From contig OMJT01000188.1 of NCBI GenBank assembly GCA_900299415.1, forward strand, positions 1 through 48,101: a stretch of 48,101 nucleotides of DNA. The letters are read 5' to 3'. The translations under genes and the position numbers were made by a program. Positions within the stretch are counted from its first letter, which is position 1; each line of letters begins with the position of its first letter. This stretch comes from Opitutales bacterium (lineage in GTDB: Bacteria > Verrucomicrobiota > Verrucomicrobiia > Opitutales > Opitutaceae). Positions 1 to 48,101 of this stretch are shown here, in pieces. The notes under the pieces were generated by a model. It saw nothing but the letters and a program-made list of their open reading frames with translations, had not been told where the DNA came from and made no database searches.

Positions 1-1208
1 CCGGGGTCTGGGGGGGGTGGGCGCCTGTCGAAGTGCGCGCGCCCCAACCTCCGGGCGGGCCCCAGCGGGGGGGCGAGCCGGGGCTCGCGGGGAGGGGCCG
101 ACCCCGCCGCGCCGCCGCGGCCACCACCACCACCCGCGCCGCCTCCGGCGGCGTTGCGCCGGCCACCCCACCCGCCCCACGAGCCATCGGACTCGTAGGC
201 GCGGAGGCCATTATCCAGCAGGTTCATGAAGGTCGGTGTGTCGCCCTCGCTGATGAAGGAGCCCTTCTCGCCGGGCGGAGTCCAGACGCGGAAGCCCATC
301 GCCGTGAGCTGCTCGGAGGTGAGGCCCGAGAAGCCGAAATAATCCTCCACGTCACCCGCCGCCATGCCTTTGCCGTCGCCCCAGACGCGGTACATCCCGC
401 CGAGCACGCCGCGGCTGGAGATATTCTCCTGGGTCCAGGCGGAGCCGAGCAGAACCTGATTCTCCGGCGTATGCGACCGCGCGGCACCATAGCCGAAGCT
501 GATCATCGCGAGGGTCCAGGTCTGTACGCCGGGCCAGTTCGGACGGATGTAGCGGGCGTTGACCCCGTCTTGATCACCCCACGGAATGATCACCAGCTTC
601 TTCGAGACCTTGTCCTGGACCGAAGCCCACTGCGGAGTTTTAGAATACTGGTCGTAGATCGACTTGAGCGCACGGGCGATCGTGCTTTGTCCGCCGCCGG
701 CGGTAACGAAGACCGGGCCGGGGATATTGACCAGCAGGAGCGACTTGATGAGGTTGGAGCCGTCGGTGTCCTTCGAGTAGTCGCCACCGAACTCGACGTT
801 GCCCCATTTAACCTTCGACCGCACCTCGGCCGGAGTCGGGTAGGCTTGGTTGTGGACCTTGAGGTTCGCGTAAACCTTTTCATAACCGTCCACGAGTTCG
901 TCGATCCACTTGTCATGGCCCACCGGCCAACGATGGGAAGTCTGCTGGCCACGGCCCTGGTTGTACTGGGTGGTCCCCTTGCCATCGCCCTTCCAGTGGA
1001 TGTTGGCGCTCGCGTAGATGAGTCCCTCGAGCTTGAAGTCCGCGGTATAAAGCAGGGCGCGGATGACCGTATTGACGTCGTCCAGCTCGGGATCCTGCGT
1101 GATAACAACGCGAGGCTTCGCCGGCGCGGCAGCAGCCGAGGCGGCGGGAACGAGCAGACCCAAGGCGAACGGGGCGACAAGGGCGCGGAGCAGTGAGGTC
1201 GGGTTCAT
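1..1208 (-). CDS. DUF1593 (nucleoside hydrolase-like) secreted protein, 3' end cut by window
   Basis: The reading frame opens at an ATG at 1208 and stays open to the window edge, about 402 codons, so it has no stop and is missing from the ORF track. It begins with a signal peptide (MNPTSLLRALVAPFALG, then an Ala-rich stretch). The mature part starts KPRVVITQDPELDDVNT and continues with LLYTADFKLEGLI and GGGQSTIARALKSI. These match the DUF1593 (PF07632) family, a nucleoside-hydrolase-like fold often annotated as cellulose-binding protein; the substrate is not known. From about residue 338 the sequence becomes a Gly/Arg/Ala-rich tract and then a low-complexity Pro/Arg tail that does not resemble the family. 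The tail may be real or may reflect base errors in homopolymer runs at the end. It is divergent from the aldo/keto reductase. Confidence 0.8.
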   Translation of the reverse strand, partial: MNPTSLLRALVAPFALGLLVPAASAAAAPAKPRVVITQDPELDDVNTVIRALLYTADFKLEGLIYASANIHWKGDGKGTTQYNQGRGQQTSHRWPVGHDKWIDELVDGYEKVYANLKVHNQAYPTPAEVRSKVKWGNVEFGGDYSKDTDGSNLIKSLLLVNIPGPVFVTAGGGQSTIARALKSIYDQYSKTPQWASVQDKVSKKLVIIPWGDQDGVNARYIRPNWPGVQTWTLAMISFGYGAARSHTPENQVLLGSAWTQENISSRGVLGGMYRVWGDGKGMAAGDVEDYFGFSGLTSEQLTAMGFRVWTPPGEKGSFISEGDTPTFMNLLDNGLRAYESDGSWGGWGGRRNAAGGGAGGGGGRGGAAGSAPPREPRLAPPLGPARRLGRAHFDRRPPPPDP

Positions 1209-1258
1209 TTTCATGTAGGGTCACAGTGCCGTCCGGGCCATCCGGGGCGCGGGCATGC

Positions 1259-1379
1259 ATCTTAGGGAAAGCAGTGGGGTTTGGCCGGGAGAGAATACCC
1301 AGCATCGGCCCGGATTGTAGCCTAAACCCGTGCGGTGCTCTTCCCGCAATGGGCGTGTAAACTGCCCGGATCCTAAGAT
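1259..1379. promoter_or_regulatory. Nested inverted repeats in the divergent DUF1593/AKR spacer
   Basis: The 227-base spacer between two divergent genes contains ATCTTAGG at 1259-1266 and its exact complement CCTAAGAT at 1372-1379. Inside these lie GGGTTTGGC (1277-1285) and GCCTAAACCC (1320-1329), complementary except for one extra base. The region must hold both promoters. The dyads could be operator arms or the ends of a small decayed element. No clear -10/-35 pair is assigned. Confidence 0.35.
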
Positions 1380-1435
1380 TTCGGCCCCGCCCGATTCGGG
1401 CTTCCCAAGGGCGTTCCCGGAAGCAATCTGGCGGC

Positions 1436-2437
1436 GTGTCTACCCCGGCCTTCTCCTCTCCTCGCGCAATCGCCCTCCCTGACCGAGGTCTCTTTCCGGC
1501 CGTCGGCCTCGGCACCTGGAAACTCCCGAAGCCCCAGGCCCCAGGGCTCGTGCAGGCCGCGATCGGCGCGGGGTACCGTCACCTCGACTGCGCCTGCGAC
1601 TACGGCAACGAGCGCGCGGTGGGGGCCGGCATCGCCACGGCGCTGCGGGACAAGCTGTGCCGTCGCGACGAACTCTGGGTGACCTCGAAGCTCTGGAACA
1701 CCTACCACGAGCCGAAGCATGTCCGGGCCGCCTGCGAGCGCTCGCTCAAAGACCTCGGGCTCGAGGTGCTCGACCTATATCTGGTCCACTTCCCGATTGC
1801 GCTGGCGTTCGTGCCATTCGATGTCCGCTACCCGCCCGAGTGGTTCCACGACCCAAAGGCCGCGCAGCCGGCGATGAAGCCGATCGACGTGCCGTACCGC
1901 GAGACATGGGGCGCGATGGAGGAGCTGCAGCGCGCCGGCCTCGTGAAGCGCATCGGCGTGTGCAACCTGAATATCTCGATGCTCCGCGACCTGCTCGCGC
2001 AGTGCTCGATCCGCCCGGCCGTCCACCAGCTGGAGATGCACCCGTACCTCGTGCAGCCGCGCCAGCTGCGGTACTGCCAGCAGGAGCGAATCGCGGTCAC
2101 GGCCTTCTCCCCGCTCGGCGCTCCGTCCTACCTGCCGCTTGGCATGGCGCTGGCGAACGAGTCGGTGCTGGTGGACCCCGTCGTCACTCGCATCGCCGCC
2201 GCGCATGGCCGGACACCGGCGCAGGTCGTGCTGCGATGGGGCGTGCAACGCGGCTGCGTCGTCATCCCGAAGACACAGTCCCCCACCCGGCTCGCCGAGA
2301 ACCTGGCCCTGGGCGACTTCACGCTAACCGTGGAGGAAATGCAGGCGATCGACGGCCTGGACCGGAACCGACGGTTCAACGACCCGGGTCATTTCTGCGA
2401 GAAGGCGTTCAACACCTTCTTCCCGATCTTCGACTGA
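1436..2437 (+). CDS. Aldo/keto reductase, xylose-reductase-like
   Basis: This is a 333-residue NAD(P)H-dependent (beta/alpha)8-barrel reductase that should reduce aldehydes or aldoses to alcohols in the cytoplasm. The catalytic tetrad is visible: Asp and Tyr in LDCACDYGNE, Lys in VTSKLWNTYH and His in LYLVHFPIA. The coenzyme-binding end is IPKTQSPTRLAENL, and the C terminus RFNDPGHF resembles fungal D-xylose reductases. The start is a GTG giving MSTPAFSSP, with no upstream Shine-Dalgarno. The gene stands alone, divergent from the DUF1593 gene and convergent with tpiA. A sugar-polyol role fits the family, but the substrate cannot be read from sequence. Confidence 0.88.
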   Translation: MSTPAFSSPRAIALPDRGLFPAVGLGTWKLPKPQAPGLVQAAIGAGYRHLDCACDYGNERAVGAGIATALRDKLCRRDELWVTSKLWNTYHEPKHVRAACERSLKDLGLEVLDLYLVHFPIALAFVPFDVRYPPEWFHDPKAAQPAMKPIDVPYRETWGAMEELQRAGLVKRIGVCNLNISMLRDLLAQCSIRPAVHQLEMHPYLVQPRQLRYCQQERIAVTAFSPLGAPSYLPLGMALANESVLVDPVVTRIAAAHGRTPAQVVLRWGVQRGCVVIPKTQSPTRLAENLALGDFTLTVEEMQAIDGLDRNRRFNDPGHFCEKAFNTFFPIFD

Positions 2438-2452
2438 CGCGGCCCAGGCATG

Positions 2453-2481
2453 AAAAAAGGGCAGCTGGGAATCAGCCCCCC
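2453..2481 (-). terminator. Rho-independent terminator of tpiA
   Basis: On the minus strand a nine-pair stem (GGGGGGCTG with CAGCTGCCC, one mismatch and one G-U) with loop ATTCC is followed by six T residues. It lies just beyond the tpiA stop and within the convergent spacer with the aldo/keto reductase. Confidence 0.6.
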
Positions 2482-2506
2482 TAGTGGATGACAAAGGCAA
2501 CGGCCC

Positions 2507-3277
2507 TTACTTTGCCGCGGCGGCAGTCTTGACGAGCTCGGTGAAGCTGCGGGACTCGAGGCTGGCGCCGCCGATGAGGCCGCCGTCGATATCCTTCTGG
2601 GCGAGCAGCTCGGGGGCATTGGCCGGCTTCATCGACCCGCCGTAGAGAATGCGGACCTTCTGCGCGGCGGCCTCGCCAAAGAGTTTGGTGAGAAGGTCGC
2701 GGATGAAGGCGTGCACCTCCTGCGCCTGCTCGGTTGTGGCCACCTTTCCGGTACCGATCGCCCAGACGGGCTCGTAGGCGACGATCAGGCCGGGGGCCTG
2801 GTCCTTGGAGACACCCTCAAGGCCCTTCTCGGTCTGGGTCTGCACGACCTTGAGCGTGCTGCCGGACTCGCGCTCGGCGAGCGTCTCACCGACACAGAGG
2901 ATGGGCCGGAGCTGGTTCTTGAAGGCGGCAAGGACCTTCTGGTTGATAAAAGCGTCGGTCTCGCCGAAGTAACTGCGGCGCTCGCTGTGGCCAAGGATGA
3001 CGTGCGTGGCGAAGAACGCCCGCAACATCGGGGCAGAGATCTCGCCGGTGAAGGCGCCGCTCGCCTCGGGGTGCATGTTCTGGGCACCGAGCTTGACGAG
3101 CGTGCCGTCGAGAACGGGGGCGACGGTCGTGAGCGCGGTGAACGGCGGGCAGATCACGACGTCGACGTCGGGCTGCTTGCCGACCGCGACGGCGATCTCC
3201 TGCGCGAGGGCGAGCGCCTCGGCCGGCGTCTTGTTCATCTTCCAGTTACCAGCGATGAGTTTTTTGCGGAGGATCAT
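2507..3277 (-). CDS. tpiA: Triosephosphate isomerase
   Basis: This 256-residue protein interconverts dihydroxyacetone phosphate and glyceraldehyde 3-phosphate. The N-terminal substrate-binding GNWKMN (Asn11, Lys13), the catalytic His in ILGHSERR, the catalytic Glu in AYEPVWAIGTG (with the flexible lid loop after it) and the phosphate-binding LYGGSMKPANA are all present. Length is normal. The start is the ATG giving MILRKKLIAGNWK; an internal start is unlikely because GNWK lies so close. It is the last gene of gap-pgk-tpiA, 83 bases after pgk, and is followed by a terminator. Confidence 0.97.
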   Translation of the reverse strand: MILRKKLIAGNWKMNKTPAEALALAQEIAVAVGKQPDVDVVICPPFTALTTVAPVLDGTLVKLGAQNMHPEASGAFTGEISAPMLRAFFATHVILGHSERRSYFGETDAFINQKVLAAFKNQLRPILCVGETLAERESGSTLKVVQTQTEKGLEGVSKDQAPGLIVAYEPVWAIGTGKVATTEQAQEVHAFIRDLLTKLFGEAAAQKVRILYGGSMKPANAPELLAQKDIDGGLIGGASLESRSFTELVKTAAAAK

Positions 3278-3304
3278 GTTGAGAGTAAGGGTACCTTGAA
3301 TCGG

Positions 3305-3356
3305 GAACTCAGGAAATCAGGAAGCCTATTCCTCTTTCGGCTGAGTTCCTGATTTC
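3305..3356. repeat. Palindromic element made of 8-base units in pgk-tpiA spacer
   Basis: Two tandem 8-mers, GAACTCAG and GAAATCAG (3305-3320), are followed after 20 bases by the inverted units CTGAGTTC and CTGATTTC (3341-3356). Each right unit is the exact complement of a left unit, although in swapped order, so alternative hairpins can form. The element fills the untranslated spacer between pgk and tpiA and should be transcribed. It resembles short-unit repeat palindromes found between genes in many environmental bacteria. Confidence 0.7.
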
Positions 3357-3360
3357 TTGA

Positions 3361-4641
3361 TTAGGTTTCAAGGAAGGCCACGCCGGGGAGAACCTTGCCT
3401 TCGAGGAGTTCGAGGCTGGCGCCGCCGACGGTAGAGCAATGGGTAACCTTGTCGACGATCTTGCATTTCTTGGCGGCCGTGGCGGTGTCGCCGCCGCCGA
3501 CCACCGTGACCGCGCCCTTGGAGGTGGCTAACGCGAACGCGGCGGCCATGGCCTTGGTGCCCTCGGCAAATTTCTCGACCTCGAACACGCCCGGGGGGCC
3601 GTTCCAGATGATCGTCCGGGCCCGGCCGATGACTTGGGCAAACAGGTCGCGCGACTTGGGGCCGGCATCGAGACCCATCCAGCCGGCCGGGATGCCGGCC
3701 TGATCGTCCGCCACGCCAGTCTTCACGGCCGCGATTTCCTCGGGTGAGCCGGGGAAACGGTCGGCGGTGATGAAATCGACCGGCAGCGTGATCTTCACGC
3801 CCTTGGCCTTCGCCTTGTCGAAAAGCTCCTTCGCGATCTTCGCACCCTCGGGGTCGAAGAGGCTGGTGCCGATTTCCATGTTCCCGAGGACCTTCTTGAA
3901 CGTAAAGGACATGCCGCCGCCGATGATGATTTCGTCGGATTTCTCGAGCAGGTTGTTGATGAGCGGAATCTTGTCGGCGATCTTCGCGCCGCCGAGGATG
4001 GCGAGCAGCGGGCGAGCCGGGGCATCGATCACCTTGGCGAAGGCATTGAGCTCGGCCTCCATCAGGAAGCCAGCCGCCTTGTCTTTGAGCAGCACGCCAA
4101 CCATCGAGCTGTGCGCGCGATGGGCCGTGCCGAAGGCGTCGTTCACATAGACGTCGGCGAGCCGGGAAAGCGAGGCGCGGAAGGCCTCGACGTTCTTCGG
4201 GTCGGCCTTGACCGACTTCTCGGTGCCGTCGGCCTGCTTTTCCTTCACCTTACCCTCCTCCTCGAGGTGGAAGCGCAAGTTCTCGAGCAGCACGACGTCG
4301 CCAGCCTTGAGCCGACCGGGGGCGCAGGCGGCCTCCACGGCGGGGCCGACGCAATCATCGAGGAACGTCACGGGCTTCCCGAGCAGCTTCGCCAGTTCGT
4401 CGGCGACGGGCTTGAGCGAGAACTTGGCGATCCGCTTGCCATCCGGCCGGCCGAGATGGCTGGCCAGCACGACCGCCGCGCCCTGCGCCAGGGCGTACTG
4501 GATGGTTGGCAGGGCGGCGACGATGCGGGCGTTGTTCGTGATTGCTCCGGTGGCCTTGTCCTGCGGGACGTTGAAGTCGACGCGGATGAAGACGCGTTTG
4601 CCGGCGAGGCCGAGTTCGCGAATGGACTTGAATTTGGGCAT
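3361..4641 (-). CDS. pgk: Phosphoglycerate kinase
   Basis: The enzyme transfers phosphate from 1,3-bisphosphoglycerate to ADP. The N-domain shows RVDFNVP and SHLGRPDG, substrate-binding signatures. The C-domain has [14 protein letters not shown] and the glycine-rich nucleotide region [13 protein letters not shown]. At 426 residues it is somewhat longer than the usual 385-400, mainly from a charged insertion at about residues 127-150 ([16 protein letters not shown]). The start is supported by a GGAGG seven bases upstream, which is rare in this window. It sits between gap and tpiA in a minus-strand operon, and both flanking spacers contain repeat palindromes. Confidence 0.97.
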
Positions 4642-4648
4642 GGGAATT

Positions 4649-4653
4649 CCTCC
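4649..4653 (-). promoter_or_regulatory. Shine-Dalgarno GGAGG of pgk
   Basis: GGAGG on the minus strand lies seven bases before the pgk ATG. It fixes the pgk start and is nearly unique here, since most other genes in the window have C/T-rich leaders with no such motif. Confidence 0.75.
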
Positions 4654-4659
4654 AAAAAA

Positions 4660-4727
4660 TTAACCACGGAACCCCCGGATCACACGGAAGTATTTCGTTC
4701 CGTGTTCTCGGTGATTTCCGTGGTTAA
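4660..4727. repeat. Palindromic element of 9-base units in gap-pgk spacer
   Basis: On the minus strand three 9-mers, ACCACGGAA, ATCACCGAG and AACACGGAA, are followed by a short loop and three inverted 9-mers beginning TTCCGTGTG and ending TTCCGTGGT. The outer arms TTAACCACGGAA (4660-4671) and TTCCGTGGTTAA (4716-4727) are exact complements, as are inner ACACGGAA and TTCCGTGT. The transcript of the gap-pgk spacer can therefore fold into a long hairpin. Shadow ORFs read it as Thr-Glu repeats; it is not coding. Confidence 0.85.
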
Positions 4728-4738
4728 GGGATCGGCAA

Positions 4739-5857
<1,119 letters not shown>

Positions 5858-5951
5858 TCAACACCCCGAGAACGGGGATGCAAGCGATTTGGCGGGCGAA
5901 AAATGAATAGTCGCCCCTGCACCAAATCATGCCGGTTTCGTGCCAAAACCC

Positions 5952-8411
5952 TCAGCCGCCATCCCAGGACCAGAGGCCGCAGCCCAAAGCCGGCAGGAAA
6001 AGCTCGCGTTCAACGTGCTGGCGGGCACCGGGGCCCTCGAGCCCGCGAAAGACATCGGCGTCAGCCAACTGGCGCCAGTGACCGGCGGCGGTGACGTCGT
6101 CGAGCGGGATACTCACCTCGCGGTAGGTCGGGTTCACAGCGAATAGCAACTGCTGTCCGCCCTGCGATCGGTCGGCATTATAAACCACGGCTGCCGCTGT
6201 GGAGTCGGGCGCAAAAAAGAACTGGAAAAAACCGTCCGCCGATCGGTCGTATTGCCGGAGCAGCCGGCCGCCCTCACTGCGACGGAAGGCGATCCACGCG
6301 GCGAAGTAGGCATGGGTTCCCGGGAAACGGTGCAGCCTCCGGTAATCAAGTGCGTTCAGATCGCCCCGCAGGTAGGTGTTGTTTACACCCTGCTTGGAGC
6401 GCAGGAAGTCCTGCCCTGCGGCGAGCATCGGGATACCGATGGACGCGAACAGGATCGCCGCCATGAGGTGGGTGCGACGGCGATCGTTCTCGGTGGGAGC
6501 CTGGCCGCTGCCGTCGGCGTTTTCGGTGATTTGGTCGATCCAGGTGCGGTCGTCATGCGACTCCACGTAGTTCACCGTCTGGGCCGGCCACTTGGCGAAG
6601 TACCAAGGAGAACCCCGAAGGAAATATTCGAACTGTTCACGGCTGGCGCCGCCGCGGACGTAATCGCGCACGAAATATCGGTAGCCGTCGTTCCACGAAG
6701 CGTAACCAGTGTCGCGCAGGGCGCCGGCGATGTGGCCGCGGAAGCTCCACGGCTCAGCAATGAGGATAATGTCGGGCTTTACCTGCTTTAGCCGGCGCTC
6801 GAGGTCCACCAGCACATCGCGGCCGATCAGTTCGGCGAGATCAAAACGGAAGCCATCCACACCGTAGGCCTCCACCAAGTGAATCAAGCTGTCGGCGATC
6901 AACCGCCGGGCCATCGCCGAACGGCAGCGCACGTCGTTGCCACAGCCGCTCCAGTTCGTGAGCTGGCCGAGACTGTCGACCTCAAAATAGTAGAGCCGAT
7001 CGATCAGCATGAGGTGCGCCGGCTCGCCGACGTGGTTGTAGACGACATCCAGAATCACCGCAAGGCCGCGCCGGTGTAGCGCCCGCACGAGGTCCTGCAA
7101 CTCCCGGACGCCCGAGGCCCGCGCGGGATCGAGGCTATAGCTGCCTTCCGGGGCGAAGTAGTTGTTGGTCATGTAACCCCAATGGTACTCGCCGCGAGTC
7201 TGGTTATCGAACTCCTGCACGGGCTGGAGTTCCACCGCGTTTACTCCGAGTTGAGCGAGGTAGAAGTCGGGACTCTCGACCCATTTCGTCAGACCGGTGA
7301 AACCGAGTCGCTCGGCATCGCTAAGGTCCAGCGGAGCCTTCGCCGTGAGATCGCGCACATGGGCCTCGGCGATGACGAGGTCCTGCCATGCCGGGGTGCG
7401 GAAGGACCGGTCACCCGACCCGATCCGAGCGCGATCGAGCACGATTCCTGGTCCATCGCGATCGACCGCGGCCAACGCATAAGGATCGAGAATGCGGAGC
7501 TCGGGACGATATCCGCCGTGAGGTCCAACTGGGCCCGCAACAGAATACCAATAGAACCACCCGTGCAGGTTGCCATCGAGCGCGATCTCCCAAGCTCCCC
7601 GCCACGCGCCGTCGGCCTCCTCGCGCCGCTCCAACACGTACCGGTGCGGCAACGCCACACCGGCCAGTTCTTCGCAGAGCGCCAACTCGACTCGCTGCGC
7701 ACGGGGGGCGAAAAGCCGGAAAACCGTCACCTCGTCCTCCACGAGCGCGCCGAGCGCCAGTTCCGTCGCGAGGTCATAGAAGAAGGCGCCCGGACGTAGG
7801 GGTACGAGCGACTGGTGCTCGTCCCCCCACCCTACGGTCCACGATTGGGTGAGGTCGAGCGGCTCTGCCAACTTGAACCCGAAGAGGTGGCGGCCGGTGC
7901 GTGTGGCATCGAAAAGGCGGTTCACGTTGCCTGACTCGTCGCGCACCTCGTTCGGCGCGCCGGACGGCACCGGCAGCCATTGACCGCGGGCGGTCGCAAA
8001 CTTGAAGCGATGCTCGGTCTGGAAGCGATCAGCCCGGCCCGACCAGACCAAAGCAGGCTCGCCGCCGACCACGCCCGGCACAAGGCACCACTCCTCCCGC
8101 CCGATCGCCTGGGCCCAGCTGTTGAAATCGCCGGCGAGATACACGGCATCGTGGGCCGGATCGAGTTCCGGATGACGGCCAAGGACCACGAAAAAGCAGG
8201 CCTCTCCCGCGGCGTTCACAAAGTAGCCACTCTCGCGTCCGAACACGGCCTCGGGCAGCGGTGCGAGCTGGGCCATTACCATGCATACGTCCTCGCGGCA
8301 GATCGCAAGCGGCGGCGGGTGGCGGGCCCGCCAATCGTGACGAAGCTCGATCACGCCAGAGGTTGGAGACTCAAGCCAGGCCTGGGAAATCGGGTGCTGC
8401 CGAGGCGCCAT
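5952..8411 (-). CDS. GH13 alpha-glucan debranching enzyme (pullulanase/isoamylase-like)
   Basis: The protein has about 819 residues from the chosen ATG (MAPRQHP); upstream in-frame starts at 8450 and 8429 cannot be excluded. N-terminal beta-rich modules resembling starch-binding/CBM48 domains include [11 protein letters not shown]. The catalytic barrel has all four GH13 regions: DVVYNH (I), [14 protein letters not shown] with the nucleophile Asp (II), IAEPWSF with the acid/base Glu (III) and ESHDD (IV). The order and size fit type I pullulanases that cut alpha-1,6 branches of glycogen or starch. No signal peptide is seen, so an intracellular glycogen role is likely. Region IV reads VESHDD where pullulanases usually have VSCHDN. 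It lies upstream of, and on the same strand as, gap. Confidence 0.85.
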
Positions 8412-8620
8412 GGAAGGGGGTGTTAGCATTTGCCGGGCCGGCGGTGGCACAAGCTGGAACTCGGCCGCGCTGGCGGAGGGCAGGTGAAAGCGGAATGCGC
8501 GTTCCGGGGATGGACGCTATTTTGCCGTGCTCGGTTTGCCTCGCCCGCAGAAGATTGAACGGGCGCCCTCGCTTTCACCCTTCACTCACTTTCAGTTTCG
8601 CCTTCACTTCGTCGGCTTCC

Positions 8621-9706
8621 ATGCCCGCCCGCGAAAAGATCCTCGTCGCCCTCTCGGGTGGCGTCGACAGCTCAGTCGCCGCACTCCTGCTCAGGGAGCA
8701 GGGGCATGACGTGCACGCGGCCTACATGAAGAACTGGATCAACGAGGACAACGTGATCGGCGAATGTCCATGGCAGCAGGACATCGTCGACGCCCGGGCG
8801 GTAGCGGACCGAATCGGGATCGGCTTCGAGGTCGTGAACCTGATGCGCGAGTACCGCGAGAAGGTCGTGGCCTACCTGCTCGACGGGTACGCACGGGGCC
8901 TCACACCGAATCCGGACATCATGTGCAACCGCGAGATCAAGTTCGGGGTGTTCCTCCAGTGGGCCCGGGACCACGGCTATGCCGCGGTGGCGACGGGGCA
9001 CTATGCCCGACGGTCGGCGGCACCGGAGGGGGCCTTGTGGGACCTCCGCGAAGGCGCAGACAAGAACAAGGACCAGTCCTACTTCCTCGCCCTGCTCAAC
9101 CAGGAGCAGATCCGCGCGGCCCGCTTCCCCATCGGACACCTCACGAAACCCGAGCTGCGCCGGATCGCCCGTGCCGCGGAGCTGCCTACCGCGAACAAGA
9201 AGGACAGCCAGGGCATCTGCTTCATCGGCGAGGTGAAGATGCAGGACTTTCTCCGCACGTACGTCCCCGACCACCCGGGGCCGATCATCCGGGCCACCGA
9301 CGGGCGCGAACTCGGCCACCACCGCGGACTACACTATTATACCCTCGGCCAGCGTCGAGGCATCGGGGTGCCGTCGAACACCGACCACGAGAACTATGTC
9401 GTTACCGGCAAGCGCGCGGCGGACAACGCGCTGCTGGTCGCCTTCGACCATCCCGACGCGCCGGGGCTCTTCCAGAGCACCGTCCGCGTGCACAGCCTGA
9501 GCTGGATCGGTACGCCCGTCATCGCGCCCCGCCCGCTCGAGGGCCGCGTACGTTACCGCGACCCCCGCATCGCGCTGACGCTTACCCCCGAGGGCGGCGG
9601 CACAGCGCTGGTCGCATTTGCCGAGCCGCAGCGCGCACTCGCCAGCGGGCAAGTCCTGGCGCTGTACGAGGGCGAACGCCTCCTAGGCGGCGGAGTATAC
9701 CTGTAG
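8621..9706 (+). CDS. mnmA: tRNA-specific 2-thiouridylase
   Basis: The 361-residue enzyme thiolates U34 of tRNAs for Lys, Glu and Gln using ATP and a sulfur relay. The PP-loop SGGVDSS is at residues 12-18. The catalytic cysteines are visible as Cys102 in [12 protein letters not shown] and Cys200 in SQGICFIGE. The C-terminal domain begins after [12 protein letters not shown] and ends with a beta barrel. The ORF track extends 120 codons upstream, but conservation begins at [14 protein letters not shown], so I use the ATG at 8621. It is divergent from the debranching-enzyme gene and convergent with fcl. Confidence 0.96.
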
Positions 9707-9707
9707 T

Positions 9708-9761
9708 GAAACTGTGAATCTGGGGACCGAGGACCCGAGTTTCAGATCCTCCCTCAGTTTC
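9708..9761. repeat. Imperfect nested dyad between convergent mnmA and fcl
   Basis: GAAACTG (9708-9714) is the complement of CAGTTTC (9755-9761), and an inner ATCTG (9718-9722) is complementary to CAGAT (9743-9747). The element fills most of the convergent spacer and could act as a weak bidirectional terminator, but no T-run follows. Its style resembles a decayed version of the short-unit palindromes near pgk. Confidence 0.4.
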
Positions 9762-9791
9762 TCCGCTTCCCTTTGCTGGCCGACACCTGGC

Positions 9792-10727
9792 TCAGGTCCT
9801 GAGCGTCCCGGCTGCCTTTTCGGCGAGGAAAGAGGCATAGGTCTGCTCCACCCCATTGCGGAGGGCGATCCGGGCCGTCCAACCGAGATGAGTAAGGCGA
9901 GAGACGTCGAGGAGCTTACGCGGGGTGCCGTCGGGCTTCGAGGCGTCCCAAGCAATGCGGCCCGGGAAACCGGTCACGGCAGCCACGCACTCGGTCAGCT
10001 CGCGGATGGTGACATCGGTGCCCGTGCCGACGTTGATCCAGTCGGGCGGATTGGACAGTTTGAGCAGGAAGGCGCAGGCGTCGGCGAGGTCGTCGACGTG
10101 CAGGAACTCGCGCTTCGGCGTGCCGGTGCCCCAGGCCGCGACCTCGGGCTTGCCGGCCTCCTTCGCCTCGTGGAAGCGGCGGATCAGGGCCGGCAGCACG
10201 TGGGAGTTCTGCGCGTGGTAGTTGTCACCCGGGCCATAGAGGTTGGTCGGCATTGCCGAATGGAAAAGCACGCCATGCTGCTTCCGGTAGTACTGGCAGA
10301 GTTTTAGGCCGGCGATCTTGGCAATGGCGTAGGCCTCGTTGGTCGGCTCGAGGGCGCTGGTGAGCAGGCAGTCCTCGGGCATCGGCTGCGGGGCGTGCTT
10401 CGGGTAGATGCAGGAGCTGCCGAGGAACAGCAGGCGCGGCACCTGGTGGCGGAAGGCCGCGTGGATGGTGTTCGCGGCGATGGCGAGGTTGTCGAAGAGG
10501 AAGTCCGCCGGGTAGGTGTTGTTGGCGTGGATGCCACCCACCTTGGCGGCGGCCACGATGACGACATCGGGCCGCTCGGCCGCGACCAGGGCGTCCACCG
10601 CGGCCGAGTTGCCGAGGTCGACCTCGCGCCGGGTGCGGAGCAGGAGCGACACGCCGGGCTCGCGCCCGAAACGGCGCACGAGCGCCGAGCCGACCATGCC
10701 CTGATGACCTGCGATGTAGAGCTTCAA
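9792..10727 (-). CDS. fcl: GDP-L-fucose synthase
   Basis: This 311-residue short-chain dehydrogenase carries out epimerisation and NADPH reduction of GDP-4-keto-6-deoxymannose to GDP-L-fucose. It shows the nucleotide motif [11 protein letters not shown], the family-typical [11 protein letters not shown], the GSSCIYP segment with the catalytic Ser, and the YxxxK pair Tyr133/Lys137 in AYAIAKIAG. The substrate loop [13 protein letters not shown] is also present. The start is a TTG two bases after the gmd stop, indicating translational coupling. It is the second gene of gmd-fcl and supplies activated fucose for surface polysaccharide; no glycosyltransferases are in the window. Confidence 0.95.
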
Positions 10728-10729
10728 GG

Positions 10730-11746
10730 TCAGGGCTTGGGCAACTTCGCGATCTGGGCCTCGCGCTTGGCCAGTTCGAGGTCGTGCTCGACCATGATCT
10801 TCACGAGCTCCTTGAAGCGGACCTTGGGTTCCCAGCCGAGCTGCTTCCGCGCTTTGGCGGGGTCGCCGATGAGCAGGTCGACCTCGGCGGGGCGCTCATA
10901 GCGCTGGTCGTACTTCACGTGCTTCTCCCAGTCGAGGCCGAGCAGCCCGAAGGTCTCCTGGCAGAAATCCTTCACGCTATGGGTCTCGTTGGTGGCCACG
11001 ACGTAGTCGTCGGGTTTGTCCTGCTGCAGCATCAGCCACATCATCTCGACGTACTCCTTGGCGTAGCCCCAGTCGCGCTGGGCGTCGAGGTTGCCAAGGT
11101 AAATGGAGTCCTGGAGGCCCAGCTTGATGCGGGTGGCGGCGCGGGTGATCTTGCGCGTCACGAAGGTCTCGCCGCGGCGGGGCGACTCGTGGTTGAAGAG
11201 GATGCCGTTGCTCGCGTGGAGATGGTAGCTCTCGCGGTAGTTCACCGTCAGCCAGTAGGCGTAGACCTTGGCGCAGCCGTACGGCGAGCGGGGCCAGAAC
11301 GGCGTGGTCTCGACCTGCGGGACCTCCTGGACCTTGCCGAACATCTCGGAGGACGACGCCTGGTAATAGCGGACCTTCTTTACCAGCCCGGCCTCGCGGA
11401 TCGCCTCGAGGATGCGCTGCGCACCGAGGCCGTCGACGTCGCCAGTGTACTCGGGGATGTCGAAGGAGACGCGGACGTGCGACTGCGCGCCGAGGTTGTA
11501 GATCTCGTCGGGCTGCAACTCGTAGAGCAACTTCACCATCTGCGTGGAGTCGGCCAGGTCGCCGTAGTGCAGGTGGAGGCGCACGCCGTTGACGTGCGGG
11601 TCACGGTAGAGGTGGTCGATTCGGCTGGTGTTGAAGGTCGAGGCGCGGCGGATGACGCCGTGGACCTCGTAGCCTTTCTCCAGCAGCAATTCGGCGAGAT
11701 AGGAGCCATCCTGGCCGGTGATACCCGTGACGAGAGCTTTTTTCAT
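10730..11746 (-). CDS. gmd: GDP-mannose 4,6-dehydratase
   Basis: The 338-residue enzyme converts GDP-mannose to GDP-4-keto-6-deoxymannose, the first step to GDP-fucose, GDP-rhamnose and related sugars. The Rossmann motif [14 protein letters not shown] is at residues 8-21. The catalytic region SSSEMFG and the YxxxK pair Tyr156/Lys160 in [12 protein letters not shown] are clear, as is [16 protein letters not shown]. Length is slightly under the 345-375 typical of the family. It overlaps nothing upstream and is followed after two bases by fcl. Confidence 0.96.
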
Positions 11747-11835
11747 GCAGGGAAAGGCCGAGAAAAGGAGCGGGCAACTGGGCGGGCAAGCCTTGAGATG
11801 GGAGCCATGCGCGCGGGAACGCCGCCGACGGGCAC

Positions 11836-11865
11836 AAAAAAGCCGGGCCCGACGGCCCGGCTTTC
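11836..11865 (-). terminator. Rho-independent terminator of the azurin gene
   Basis: A perfect GC-rich stem, AAAGCCGGGCC with GGCCCGGCTTT around a CGAC loop on the plus strand, continues on the minus strand into a run of T residues. It lies 20 bases after the azurin stop and separates azurin from gmd. Confidence 0.88.
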
Positions 11866-11885
11866 GGGAAGTGGTTTCCGTCCGT

Positions 11886-12353
11886 TTACTTGACGGTCAG
11901 GGTGCCCTTCATGCCGAGGGCGAAGTGCGACGGGAAGCTGCAGACGAAGGTGTAGTCACCCTTGTCGGCCGGGGCCTTGAAGACCACCTCGGCGCTCTCG
12001 CCGCCGCCGATCAGCTTGGTGTTGGCGAGGATGGCGGCCTTCTGGTCGGCCGGGATGTACTCGGTCGCGGCGCCGGCGGAGACCGCGGCGGTGGTGAAGG
12101 CATTGGCGTCGGTGCCCTTCTTGAGCAGCACCCAGTTGTGGCCCATGGCCAGCTTGGGCATCGTGCCGGAGTTCTTGAGGACAACCTTGATCTCCTCGCC
12201 GGGGGCGGCGGTGATCGCGGTGACGTCGAACTTCATCTGCTCGTTCACCGTGATGGTGACGACGCGCGGCTCGGCCGCGGCGGCGGAGGTGGAGGCGCCG
12301 GTTGCGAGCAGACCGGCGGCGATGCAGAGAAGGGAAAGCAGTTTGGATTTCAT
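11886..12353 (-). CDS. azu: Azurin (type 1 blue copper protein)
   Basis: The 155-residue product has a signal peptide ending near [11 protein letters not shown] and a cupredoxin domain. The copper ligands of azurin are visible: Gly71-His72 in MGHNWVLL, then Cys138, His143 and Met148 in [15 protein letters not shown]. It should be a periplasmic electron carrier. It is divergent from the caa3 oxidase operon, and the 252-base spacer could hold both promoters, which suggests that azurin may donate electrons to, or be co-regulated with, this oxidase. It ends at a strong terminator. Confidence 0.95.
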
Positions 12354-12605
12354 GGTGATTCAGCTCTGACCGTAGGCAGCGCGAAATGTGGCAGGCAAAT
12401 GGAAATTTTTCCGGCAGCAAGGACGACCGCCTGCTAATGTGCGGACGAAACCTCTTAATAGTGAATTCCTAGGCTTGCATGTGCCCGGGCCGGCCGAATG
12501 CTCGCCCGGATTCCGGCCTGAAAACCCGGGATAATCCTCATCGTTCTCGTTCACCCAATTCGGTTGCGCCCGCCCCGGCGTTCCCGGGTTTGTTGTTTCG
12601 CAAAC

Positions 12606-13889
12606 ATGCATTCCATCCTGTCTTCCCGCACCTCCCGCCCCGTCATCAGCCTCCTCGCCCTCGGCAGCCTGCTCCTGCTGTCGGGCTGCGACCTCAATTT
12701 CTGGAAGATGACCGGCCACCAGACGACGATGGTCACGGCGGGGCCCGTCGCGAAGAGCCAGCTGGACCTGTTCTACGTGACCTGCTGGGTCACCCTCGTG
12801 ATCTTCATCCTCGTGGGCTCGGTGCTCGCCTACGCGACGTTCAAGTTCAAGGCCCGCAGCGATGCCGACGAGCATGCCGAGCCGCCGCCCCAGAGCCATG
12901 GCAACCCCCTGGTCGAGATGAGCCTAATCGCGGCCTCGGTCCTTTCCCTCGTGATCATTGCGATCCCGACGCTGAAAGGCATCTGGTACACGCACGATGT
13001 CCCGGAGGCGCAGGCGGCCAACGCCTACAACATCAATGCCACGGGCTATCAGTGGTGGTTCAAGTTCGAGTACCCGGCCGAGAAGCTCGACAACGGCATG
13101 CTGCTCTCCACGGGCAACGAACTGGTGATCCCTGCCGGCCGGCCGGTTCGGATCCAGATCCGCACCACCGATGTGATCCACTCCTTTTGGGTGCCGAAGC
13201 TCGCGGGCAAGGTCGACATGATCCCGAACCGCGGTAACTTCCTCTGGCTGCAGGCCGACGAGGGCGGCTACTTCTGGGGCCAGTGCGCCGAGTACTGCGG
13301 CGACTCGCACGCCGTGATGCGTTTCCGCGTGATCGCCCTCGCGCCGATGGAATTTGCCGCCTGGGTCGCCAACCAAAAGGGACCGGCCCGCGGCGTGGTC
13401 GCCGCGACTGGCGCCACCGCCGGTGCCCGCCCGCAGCTGGCCAACTTCAAGAAGAATGAGTACGGCTTCACCGCCAAGTGGGCCGAGGACGCGACCGTCA
13501 GCCCCCTCCAGAACTGGCAGGACCAGCAGAAGGCCCCGGCCAGCGAGGACACCGTCCTGATTGCCGAGGGTAAAAACCTCTTCTGGAACAAGAGCTGCAT
13601 CGGCTGCCACACGGTCCGCGGCATGACGGGCCGCATGGCCGCCACCGGCGATGCCGCGATCCCGGCCATGGGTGTGGCCGGCCCCGACCTCACCCACGTC
13701 GGCGCCCGCACCTCGATCGCCGCCGGCCTGCTGGAAAACACCCCGGCCCAGCTCGCCCGCTGGATCGCCCACCCCGATCAAGTGAAGCCCGGCAACAAGA
13801 TGTACGTCACCGGCTACCAGGGCATGGGGATCAAGATCTCCGACCCCGAGGCCGTGGCCATCGCCGCCTTCCTCTCGAGCCTCAAGTAA
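12606..13889 (+). CDS. ctaC: Cytochrome c oxidase subunit II with fused cytochrome c (caa3 type)
   Basis: I place the start at the ATG giving MHSILSSRTS, which gives a lipoprotein signal with Cys28 in LLLLSGCDL; the tracked TTG start adds 14 residues. Two membrane helices follow (about 55-75 and 95-115). The CuA site is WGQCAEYCGDSHAVMRF (Cys227, Glu229, Cys231, His235, Met238), preceded by a ligand His in VIHSFWVP. A C-terminal cytochrome c domain has CIGCH (Cys331, Cys334, His335) and an axial Met probably in GNKMYVTGYQGM. The fused heme c marks a caa3 oxidase able to accept electrons from a soluble carrier. It is the first gene of ctaCDEF. Confidence 0.96.
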   Translation: MHSILSSRTSRPVISLLALGSLLLLSGCDLNFWKMTGHQTTMVTAGPVAKSQLDLFYVTCWVTLVIFILVGSVLAYATFKFKARSDADEHAEPPPQSHGNPLVEMSLIAASVLSLVIIAIPTLKGIWYTHDVPEAQAANAYNINATGYQWWFKFEYPAEKLDNGMLLSTGNELVIPAGRPVRIQIRTTDVIHSFWVPKLAGKVDMIPNRGNFLWLQADEGGYFWGQCAEYCGDSHAVMRFRVIALAPMEFAAWVANQKGPARGVVAATGATAGARPQLANFKKNEYGFTAKWAEDATVSPLQNWQDQQKAPASEDTVLIAEGKNLFWNKSCIGCHTVRGMTGRMAATGDAAIPAMGVAGPDLTHVGARTSIAAGLLENTPAQLARWIAHPDQVKPGNKMYVTGYQGMGIKISDPEAVAIAAFLSSLK

Positions 13890-13908
13890 CCCGCCCCGAT
13901 TCTCCATC

Positions 13909-15888
13909 ATGGACGCGACGATCAAAACCCATTTCACCGATAAGGGCTCCGCCGCCTCGAACCGGCCTTCCCTCCTCTGGCGCCCGAGCACGAGCACCAA
14001 GACGGGCCTGATGAGCTGGCTGACCACGGTCGACCACAAGCGCATCGGCTTCCTCTACGGCGTCTTCGCGCTGTTCTTCTTCCTCGTCGGCGGCGTCGAG
14101 GCGCTGCTGATCCGCCTGCAGCTCGCCGTGCCCAACAACGACGTGCTGACCGCGCAGCAGTACAACACGATGTTCACCATGCACGGCACGACGATGATCT
14201 TCCTCGCCGTCATGCCGCTCAGCGCCGCGTTCTTCAACTACATCATGCCGCTACAGATCGGCGCGCGTGACGTGGCCTTCCCCCGCCTGAATGCCTTCTC
14301 GCTGTGGACCTTCGTGGTCGGCGCAATCATCCTCAACATCGGCTGGTTCATGAAGGACGGCGCGCCGGACGGCGGCTGGGTCGGCTACTCGCCGCTCACC
14401 TCCAAGCAGTTCAATGCCGACCACTCGATCGACATGTGGGTGATGGGCCTGCAGCTCCTCGGCGTGGCCTCGATCGCGGCCTCCCTGAACTTCATTGTCA
14501 CGATCATCAACATGCGCGCCCCCGGCATGACGATGATGCGCCTGCCGGTATTCGTCTGGATGACGCTCGTCACGGCCTTCCTCATCGTCCTCTCCTTCCC
14601 CGCGATCACGATCGCCCTGGTCGAGGTGATGATGGACCGCCTCTTCGGCACGAACTTCTTCGAGGTCTCCCACGGCGGCATGCCGATCCTCTGGCAGCAT
14701 CTCTTCTGGGTCTTCGGTCACCCCGAGGTGTACATCCTGATCCTGCCAGCGATGGGCATCATCTCGGAGATCCTCCCCTGCTTCTCGCGCAAGCCGCTCT
14801 ACGGCTACCCGATCGTCGTCTTCTCGGGCGCGTGCATCGGCTTCCTCGGCTTCGCCGTCTGGAGCCACCACATGTTCACCACCGGCATGGGCAAGGTCGC
14901 GACCGCGGCCTTCTCGCTCGCCACGATGTGTATCGCGGTGCCGACCGGCGTGAAGATCTTCAACTGGATCGGAACCCTCTGGGCCGGCCACCTGAAGATG
15001 CGCACTCCAATGATGTTCGCCCTCGGCTTCATCTGGATGTTCATGATCGGCGGCTTCTCCGGCGTGATGCACTCGGCTGCACCGGCTGACGCGCAGCAGC
15101 AGGACAGCTACTTCGTCATCGCCCACTTCCACTACGTGCTCATCGGCGGCTCGATCTTCGCGCTGCTCGCCGGCATCCACTACTGGTTCCCCCTGATGTT
15201 CGGCCGCATGGTCAACGAGTTCTGGGGCAAGGTCTCCTTCTGGGTCATCTTCGCGGGCTTCAACATCACCTTCTTCCCGCTGCACTTCGTCGGCCTGAAC
15301 GGCATGCCCCGCCGCACGTTCACCTACGACAGCAACCTCGGCTGGAATGCGCCGAACCAGATCGCCACCATTGGCGCCTTCATCCTCGCCACCGGCATCG
15401 GCATCTACTTCACGCTGATGATCTACACGTACTTCAAGGGCCAGAAGGTCGGCCGCGACCATTGGGACGGCCGCACTCTCGAGTGGTCGATCCCGAACCC
15501 TCCCCCGGAGTACAATTTCAAGGTCATCCCGCAGGTCCACGCCCGCGACGCCTTCTGGTACGAGAAGCACCACCAGGCCGAGATCGCCGCGGAAAAGGCT
15601 GCCTCCGAGAAAGCCGAGTCCGAGCACGGTGGCATCCACATGCCCTTCTCCTCGATCTGGCCGCTCATGTGCAGCGTCGGCCTGCTCGTCGGCGCCATCG
15701 GCGTCTCCGTGCTCAACCACGATCCGCGCGAGGGTTTTTGGGGCGTCAAGATCGCCACCGCCCTCGTCGGCGGCGTGATCCTCTTCTTCTCCGCCTACAT
15801 GTGGGCGCTAGAGGGCAACGAGGGCTACCACCTCCACCCGGAGGAGGACGACGGCCATGGCCACGGGGCCAAGCAGGCCCACCACTGA
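13909..15888 (+). CDS. ctaD: Cytochrome c oxidase subunit I (heme-copper oxidase, A1 type)
   Basis: This 659-residue multi-spanning protein reduces O2 and pumps protons. Heme a and CuB ligands are seen: His in MHGTTMIF, GHPEVYILILPAMG (with the cross-linked His-Tyr and the A1-type Glu), SHHMFTTG, and AHFHYVLIGG. After the usual 12 helices the C terminus adds about two further helices (PLMCSVGLLVGAIGVSVL and ATALVGGVILFFSAYMW) and a His-rich tail, so it is longer than the usual 530-560 but near the 620-residue CtaD of caa3 systems. It begins 19 bases after ctaC. Confidence 0.97.
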   Translation: MDATIKTHFTDKGSAASNRPSLLWRPSTSTKTGLMSWLTTVDHKRIGFLYGVFALFFFLVGGVEALLIRLQLAVPNNDVLTAQQYNTMFTMHGTTMIFLAVMPLSAAFFNYIMPLQIGARDVAFPRLNAFSLWTFVVGAIILNIGWFMKDGAPDGGWVGYSPLTSKQFNADHSIDMWVMGLQLLGVASIAASLNFIVTIINMRAPGMTMMRLPVFVWMTLVTAFLIVLSFPAITIALVEVMMDRLFGTNFFEVSHGGMPILWQHLFWVFGHPEVYILILPAMGIISEILPCFSRKPLYGYPIVVFSGACIGFLGFAVWSHHMFTTGMGKVATAAFSLATMCIAVPTGVKIFNWIGTLWAGHLKMRTPMMFALGFIWMFMIGGFSGVMHSAAPADAQQQDSYFVIAHFHYVLIGGSIFALLAGIHYWFPLMFGRMVNEFWGKVSFWVIFAGFNITFFPLHFVGLNGMPRRTFTYDSNLGWNAPNQIATIGAFILATGIGIYFTLMIYTYFKGQKVGRDHWDGRTLEWSIPNPPPEYNFKVIPQVHARDAFWYEKHHQAEIAAEKAASEKAESEHGGIHMPFSSIWPLMCSVGLLVGAIGVSVLNHDPREGFWGVKIATALVGGVILFFSAYMWALEGNEGYHLHPEEDDGHGHGAKQAHH

Positions 15889-15919
15889 GCTCACCGCAGC
15901 GCCAACCTACTCTTTCATC

Positions 15920-16762
15920 ATGAGCAGCCACGCCGGCACCATCGATCACCATCACGACCCGTCGACCTCGACGGGCATCCCCAACAAGAAGCTGCTGATG
16001 TGGGCCTTTCTGGCCTCCGACTGCATGTTCTTCGGGTCCCTGATCGCGACCCACCTCATCTACCGGCTCCACCCGCCGGCCGGTAATCCCAGCCCCAAGG
16101 AGGTCTTCGCCCCCGCGCTGACGTCGTTCTCGACCTTCATCCTCCTGATGTCGTCGCTGATGATGGCGCTCGCGGTGAACGCCATCCAGAAGGGCAATCT
16201 GAAGAGCACCCGCCGCTCGCTGCTCGTGACGATCATCTTCGGCTCCATCTTCCTGGGCTGCCAGGTCTATGAGTTCACCGAGTTCGTCGAGGTGAAGCAC
16301 ATGACGCTCTCGAACAGCATCCTCGGGACCACGTTCTTCACCCTCACCGGCACCCACGGCACTCACGTCGCCATCGGCGTGCTCTGGCTCACCCTGATGT
16401 ACGTCCGCTCTTTCAAGCCGGCGGCCGGCACGGGCACCGCGTCGTGGCTTGCTACCGGCATCGCCCACGTGGCCGTCTTTGCGGCGACCATCGTCAGCTC
16501 CATCCTCGCGATCGCCCACGGCGCCGAGCACGTGGTGACGGGCGGCGAGACGATCGGTGCCGCCATCGGCCACGAGGTCGTGCCCATCGCCATCGCGGTG
16601 GTCGGGCTCGTGATCCTCCGCTGGTTCGCCCGCGACCGCGGCCCGGTCGACTTCGGTGTCGTCAACGCTATCGACGTCGAGTCGATGGGCCTCTACTGGC
16701 ACTTCGTCGACATCGTCTGGATCGTGATCTTCACCGCCGTCTACCTGCTCGAATTCCTCTGA
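15920..16762 (+). CDS. ctaE: Cytochrome c oxidase subunit III, with an inserted membrane segment
   Basis: The 280-residue protein starts at MSSHAGTIDHHHD; the tracked ORF begins 21 codons earlier inside ctaD. Family signatures are the first helix LLMWAFLASDCMFFGSLIATH, the conserved GTHGTHVAIGVLWL and the final helix LYWHFVDIVWIVIF. Between the last two there are about 115 residues where the family normally has about 50. The extra stretch carries two hydrophobic segments (HVAVFAATIVSSILAIAHGA and VVPIAIAVVGLVILRWFA). The subunit stabilises the active site and is third in ctaCDEF. Confidence 0.93.
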   Translation: MSSHAGTIDHHHDPSTSTGIPNKKLLMWAFLASDCMFFGSLIATHLIYRLHPPAGNPSPKEVFAPALTSFSTFILLMSSLMMALAVNAIQKGNLKSTRRSLLVTIIFGSIFLGCQVYEFTEFVEVKHMTLSNSILGTTFFTLTGTHGTHVAIGVLWLTLMYVRSFKPAAGTGTASWLATGIAHVAVFAATIVSSILAIAHGAEHVVTGGETIGAAIGHEVVPIAIAVVGLVILRWFARDRGPVDFGVVNAIDVESMGLYWHFVDIVWIVIFTAVYLLEFL

Positions 16763-16767
16763 CCAAC

Positions 16768-17103
16768 ATGAGTTCCCTTGCCCACGCCCCCGAGGCCCAT
16801 GGCCACGGCCACGTTGACAACAAGTTCAACACCTACGTCTCGATCGCCATGCTGCTGGCGGTCATCACCGGCATCGAGATCGCCATCGTGTACGTGCCCA
16901 TCATGAAATGGATCATCGTCACGGCGCTGTGCGTGCTCTCGGTCGTGAAGTTAATGTACGTCATCTTCTACTTCATGCACCTGAAGTGGGACAAACCGTT
17001 CTGCACGATCCTGTTCTTCATCGGTCTCGTGCTGAGCGTCGTCACGGTCTGGGCACTGATCGCCCTCTTCCAGGCCGAGGCCAGCCTGCCGCTGCCAACC
17101 TGA
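16768..17103 (+). CDS. ctaF: Cytochrome c oxidase subunit IV (prokaryotic)
   Basis: The 111-residue protein starts at MSSLAHAPEAHGHGH, five bases after ctaE. It has a His-rich N terminus and three membrane helices (NTYVSIAMLLAVITGIEIAI, WIIVTALCVLSVVKLMYVIF and TILFFIGLVLSVVTVWALI). The second helix runs into FYFMHLKWDK, the signature of bacterial subunit IV proteins. The ORF track shows it as the tail of a longer frame, but the upstream part is a shadow of ctaE. It closes the operon ahead of a strong terminator. Confidence 0.93.
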   Translation: MSSLAHAPEAHGHGHVDNKFNTYVSIAMLLAVITGIEIAIVYVPIMKWIIVTALCVLSVVKLMYVIFYFMHLKWDKPFCTILFFIGLVLSVVTVWALIALFQAEASLPLPT

Positions 17104-17128
17104 CAAGTTACTTCCCGGCCATTTTCCC

Positions 17129-17156
17129 ACGGCGGCCTTGTGCCGCCGTTTTTTTT
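17129..17156 (+). terminator. Rho-independent terminator of ctaCDEF
   Basis: ACGGCGGC (17129-17136) pairs with GCCGCCGT (17142-17149) around a five-base loop and is followed by eight or more T residues. It lies 25 bases after the ctaF stop, so the ctaG gene just downstream needs read-through or its own promoter. Confidence 0.9.
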
Positions 17157-17175
17157 GCCCCAAACCGACGGTCCG

Positions 17176-17973
17176 ATGATCGACTGGCGTCACTGGCACA
17201 ACGAGCCCTACCTCGTCGGGGGGCTCATATTTCTCGGCTGGCTCTACTCCATCCTCGCCGGTCCATGGCGCGCCCGGCTCGCCCCCGCCGGCACGCCCTT
17301 CGACCACAGCCGGGCGGCGTGCTTTGCCGGCTCGCTCATCCTCTTCTATCTGGCCGTCGGCTCCCCGTTGGACCAGATCGGAGAACGTTTCCTATTCAGC
17401 GCGCACATGTTCCAGCACCAGCTGCTGGTCTACCCTTGCGCAATCCTCTTCCTCGTCGGCCTTCCGGAATGGATGGTCGAGCCCGTCCTCGCACGCCCCG
17501 CGCTAAGGCCCCTTCTGTGCTTCCTCTTCAATCCACTTATCTGCGGCCTGATTTACACCCTGGTGATCTCCCTCTGGCACATGCCGGACCTCTACGATCT
17601 CGCGCTACGCCAAAAGACCGTGCACGTGCTGGAGCACGTGATGTTCTTCGGCTCCGCCCTCTTCTACTGGTGGCCACTGCTCAGCCCCTCCCGGGTTCAT
17701 CCGCCAGCCAGCCCGGCTGTCCAGATGCTTTACCTGCTCGGCGTCGTAATCGGCATGACTCCGATCTTCGCCTACTTGGTATTCTCGGATAGCATCCTCT
17801 ACCCTACCTACGAGTTCGCCCCGCGCCTCTATCCGGAACTTGACGCCGCCGCGGACCAGCTACTCGCTGGGACGATGATGAAGATCGTCGGCCTGATGGT
17901 CGCCGTCGCCGCCCTCGCCTGGAGCTTTTGGCGGTGGTCTCAGGAGCGGACAGCATCCGGCCGCAGCTCGTAA
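17176..17973 (+). CDS. ctaG: Cytochrome c oxidase assembly factor CtaG (caa3_CtaG family)
   Basis: The 265-residue integral membrane protein from MIDWRHWHNEPYL has about seven helices and matches the caa3_CtaG family (PF09678), implicated in copper delivery to, and assembly of, caa3 oxidases. Conserved His-containing motifs are SAHMFQHQLL, SLWHMPDLYD and HVLEHVMFFGSALFYWWPL. The tracked start 12 codons earlier falls inside the ctaF terminator, so the ATG at 17176 is preferred. It lies directly behind the oxidase operon, which fits the role. Confidence 0.9.
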   Translation: MIDWRHWHNEPYLVGGLIFLGWLYSILAGPWRARLAPAGTPFDHSRAACFAGSLILFYLAVGSPLDQIGERFLFSAHMFQHQLLVYPCAILFLVGLPEWMVEPVLARPALRPLLCFLFNPLICGLIYTLVISLWHMPDLYDLALRQKTVHVLEHVMFFGSALFYWWPLLSPSRVHPPASPAVQMLYLLGVVIGMTPIFAYLVFSDSILYPTYEFAPRLYPELDAAADQLLAGTMMKIVGLMVAVAALAWSFWRWSQERTASGRSS

Positions 17974-18003
17974 AAAAGCCCGCCGGCGCAGTGCCGACGG
18001 GCT
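17972..18003 (-). terminator. Rho-independent terminator of the cysK operon
   Basis: On the minus strand AGCCCGTCGGC and GCCGGCGGGCT form a stem with one mismatch around a short loop, followed by TTTTTT. It begins about 20 bases after the cysK stop and overlaps the end of ctaG, so it may also slow transcription from the other side. Confidence 0.8.
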
Positions 18004-18025
18004 GGGAAAGACAAGACCGACCGGC

Positions 18026-19006
18026 TCAGCTCGCCGGGGCCATGAGGTCCTCGACCGGGTCGCTCTCGGTGTTGATGTCGGCAAAGAGCCAGGTCGAGAG
18101 GTAGCGCTCGCTGCTGGAGGGAACCACCACGACGATCTGCTTGCCCTTATTCTCGGGCCGCTTGGCGAGCTGGAGGGCCGCCCAGATCATGGCGCCGGAG
18201 GAGATGCCGACCGGGATGCCGTCGAGCTGATTGACCTGCTTCGAGACGGGGCCGGAATCGGCCTCCTTCACGCGGATGACCTCGTCGTAGATCTTGGTGT
18301 TGAGCACGGCAGGCACGAAGCCCGCGCCGATGCCCTGGAGCTTGTGCGGGCCGGGCTGGCCGCCGGAGAGGACCGGGGAGGCGTCGGGCTCGACGGTCAC
18401 GATCTTGATGCCGGGCTTGCGCTGCTTGAGGACCTCGCCAACGCCCGTGATCGTGCCGCCGGTGCCGACGCCGGCCACGACGATGTCGACCTTGCCGTCG
18501 GTGTCCTTCCAGATCTCCTCCGCCGTGGTGCGGCGGTGGATGGCGGGGTTGGCCGGGTTGGAAAACTGCTGGAGGATGATGCTGTTCGGAATCTTCGCGG
18601 CCAGCTCCTCTGCCTTGGCGATGGCGCCCTTCATGCCCTTCGGCCCCTCTGTGAGAACGACCCGGGCACCGAGCACCTTGAGCAGCTTGCGGCGCTCGAT
18701 GCTCATCGTCTCGGGCATGGTGAGGATGAGCTTGAGGCCCTTGGCGGCGGCGACGAACGCCAGCGCGATGCCGGTGTTGCCGCTGGTGGGCTCGATGATG
18801 ACGGACTTGGCGTTGATCTTCCCGCTCTTCAGGGCGTCATCGATCATGGAGAAGCCGATGCGGTCCTTCACCGACGAGAGCGGATTGAAGAATTCCAGCT
18901 TCAGCAGCACATCGGCCTGCGCGCCATGGGCGGCGGCGGTGCGGTTGAGTCGGACGAGGGGGGTGTTGCCGATGGTCTCGGTGATGTCGTTGTAAATCTT
19001 GGCCAT
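18026..19006 (-). CDS. cysK: Cysteine synthase A (O-acetylserine sulfhydrylase)
   Basis: The 326-residue PLP enzyme makes cysteine from O-acetylserine and sulfide. Motifs are [10 protein letters not shown], the PLP lysine Lys47 in [10 protein letters not shown], the substrate loop EPTSGNTG (about 72-79), [13 protein letters not shown] for the PLP phosphate, and GISSGAM. The ORF track begins 40 codons upstream, but homology starts at [13 protein letters not shown] (ATG at 19006). It lies 28 bases after the permease of an SsuABC-like transporter, the last gene of the apparent sulfur operon, and is followed by a terminator. Confidence 0.96.
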
Positions 19007-19034
19007 AGTGGGTGTGGGTTGGTTCGAAAAGCAA

Positions 19035-19805
19035 TCAGGTGGCACGGTCTGTTCCCCAGCGGCGATGCAGCCATTTTTCCCATGGGGAAAAGAGGAGTTT
19101 GTCCGCCAGCAGTCCGATGAGGACAAGCACGAACATGATGCCGATCACCTGGTCCATCGCGTTCAGCTCACGGCCAAAGTGCAGGAGCTGACCCAGTCCG
19201 GCACCGGTCAGGATCGTCACATAGATTTCCGCCGCCATCAGGGAGCGCCACGCAAAGGCCCAACCCTGCTTCATGCCACTGACGATGAAAGGGAGCGACG
19301 CCGGCAGAATGACGTGGGTCCAGATGTGCAGCCAGCGCGAGCCCATCGTCCGCGCAGCCCGGACATAGATCGGATTCACGTTCCGCACCCCGGTCTCGGC
19401 AGCGAGGATCACCGACCAGACCGTGCCCATCACCACGACAAAAAGCATGGCCGACTCGGATTGGCCGAACCAGAGAAGCGCCAGCGGCACCCAACAGACG
19501 CTGGGCAAGCCCTGGAGACCGAGGGCCATGATCCCCACGGTGTCACGCATGACGCGGAACCGGGCGATCAGCAGACCGACCGGCAGTCCGACCACAATAC
19601 CGATGAAATACCCCGACAGCAGTCGTTTCAGCGTGACAAACACGGCTTCGGACAAACTGCCGTCGGCAGCCTCGGACCAGAGATACCGGGCCACGCTCCC
19701 GGGTGAGGGCACGAGCACAGGCGACCAAATGCCGCGGGCACAGGCCCAGTGCCAGGCGAGCAGAAGGACGGCGAAGAAGCCGGTGGCGGTGAGTAGCCGT
19801 TTCAT
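19035..19805 (-). CDS. ssuC: ABC transporter permease, sulfonate/taurine type (SsuC-like)
   Basis: The 256-residue protein has six predicted membrane helices and the cytoplasmic EAA-like loop for ATPase contact, [22 protein letters not shown]. The overall pattern, including [15 protein letters not shown], fits the SsuC/TauC/NrtB permease family for sulfonates, taurine, nitrate and related anions. Its ATG overlaps the ATPase stop as ATGA. Sulfonate specificity is inferred from the adjacent cysK and regulator; the family alone does not settle the substrate. Confidence 0.85.
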
Positions 19806-20611
19806 TCGGCGGTGGCTCCCTCTTTGAGATGCCCCTTGAGGGCACGGGTGATCTGGGTCGCGTGGGTCGCCACCTCGACGCTATTAATGTCGCGCGGCCG
19901 CGGCAATTCGATGCGGAACTCCTCCCGCACGCGTCCGGGGTGCGTCGAAAACAGGATTACGCGATCGCCGAGGCTCACCGCCTCGCGCACGTTGTGGGTG
20001 ACGAAGAGGATCGTCACATGGCGCTGTTGCCAGATGCGTTGCACGTCGCCGTATAGCTGTTCGCGCGTCATTGCATCGAGGGCGGCAAACGGCTCGTCCA
20101 TAAGCAGCACGCGTGGGTTCGGCGCAAGCGCCCGGGCCAAAGCGACCCGTTGTTTCATGCCGCCGGAGAGTTCGTGGATGTTGGCGTCCTTGAATTTCTC
20201 GAGGCCGACGAGTTTCAGGTAATAGTGCGCCGTCTCCGCCCGGTCCTTGGCGGTCAATCCCGGTTTCAGGTTGAGGGCGAACATCACGTTGCCCAGCACG
20301 TCGAGCCAGGGGAAGAGCGCCGACTCCTGGAACATCATCATTCGCTCGCGCGCCGGGCCGCGCACCGCCTTGCCGTCCGCGGTCACAGTGCCGGTGTCCG
20401 GCAGCTCAAATCCCGCAATCAGGTTCAGCAGCGTGGATTTCCCACAGCCGCTGGGCCCGAGCAGGCAGACGAACTCGCCCTCGGCGACAGTCAGGTTGGC
20501 CTCCTCCAAGGCCTGGACTGAACCGCGGTTCGTCTGGAAGGACTTCGAGACGCCGGTGATGACCAGCTTCGAAGGCGTGGGGGCAAAGGGTGCGACAGTG
20601 GCAGTGGTCAT
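19802..20611 (-). CDS. ssuB: ABC transporter ATP-binding protein (SsuB-like)
   Basis: This 269-residue ATPase runs from MTTATVAPFA; the ORF track wrongly extends it 126 codons into the binding-protein gene. Walker A is GPSGCGKST (52-60), the signature is LSGGMKQRVALARAL, Walker B is VLLMDEPF and the switch His is in FVTHNVREA. It groups by sequence pattern with the SsuB/TauB/NrtD family. It overlaps the genes on both sides by four bases (ATGA), typical of tight co-translation. Confidence 0.9.
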   Translation of the reverse strand: MTTATVAPFAPTPSKLVITGVSKSFQTNRGSVQALEEANLTVAEGEFVCLLGPSGCGKSTLLNLIAGFELPDTGTVTADGKAVRGPARERMMMFQESALFPWLDVLGNVMFALNLKPGLTAKDRAETAHYYLKLVGLEKFKDANIHELSGGMKQRVALARALAPNPRVLLMDEPFAALDAMTREQLYGDVQRIWQQRHVTILFVTHNVREAVSLGDRVILFSTHPGRVREEFRIELPRPRDINSVEVATHATQITRALKGHLKEGATAE

Positions 20612-21567
20612 GGCTTGCCGGAGAAGAGCCGGGCGAGGGGGATGGCATCGCGCAGGAATCCGACTTTCTGGGCATCTCCGACAAGGGCGTCGAGTCTCGC
20701 CTGCGCCAACTGGTCGGTGAAACGAAGCCGTTTCCAGGCCGCCTGGACCAGGGCGAGGTCGGTCTCGCGCTTGGTCTCGGCCGTGAGACTGGCCCGCACG
20801 CGTTCCATTGCCTCGTCGGGATGGGTGTTGACCCACGCCGTGAGCTCGCGGTGCGCGGCCAGGAAAGCTGACGCGAGCTGCGGGCGATCCTTGAGGAGCT
20901 TCACGCTCGCCACTAGCACCGTAGTCACAGCGTCGGGCTGCTCGAGCATCACCTTGCCCTTGCCGTCCCGCTCGAGGCGCGTGAGCCACGGTTCAACCGT
21001 CCACACCGCATCGAGCTTGCCCTGCAGGAACAAGGGCAACTGGTCCGAGTTGGCGGTGGGTAGCACCGTGACATCACCACCAGTAAGGGTGACACGGAAT
21101 CCCTGCTGACTGAGCCAGCTGCGCGCGGCGACGTCTTGCGTGTTGCCGAGTTGGGGGGTGGCGAGTTTCCGGCCCTTGAAGTCGGCAGGCTTGGCGATAC
21201 GGCCGTCGCCTTGGACCACGAGGGCCACGCCGCCCTCAGCCGCACCGGCGAGGATGCGTACCTCGCTACCTTGGGACCGGATATAGACGTTTAGGGCCGG
21301 ATTGGGACCGACATACGTGAGATCGATCGACCCCGCGAGCAGGGCTTCCATCGCACTGGGGCCGGCGTTGTAGGGAAACCACTGCACAGTGACGTCTGAA
21401 CCAAGCCGTTCATCAAACCAGCCCTTGCCTTCGCGGGTAGACTGGCTGCCCACCAACCCCTGAGCATGGGTGATGTTGGGGAAATAGCCGACCCGCAAAA
21501 CAGTCTTCTCCGCGGCGGATAGCGGAAGGGCGAGCGCGAGGATCAGGAAAAGATACCTGGATTTCAT
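20608..21567 (-). CDS. ssuA: ABC transporter substrate-binding protein (SsuA/NrtA-like)
   Basis: The 319-residue periplasmic protein has a signal peptide (MKSRYLFLILALALPLSAA) followed by LRVGYFPNITHAQG, typical of the SsuA/TauA/NrtA fold. The motifs EALLAGSIDLTYVGPNPALN and AVWTVEPWLTRLE fit aliphatic-sulfonate-type binding proteins. It begins nine bases after the porin gene and overlaps ssuB by four bases. The ligand is not certain: sulfonate is favoured by cysK and the Rrf2 regulator, but no desulfonating monooxygenase (SsuD, TauD) is present here. Confidence 0.85.
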   Translation of the reverse strand: MKSRYLFLILALALPLSAAEKTVLRVGYFPNITHAQGLVGSQSTREGKGWFDERLGSDVTVQWFPYNAGPSAMEALLAGSIDLTYVGPNPALNVYIRSQGSEVRILAGAAEGGVALVVQGDGRIAKPADFKGRKLATPQLGNTQDVAARSWLSQQGFRVTLTGGDVTVLPTANSDQLPLFLQGKLDAVWTVEPWLTRLERDGKGKVMLEQPDAVTTVLVASVKLLKDRPQLASAFLAAHRELTAWVNTHPDEAMERVRASLTAETKRETDLALVQAAWKRLRFTDQLAQARLDALVGDAQKVGFLRDAIPLARLFSGKP

Positions 21568-21576
21568 GACCTGGGA

Positions 21577-22995
21577 TTAGAGTACAGAAACAGCGTTGGG
21601 TTCGGGGCAGAACGTGAGCTGGAACCGCGTGATGAAGGCCTGTTCGTTCTGCCGTAAGAACGGAGTACTGGAAACCGCCGGTGCGCCGGCCGGCAGCGTA
21701 AAACGGGTGTGATAGTAATCGAACGAGGCGCGGACCGCCTTGCTCAGGTACCAGTTCACGCCCACCGCAGAGGACTTAGCCGCATTGGCACTGGTTGCGG
21801 GCGCGGCCAAGGTGGGAAACGCATTGTCGTCCACGTCCAAGTTGGCATAGCGCGCCACGACCTCGAAGGCACCCCAGGTACCCGCCGCCGGGTCGAAGTT
21901 GCTCGCCGGCACCACACCACCGAAGGCCGAATTCTCTCCGGTCAGGACATAGCCGCCGGCCAACTGCCAGGCCTTGTTGCGCAGCTCGGTTTTCGGACCG
22001 GCCGCGGCCGCGCGGACATTTACCGCCGACACCACGTACTCGCCCAGCAGCCCGAAGGCTCCCCGTCGAAACTCCGCCTGCGGGGTCAAGCGCCAGTTGC
22101 GTCCGTCGGCCAACGTGGTGGCCGCATACGTGAAAAAAGTCTGCTGGCCATCGGTGCGATATCCGGCGGTGCGGCCCGCGGCCGTTTTCTCCCGGCCGAC
22201 GCTGCCGGCGATACCAAAGGAAAGGCCCTGCAGGGCCGAGTCCTTGGCATTCCGGAACGGCGTGGCATAGAGCCGGCCAGCGAGGGTCTTCTCGTTGTCG
22301 AAATCCGTGTTATTCGTGCTGCCGGCGTCGGGCACGCCACCGAACACCCCAGCGGCGTAGTTCAGGCGTCCGCTCAGCACATCGCCCCCCACTTGGATCC
22401 CCAGGTCGCGGTTGGGCGTGAGATTCGTGACGATGGAACGCTCGTTGAAGAAGTTCCACGCGTCAGACTGAAGTTGCTCGAGGCCCACCGGCACCTTGAA
22501 ACGACCGGCCTTGACCTGAAGGGAGGGAGCCAGGGAGAGGGTGAGGTTGGCGTCGAGAATCGTCGGCGAGCCGCCGCCGAACTCGGGTACGATTTGGAAG
22601 GAGTAAATCTTCGCGAACTGGCCCTCCGCGATAATCCGCGCCCGGCGGAGCACAAAAGCGTTGTTGACTGTCCCACTCGACCCATCCCGGAAGAAGGCGC
22701 GGTGGTCGAGCTGCACGAGGCCGCGCACCCGGATGCTGTTGGCCGCATCCGCCGATCCGATGGTGAGGCCACGGTCGTTCATCGTAACCCGGGCCGCAGC
22801 CTGCGCCGCGGTCTCGGCCTGCTGCTGCTTTCGCTCGAGTTCCGTCAGCTTCTGGGCGAGTTCCTGGATCTGGGCCCGGAGGGCCGCGATCTCAGAAGTC
22901 GCGGCTGGCGCCTGTGCCCGCAGCCCGGAAAATCCGGCGGAGACCACCGTCAAAAGAATGGCCGCGGCACGCGCAGCCGGAATATGGAGTTTCAT
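21577..22995 (-). CDS. OprP/OprO-type outer-membrane porin
   Basis: The 472-residue protein from MKLHIPAARAAAIL has a signal peptide cleaved near GLRAQAPA. A short coiled coil with heptad character follows (IAALRAQIQELAQKLTELERKQQQ, about 38-61), as in the trimerising N-terminal part of this family. The remainder is a beta barrel of the phosphate-selective porin O/P family (PF07396): RVRGLVQLDHRAFF, LRRARIIAEGQFAKIYSFQIVPEFGG, and a C-terminal strand ending in RFQLTF. Being between the regulator and the ABC genes, it is likely to bring the transporter's anion across the outer membrane. The tracked start 37 codons earlier is not supported. Confidence 0.88.
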   Translation of the reverse strand: MKLHIPAARAAAILLTVVSAGFSGLRAQAPAATSEIAALRAQIQELAQKLTELERKQQQAETAAQAAARVTMNDRGLTIGSADAANSIRVRGLVQLDHRAFFRDGSSGTVNNAFVLRRARIIAEGQFAKIYSFQIVPEFGGGSPTILDANLTLSLAPSLQVKAGRFKVPVGLEQLQSDAWNFFNERSIVTNLTPNRDLGIQVGGDVLSGRLNYAAGVFGGVPDAGSTNNTDFDNEKTLAGRLYATPFRNAKDSALQGLSFGIAGSVGREKTAAGRTAGYRTDGQQTFFTYAATTLADGRNWRLTPQAEFRRGAFGLLGEYVVSAVNVRAAAAGPKTELRNKAWQLAGGYVLTGENSAFGGVVPASNFDPAAGTWGAFEVVARYANLDVDDNAFPTLAAPATSANAAKSSAVGVNWYLSKAVRASFDYYHTRFTLPAGAPAVSSTPFLRQNEQAFITRFQLTFCPEPNAVSVL

Positions 22996-23020
22996 GGTAG
23001 GTGTTCGATTGGGAAGGATT

Positions 23021-23611
23021 TCAAATGCTGTAATCGCCGAGGAGCTGGTGAAGCACCCCCTCGGTTTCGGAGAGATTGGGCCGCCTGCCAGTCGATTTCT
23101 GCGCACGGCCTACTCGGGTCGGTGCGGCCACCTGGCCGGCGGTGGGCGGCGCGAAGGGCAGCGGCATGTTGTCGCGGCGCAGCTTGCGGAGCGTCACCTC
23201 GACCACGTCGGCCAGCGAGTAGCGGTCGAGTATGCCGGCGATGGCGTTGCGGACGTCGAGCATGAGCATCCGCAGGCCGCAGTGCGCCTCGTCGGGGCAG
23301 CTGCACTTCTCGTAGGCGGTCTGGCTGACGCAGCCGATGGGCGCCAGCGGACCGTCGATCAGGCGCACGACCTGGCCGATGGTGATCTGCCGGGCCGGCC
23401 GGGCGAGCCGGTAGCCGCCGAACTTGCCGCGGGCGCTTTCAACCAGGCCATCCTCCTTGAGCACCTGCATGATCTGCTCGAGGAACTTGGCCGGGAGCTG
23501 TTCGTAGTCGGCCAACTCGGAAACCTGCACGAGCGGACGCTTAACCTCGGCGGCAATGCCCAGGTTGATCAGCGTGCGGAGCGCATACTCCCCTCGTTTC
23601 GACAGTTTCAT
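23021..23611 (-). CDS. Rrf2 family transcriptional regulator with four-cysteine cluster
   Basis: The 196-residue protein has the Rrf2 winged helix: MKLSKRGEYALRTLINL, then the recognition region LPAKFLEQIMQVLKEDGLVES and wing GKFGGYRLARP. A cysteine set Cys94, Cys103, Cys105 and Cys111 (CVSQTAYEKCSCPDEAHC) matches the place where IscR and other Rrf2 proteins bind Fe-S clusters; CymR, the cysteine regulator of this family, lacks it. A basic, Pro-rich tail of about 50 residues follows. It starts the operon ending in cysK, so it probably senses cysteine, sulfide or Fe-S status and controls these genes. Confidence 0.9.
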   Translation of the reverse strand: MKLSKRGEYALRTLINLGIAAEVKRPLVQVSELADYEQLPAKFLEQIMQVLKEDGLVESARGKFGGYRLARPARQITIGQVVRLIDGPLAPIGCVSQTAYEKCSCPDEAHCGLRMLMLDVRNAIAGILDRYSLADVVEVTLRKLRRDNMPLPFAPPTAGQVAAPTRVGRAQKSTGRRPNLSETEGVLHQLLGDYSI

Positions 23612-23624
23612 ATCCGATGGATTT

Positions 23625-23639
23625 AATCTACATTAGATT
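23625..23639. promoter_or_regulatory. Perfect dyad upstream of the Rrf2 gene, candidate operator
   Basis: AATCTA-CAT-TAGATT is a perfect 6-3-6 inverted repeat 13 bases before the Rrf2 start. It sits in an AT-rich island within otherwise GC-rich DNA, where the promoter should lie, so autoregulation by the Rrf2 protein is plausible. Confidence 0.5.
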
Positions 23640-23705
23640 GGTAGGGATTAAGGCAAGCGCTTTTTTGGGATTTTTTCGGACCCGGACAGCGTCTAAGACA
23701 GCGGC

Positions 23706-24161
23706 ATGACCCCCACCCCGCCCGATGCCTTCGCCGGACTGCGCCGCCTGATGCTCGCGGTGGTGTTGCTCGGCCTGCTGGGCACGCTCAGCGACCTCAT
23801 TCTCCTGAAACACTACGAGAACGGCTGGCAGATCGCGCCAATAGCCCTCCTCGCCCTCCTGTTCGGCGCCACCGTGTGGTTGGGCCTCGGATCCGGGGCA
23901 GCCCGGGTGCACTGCTTCCGCTTTCTCATGGGACTCTCGGTCGCCGTCGGCCTCACGGGCATGCTGCTGCATTACCGTGGCGGCATGGAGTTCCAGACCG
24001 AGACCTACCCCGACCTCGGCGGCTGGAAGCTTTTCCTGAAGGTCGTCCGTTCGAAGTCGCCCCCCGCCCTCGCCCCGGGCGCGATGGTCCAACTCGGGCT
24101 CTTCGCCCTGCTCGCCACTTACCGGCATCCCGCCCTGCCCGCCCGTGATCCGGCGGCTTGA
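23706..24161 (+). CDS. Small integral membrane protein, unknown family
   Basis: This 151-residue protein is predicted to have four membrane helices: LMLAVVLLGLLGTLSDLILL, IAPIALLALLFGATVWLGL, FLMGLSVAVGLTGMLLHY and MVQLGLFALLATY. A soluble loop (GGMEFQTETYPDLGGW) lies between helices three and four. I do not recognise the family. The gene is divergent from the Rrf2 regulator, 94 bases apart, so both could share the dyad region. It precedes the helix-hairpin-helix gene by 63 bases. Confidence 0.7.
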   Translation: MTPTPPDAFAGLRRLMLAVVLLGLLGTLSDLILLKHYENGWQIAPIALLALLFGATVWLGLGSGAARVHCFRFLMGLSVAVGLTGMLLHYRGGMEFQTETYPDLGGWKLFLKVVRSKSPPALAPGAMVQLGLFALLATYRHPALPARDPAA

Positions 24162-24224
24162 GTCGCCGGCACCCGCCGCCTATCTCCCTCTCCAACCCAT
24201 CCCCCCAACCTGTACAAAACTCCC

Positions 24225-24893
24225 ATGAAAACTCCCCGCCTCCTCCTCGCCTCGGCCTTCGCAGTGGTCGTTGGTTTCCTCGCCCTCCCGGCCGCGCAGG
24301 CCCAGGTCGGCAAGTCGCTCGGCGTCGTCGACGCCAACACCGTCCCCGAGGCCGACCTCCTCAAGATGCCCAACCTCACGCCGGCCATCGTGAAGGTCCT
24401 CCTCGAGAAGCGCCCCTTCAACAGCATCGTCGAGCTCAACAAGCTCCTCCTCGAGCAGGGCCTGAGGCAGGAGCAGGCGAACGAACTCTACACAAAGGCG
24501 TTCGTCCACGTGAACCTCAACACCGCCACCAACGAGGAGATTCTGCTCATCCCGGGCGCCGGCCGCCGCATGACGATCGAGTTTCCCGAGTACCGCCCGT
24601 GGGTCAGCTGGGCGCAGTTCGACCGCGAGATCAGCAAGTACATCGGCCAGGAGGCCACGGACAAACTGAAGCAGTACGTCTTCATCCCGGTGAAGCTCAA
24701 CACCGCCACCAATGAGGACATCCTCAGCATCCCCGGCGCCGGCCAGCGCATGGTCCGCGAGTTCAACGAATACCGCCCCTGGACGACCAAGGCGCAGTTC
24801 GACCGCGAGATCAGCAAGTACGTCGGCCAGAAGGAAACCGACCGCCTCTGGCGCTACGTGGTGATCGACCCGGTGGCCCCGGCCAAGCAGTAA
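24225..24893 (+). CDS. Secreted protein with three helix-hairpin-helix repeats
   Basis: The 222-residue product has a signal peptide ending at AAQAQ (about residue 27). Three consecutive repeats of about 62 residues follow. The second and third are near copies (VNLNTATNEEILLIPGAG and VKLNTATNEDILSIPGAG, each followed by a YRPW motif, AQFDREISKY and a GQ). The first is diverged (VVDANTVPEADLLKMPNLTP). The LNTAT-IPGAG core is the helix-hairpin-helix motif of ComEA-like proteins, which bind DNA outside the membrane. No transmembrane anchor is seen, so it may be periplasmic. Function in DNA uptake is only a possibility, since no other competence gene is nearby. Confidence 0.85.
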   Translation: MKTPRLLLASAFAVVVGFLALPAAQAQVGKSLGVVDANTVPEADLLKMPNLTPAIVKVLLEKRPFNSIVELNKLLLEQGLRQEQANELYTKAFVHVNLNTATNEEILLIPGAGRRMTIEFPEYRPWVSWAQFDREISKYIGQEATDKLKQYVFIPVKLNTATNEDILSIPGAGQRMVREFNEYRPWTTKAQFDREISKYVGQKETDRLWRYVVIDPVAPAKQ

Positions 24894-24915
24894 GCCGGTA
24901 ACCGCGCCGTCCCTT

Positions 24916-24949
24916 CCGCCGCCGGACTCGTTCCGGCGGCGTTTTTTTT
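24916..24949 (+). terminator. Rho-independent terminator after the helix-hairpin-helix gene
   Basis: GCCGCCGGA pairs with TCCGGCGGC around a CTCGT loop and is followed by eight T residues, 20 bases beyond the stop. It also lies just past the end of the convergent small membrane-protein gene. Confidence 0.9.
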
Positions 24950-24955
24950 GCCCGG

Positions 24956-25177
24956 TCAACGAGTTCCGTCGTAATCCCGGCCCTCCGGCCGCCGATCCTC
25001 GGTCACCGGCACCCGCTGCCCCACGGGTTGCGGCCGGAACAGCCGCGCCAGGAAGGACTCGTCCGCCGGCGCCCCCGGCGGCCGCGGCTGGCCGTAGACG
25101 CGTCGGCACACGACGGCGAACGCCCACGTGCCAATCCCCACGGCAATCAGAAACAGGCAGACGGCAGCCTCGATCAT
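24956..25177 (-). CDS. Small single-span membrane protein, unknown
   Basis: The 73-residue protein begins MIEAAVCLFLIAVGIGTWAF, one membrane helix with the N terminus likely outside, followed by a basic patch (CRRVYG) and a hydrophilic tail rich in Pro and Arg. No family is recognised. It is divergent from folA and convergent with the helix-hairpin-helix gene, and it fills its spacer neatly, which supports it being real. Confidence 0.5.
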   Translation of the reverse strand: MIEAAVCLFLIAVGIGTWAFAVVCRRVYGQPRPPGAPADESFLARLFRPQPVGQRVPVTEDRRPEGRDYDGTR

Positions 25178-25261
25178 GCCGCAGGTTCCGGCAGACCCCG
25201 TCGCCCGTCAACCCCGAGCACGAATGCCTTGAGCCGGGCCGGTTCCCGCGGAGACTGCGGC

Positions 25262-25753
25262 ATGCCCCGGATGCTCCACCTCGAGGTTGCCTGTGCCGAG
25301 AACCGCACCATCGGGCGTGGCGGGCGCCTGCCGTGGAGCATCCCCGAGGACACCCGCCTGTTCCACGAGCACACGGCCGGTCAGGTCGTGATCCTCGGTC
25401 GCGTCTCGTTCGACGACTGGCAGGGTTCCCGCGAAGAGGGTCGCCGCGCGGTCGTGGTCACACAGCACGCCGTGCCGTCCCGCCCGGGTGTCTTTGCCGC
25501 CGGCACCTTCGCCGAGGCCCTGCGCATCGCCGACACCCTGCCCGGGCGCATCCACATCTGCGGCGGTGAACGCATCTATGCCGAGGCCCTCGCTGTCGCC
25601 CGCCCGCTCCGGCTCAATCTCACTCTGGTCCACGCCCAGGTCGCCGGCGATCGCCATTTCCCCGAATGGCGCCAGCTCGCTTGGCAGGAGATTTCGCGCC
25701 GGGAAGGCCGGGACGAGAACTTTCGCTATACGTTTCTCTGCCTCGAGCGCTGA
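25262..25753 (+). CDS. folA: Dihydrofolate reductase
   Basis: The 163-residue enzyme reduces dihydrofolate to tetrahydrofolate with NADPH. I use the ATG at 25262 (MPRMLHLEVACAEN); the tracked start 78 codons upstream runs through the divergent gene. Family motifs are ENRTIGRGGRLPW, the acidic active-site residue in SIPEDTRLF, VVILGRVSFDDW and the C-terminal-side HICGGERIYAEAL. Length is typical. No thymidylate synthase gene is nearby. The DJ-1/PfpI gene starts 17 bases downstream, so the two may be co-transcribed. Confidence 0.92.
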   Translation: MPRMLHLEVACAENRTIGRGGRLPWSIPEDTRLFHEHTAGQVVILGRVSFDDWQGSREEGRRAVVVTQHAVPSRPGVFAAGTFAEALRIADTLPGRIHICGGERIYAEALAVARPLRLNLTLVHAQVAGDRHFPEWRQLAWQEISRREGRDENFRYTFLCLER

Positions 25754-25770
25754 GCCGTACCAACCCGATC

Positions 25771-26313
25771 ATGACCGACCCCACCCGCCCGCTGTCCGGC
25801 CGAACCATCCTGATGTTCACCGGCGAAATCTACGAGGACCTCGAGCTCTGGTACCCAAAGTACCGCCTGCAGGAGGCCGGCGTCCGCGTGCTCGTCGCCG
25901 GTCCCTCTGCCCGCACCCGCTACGCCGGCAAGCACGGCTACCCTTGTGTGTCGGACATTGCGATCGACGAGGCGGCTACGCTCACGCCCGACGGCGTGGT
26001 GTGTCCGGGCGGCTTCATGCCCGACCAGCTCCGTCGCGACCCGAAGGTCCTCGCGATCGTGCGCGCCTGCCATGAGCGCCGCCGCCTGCTGGCCGCCATT
26101 TGTCACGGCGGCTGGATCCCGATCTCCGCGGGTGTCTACCGCGGCGTCCGCGTCACGGGCTCGCCCGGCATCAAGGACGACCTCGTCAACGCCGGCGCGC
26201 TCTTCGAGGATGCGCCCGTGGTGGTCGACCGGCACTTCGTCTCGAGCCGCCGGCCCGACGACCTGCCCGAGTTCTGCCGCGGGCTCCTGCAGGTCCTCGC
26301 CACCCAAGCCTGA
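25771..26313 (+). CDS. DJ-1/PfpI family protein (class I glutamine amidotransferase-like)
   Basis: The 180-residue protein from MTDPTRPLSG has the nucleophile-elbow Cys111-His112 in AAICHGGWIPISAG and an acidic N-terminal motif, IYEDLELWYP. Together with VVCPGGFMPDQLR and GSPGIKDDLVNAGA these place it with YhbO/YajL/PfpI proteins, variously described as glyoxalases, chaperones or proteases. Which activity applies cannot be told here. It is 17 bases after folA and 52 before an unknown gene. Confidence 0.88.
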   Translation: MTDPTRPLSGRTILMFTGEIYEDLELWYPKYRLQEAGVRVLVAGPSARTRYAGKHGYPCVSDIAIDEAATLTPDGVVCPGGFMPDQLRRDPKVLAIVRACHERRRLLAAICHGGWIPISAGVYRGVRVTGSPGIKDDLVNAGALFEDAPVVVDRHFVSSRRPDDLPEFCRGLLQVLATQA

Positions 26314-26365
26314 CGTTTTCCCGGCAAAACCCGTCCCGCCCCTCCAACGCTCCGGTCCCCATCGC

Positions 26366-27019
26366 ATGACCCAGGATCCCAACGCCGAATTCGACCACGC
26401 CGTGCTCGAGAAGATCGAACTGAGTCCGACCGGCGCCCTGCCCGTGACGCCCGCCTATCAGGATGCCCTGCGCCGGCTCTATGCCGCGCAGCAGGTGTAC
26501 GCCAATGCCAACCACAAGGACTGCCACGTCACCGCCCGCTCGCTCACGCGGCTGCGCTTTTTCCACGCCGGGAACCTGGACGCCTTCATCGCGGGACAGA
26601 TCGGCGACGATGCCCTCGAGCCCAACGCCCGCATCTATGACCGCTATGTGCAGTCCCTGCCGGCCGACCTCCGCTCCCGCGCGGAGGGCTTGCGGCTGAT
26701 GGTGATTGGCAAGCCCGCCCATCATCGCACGAAGCACGGCAAGGCCGAGGTTCACGATCCGCTGCACATGCTCTTCCTCGTCCCGGGCGCCGGTCCGAAT
26801 CCCGGCCTCCCCGGCAACTACCTCCATGGTTCCCTGTTCCATGTCGGTCCCGACGAGGCCACCGGCGCGTGGGAAATCCACCTCCACGACTCCGAGGATG
26901 GCGCGGCGGTTTTCAGCACCCCGGCGCGCACGGACGTGCTGACGAAGCTCCAGGAAGTCATCTCCTGCGCCCCCTTCCACCTGAACGAATTGCCCACCCT
27001 CGGCTTTCGCCTGGGGTGA
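26366..27019 (+). CDS. Hypothetical cytoplasmic protein
   Basis: I take the ATG giving MTQDPNAEFDHAV, 217 residues; the tracked frame runs back through the DJ-1 gene and is a shadow there. There is no signal peptide or membrane helix. The sequence is acidic with a central His-rich segment (KPAHHRTKHGKAEVHDPLHM) and a beta-rich end (WEIHLHDSEDG). I do not recognise a family. It is the third gene in the folA direction and convergent with the gamma-carbonic-anhydrase-like gene. Confidence 0.7.
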   Translation: MTQDPNAEFDHAVLEKIELSPTGALPVTPAYQDALRRLYAAQQVYANANHKDCHVTARSLTRLRFFHAGNLDAFIAGQIGDDALEPNARIYDRYVQSLPADLRSRAEGLRLMVIGKPAHHRTKHGKAEVHDPLHMLFLVPGAGPNPGLPGNYLHGSLFHVGPDEATGAWEIHLHDSEDGAAVFSTPARTDVLTKLQEVISCAPFHLNELPTLGFRLG

Positions 27020-27045
27020 CCTCTCGCGTCGTCGCTCCCGGGCAC

Positions 27046-27576
27046 CTATTTCCGCAGTCCCGCCGCGTGCGCCTTGGCGACCTCGAGATACTTCTCGGCC
27101 CAGCCGCGGATCCGGCCCTGCTCCTCGGGCGTCAGGGTGCGCACGACCTTCGCCGGCGAGCCATAGACCATGGAACCCGGCGGCACCTTCAGTCCTTGGG
27201 GCACGAGGGCGTTGGCGCCCACGATGCTGCGCGCGCCGATCTCCGCGCCGTCGAGGACGGTCGCGCCCATGCCGATCAGACACTCATCGCCGACACGGCA
27301 GGCATGGACAATCGCCGCATGCCCGACCGTGCACCACGCCCCGATGTGCGCACCGAAATCGTCCGACAGATGCACGATCGCGTTGTCCTGGATATTGGTC
27401 CCCTCCCCGACCCGGATCTCGTTGATGTCGCCGCGCAGCACCGCCCCGTAGAACACGCTGCTCCGCGGGCCGAGGACGACGTCGCCGATGACCGTGGCGT
27501 TAGGGGCAAGGAAGAGCGCCCCGACCGTGTCAGGTTTCCGGCCAAGGTGACGCTGGAGGCGGTCAGTGACGTGCAT
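27046..27576 (-). CDS. Gamma-carbonic-anhydrase-like hexapeptide-repeat protein
   Basis: The 176-residue protein from MHVTDRLQRHLGRKP has the left-handed beta-helix pattern of hexapeptide repeats (APNATVIGDVVLGPRSSVFYGAV and onward). The family signature RGDINEIRVGEGTNIQDNAIVH and the putative metal His residues in NAIVHLSD, VGHAAIVHAC are present, as in the YrdA/CaiE/gamma-CA group. Whether it is a real carbonic anhydrase is unknown. The ORF track fuses it to a long shadow of the permease. It follows the nucleoside-transporter permease by 53 bases on the same strand. Confidence 0.9.
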   Translation of the reverse strand: MHVTDRLQRHLGRKPDTVGALFLAPNATVIGDVVLGPRSSVFYGAVLRGDINEIRVGEGTNIQDNAIVHLSDDFGAHIGAWCTVGHAAIVHACRVGDECLIGMGATVLDGAEIGARSIVGANALVPQGLKVPPGSMVYGSPAKVVRTLTPEEQGRIRGWAEKYLEVAKAHAAGLRK

Positions 27577-27629
27577 GCGGGATGGCCGCAAAAATCCGCG
27601 GCGACGGCAAAGGATTAAATCGCCGCCGC

Positions 27630-28604
27630 CTACCGCTCCTTCGCGTAGGGCATGCCCAGCGCCTTCGGTGGCACGGCGCGGCCGACAAAACCGGCGAGCA
27701 GCAGCACGGTCAGGACATACGGCAGCGCGAGGATGAACTGCACCGGCACCACGCCCACGAGCGGCAGCGCCACGCCCTGCATGCGCGCCGCGGCCGCGTC
27801 GGTGAAGGCAAACAACAGGCAGGCGCCGAGCGTCGGGCCCGGGCGCCATTTGCCGAAGATCAGGGCGGCGAGCGCCAGGTATCCCTTGCCCGCGGTCATG
27901 TCGCGCACAAAGCCGGCGTTGGCGGCCGTCGAGAGGTACGCGCCGGCCACGCCGCAGAGAACCCCCGAGATGAGCACCGCCCGGTAACGCAGCGCGTTCA
28001 CGGGCACGCCGGCCGACTCGACCGCGTGGGGATTCTCGCCGACCGCCCGCAATCGCATCCCGAATCGCGTCCGGTACAGCACCCAGGCGCTGGCCGGCAC
28101 CAGCGCCGCCGCGAGGTAGACCACGAGGTTGTGGCCGCCCAGCAGCTCGGCATACAGGAGCCCCGGGAACGGCGTCTCCCGCGCCGCGTCCGCCCAGGGC
28201 CAGGGCAGCGCGGTGAAGCGCTGGCCCGCCGCAGCCAGCTGCGGGGTCTGGCCCCCGAGGCCGAACCAGGCCAGCGCGAGCGACGGCGCAAGCCCGACCA
28301 CCATGATCGTCACCGCCATGCCCGCCACGACCTGGTTGCCGCGGTGCGTGATGCAGGCGAAGCCGATGAGGAGCGCGAGCGCCGCGCCGGTGAGGATCGC
28401 CGCGCCCAGCCCAAGCCACGCCGAGCCGGTGACGGCTGAGACGGCCGCCGCGGCGAACGCCGCGCCGAGCATCTTGCCCTCGAGCCCGAGATCGATCACG
28501 CCCGCCCGCTCGGAAAAGAGGCCCGCCAGCGCGGCCAGCAGCAGCGGCGTCGCCACGCGGATCGTGGCGGCAAGCAGGAGGACGATGATCGTGTAGGTTT
28601 CCAT
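27630..28604 (-). CDS. ABC transporter permease, BMP/nucleoside type (second permease)
   Basis: The 324-residue membrane protein starts METYTIIVLLL at an ATG that overlaps the previous stop as TGATG; the tracked start one codon earlier is a TTG. About ten hydrophobic helices and the motifs ERAGVIDLGLEGKMLGAAF and GENPHAVESAGVPVNALRY identify the BPD_transp_2-type permease of nucleoside importers (NupQ/YufQ). It pairs with the next permease and the double-domain ATPase. Confidence 0.92.
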   Translation of the reverse strand: METYTIIVLLLAATIRVATPLLLAALAGLFSERAGVIDLGLEGKMLGAAFAAAAVSAVTGSAWLGLGAAILTGAALALLIGFACITHRGNQVVAGMAVTIMVVGLAPSLALAWFGLGGQTPQLAAAGQRFTALPWPWADAARETPFPGLLYAELLGGHNLVVYLAAALVPASAWVLYRTRFGMRLRAVGENPHAVESAGVPVNALRYRAVLISGVLCGVAGAYLSTAANAGFVRDMTAGKGYLALAALIFGKWRPGPTLGACLLFAFTDAAAARMQGVALPLVGVVPVQFILALPYVLTVLLLAGFVGRAVPPKALGMPYAKER

Positions 28605-29709
28605 CAAGCCCCTCCCTGGTCCCCGCGCCGGGTGGCCAGCAGGCGCGCCAGCGGCCCGCGCCAGACGTTCTCCAGCGCGCCACAGAACAGGATCACGAGA
28701 CCTTGGATCACGACCACGAAGTCGCGGTTGATCCTCGGCAGGTCGAACGCGAGCTGCGACCCGCCCTGGTAGAGCGCGCCGAAGAGCACGGCGGCGGCGG
28801 AGATCCCGACCGGCTGATTGCGTCCCATCAGCGCGACCGCGATGCCGACGAACCCGGCCCCGCCGGGGAAGTCGAGCGTGAGCCGGTGCTGCGCGCCCAT
28901 CAGCTCGTTGAGACCGAGCCCGCCGGCCAGCGCGCCCGAGAGCAGCATCGCGCCGATGGTGACGCGCCCCGGCCGGATGCCCGCGTAGACCGCGGCCTCG
29001 GGGTTCGCCCCGGCGACGCGGAGCCGGTAGCCCCAGCGCGTGCGCCAGAGCAGCACCCAGACGAGGCCGCCGGCAGCCAGCGCGAGCAGGAACGCCAGGT
29101 TCAGCGGCGAGGGCGCGACCTTGAGTCCGACCGTCGCGAGCAGCTCATGCACGGCCGGCAGCACCGCGTTCGCGCCGAACTCGCGCGACTCGGGCGACTG
29201 CTGGCCCGGCTTGATAAGCACGTTCACCAGCAGGTAGGTCATCAACGCCGAGGCGATGAAGTTGAACATGATGGTCGTGATGACCACGTGGCTCCCGCGC
29301 CGCGCCTGCAGCCACGCCGGGATGAACGCCCACGCCGCGCCAAAGGCCGCCCCGGCGGCGACCGCCAGCGGCAGCACGACCCAGGCGGGCCAGCCGCCCG
29401 CAGCGAGGCAGACCAGGCTGACGCCGAGCCCGCCGACGTACGCCTGACCCTCGGCGCCGATGTTGAAGAGGCCGGCGTGGTAAGCCACGGCCACGCCCAG
29501 GCCGGTGAAGATGAAATTCGTCGCGTAGTAGAGCGTGTAGCCGACCGCGTCGCCCGAGCCGAACGCACCCGTGAAGAGCAGGCGCAGCGCCGTGGCGGGG
29601 TTTTCGCCGAGCACGGCCACGAGCGCGGCCGACAGCAGCAGCGCCGCGCCCAGGCTCACCGCCGGCAGCAACGCGAGGTCGGCCCAGCGCGGCAACTTGG
29701 CCGGCGCGC

Positions 29710-29713
<4 letters not shown>
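28604..29713 (-). CDS. ABC transporter permease, BMP/nucleoside type (first permease)
   Basis: The 369-residue membrane protein has about ten helices. YHAGLFNIGAEGQAYVGGL and RVAGANPEAAVYAGIRPGRV are diagnostic of the YufP-like permease partner in BMP-dependent nucleoside importers. Its ATG overlaps the ATPase stop by four bases. The long periplasmic segment near residues 160-190 (NVLIKPGQQSPESREFGAN) is typical for this subunit. Confidence 0.92.
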
Positions 29714-31251
<1,538 letters not shown>

Positions 31252-31266
31252 GCGGGGCGAACAAAC

Positions 31267-31289
31267 GGCGCGTTGGGGAGCAACGCGCC
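31267..31289 (-). promoter_or_regulatory. Intercistronic stem-loop between binding protein and ATPase genes
   Basis: GGCGCGTTG and CAACGCGCC form a perfect nine-pair stem with a five-base loop, in the 43-base spacer between the BMP gene and the ATPase gene. There is no long T-run. It could stabilise the upstream message or partly terminate transcription so that the binding protein is made in excess, as seen in other ABC operons. Confidence 0.6.
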
Positions 31290-31294
31290 CCACC

Positions 31295-32281
31295 TCACTT
31301 GTACTCGGACACCTTGATCCTGCCGCTGATGATGTCGGCCTTGGCCTGCTTCAGGCGGGCCTCGATCGCGGGGGTCAGGATGGTCCGATTGTACTGGTCG
31401 AGGGCGAAGTCGACACCGTCCTCCTTGAGGCCGAGCGAAAGCTGGCCGGCCTTCCAGGTGCCGGCGCGGGCGGTGGTGAAGGCATTGAAGACCGCGACAT
31501 CGACGCGCTTGACCGCGGAGGTGAGGACGCTGCCGGGCTGGAGGTAGTTCTGGTTGCTGTCGCAGCCGATGCTCAGCTTGCCGGCATCCTTGGCCGCCTG
31601 CATCACGCCCGTGCCGGTGGCACCGGCGGCGTGGAAGATCACGTCGGCGCCGCGGCCGATCTGGCTCTTCGCCAGCTCCGCGCCCTTCGACGGGTCGCTC
31701 CAGGCGGCGGGCGTGGTGCCGGTCATGTTCTCGAAGATGTCGGCCGTGGCGTTGCCGTACTTCACGCCCTCGCGGTAGCCGAGGGCGAACTTGCGGATCA
31801 GGGGAATGTCCATGCCGCCGACGAAACCGACCTTCCCGGACTTCGAGGCGAGCGCGGCGGCCAGGCCGCAGAGAAAGGAGGACTCCTGCTCGCGGAAGAC
31901 GACCGACTGGACATTGGGCAGGTCCACGACGGCGTCGATCAGGGTGAACTTCACGTTCGGGAAATCCTTCGCGACCTTTTCGACAGCTGAGGCTTGGGTA
32001 AAGCCCACGGCCACGATCACGGTGGCGCCGCGGCGGGCGAGCTGTGCTATGGCCTGCTCGCGCTGCGCGGCGTTGGTGATCTCGAACTCGCGGTAGGCCA
32101 GGCCGGTTTCCTTCTTGAAGCGCTCGGCGCCGTCGTAGGCGGACTGGTTGAACGAGCGGTCGAACTTGCCGCCCATGTCGTACACGACGGCGGGCTGGAA
32201 GTCGGCGGCGGCCGCCGCCCGGACATTTCCGCCGACCGCAGCCAGCACGAGCGCACAGGACCAGAGGAAGGGGATTCTCAT
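31295..32281 (-). CDS. BMP family substrate-binding protein (nucleoside importer)
   Basis: The 328-residue protein from MRIPFLWSCALVLAAV has a signal peptide ending near RAAAAADF with no lipobox, so it should be free in the periplasm. VVYDMGGKFDRSFNQSAYDG is the diagnostic start of the BMP/PnrA/Med family, and VGFVGGMDIPLIRKFALGYREG and GCDSNQNYLQPGSVLTSAVKRVD follow. The family binds purine nucleosides. It is the first of four transport genes and lies 59 bases after pgpA. Confidence 0.94.
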   Translation of the reverse strand: MRIPFLWSCALVLAAVGGNVRAAAAADFQPAVVYDMGGKFDRSFNQSAYDGAERFKKETGLAYREFEITNAAQREQAIAQLARRGATVIVAVGFTQASAVEKVAKDFPNVKFTLIDAVVDLPNVQSVVFREQESSFLCGLAAALASKSGKVGFVGGMDIPLIRKFALGYREGVKYGNATADIFENMTGTTPAAWSDPSKGAELAKSQIGRGADVIFHAAGATGTGVMQAAKDAGKLSIGCDSNQNYLQPGSVLTSAVKRVDVAVFNAFTTARAGTWKAGQLSLGLKEDGVDFALDQYNRTILTPAIEARLKQAKADIISGRIKVSEYK

Positions 32282-32340
32282 GGGGAAAGCGGCCGGAGGC
32301 TGTCCGCGGGCCCGGCCTCTGGCAACGCCGGAGTGTCTCC

Positions 32341-32847
32341 CTAGCCGGGAAACAACCGCGCCGCGGCGTGCAGCACCGCGCAGGTCAAGAGGGCCGCGGC
32401 CACGTCGTCGACCACGACCCCCCAGCCGCCGGGCAGGCGTTGCAGGCGGGAGATGCCGAGCGGCTTCAGGATGTCGAAGAGCCGGAAAAGCCCGAGCCCC
32501 GCGAGCAGGACCACCCACGCGGGCCGGGCCTCGGGAAGACGGTCCCAGCCGAGGAAGCACAGCGGCATGGCCACGAACTCATCGAGTACCACCTCGCCAG
32601 GATCGCTTTTCCCCAGCCTTTGCTCGGCCTCGCCGCAGAGGCCCACGGCGAGCAGACAGCAGGCCACGTTGAGGGTCCACACCAGCCAGGCCGGACTGAA
32701 GGCGAACGCGACGTTGAACCAGATCAGCCCGGCCACGGAGCCCCAGGTGCCGGGGGCCTTCTGTTTTCCGCAGCCCCCAACCCGGGCGAGGGCAAGGACC
32801 ACCGGCGTCGAAAGCCCGCGGGTCCACGACGTCAGGATCCCGCTCAT
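32341..32847 (-). CDS. pgpA: Phosphatidylglycerophosphatase A
   Basis: The 168-residue membrane protein from MSGILTSWTRGLSTP matches the PgpA family: GGCGKQKAPGTWGS, DPGEVVLDEFVAMPL with acidic metal-binding residues, and GWGVVVDDVAAALL near the end. It dephosphorylates phosphatidylglycerophosphate to phosphatidylglycerol. Its ATG overlaps the pgsA stop as ATGA, so successive pathway steps are co-translated. The tracked ORF's upstream two hundred codons are shadow of pgsA. Confidence 0.93.
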   Translation of the reverse strand: MSGILTSWTRGLSTPVVLALARVGGCGKQKAPGTWGSVAGLIWFNVAFAFSPAWLVWTLNVACCLLAVGLCGEAEQRLGKSDPGEVVLDEFVAMPLCFLGWDRLPEARPAWVVLLAGLGLFRLFDILKPLGISRLQRLPGGWGVVVDDVAAALLTCAVLHAAARLFPG

Positions 32848-33437
32848 TGGTCGGTGTCCGAGAAGACCACGTCCTTGTACTGCCGGATGTAGCGCCAGCC
32901 GGACCAGATTGCGAGGAACGTGCCGGCGATGAATCCCACGAGGCCGATGCGGTGCGTCAGCTCGGTCAATCCCGAGAGGTCGGTGTCCGTGAAATAGGAC
33001 CAGTCCCAGGCGACCATCGGCGTGGCGAGCAGGAAGCCGATGGAGATCAGCTGGGTGAGAGTCTTTGTCTTGCCGCCGCGGTCGGCCGCCACGACCACGC
33101 CCTTGGCCGCCGCCACCATGCGCATGCCGGAAACGAGAAACTCGCGGCAGAGCGTGAGCAGCACGAACGACAGCGGGATCGGATAATCCCAGCCGAGCAT
33201 CGCCACCATGATGCCCAGCACCATGATCTTGTCGGCGAGGGCGTCCATCAGCTTGCCGAAGACCGTCGTGATCCCCCGCTTCCGGGCGATGTAGCCATCG
33301 AGCCAGTCGCTGATCGCCCCGGCGATGAAGAGCCAGAAGGCGAGCGAGGCCGCGCCCAGCCACGTCTGGAACATCAGCCACACGATGATGAACATCAGCG
33401 GAATGCGCGAGAGAGTGAGGATGTTCGGCAGGTTCAT
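32844..33437 (-). CDS. pgsA: CDP-diacylglycerol-glycerol-3-phosphate 3-phosphatidyltransferase
   Basis: The 197-residue membrane enzyme makes phosphatidylglycerophosphate. The complete CDP-alcohol phosphotransferase motif is visible in DWLDGYIARKRGITTVFG followed by KLMDALAD. Starting at MNLPNILTLSRIPLM (ATG at 33437) gives the standard N terminus; the tracked start adds 16 codons. It precedes and overlaps pgpA. It is divergent from coaD with a 120-base spacer between the two starts. Confidence 0.95.
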   Translation of the reverse strand: MNLPNILTLSRIPLMFIIVWLMFQTWLGAASLAFWLFIAGAISDWLDGYIARKRGITTVFGKLMDALADKIMVLGIMVAMLGWDYPIPLSFVLLTLCREFLVSGMRMVAAAKGVVVAADRGGKTKTLTQLISIGFLLATPMVAWDWSYFTDTDLSGLTELTHRIGLVGFIAGTFLAIWSGWRYIRQYKDVVFSDTDQ

Positions 33438-33557
33438 CGGGGCGTCGCCTGCGCGAGAACACACCCGGGGCGGCGCCCTTGGCAAGTACGGAGCCCCGGC
33501 CCGGCGCTTTCGCTATCGCCTCGGGGAGCCTTTGCGCTTTTGTCGCGGACGTCCCCC

Positions 33558-34046
33558 ATGCGCCACTGCATCTACCCGGGAACGTTCGATCCCATCACCT
33601 ACGGCCACCTCGATGTGCTTGGCCGGGCCGCCCGGCTCTTCCACCGGGTGACCCTCGCGATCGCCCCGAATGCCGGCAAGACTCCCCTGTTCACCTCGGA
33701 GGAACGGGTCGCCATGGTAAGGCCGAACGTGGCGGCCTTCCCCAATGTCTCGGTGGTGATCTTCGACGGCCTGCTGGTCGAGTTCGCCCTGGCCCAGAAG
33801 GCCGACGCGATCATCCGCGGCCTGCGCGCCCTTTCCGACTTTGAGTTCGAGTTCAACATGGCCCTGATGAACCGGCACCTGCAGCCGGCGCTCGAGACCC
33901 TGTTTGTCATGCCCAACGAGCAGTTCAGCTACACCAGCTCCACCCTCGTGAAGCAGGTGGCAAAATACGGCGGGGACGTCTCGAATTTCGTCCCGCCCAA
34001 CGTGGCCGCCGCCCTCCGGCAGGCCTACCCCCAGCCGCCCCGCTGA
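33558..34046 (+). CDS. coaD: Phosphopantetheine adenylyltransferase
   Basis: The 162-residue enzyme catalyses the penultimate step of coenzyme A synthesis. It begins MRHCIYPGTFDPITYGHLD, containing the T/HxGH nucleotidyltransferase motif (YGHLD). RGLRALSDFEFEFNMALMNRHL and the C-terminal-side SYTSSTLVKQVAKYGGDVSNFVP are characteristic of CoaD. The ORF track starts 237 codons upstream in the shadow of pgsA; I use the ATG at 33558. It stands alone on the plus strand. Confidence 0.96.
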   Translation: MRHCIYPGTFDPITYGHLDVLGRAARLFHRVTLAIAPNAGKTPLFTSEERVAMVRPNVAAFPNVSVVIFDGLLVEFALAQKADAIIRGLRALSDFEFEFNMALMNRHLQPALETLFVMPNEQFSYTSSTLVKQVAKYGGDVSNFVPPNVAAALRQAYPQPPR

Positions 34047-34263
34047 CCCGGGGGGAATTTCGCCCAGCGGGGCCCCTCTCACCGGCGGCGGAAAGGGCTG
34101 TTACCCTCCGGTTTTTACGGAAAATCCGTGACATCTTTTTTCTGTCACCTTTAACCAACCCTTTCGTCTTACGGGCTGGCCGGCGCACCCCGGGCTGGGT
34201 CTGCAAGTGCAAGACTTTGCCCGGTGCGAACGACCATCCCAGACCTCTCCAACACATCCCTTT

Positions 34264-35826
34264 ATGGCTAAATCAAGCGGCATCGGCGGCATCATCATCA
34301 CCCTCCTCGTCCTCGGCGCGGCCGGGTACGGCGGCTATTACTTCTACTCCAAGAAGGGCAGCCAGGAGATCGAATACTCGACCACGGCGGTCAAGAAATC
34401 CAGTGTCCGCCAGACCATCACCGCGACCGGCGCTCTGCAGACGGTCCGCCAAGTCGACGTCTCGACCCTCGTGTCGGGCGAAGTCATCGATTTCTACAAG
34501 GATTTCAACGACAAGGTCATGAAGGGCGACAAGCTCCTCCAGATCGATCCTGCCCCCTACGAACTCAAACTCAGGACCGCGCAGGCGAACTTTGATTCGA
34601 ATATGGCGTCGACGGAAAAGACGATGAACGACGCCAACCGCACCATCAAGCTGTACACGGAGAATAAACCCGCGTTGGCGACACAACAGGAATTCGAGGC
34701 GGCCCAGACTTCGCTCAAGCAGGCTGCGGCCAGCCGACTCACCAGCCAAGTCAGCTTGGATCAGGCCAAGCTCGACCTTAGCCGCACTACCATCGTCGCG
34801 CCCGAGGATGGCATCGTCCTCAACCGCGCCGTCGAAAAGGGCAAAACCGTCAATTCCAGCCAGAACTCCAGCGCTCTCTTCACCCTCGTCAACGACCTCA
34901 CGAAACTGCAGGTCAGTGCCGATGTATCTGAGGCCGATATCGGCAACGCCAAGGAGGGCCAAATGGTCGAGTTCACCGTGGATGCCTATCCGAACCGCGT
35001 TTTCCAAGGTTCGGTCCGCCAAGTCCGTACCGCGCCCAAGACCTCCAGCGGCGTGGTTTCTTACTCGTGCATCATCGACGTGCCGAACGACGACCTTTCG
35101 CTTCGCGTCGGTATGACGGCGAACCTCGCAATCATCATCGCCACGCGTCCCACCACCACTCTGGTCGTTCCCAATGCCGCCCTCCGGACCAAGATCCCGG
35201 ATGAAGTGCAGCAGGAGATGACCAAGCGCAAGGGCGCCGGCACCACCGGCACGACGGCGAATGCCAAGACCGATGCCGCTGCGCAGGGCCAGAATGGCGG
35301 ACGCGGCAACGGCGGTGATCTCGCGAACATCGATCCCAACCAGTTCCAGGGCGCCCGTGGCGGCCAAGGTGGTCCGGGCGGCGGTCAGGGTGGTGGGCGT
35401 GGCCAAGGCGGTGGTGGCCAAGGCGGTGGTGGCCGCGGCCAGGGTGGCGGCGGTCGCGGCGGTCGCGGCGGAAACGTTCCTGGCGAAGCCACTGGCATCG
35501 GTGCCAACGTGAGCATGGTACCGCGTACAGTTTACAAGTTGGTGAAAGATTCCGCGGGTAAGAAGCTGCCGGAGCCCGTCACGATCCGCCTCGGCATCTC
35601 CGACGGCACCAACACCGAGATGACAGACGCCGGCGGTCTGACCGAAGGTGATCTGCTGGTCACCTTTGTCACTCTCCCCGGATCCGCCGCGGCCCAGAAG
35701 GGCGTTCAGCAGCAAACCACGAATCCGTTTGGCCAACAGCAGGGCGGCCGTGGCGGCGGTGGCCCCGGCGGTTTTGGCGGTGGTGGCGGTGGTGGTGGCG
35801 GCGGTGGTGGTCGTGGCGGCGGTTAA
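34264..35826 (+). CDS. Periplasmic adaptor (MacA/HlyD family) with Gly-rich insert and tail
   Basis: The 520-residue protein has an N-terminal membrane anchor (IGGIIITLLVLGAAGYGG), a biotinyl-lipoyl domain (VSTLVSGEVIDFYKDFNDKV), an alpha-hairpin of about residues 105-165, and a beta-barrel domain. It fits a MacA-like adaptor linking an ABC pump to a TolC-like channel. Unusually, residues about 350-404 are a Gly/Gln/Arg-rich tract in the barrel region, and the C terminus (about 493-520) is nearly all Gly and Arg. I use the ATG at 34264. It is followed after 55 bases by the ATPase gene; no TolC gene is in the window. Confidence 0.9.
   Translation: MAKSSGIGGIIITLLVLGAAGYGGYYFYSKKGSQEIEYSTTAVKKSSVRQTITATGALQTVRQVDVSTLVSGEVIDFYKDFNDKVMKGDKLLQIDPAPYELKLRTAQANFDSNMASTEKTMNDANRTIKLYTENKPALATQQEFEAAQTSLKQAAASRLTSQVSLDQAKLDLSRTTIVAPEDGIVLNRAVEKGKTVNSSQNSSALFTLVNDLTKLQVSADVSEADIGNAKEGQMVEFTVDAYPNRVFQGSVRQVRTAPKTSSGVVSYSCIIDVPNDDLSLRVGMTANLAIIIATRPTTTLVVPNAALRTKIPDEVQQEMTKRKGAGTTGTTANAKTDAAAQGQNGGRGNGGDLANIDPNQFQGARGGQGGPGGGQGGGRGQGGGGQGGGGRGQGGGGRGGRGGNVPGEATGIGANVSMVPRTVYKLVKDSAGKKLPEPVTIRLGISDGTNTEMTDAGGLTEGDLLVTFVTLPGSAAAQKGVQQQTTNPFGQQQGGRGGGGPGGFGGGGGGGGGGGGRGGG
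35341..35475 (+). repeat. In-frame GGN-rich tract encoding Gly/Arg/Gln in the adaptor
   Basis: Imperfect tandem GGT/GGC/CGC/CAA codons encode repeated G-G-R-G-Q-G-G units. The tract is purine-rich on the coding strand and likely unstable in replication. It lies between the segment MTKRKGAGTTG and the conserved MVPRTVYKLVKD. Confidence 0.85.
35742..35823 (+). repeat. In-frame GGN-rich tract at the adaptor C terminus
   Basis: The last 27 codons before the stop are almost entirely GGT/GGC/GGN with a few CGT and one Pro and Phe, encoding a Gly/Arg tail. It ends the adaptor protein and precedes the ATPase gene by 56 bases. Confidence 0.85.
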
Positions 35827-35881
35827 TCCCTCGTCGCTTCCAGCCCAGCTCCCCTCTTCTCTCTCCGATCACTTCCCTTCC

Positions 35882-36661
<780 letters not shown>

Positions 36662-36675
36662 TCGTCTCTTCAGCC

Positions 36676-37899
36676 ATGATGCGTTTTATTATCACGATCA
36701 AAATGGCGCTGCGCGCCCTGCGCCGCAACACCATGCGGTCCATCCTTACTGCTCTCGGCATCATTATCGGTGTCGGCGCGGTCATTGCGATGGTCAGCAT
36801 CGGAAACGGCGCCAAGGCCCAGGTGCAGAACGCCATCGCCGGTCTCGGCGATAACCTGATTATCATCTCTCCACAAAGTCAGAACACCGGCGGTGTTCGC
36901 GGGGGCGCTGGCACCGGTGTCACTCTGATTCCCGCCGATGCCGACGCCATTGTAACAGATCTGCAGGAGGGCTCCAACCGGGTCATGAGTGTCAGTCCTT
37001 ATGTGAGCGGTGGCGGCTATCAAATCTTGGCTAACGGCCTGAACTGGCGTCCCCAGTCCATGCTTGGAGTCGGACCGGACTGGCCGGACATCCGCAGTTG
37101 GAAGGTCGCCGAGGGCAATTTCTTCAGTGACGATGACGTCAAGGCCGCATCCAAGGTCTGTGTCATCGGCAAGACCGTCGCCGACACGCTTTTTCCCGAA
37201 GGCTCTGCGATCGGACAGATGATGCGCATCGGCAACATCCCGTTCAAGGTCATCGGCATCATGGATGTGAAGGGTTACAGCAACAATCAGGATCAGGACG
37301 ATGTGGTCCTGCTTCCGTACAAGAGCCACATGACCCGCCTCTCGCGCCGCACGAGCGTTAACTCCATCTACGTCAAAGCCAGAAACGAGGACGTCGTGGA
37401 ACGCGTCAAAACCGACCTCACCGACCTGATGACCCAGCGGCACAGTGGCGTGATCGACTTCCAGGTGCAGGACCAAGCGGAAATCGCGGCTCTCCGCAAT
37501 CAGGCCACCACCACCATGACCTACCTGCTCGGCGCGATCGCCGGCGTATCCCTGGTGGTCGGTGGGATCGGCATCATGAACATCATGCTTGTGTCGGTCA
37601 CTGAACGTACCCGCGAGATTGGCATCCGCCTCGCTCTCGGCGCCCACGGCAAGGACGTGCTGACCCAGTTCCTGATCGAGGCCATTCTCCTCAGCTCCCT
37701 CGGCGGCATGATGGGCGTGGCCCTCGGCATCGGTGGCTCCGAGATCGCCGGCAAATACGCCGGCTGGGCGGTCGAGCCCTCGACCCCAGCCATGGTCATC
37801 GCCGTGGTCTTCAGCTCGCTCGTCGGCGTCTTCTTCGGATTCTACCCGGCCCGCAAGGCCGCCGCGATGGACCCGATCGAGGCCCTCCGCTACGAATAA
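36676..37899 (+). CDS. MacB-like ABC permease
   Basis: The 407-residue protein has the MacB architecture: an N-terminal helix (RSILTALGIIIGVGAVIAMVSIGNG), a periplasmic MacB_PCD domain of about 230 residues, then three helices of the FtsX domain (YLLGAIAGVSLVVGGIGIMNIMLVSVTERTREIGIRLALGA; the last with PARKAAAMDPIEALRYE). It works with the adaptor and ATPase upstream to export an unknown substrate (peptide, lipoprotein or toxic compound). The operon ends in a terminator 30 bases on. Confidence 0.93.
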   Translation: MMRFIITIKMALRALRRNTMRSILTALGIIIGVGAVIAMVSIGNGAKAQVQNAIAGLGDNLIIISPQSQNTGGVRGGAGTGVTLIPADADAIVTDLQEGSNRVMSVSPYVSGGGYQILANGLNWRPQSMLGVGPDWPDIRSWKVAEGNFFSDDDVKAASKVCVIGKTVADTLFPEGSAIGQMMRIGNIPFKVIGIMDVKGYSNNQDQDDVVLLPYKSHMTRLSRRTSVNSIYVKARNEDVVERVKTDLTDLMTQRHSGVIDFQVQDQAEIAALRNQATTTMTYLLGAIAGVSLVVGGIGIMNIMLVSVTERTREIGIRLALGAHGKDVLTQFLIEAILLSSLGGMMGVALGIGGSEIAGKYAGWAVEPSTPAMVIAVVFSSLVGVFFGFYPARKAAAMDPIEALRYE

Positions 37900-37929
37900 G
37901 CCGGCGCCCCGCGTCGCTTCTCCTCTCCA

Positions 37930-37966
37930 CGGGCAACCGCACTTTCGCGGTTGCCCGTTTTTCTTT
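37930..37966 (+). terminator. Rho-independent terminator after the MacAB-like genes
   Basis: CGGGCAACCGC pairs with GCGGTTGCCCG around ACTTTC and is followed by TTTTTCTTT. It separates the efflux operon from the methyltransferase-like gene. Confidence 0.88.
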
Positions 37967-37984
37967 GGGCGGTAGGCCTGCCCC

Positions 37985-39241
37985 GTGGATCAAGCCCGCC
38001 TCCCGTCCGCCCCCGGCCCCCGGGACCGCTTCCTCGGCTTGCTGCGTGCCGCGGTTGCGGACGGGCAACTCACCAAGCTCACCTTGGGCAAGCACCGCGG
38101 CGCCGAACCCACGCTGCGCAACCTGATGGTCCGCCCCGTCGAGCTGAAGGCCGGCCCGCACCTCAGCCTTGTCTGGCGCCACGCCACCCGCGACATCACC
38201 AAGAACCTCGCCCCCGCCGCCGCCCTTGCCGTCCTGGAGCCCCTGATCGGGGCCGACTTCCTCGATGCCCACCTCTTTACCGCCACGCAAAACGCCCAGC
38301 TTGAGTGCGGGATCGGCAAGGGCCGGCTGAAAATCATCCCACTTTCCGAAACTGCACCCAAATCTGATGGGTTGCGCGAGAATCCGCCGGTACCCGCTAC
38401 CCATGATCGCGAGCGGGCTTATCTCATCCCCGCCACGACTCCGTGGCTCAAGGACCTCGGAATCACCAACGCCGCCAGCACCGTGCGCGCGGGGCAGGTG
38501 CCAAAATTCCGCCAGATCAACAAATTCGCCGAGCTCCTCAGCCACCTCCTGCCGGAGGCCTTCCCCGACCGGCCGGTCAGTTCCCCGCTGGAGATCGCCG
38601 ACATGGGGTGCGGCAAGGGATACCTGACCTTCGGCGTCGCCGCCCTCCTCGGCCCCAAGGCCCGCGTTATCGGAGTCGAGGCCCGCCCGGAACTCGTCCG
38701 CACCTGCAACGAAGCCGCGGCCCGGCACGGCCTTTCCAACCTGACCTTTGTCGCCGGCAAAATCGCCTCGCCCCTGGTTACAAATTCCCAATCTCAAATC
38801 TCAAATTCCCAAGACGTCCTCATCGCCCTCCACGCCTGCGATACCGCGACCGACGATGCCATCGCCCACGGCATCGCGGCCGGCGCCCGGCTGATCGTAC
38901 TCTCGCCCTGCTGTCAGAAGGAGCTGCGCCCCCAGCTGGTCGCGCCCGCGGTGCTCGCCCCGGCCCTGCGCCACGGGATCTTCCAGGAACGGCAGGCAGA
39001 ATTCGTCACCGACGCCCTCCGGGCCCTGCTGCTCGAGTGGGCCGGCTACCGCACCAAGGTCTTCGAGTTCATCTCCACCGAGCACACCGCGAAAAACCTT
39101 ATGATCGCTGCCGTGCGGACCGGCGAACGTCAGGCGGTGGACTCGCCCGCCGCACAGCAGATCCGGGCCCTCGCCGCCTTTTACGGCATCCGCCGCCAGC
39201 ATCTGGCCGGGCACCTCGGTTTCCCCCTGCCGGCGGCATGA
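37985..39241 (+). CDS. SAM-dependent methyltransferase-like protein (PF13679/METTL25-like)
   Basis: The 418-residue protein starts at a GTG (MDQARLPSAPG). The second half is a Rossmann methyltransferase: PKFRQINKFAELL, SAM-binding motif I IADMGCGKGYLTFG, acidic motif II VIGVEARPELV, motif DVLIALHACDTATDDAIA and LIVLSPCCQKELRPQL. The latter motifs resemble PF13679 (METTL25-type) proteins, whose substrates are poorly known; RNA is suspected. The N-terminal half (about 1-150) is unrecognised. A heptamer array is embedded in frame at residues 265-276. Its stop overlaps the next start as ATGA, linking it to the Rsm22-like gene. Confidence 0.8.
   Translation: MDQARLPSAPGPRDRFLGLLRAAVADGQLTKLTLGKHRGAEPTLRNLMVRPVELKAGPHLSLVWRHATRDITKNLAPAAALAVLEPLIGADFLDAHLFTATQNAQLECGIGKGRLKIIPLSETAPKSDGLRENPPVPATHDRERAYLIPATTPWLKDLGITNAASTVRAGQVPKFRQINKFAELLSHLLPEAFPDRPVSSPLEIADMGCGKGYLTFGVAALLGPKARVIGVEARPELVRTCNEAAARHGLSNLTFVAGKIASPLVTNSQSQISNSQDVLIALHACDTATDDAIAHGIAAGARLIVLSPCCQKELRPQLVAPAVLAPALRHGIFQERQAEFVTDALRALLLEWAGYRTKVFEFISTEHTAKNLMIAAVRTGERQAVDSPAAQQIRALAAFYGIRRQHLAGHLGFPLPAA
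38778..38812 (+). repeat. Heptamer tandem array inside a coding sequence
   Basis: Five consecutive 7-base units, TTACAAA, TTCCCAA, TCTCAAA, TCTCAAA and TTCCCAA, lie within the methyltransferase gene and read as a Thr/Asn/Ser/Gln-rich linker (VTNSQSQISNSQ). The AT-rich composition contrasts sharply with the surrounding GC-rich codons. Confidence 0.8.
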
Positions 39242-40224
39242 ACTGGACCCAACTCGACTGGCCGGCGCTCGACCGGCTGCGCGACGGTTTCCTCCACGGC
39301 GGCGCTGCCGCCGGGCCCTATTGGAAGACCACCTCGGCCCTTGCGAGCTACGACCTTACTTATGGCGAGCGCATTGCCTGGAAGTGGGACGCCGTCCTGC
39401 AAGAGCTCCGCCTGCGCAACTGGCGGCCGCCTTCCGGCGCGGTCCTCGACTGGGGCTGCGGCAGCGGCGCGGCCGCACGCCGCGTGATCGGGCATTTTGG
39501 CGCTGAGACGTTCACCGAGCTGCTGCTCTGGGACCATGAGCCGCTGGCCGTCGAGTTCGCCCAGAAAGCCGCGCAAAAGGCCTTCCCGGACCTTCGGACC
39601 TCGGCGGTCACCCCCGGTTTCCTCACCGGCGGCGATGCGCCCGGCCTCGTCGTGGTGAGCCACGTGCTCAACGAGCTTTCGGCGCCTGCCCTGGCCGAAC
39701 TCCGCGCCCTGCTCGGACGCGCGCAGGCCGTGCTCTGGGTCGAATCCGGTATCCGCGAGACCAGCCGCAAGCTCTCCGCCGAGCGCGAGCACCTGCGGGA
39801 GTCCTTCCAAGTCGCCGCCCCGTGCACCCACGCCGGGTCCTGTCCCGTGCTGGCTCCGGAGAATGAGCGCCACTGGTGCCACTTCTTCGCCCCCGTGCCC
39901 GGCGAGATCTTTGCCAACCCCGACTGGGTGAAGTTCGGCCAGCGTGCCGGCATCGACCTGCGGAGCCTGCCGTACTGCTTCCTCGCCCTCGACCGTCGCG
40001 GTGCAGGCGCCGCCACCGGCCTTTCCCGGGTCATCGGTCGCCCCGAGCACTTCAAGCCCTACGCCCGGCTGCTGAGCTGCGACGCCTCCGGCCTTGCCGA
40101 GCTGACCATCCCCAAGCGCACCGCCCCAAGCCTGTTCAAGGAACTGGACCGCGCCAAGGGCCCGTTGGTCTACCGCTGGCAGCGGCAAGGGGCTGAAATC
40201 ACGGGTGGTAAACGCCTGGGATAA
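39238..40224 (+). CDS. Rsm22-like (METTL17-like) ribosome-associated methyltransferase-like protein
   Basis: The 328-residue protein begins MNWTQLDWPALDRLR. The SAM-like site is VLDWGCGSGAAAR (about 70-82). A cysteine set, CTHAGSC followed by WCHFF and later YCFLAL, matches the Fe-S-binding region of Rsm22/METTL17 proteins (PF09243), which associate with the small ribosomal subunit. ARLLSCDASGLAELTIPKRT near the end is also typical. The ATG overlaps the upstream stop. The ORF track begins 265 codons earlier in a shadow frame. Confidence 0.85.
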   Translation: MNWTQLDWPALDRLRDGFLHGGAAAGPYWKTTSALASYDLTYGERIAWKWDAVLQELRLRNWRPPSGAVLDWGCGSGAAARRVIGHFGAETFTELLLWDHEPLAVEFAQKAAQKAFPDLRTSAVTPGFLTGGDAPGLVVVSHVLNELSAPALAELRALLGRAQAVLWVESGIRETSRKLSAEREHLRESFQVAAPCTHAGSCPVLAPENERHWCHFFAPVPGEIFANPDWVKFGQRAGIDLRSLPYCFLALDRRGAGAATGLSRVIGRPEHFKPYARLLSCDASGLAELTIPKRTAPSLFKELDRAKGPLVYRWQRQGAEITGGKRLG

Positions 40225-40293
40225 TCCCTCCGCCGGGGTGCTTGACTCGACCGCGCCCGCCCGCAAGGTCCTTGCCCTCACTCACCAATCACC

Positions 40294-40389
40294 ATGGGCC
40301 AACAAACCAACAAGATCATCAAGCAACGCCGTCGCGCCGCCTACCTGAAGCGCCGGAAGGCCCGGGAAGCCGCCGCCAAGAAGAAGTAA
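40294..40389 (+). CDS. 31-residue very basic peptide, possible ribosome-associated protein
   Basis: This ORF is too short for the track. It encodes MGQQTNKIIKQRRRAAYLKRR and a Lys/Ala-rich end, with about half of the residues Lys or Arg and no acidic residue except one Glu. It lies between the Rsm22-like gene and rimO and has its own terminator 29 bases downstream. The composition resembles tiny ribosomal proteins such as bTHX, but I do not claim homology. No Shine-Dalgarno is seen; the leader is C/A-rich. Confidence 0.65.
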   Translation: MGQQTNKIIKQRRRAAYLKRRKAREAAAKKK

Positions 40390-40417
40390 CGGCGGCCCCG
40401 GCCCCGAACCTCACCCG

Positions 40418-40442
40418 CGGCGGTCCTGTGACCGCCGTTTTT
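40418..40442 (+). terminator. Rho-independent terminator after the small basic peptide gene
   Basis: CGGCGGTC pairs with GACCGCCG around a CTGT loop and runs into TTTTT. It lies 29 bases after the peptide stop and 18 bases before the rimO start, which supports the peptide being a real gene. Confidence 0.85.
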
Positions 40443-40459
40443 CGTTTTCCGCCCGGCCC

Positions 40460-41872
40460 ATGATCAAGGTCAGCCTCATCTCCCTCGGATGCGCCAAGAA
40501 TCTCGTGGATAGCGAGATCATGGTCGGTCACCTGCACCAGGCCGGCATGAAGGTCATCCCGGAGGCGGAGAAGGCCGACGTGGTGATCGTCAACACCTGC
40601 TCCTTTATCGATTCCTCCAAGGAGGAGTCGATTGGCCACATCCTCGAGGTGCATCAGAATAAGGGGATGAAAAAGCGCCGCCGCGAGCAGAAGCTCATCG
40701 TCGCCGGCTGCATGGCCCAACGGTTCTCGAAGGACCTCTCCACCTCGCTCGCCGACGAGGTCGACGCCTTCATCGGCCTCGACCAGGTCACGCAGGTCGC
40801 GCCGATCATCGAGCAGATCTACGCCAAGGAGAAGCCCGCCGATGGCCCGGCCAACCTCGTCACGGCCAAGTCCACGTTCATCCCCGATTACGACACGCCT
40901 CGCTTCCGGCTCACCCCGGGGCACCTCGCGTACGTCAAGATTGCCGAGGGCTGCAACCACCCGTGCACCTTTTGCATCATTCCGCAGATCCGTGGCCGGC
41001 ACCGCAGCCGCACCGTCGAGAGCGTGGTCGCCGAAGCCCGCCGCCTCGTCGCCGAGGGCGTGAAGGAGCTCAACCTGATCTCCCAGGACACGACCTTCTT
41101 TGGCATGGATACCTGGGAACAGCGCCCTAACCCGCGCACCCCGGTCGATTCCTCGCGCGGCACCGCCCTCACCACCCTGCTCCGCGAGCTCAACGCCATC
41201 CCCGGCGACTTCTGGATCCGGCTGCTCTACACCCACCCGGCCCACTGGAGCGATGAACTCATCCGCACCATCGCCGAGTGCCCGAAGGTCGCCCGCTACA
41301 TCGACATTCCGCTGCAGCACATCAGCGACCCGATGCTCACCGCGATGCAGCGCGAGACGAGCGGTGACTACATCCGCGACCTGCTCCGCCGCATTCGCGC
41401 TGGCATTCCGGGCATCGCGATCCGCACCACCTTCATCGTCGGCTTCCCCGGCGAGACCGAGGCCGATGTCGACGAACTCGCCCAATTCATCCGCGAGACC
41501 CGTTTCGAGCGCTTGGGCGTGTTCCGCTACTCCCAGGAAGACGGCACCCGCGCCGCGAAGATGGACACTCAAGTTCCCGCCAAGGTGAAGGAGGCCCGTT
41601 GGCACCGGCTGATGGCCCTGCAACGCGAGATCGCCGCCGAAGTCAGCCAGGCCGCGGTGGGACGCTCGCTTCGCGTCCTCGTCGAGGAACCCGGCGTGGC
41701 GCGCGGCGAGGCCGACGCACCCGACATCGACGGCCGAGTCTACGTCTCAGACCGCCTGCCCGTCGGCGCCTTCGCCGAAGTGAAGATCACCGGGTTCCAC
41801 GACTACGACCTACTGGCACTGCCCGCGGGCCATCAGCCCCGAGAGTACAAGGTCGCGCGCCAGGCGCAGTAA
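40460..41872 (+). CDS. rimO: Ribosomal protein uS12 methylthiotransferase
   Basis: The 470-residue radical-SAM enzyme adds a methylthio group to an Asp of ribosomal protein S12. The N-terminal UPF0004 domain has cluster-binding cysteines in ISLGCAKNLVDSE, NTCSFIDSS and VAGCMAQRF. The radical-SAM motif is CNHPCTFCIIPQIRGRHRSR. The C-terminal TRAM domain ends with VKITGFHDYDLLA. The SLGCAKNLVDSE start distinguishes RimO from MiaB. It starts just after the peptide-gene terminator. Confidence 0.96.
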   Translation: MIKVSLISLGCAKNLVDSEIMVGHLHQAGMKVIPEAEKADVVIVNTCSFIDSSKEESIGHILEVHQNKGMKKRRREQKLIVAGCMAQRFSKDLSTSLADEVDAFIGLDQVTQVAPIIEQIYAKEKPADGPANLVTAKSTFIPDYDTPRFRLTPGHLAYVKIAEGCNHPCTFCIIPQIRGRHRSRTVESVVAEARRLVAEGVKELNLISQDTTFFGMDTWEQRPNPRTPVDSSRGTALTTLLRELNAIPGDFWIRLLYTHPAHWSDELIRTIAECPKVARYIDIPLQHISDPMLTAMQRETSGDYIRDLLRRIRAGIPGIAIRTTFIVGFPGETEADVDELAQFIRETRFERLGVFRYSQEDGTRAAKMDTQVPAKVKEARWHRLMALQREIAAEVSQAAVGRSLRVLVEEPGVARGEADAPDIDGRVYVSDRLPVGAFAEVKITGFHDYDLLALPAGHQPREYKVARQAQ

Positions 41873-41907
41873 CGAGGGCCCGATCCGGCCGCCGGTACCC
41901 GCCCTGC

Positions 41908-42687
41908 CTACTTGACCACGTCCACCGGCCCCACCGGCATCGGCACCGCCTTCACCGCCGCGGCCTGTTTGGCCATGTCGACAATGTCTTCGGCTGGAAC
42001 CACCACGATCTGGATCGCGGTGTTGTTCGAGAGATAGGCCAGGGCGATGCCGAGGGGCTTGCCCTTCATGTCGAATACCGGACAGCCCAGGGTTTGGTCG
42101 GTGGTGAGGATCAGCTTCCGGGGGCGCTCGATCATGCCGAGCACGGAGACCACCTGAATGACCGGCGTGCGCTGCATATTCTTCGGCAGGCGGGTCATGT
42201 CGAAATAGGTCCCGAGTACCTCGGCCTTCCCGGCGTCCTCCAGGTTCAAGTAGGGATAAGTCTTGGCCGGACCGGCGCCGGCAAGCGGTGCGATGAAGGC
42301 GAGATCGAGCTCGGCATCCTTCAGGACCACCATGGCCGGAATCTCGGTGTTGTCGGCGAGGCGCAGCTTTACTTCCTTGAACTCCGAATCCGAGTTGTCG
42401 CTGCTGCCGCGCCCGCGGCCCACGCGCGGGTCGATCGCGGTCAGCGAGGTGACGGTGAGACCCGTCGGTGAGATTACGGTGGCATTGACCTCGACCTTCT
42501 GTTCAGCGGACCCCCGGCCGCCCCGGCCGCCCGCACCGCCGTTCACCACCAACTCGACCGACACGATGGCGTCCGCGTTCTTCTTCACGATCTCGCGGCC
42601 GGCCGCGGCCTCGGCCTCGGTCGCGGCGGAAAGGGGCGCCGCGAGAGCGGCGGAGACGAGGGCGGTCAGGAGGACGGTGGCTTTCAT
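41908..42687 (-). CDS. Trypsin-fold protein lacking catalytic His and Ser (pseudo-protease)
   Basis: The 259-residue protein starts MKATVLLTALVSAALAAPLSAA, a signal peptide. The rest aligns by motif with the protease domain of the upstream HtrA-like gene: GLTVTSLTAI replaces the His motif (Thr83 for His), DAELDLAFIAPL keeps Asp128, and QTLGCPVFD replaces GNSGGPLV (Leu200 for Ser). There is no PDZ domain. Short Gly/Arg-rich stretches (GGAGGRGGRGS, VGRGRGSS) occur in loops at about 50-60 and 89-96. Its start overlaps the HtrA-like stop as ATGA. I infer an inactive partner or substrate-binding protein. Confidence 0.8.
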   Translation of the reverse strand: MKATVLLTALVSAALAAPLSAATEAEAAAGREIVKKNADAIVSVELVVNGGAGGRGGRGSAEQKVEVNATVISPTGLTVTSLTAIDPRVGRGRGSSDNSDSEFKEVKLRLADNTEIPAMVVLKDAELDLAFIAPLAGAGPAKTYPYLNLEDAGKAEVLGTYFDMTRLPKNMQRTPVIQVVSVLGMIERPRKLILTTDQTLGCPVFDMKGKPLGIALAYLSNNTAIQIVVVPAEDIVDMAKQAAAVKAVPMPVGPVDVVK

Positions 42688-44774
42688 GGTTTCAGGGGTT
42701 GCTTGAGATTGATCTCGATAAATCCGGTCTCGCCGCGGCGGTAGACGAGCATGACAAGGTGACCCTTGCCCGAGCTCACGACGGCGTTGCGGGCGCGCTG
42801 GAGCTCGGCCACGGTCGCCACTTTCGTGCCGTCGATCTCCATGATCAGGTCGTCCGAGCGCAAGCCGGCGAGGTAGGACCATCCGGCCGAGACCACACTG
42901 GAAACGAGCACGCCAGAAAGGTTGCCGGGCAACTGCAGGCGGACCCGGTCATCGAAAGCGACATCGCGCACCTCATACTCCAGCTTGATATCCTCCCACT
43001 CCGGCATTTCCGCCGACGGGGTTGGCTGGGCCTCGAGCACGATCGCGAGCTCAAGCCGCTTGTTGTTCTCGGCGGTCTCGCGCCAGAGGGAAAATTTGGC
43101 CTCGGTGCCGACGCGGTACTGGCGGATCATGCGAGCAAGCACGTCAGCGTCCTCCTGACGACGCTCGTTCACGTCCTGCCCATCGACAGCGAGAATAACG
43201 TCGCCGACCTTCAGCCCGGCCGCCTCAGCCTTGGTGCCGGGATGCACCCGGGTGACCCGCGCGCCGCCGTCGGCCTTGATGCCGAGCTGGGTCGCAAGTT
43301 TGGGGGTGAGTGGCTGCGAGGAGACGCCGAGCCAGGCGCGGCGCGCCTGCGGGGTGATGTTCTTCGGGCTGGTGAGCCGGAGCTCGACCACTGAGCTGAG
43401 GAGCGCGCCGTCACGCCGGATGCTGGCCAGGACGGTTTTGGTCCCGGTCGTGTCCTCGGGGATAATCTTCTCAGTGATCGCGACGAGATCGGCGACATTG
43501 TTCACCGGCTGGCCGTTCACCCCGACGATGACGTCCTGTACCCGCAGGTCCGGTTCGGCCTGCCCAGCGGCACCGCCGGGTCGGATATTCTGAATCCAGA
43601 CGCCCTTCTTCTCGGGCAGTCGGGCGTCGCGGGCCAGGTCGCGCGTAAGATCGCGCACCACCGCGCCCCAGGCCTTGAACTCCTTGTCGTCGGCTTGGGC
43701 CAGCTCGCGAACATCGAGCTTCACCCTGGCGGACTGCTTTGCCGTGCCGCGGAGGAAATCGATCGCCAGCTCGCTACCAGGGGCCTGCGCAGTCTCGAGG
43801 CGGTAGAAATGGGCCACGGCCTTTTCCTTTTCGCCTTCGATGGTTTTGCCGGCAGCGGCCACGATCACGTCGCCGGCCTTGATGCCGGCCGCCGCGGCGG
43901 GCGAGCCCTCCGCGACGTCGGCGACGACCACACCGCTGGACTGATTGAGAGACTCGAGCTTTTCCTGGACGGTGATGCCGGACCAGCCACGAATGACACG
44001 CTTGTTGCGGATGATCTGGTCAGCCACCTCTCGCGCGAGGTTAGCCGGAATGGCACCGCTGAGGCTGACCACGCCAATCTCATTGATGCCAATGACCTCG
44101 CCCTTGGTGTTGACCAGCGGGCCGCCGCTGTTGCCGCCGTAGATGGTGGCGTCGTGCAGGATCCAGTGGACGAGCGTGCCGACGTTCTCGCCGCGCAGCA
44201 TCATCGGGCCGATGTTCTCGGACATCGTGAGGGTGGGATTAGCAACGATCCCGCGAGTGCTCGACTGCGAGAGGAAGCCGGGACTGCCGAGCGCAAAGAC
44301 GACATTGCCCGGGACGAGCTTGTCGGAATCGCCGAAGTTCGTGACCTGGAGGGGCGCGGCACCCTTCTTGCGCTGGGTGAGGTCGAGCTTGAGCACCGCG
44401 AGGTCGGTCATTGGGTCCTGACCGATGCGGACCGCCTCGATCATCTCGCCGTCGTAGAGGTAGCAACGGTAGTAGTTGGCATCCTCGGCGACGTGGCAAT
44501 TCGTAAGCAGGTAGCCCTCTTGGGAAATGATCACGCCGCTCCCGCCGACCCACGCTTTCGTGAGACGGCCGTCGCGCGGCTGCTCGCGGATCGCCTCGAT
44601 GCGCACGATGGAAGGGAAGACCTTCGCGAGCATGTCAGTATTCTCCGTCATGGCGGCCGACGCGGCCCCACCGGCGGTCACCTGGGCAGCCTCGCGTGTG
44701 CAGGCCGTGACCGAGAGCAGGGATAGGCAGGCGGCGCCGACCGCGGCCGGGACAGGGAGGCGGGGACGATTCAT
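42684..44774 (-). CDS. HtrA/Deg-like serine protease lipoprotein with multiple PDZ domains
   Basis: The 696-residue protein has a lipoprotein signal with Cys25 in LLSVTACTREA. The protease domain carries the triad His94 (LLTNCHVAE), Asp124 (DPMTDLAVL) and Ser216 (GGNSGGPLV). PDZ-like modules follow at about 255-355, 380-490, 495-590 and 610-690, recognised by SPAAAAGIKAGDVIVAA, EPDLRVQDVIVGVNG, AEAAGLKVGDVILAVDG and YLAGLRSDDLIMEIDG. DegP-type enzymes usually have two. It likely acts at a membrane surface in protein quality control. It lies 57 bases after mpl and overlaps the pseudo-protease gene. Confidence 0.92.
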   Translation of the reverse strand: MNRPRLPVPAAVGAACLSLLSVTACTREAAQVTAGGAASAAMTENTDMLAKVFPSIVRIEAIREQPRDGRLTKAWVGGSGVIISQEGYLLTNCHVAEDANYYRCYLYDGEMIEAVRIGQDPMTDLAVLKLDLTQRKKGAAPLQVTNFGDSDKLVPGNVVFALGSPGFLSQSSTRGIVANPTLTMSENIGPMMLRGENVGTLVHWILHDATIYGGNSGGPLVNTKGEVIGINEIGVVSLSGAIPANLAREVADQIIRNKRVIRGWSGITVQEKLESLNQSSGVVVADVAEGSPAAAAGIKAGDVIVAAAGKTIEGEKEKAVAHFYRLETAQAPGSELAIDFLRGTAKQSARVKLDVRELAQADDKEFKAWGAVVRDLTRDLARDARLPEKKGVWIQNIRPGGAAGQAEPDLRVQDVIVGVNGQPVNNVADLVAITEKIIPEDTTGTKTVLASIRRDGALLSSVVELRLTSPKNITPQARRAWLGVSSQPLTPKLATQLGIKADGGARVTRVHPGTKAEAAGLKVGDVILAVDGQDVNERRQEDADVLARMIRQYRVGTEAKFSLWRETAENNKRLELAIVLEAQPTPSAEMPEWEDIKLEYEVRDVAFDDRVRLQLPGNLSGVLVSSVVSAGWSYLAGLRSDDLIMEIDGTKVATVAELQRARNAVVSSGKGHLVMLVYRRGETGFIEINLKQPLKP

Positions 44775-44831
44775 GGGAGGGGCGTCGTTACAAGATACAG
44801 AACCTTGCCAGTGGCAATGCTGGGCAGCGGC

Positions 44832-46259
44832 TCAGAGACGGCGGGCGGCGACAAATTCCGCGATGATTCCGTCGAAGCTGCCATTGGTAAAGAAGACGAC
44901 CACGCGCGGATCCTTCGGATCTGTTACGGAATTCCCGCGGAGTTCCTGCAGTAAGTGGGCGTTGGTCGGGGCCGTGTAGGCTCGCCGGCCGCGCGCCGCC
45001 AAGGCGGCCAAAACGGCGTCGGGATCGAAGCGCTCGGATTCCGCGAGCTTCTCGGCGCGGTTGACGGCGCCGAGGTAGATCTCGTCGGCCAGCGCGAGCG
45101 CCTCGATGAAAGCAGGCTGCAGCACGCGCGTCCGGGCCGTATTGCTCCGGGGCTCGAACACGGCGGTGAGGCGGCTGCCGGGAAATCGGGACCGAAACGA
45201 CCGCAGGGTCTCCGCCAGCGCCGTGGGATGATGCCCGAAATCCTCGACGACGGTCAGGCCGGGCAGCGCAAGCAGCGTCTCCTGCCGGCGCTTCACGCCA
45301 CGAAACCCGACTAGCGGCGCGAGCAGCGCGGCGCCCGGCGGCGATGCATCAGGCCGCAGGATGAGCGCCACGGCGGCGGCCGCCATCGCGGCGTTGCGTG
45401 CGTTGTAGAGGCCCGGAAGTTTCCAGGTCACCGCTCCCCACGGCTGGCCGCGCCAGAGCAGCCGAAAATTTACGCCGGTGGCATCCTCGCGAAAATCCAC
45501 AATCCGCGCGTCGTTGTCTTCGCCCGTACCGACCTTCCAGACCTGCGTCCAAGCCATCGACCCAAGTGCGCGCAGGTTTTCATCGTCGCCGTTCAGCACC
45601 ACCCAGCCACCCCGTGGCACGATCCGCACGAAATGGCGGAAGGTCCGCTGCACATCGGCGAGGTCGCGAAAGATGTCGGCGTGGTCGAATTCAAGGTTGT
45701 TCAGCACCGCGACGCGCGGCGCGTAGTGGATGAATTTGCTTCGCTTGTCGAAGAACGCGCTGTCGTACTCGTCGCCCTCGATGACAAAAGGATCCGCCGC
45801 CGCGCCGAGATGGTGACCCGTCGGAGGATCGAGCGGCACACCGCCGATCAGGTAGCCGGGGTCGAGACCCGCGCCGCGCAGCAGGAACGCCGCGAGTGAG
45901 GTGGTCGTCGTCTTGCCGTGCGTTCCCGCCACCACGAGGTTGCGCCGGCCCTGCAGCACGTGGTCGTGGAGGAAGGCCGGCAGCGAGGTGAAGGCCAGCG
46001 TCCCCGCGTCGAGCAGCCACTCGACCTCGGGATTGCCGCGCGACATCGCGTTGCCGATGACGACGAGGTCCGGGCCGAGCTTTTCCAAGCGCCCAGCATC
46101 GTAGCCCGCATGGACCGTGATGCCCGCGCCGGCCAGCACGTCGCTCATCGGCGGATAGATCCCCTGGTCCGCCCCAAGCACCTCGTGGCCCGCGGCCCGG
46201 GCCAGCAGCGCGGCGTTGCCCATCGCCGTCCCGCAGATGCCCATGAAATAGATCCGCAT
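44832..46259 (-). CDS. mpl: UDP-N-acetylmuramate:L-alanyl-gamma-D-glutamyl-meso-diaminopimelate ligase
   Basis: The 475-residue enzyme recycles cell-wall tripeptide by joining it to UDP-MurNAc. It starts at MRIYFMGICGTAMGNAALL, the Mpl N terminus (ATG at 46259; the tracked start adds 53 codons). The ATP loop is VAGTHGKTTTTSL, EGDEYDSAFFDKRSKF is the Mpl signature, and FRGVKRRQE and VVEDFGHHPTALAETL follow in the C-domain, with FEPRSNTARTRVLQ. This pattern separates Mpl from MurC. It is the first of three minus-strand genes, mpl, htrA-like and the pseudo-protease. Confidence 0.95.
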   Translation of the reverse strand: MRIYFMGICGTAMGNAALLARAAGHEVLGADQGIYPPMSDVLAGAGITVHAGYDAGRLEKLGPDLVVIGNAMSRGNPEVEWLLDAGTLAFTSLPAFLHDHVLQGRRNLVVAGTHGKTTTTSLAAFLLRGAGLDPGYLIGGVPLDPPTGHHLGAAADPFVIEGDEYDSAFFDKRSKFIHYAPRVAVLNNLEFDHADIFRDLADVQRTFRHFVRIVPRGGWVVLNGDDENLRALGSMAWTQVWKVGTGEDNDARIVDFREDATGVNFRLLWRGQPWGAVTWKLPGLYNARNAAMAAAAVALILRPDASPPGAALLAPLVGFRGVKRRQETLLALPGLTVVEDFGHHPTALAETLRSFRSRFPGSRLTAVFEPRSNTARTRVLQPAFIEALALADEIYLGAVNRAEKLAESERFDPDAVLAALAARGRRAYTAPTNAHLLQELRGNSVTDPKDPRVVVFFTNGSFDGIIAEFVAARRL

Positions 46260-46432
46260 GCCCGACGTAAGTGGGTGCCCCGCCGGGACGTCAGCAAAAA
46301 ATGCGCACCCCGATCTGGCGAAAAAATCCTTCCCCCGGAATAAAGATTGGGATGTCCTCTCCATCCTCGTTCCGGCAGCGCCTCCACGCCCCAAGTGGTC
46401 ACCCCGACGCCCCCGCACATTTAAACTCCCCC

Positions 46433-47143
46433 ATGAAAAACCTGCTCGCGCTCACGCTCTCGCTCATCGCTGTCGCCCCGCTCGCCGCCCAGGCTCCTGC
46501 GCCCAAGGACGGTCCCACCCCCGCCGGTTGGAAATACGTGGAGGACCGCAGCACCAGCGCCTCGGACCCCGATGGCCCCGGTTCGATCAAGATCACCTCC
46601 GCCGGCTCCGGTTACCATATCCTGACCCCCACGGCGGCCGTCTTCTGGAACCCGGCCAACACCGCGACGGGCAATTATACGCTCAAGGCCCGCGTCACCA
46701 TCAACGAGCGCAGCGGCCACGTGAACTTCTACGGCCTTGTCTTCGGCGGCAAGGACCTCGGTACTCCGACCCAGTCCTACAACTACTTCCTCGTCGCCCA
46801 GGACAACCCGCCCGGTGCCCAGTTCGGCGCCCCTCAGCCGCTCGGCTCCTTCCTGATCAAGAAGATGTCCGGCACCACGGCCACCCCGGTGTTCCAGCTG
46901 CCCGGAGCGTCCGGACGAAGCGGCACCGTTGCCCACGCCGTGATCAAGGTCCCCGATGCCAACGGCAAGGCGACCAATGACCTCGAGGTCCGGGTTCAGG
47001 CCACCAAGGTCGACTTCGTCATCAATGGAACCATCGTGCACACGGCCCCCCGTGAAGGACTGGTCACCGACGGCATCTGGGGCATCCGCTCGAACCACCT
47101 GCTCAACATCAACGTCGACGGCCTGAGCGTCACCAAGCAGTAA
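46433..47143 (+). CDS. Secreted beta-rich protein, concanavalin-like (DUF1080-like), unknown function
   Basis: The 236-residue protein from MKNLLALTLSLIAVAPLAAQ has a signal peptide. The mature part is beta-rich with YTLKARVTINERSGHVNFYGLVFGG, SYNYFLVAQDNPPG and VRVQATKVDFVINGTIVH, a layout seen in concanavalin-A-like/DUF1080-type domains that often bind or cleave glycans. I cannot place it in a named family, and catalytic residues are not evident. It is followed by a terminator and then a PIG-L deacetylase gene on the same strand. Confidence 0.7.
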   Translation: MKNLLALTLSLIAVAPLAAQAPAPKDGPTPAGWKYVEDRSTSASDPDGPGSIKITSAGSGYHILTPTAAVFWNPANTATGNYTLKARVTINERSGHVNFYGLVFGGKDLGTPTQSYNYFLVAQDNPPGAQFGAPQPLGSFLIKKMSGTTATPVFQLPGASGRSGTVAHAVIKVPDANGKATNDLEVRVQATKVDFVINGTIVHTAPREGLVTDGIWGIRSNHLLNINVDGLSVTKQ

Positions 47144-47230
47144 TGTCTCCCGGGGCCCACCGGCATCCTTGTTGTTCCATCTGGTTCGCCAGGTGGTGCA
47201 ACCCAGGCCCCACCTGAACCGTCAGTCTGT

Positions 47231-47265
47231 GGCGCGCGTCTCCGGTCGCGCGCCTTTTGCTTTTC
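47231..47265 (+). terminator. Rho-independent terminator before the PIG-L gene
   Basis: GGCGCGCG (47231-47238) pairs with CGCGCGCC (47247-47254) around an eight-base loop, followed by TTTTGCTTTT. It closes the secreted beta-rich gene just ahead of the PIG-L start. Confidence 0.75.
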
Positions 47266-47268
47266 CCC

Positions 47269-48101
47269 ATGACCTCGCGCCTTCCCTCCCTGGCCCTGCT
47301 GCGTCGCGCCGCTGTCGCAACCGCCGCTCTTGCCCTGCCCTGCCTCCTCGCCGCCGCCGAGCCGCCAGGTCCCGCCGTAATCCTCGAGGATCTCAAGTCC
47401 TTTGCGAGCATGGGAACCGTGCTCCACGTCGCCGCCCACCCCGACGACGAGAACACCCAGCTGATCACCTACCTCTCCAAAGGCCGGCACTACCGCACCG
47501 CGTACCTCTCGGTTACCCGCGGCGACGGCGGCCAGAACGAGATCGGTCCGGAGTTTGACGCCGAACTCGGCGTCGCTCGCACCCAGGAACTGCTCGCAGC
47601 CCGGCGCATCGATGGCGGACGCCAGTTCTTCACGCGCGCGCTGGACTTCGGCTACTCGAAGACCGTTGAGGAGACCCTGCGCATCTGGGAACGCGACAAC
47701 GTCCTCGGCGATGTCGTCCGCGTCATCCGCACGTTCCGACCTGATGTGATCGTGAACGCCTTTGCCCCGATGCAGCAGAACGGCAACCACGGCAACCACA
47801 ACGCCTCTTCCATCCTCGCTCTTGATGCCTTCAAGCTCGCGGCCGATCCGACCGCCTATCCCGAGCAGCTCGCGGACGGGCTCACGGTCTGGCAGGCAAA
47901 GCGCATTCTGCAGGGCGCGGGACCGACCAATACCGCTGGCACCGACCCAGTCACCGGTGAGACCTACGCCGCCCTGTCCAACCGCAGCCGCGGCATGCAC
48001 CAGACCCAGTTCGGCGTCCCCGGCGCCCGTGGCGGCGCGCGGGGCGGCGGTGGCCCCGGCGCGGCCCCAGCAAGCGGACGTGGAGCCGGCGGAGCCCCGG
48101 C
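47269..48101 (+). CDS. PIG-L family deacetylase, secreted, 3' end cut by window
   Basis: The frame opens at the ATG at 47269 (MTSRLPSLALLRRAA, a signal peptide) and is open to the window end, 277 codons; it is absent from the ORF track. The zinc-binding motif HVAAHPDDENTQ and YLSVTRGDGGQNE identify the PIG-L/LmbE family of N-acetyl-sugar deacetylases. A further motif, NGNHGNHNAS, supplies the third metal His. The large secreted versions are common in Verrucomicrobiota and Bacteroidota. From about residue 250 it enters a Gly/Arg/Ala-rich tract (RGGARGGGGPG) that runs to the edge. Confidence 0.85.
   Translation, partial: MTSRLPSLALLRRAAVATAALALPCLLAAAEPPGPAVILEDLKSFASMGTVLHVAAHPDDENTQLITYLSKGRHYRTAYLSVTRGDGGQNEIGPEFDAELGVARTQELLAARRIDGGRQFFTRALDFGYSKTVEETLRIWERDNVLGDVVRVIRTFRPDVIVNAFAPMQQNGNHGNHNASSILALDAFKLAADPTAYPEQLADGLTVWQAKRILQGAGPTNTAGTDPVTGETYAALSNRSRGMHQTQFGVPGARGGARGGGGPGAAPASGRGAGGAP

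Follow-up and report, generated by a model that had tools for sequence, protein, structure and literature searches.

Does the HtrA-type protease encoded at this locus work together with a catalytically dead homologue, and if so, in what capacity? The window, that is, the whole stretch of 48,101 nucleotides that was analysed, contains two overlapping genes on its reverse strand, here called P1 and P2, which the preliminary description read as an active HtrA-like lipoprotease and a dead protease-fold partner. The features of P1 are as follows.

42684 to 44774, reverse strand: P1, predicted HtrA/DegP-type serine protease of 696 aa, with a protease domain and four PDZ domains
within 42684 to 44774, reverse strand: putative lipobox VTAC of P1
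44493 to 44495, reverse strand: codon of catalytic His94
44403 to 44405, reverse strand: codon of catalytic Asp124
44127 to 44129, reverse strand: codon AGC of catalytic Ser216, in the motif GGNSGGPL
42699 to 43340, reverse strand: C-terminal PDZ3-PDZ4 module, about residues 479-692, matched by hhalign to the PDZ pair of the second architecture described below

Analysis with Pfam identified a Trypsin_2 domain (94 bits) and four PDZ stretches in P1, in agreement with the four PDZ-like modules reported earlier. The two characters that mark an HtrA/DegP protease, a trypsin-like protease domain with a His-Asp-Ser triad and at least one C-terminal PDZ domain, are both present, the latter as four stretches. 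The triad had been described as intact, and His94, Asp124 and Ser216 are indeed invariant across nine P1 orthologues; it is likewise intact in each of 76 distinct P1 relatives whose sequences span the complete protease domain. With the Do family model TIGR02037, P1 scored 352.2 bits, below the curated cut-off of 416.2, and it is therefore filed as HtrA-type, outside that subfamily model. Judged by its sequence, P1 is an HtrA/DegP-type protease, whose proteolytic activity and oligomeric assembly are predicted. Its dN/dS within the genus is 0.10-0.13. An export signal was recognized by eye at the N-terminus of both P1 and P2. The lipoprotease label holds in part: a lipoprotein signal is plausible in this genus (VTAC, AGC) and in at most some relatives, and was not seen in several more distant relatives.

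The partner P2 shows the following features.

41908 to 42687, reverse strand: P2, putative HtrA-fold pseudo-protease of 259 aa, exported by a predicted signal, without PDZ domain
42687 and 41908, reverse strand: start of the P2 start codon ATG and P2 stop codon, respectively
42684 to 42687, reverse strand: ATGA overlap of the P1 stop and the P2 start
42439 to 42441, reverse strand: codon of Thr83, replacing the catalytic His
42304 to 42306, reverse strand: codon of Asp128, the catalytic Asp that is kept, in the motif KDxDLDLAF
42088 to 42090, reverse strand: codon of Leu200, replacing the catalytic Ser

P2 scored 24.3 bits with Trypsin_2 in Pfam, just under the curated cut-off of 27.6, which distant P2 homologues passed (44.5, 42.4, 32.9 and 28.0 bits). 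The only Trypsin_2 matches in the window's own genome, which is 76% complete, are P1 and P2. When the P2 sequence was searched against PDB chains, only weak, unconvincing matches emerged, and the question was settled by fold comparison. The AlphaFold model of P2, built from 72 homologues, has a mean pLDDT of 89.7 and a pTM of 0.86. The best 50 PDB matches listed for this model are all HtrA-type proteases, including HtrA1, HtrA3, DegP, DegS, DegQ, plant Deg1 and mycobacterial HtrA, with E-values of 8e-12 to 2e-10 for the top matches and the protease domain of MamO (5hm9, 5hma) at ranks 14 and 15. The profile of the P2 family also matched that of the P1 family (E 8e-7). According to the model, P2 has the HtrA protease fold, so that the trypsin-like fold previously proposed from motifs is upheld and no different fold took its place. 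No domain besides the protease fold was found in P2, either with Pfam or in the AlphaFold model.

The substitutions reported at the catalytic positions, Thr83 for His and Leu200 for Ser with Asp128 kept, were confirmed, as was the ATGA overlap at 42687-42684. Conserved loss of the nucleophile across homologues was taken as the mark of a pseudo-protease, and this position was never Ser in 90 distinct P2 homologues (Pro in 35, Leu in 17, Ala in 12, and others). The His position was occupied by His in one of the 90 (L104), which we read as chance because Ser is also absent in that protein. The catalytic Asp is kept in 86 of the 90 and replaced by Asn in four, a figure that is biased by the scan of named genomes, which was seeded by a pattern containing the Asp; among the 35 sequences found without such a pattern it is kept in 33. 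We infer that P2 has no proteolytic activity.

With two of the three catalytic residues gone, P2 might be taken for a pseudogene left to decay after a tandem duplication of an HtrA gene. This is hardly credible in view of its open frame, a within-genus dN/dS of 0.13-0.16 (approximately 0.14), which is close to that of P1, the same loss in 90 homologues and the high-confidence fold. P2 is under purifying selection and is not decaying.

The two genes are also found together in relatives; their absence from all of these would have told against the preliminary description. A P1 relative lies directly upstream of P2 on the same strand in 76 of the 77 named P2 loci with room (79 loci in genome contigs, of which two with P2 starting at the contig edge were left out), and in 72 of those 76 it lies no more than 120 nt from where the P2 match begins. 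According to the record titles, the pair occurs in Verrucomicrobiota (Opitutae, Akkermansiaceae, Verrucomicrobiales and subdivision 3), in Planctomycetota (Phycisphaerae and Planctomycetaceae) and in Candidatus Sumerlaeota. A full-length P1 (over 980 bits, with the next best HtrA at 306) and a clear P2 (over 90 bits) are carried by the same nine of 57 related genomes. The pairwise distances of P1 and P2 are correlated with a Mantel r of 0.93 over 72 pairs, a value reached in none of 2000 permutations; this correlation mainly shows shared vertical descent. The P1 and P2 genes are kept together under selection. No fused P1-P2 protein was present among the open frames of stretches L013-L129. Two P2-like genes have no adjacent P1, namely a divergent one (L021) and an orphan homologue in a Verrucomicrobiales genome (L098:7980-8861), with no HtrA in the 8 kb upstream.

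The surroundings of the pair were also inspected. In the window, P1 is preceded on the same strand by an apparent mpl-like murein ligase gene (44832-46418), and a putative rimO-like gene (40460-41872) is convergent with P2; one or both of these neighbours recur, by blastp, in 28 of the loci examined, all within L013 to L076. A conserved third gene, encoding an apparent lipoprotein with MORN-like repeats, is located directly downstream of P2 in 27 loci of the L077-L129 set (for example L092:8719-10140). Beyond Opitutaceae, the neighbours that recur offered no hint of a function, and several 'families' of such neighbours were rejected as antisense shadows of P1. At one locus (L088:7986-11420), a P2 homologue continues in frame into a long C-terminal extension. 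Inspected by eye, this extension looks like a sugar-dehydrogenase-like protein carrying a cytochrome-like CxxCH motif; the fusion could be an assembly artefact.

One could argue that the linkage is a leftover of origin and that P2 has been repurposed for a ligand or metal function, in the way known for the protease domain of MamO. The conserved features of the P2 family, the acidic motif KDxDLDLAF and an invariant R190, would suit such a role, and MamO has a di-histidine motif on its surface with which it binds metals (PMC4794232). Against this, the list of invariant or nearly invariant P2 residues contains no conserved His, and a linkage that persists across phyla is not easily accounted for as a remnant, which makes repurposing very improbable.

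The main rival to a complex of P2 with P1 is a role in the same envelope-stress pathway without contact, in which P2 would be a free periplasmic chaperone that binds peptides or clients and either delivers substrates to P1 or detects misfolded proteins. A shared pathway suffices for both linkage and co-inheritance; P2 is equipped with an export signal of its own and lacks a PDZ domain, and the orphan P2 homologue has no HtrA in reach. We consider this reading unlikely in light of a second gene arrangement in the same order.

The P1 profile also matched adjacent gene pairs in other Opitutales, ten of which were read (L150-L159). In this second architecture, the first gene encodes an active HtrA with two PDZ domains, and the second a trypsin-like domain in which each of the three catalytic residues is substituted and which precedes two PDZ domains. 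This type was found in 33 of the 57 relatives, in 29 of which an HtrA match adjoins, and in a 195-genome sample of the phylum its strong matches were all confined to the order Opitutales. A model of the dead protein based on ten sequences (pLDDT 78, pTM 0.60) matches whole DegP structures, with a best E-value of 1.7e-26. In profile comparisons with hhalign, its dead domain matched the P2 family with an E-value of 6e-14, which is better than the match of P2 to P1 (8e-7), and its PDZ pair matched PDZ3-4 of P1 with an E-value of 3.8e-27 and 32% identity (alignment A4). Since the PDZ pair matches P1 PDZ3-4 and the dead domain matches P2, both architectures are made of the same parts: four PDZ domains and two protease domains, of which one is live and the other dead. 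By these matches, the second PDZ pair resides on the live protein in the layout of the window and on the dead protein in the second layout.

A tree of the protease domains separates the active ones (P1 and the second-type HtrA) from the dead ones (P2 and the second-type dead domain) by a single branch (88/91). This split fits one origin of the dead subunit, on a tree with long branches and moderate support. The apparent transfer of the PDZ module between the partners is the strongest evidence that both act together. The PDZ pair found on P1 in the first layout is carried by the dead domain in the second, where the model of the dead protein corresponds to an entire DegP, and this swap together with the whole-DegP model argues for a shared assembly and against an unbound P2.

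The number of dead domains also varies. Two P2 genes stand in tandem at two loci (L056 and L095). In three loci from another family (L170, L171 and L172, in G307, G355 and G399), a single P1 with four PDZ domains precedes one dead gene, after which comes a fused gene of approximately 550 aa that comprises two dead-protease domains, giving three dead domains per live one. Three dead domains beside one active protease fit a structural or regulatory dose of dead subunits.

Taken together, we propose, with a probability of about 0.62, that P2 serves the HtrA protease P1 as a dedicated, obligate subunit without catalytic function or as an allosteric regulator. P2 would pack against P1 in the periplasm, where contact would most likely be made by the surfaces through which HtrA protease domains typically oligomerize. 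It might tune the assembly, substrate access or activation of P1 without catalysis, in the manner of MamO acting on MamE. The fold, the conserved residue loss, linkage, co-occurrence, co-inheritance and selection speak for this role, as do the PDZ3-4 swap, the multiplied dead domains and the MamO precedent. Speaking against a bound subunit, linkage and co-inheritance also fit one pathway without contact, there are P2-like genes without an adjacent P1 (L098 and L021), and contact between MamE and MamO went undetected (PMC4794232). The protease and pseudo-protease partnership suggested at the outset is well supported by linkage, co-occurrence, co-inheritance and PDZ-module transfer, while we infer the physical complex and the regulation. 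The wider picture, a mixed HtrA machine of one active and at least one obligate dead subunit, with a PDZ module moved between subunits and a range covering Planctomycetota-Verrucomicrobiota and Candidatus Sumerlaeota, has in our view even odds of being correct.

The effect on P1 could also be negative: as an inhibitor or decoy, P2 would occupy P1 or block it until displaced by a signal. Enzymes can be inhibited by dead homologues, and adjacent overlapping genes allow matched amounts. The sole characterised pair of HtrA and pseudo-HtrA that we found shows activation (PMC4794232), and we regard inhibition as improbable.

HtrA proteases are generally viewed as homo-oligomers under the control of PDZ domains and peptides. 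A dead partner conserved across several phyla would, if true, introduce regulation by a pseudo-enzyme subunit beyond the specialised case of the magnetosome. The two architectures together provide a natural experiment that bears on which of the partners requires the PDZ pair. Pairs of an HtrA and a pseudo-protease are already known from magnetotactic bacteria. No description of the P1/P2 family, of its spread or of the PDZ transfer was found in the open-access papers searched.

Among known systems, P1 shares the protease domain, the triad and PDZ1-2 with DegP/DegQ (TIGR02037) and differs in having two additional PDZ domains and a dead partner; to our knowledge, DegP forms homo-oligomers without a dead partner. 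The MamE/MamO system resembles P1/P2 in combining, in one gene region, an active HtrA protease with a trypsin-fold pseudo-protease whose active site is degenerate (PMC4794232), and the nearest PDB folds to P2 include the protease domain of MamO (5hm9, 5hma). MamE-dependent proteolysis needs the presence of MamO and not its catalytic residues, and the MamO TauE domain was found to be necessary by the same authors, who detected no physical MamE-MamO interaction (PMC4794232). MamO belongs to the magnetosome and keeps His and Asp, with Thr for Ser, whereas P2 lacks both His and Ser; MamO has a TauE transporter domain needed for activation, whereas P2 is a single exported domain. P1/P2 show neither magnetosome gene context nor a TauE domain on the dead partner. 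MamE/MamO is the nearest analogue of P1/P2, and the lack of TauE in P2 is a difference that matters.
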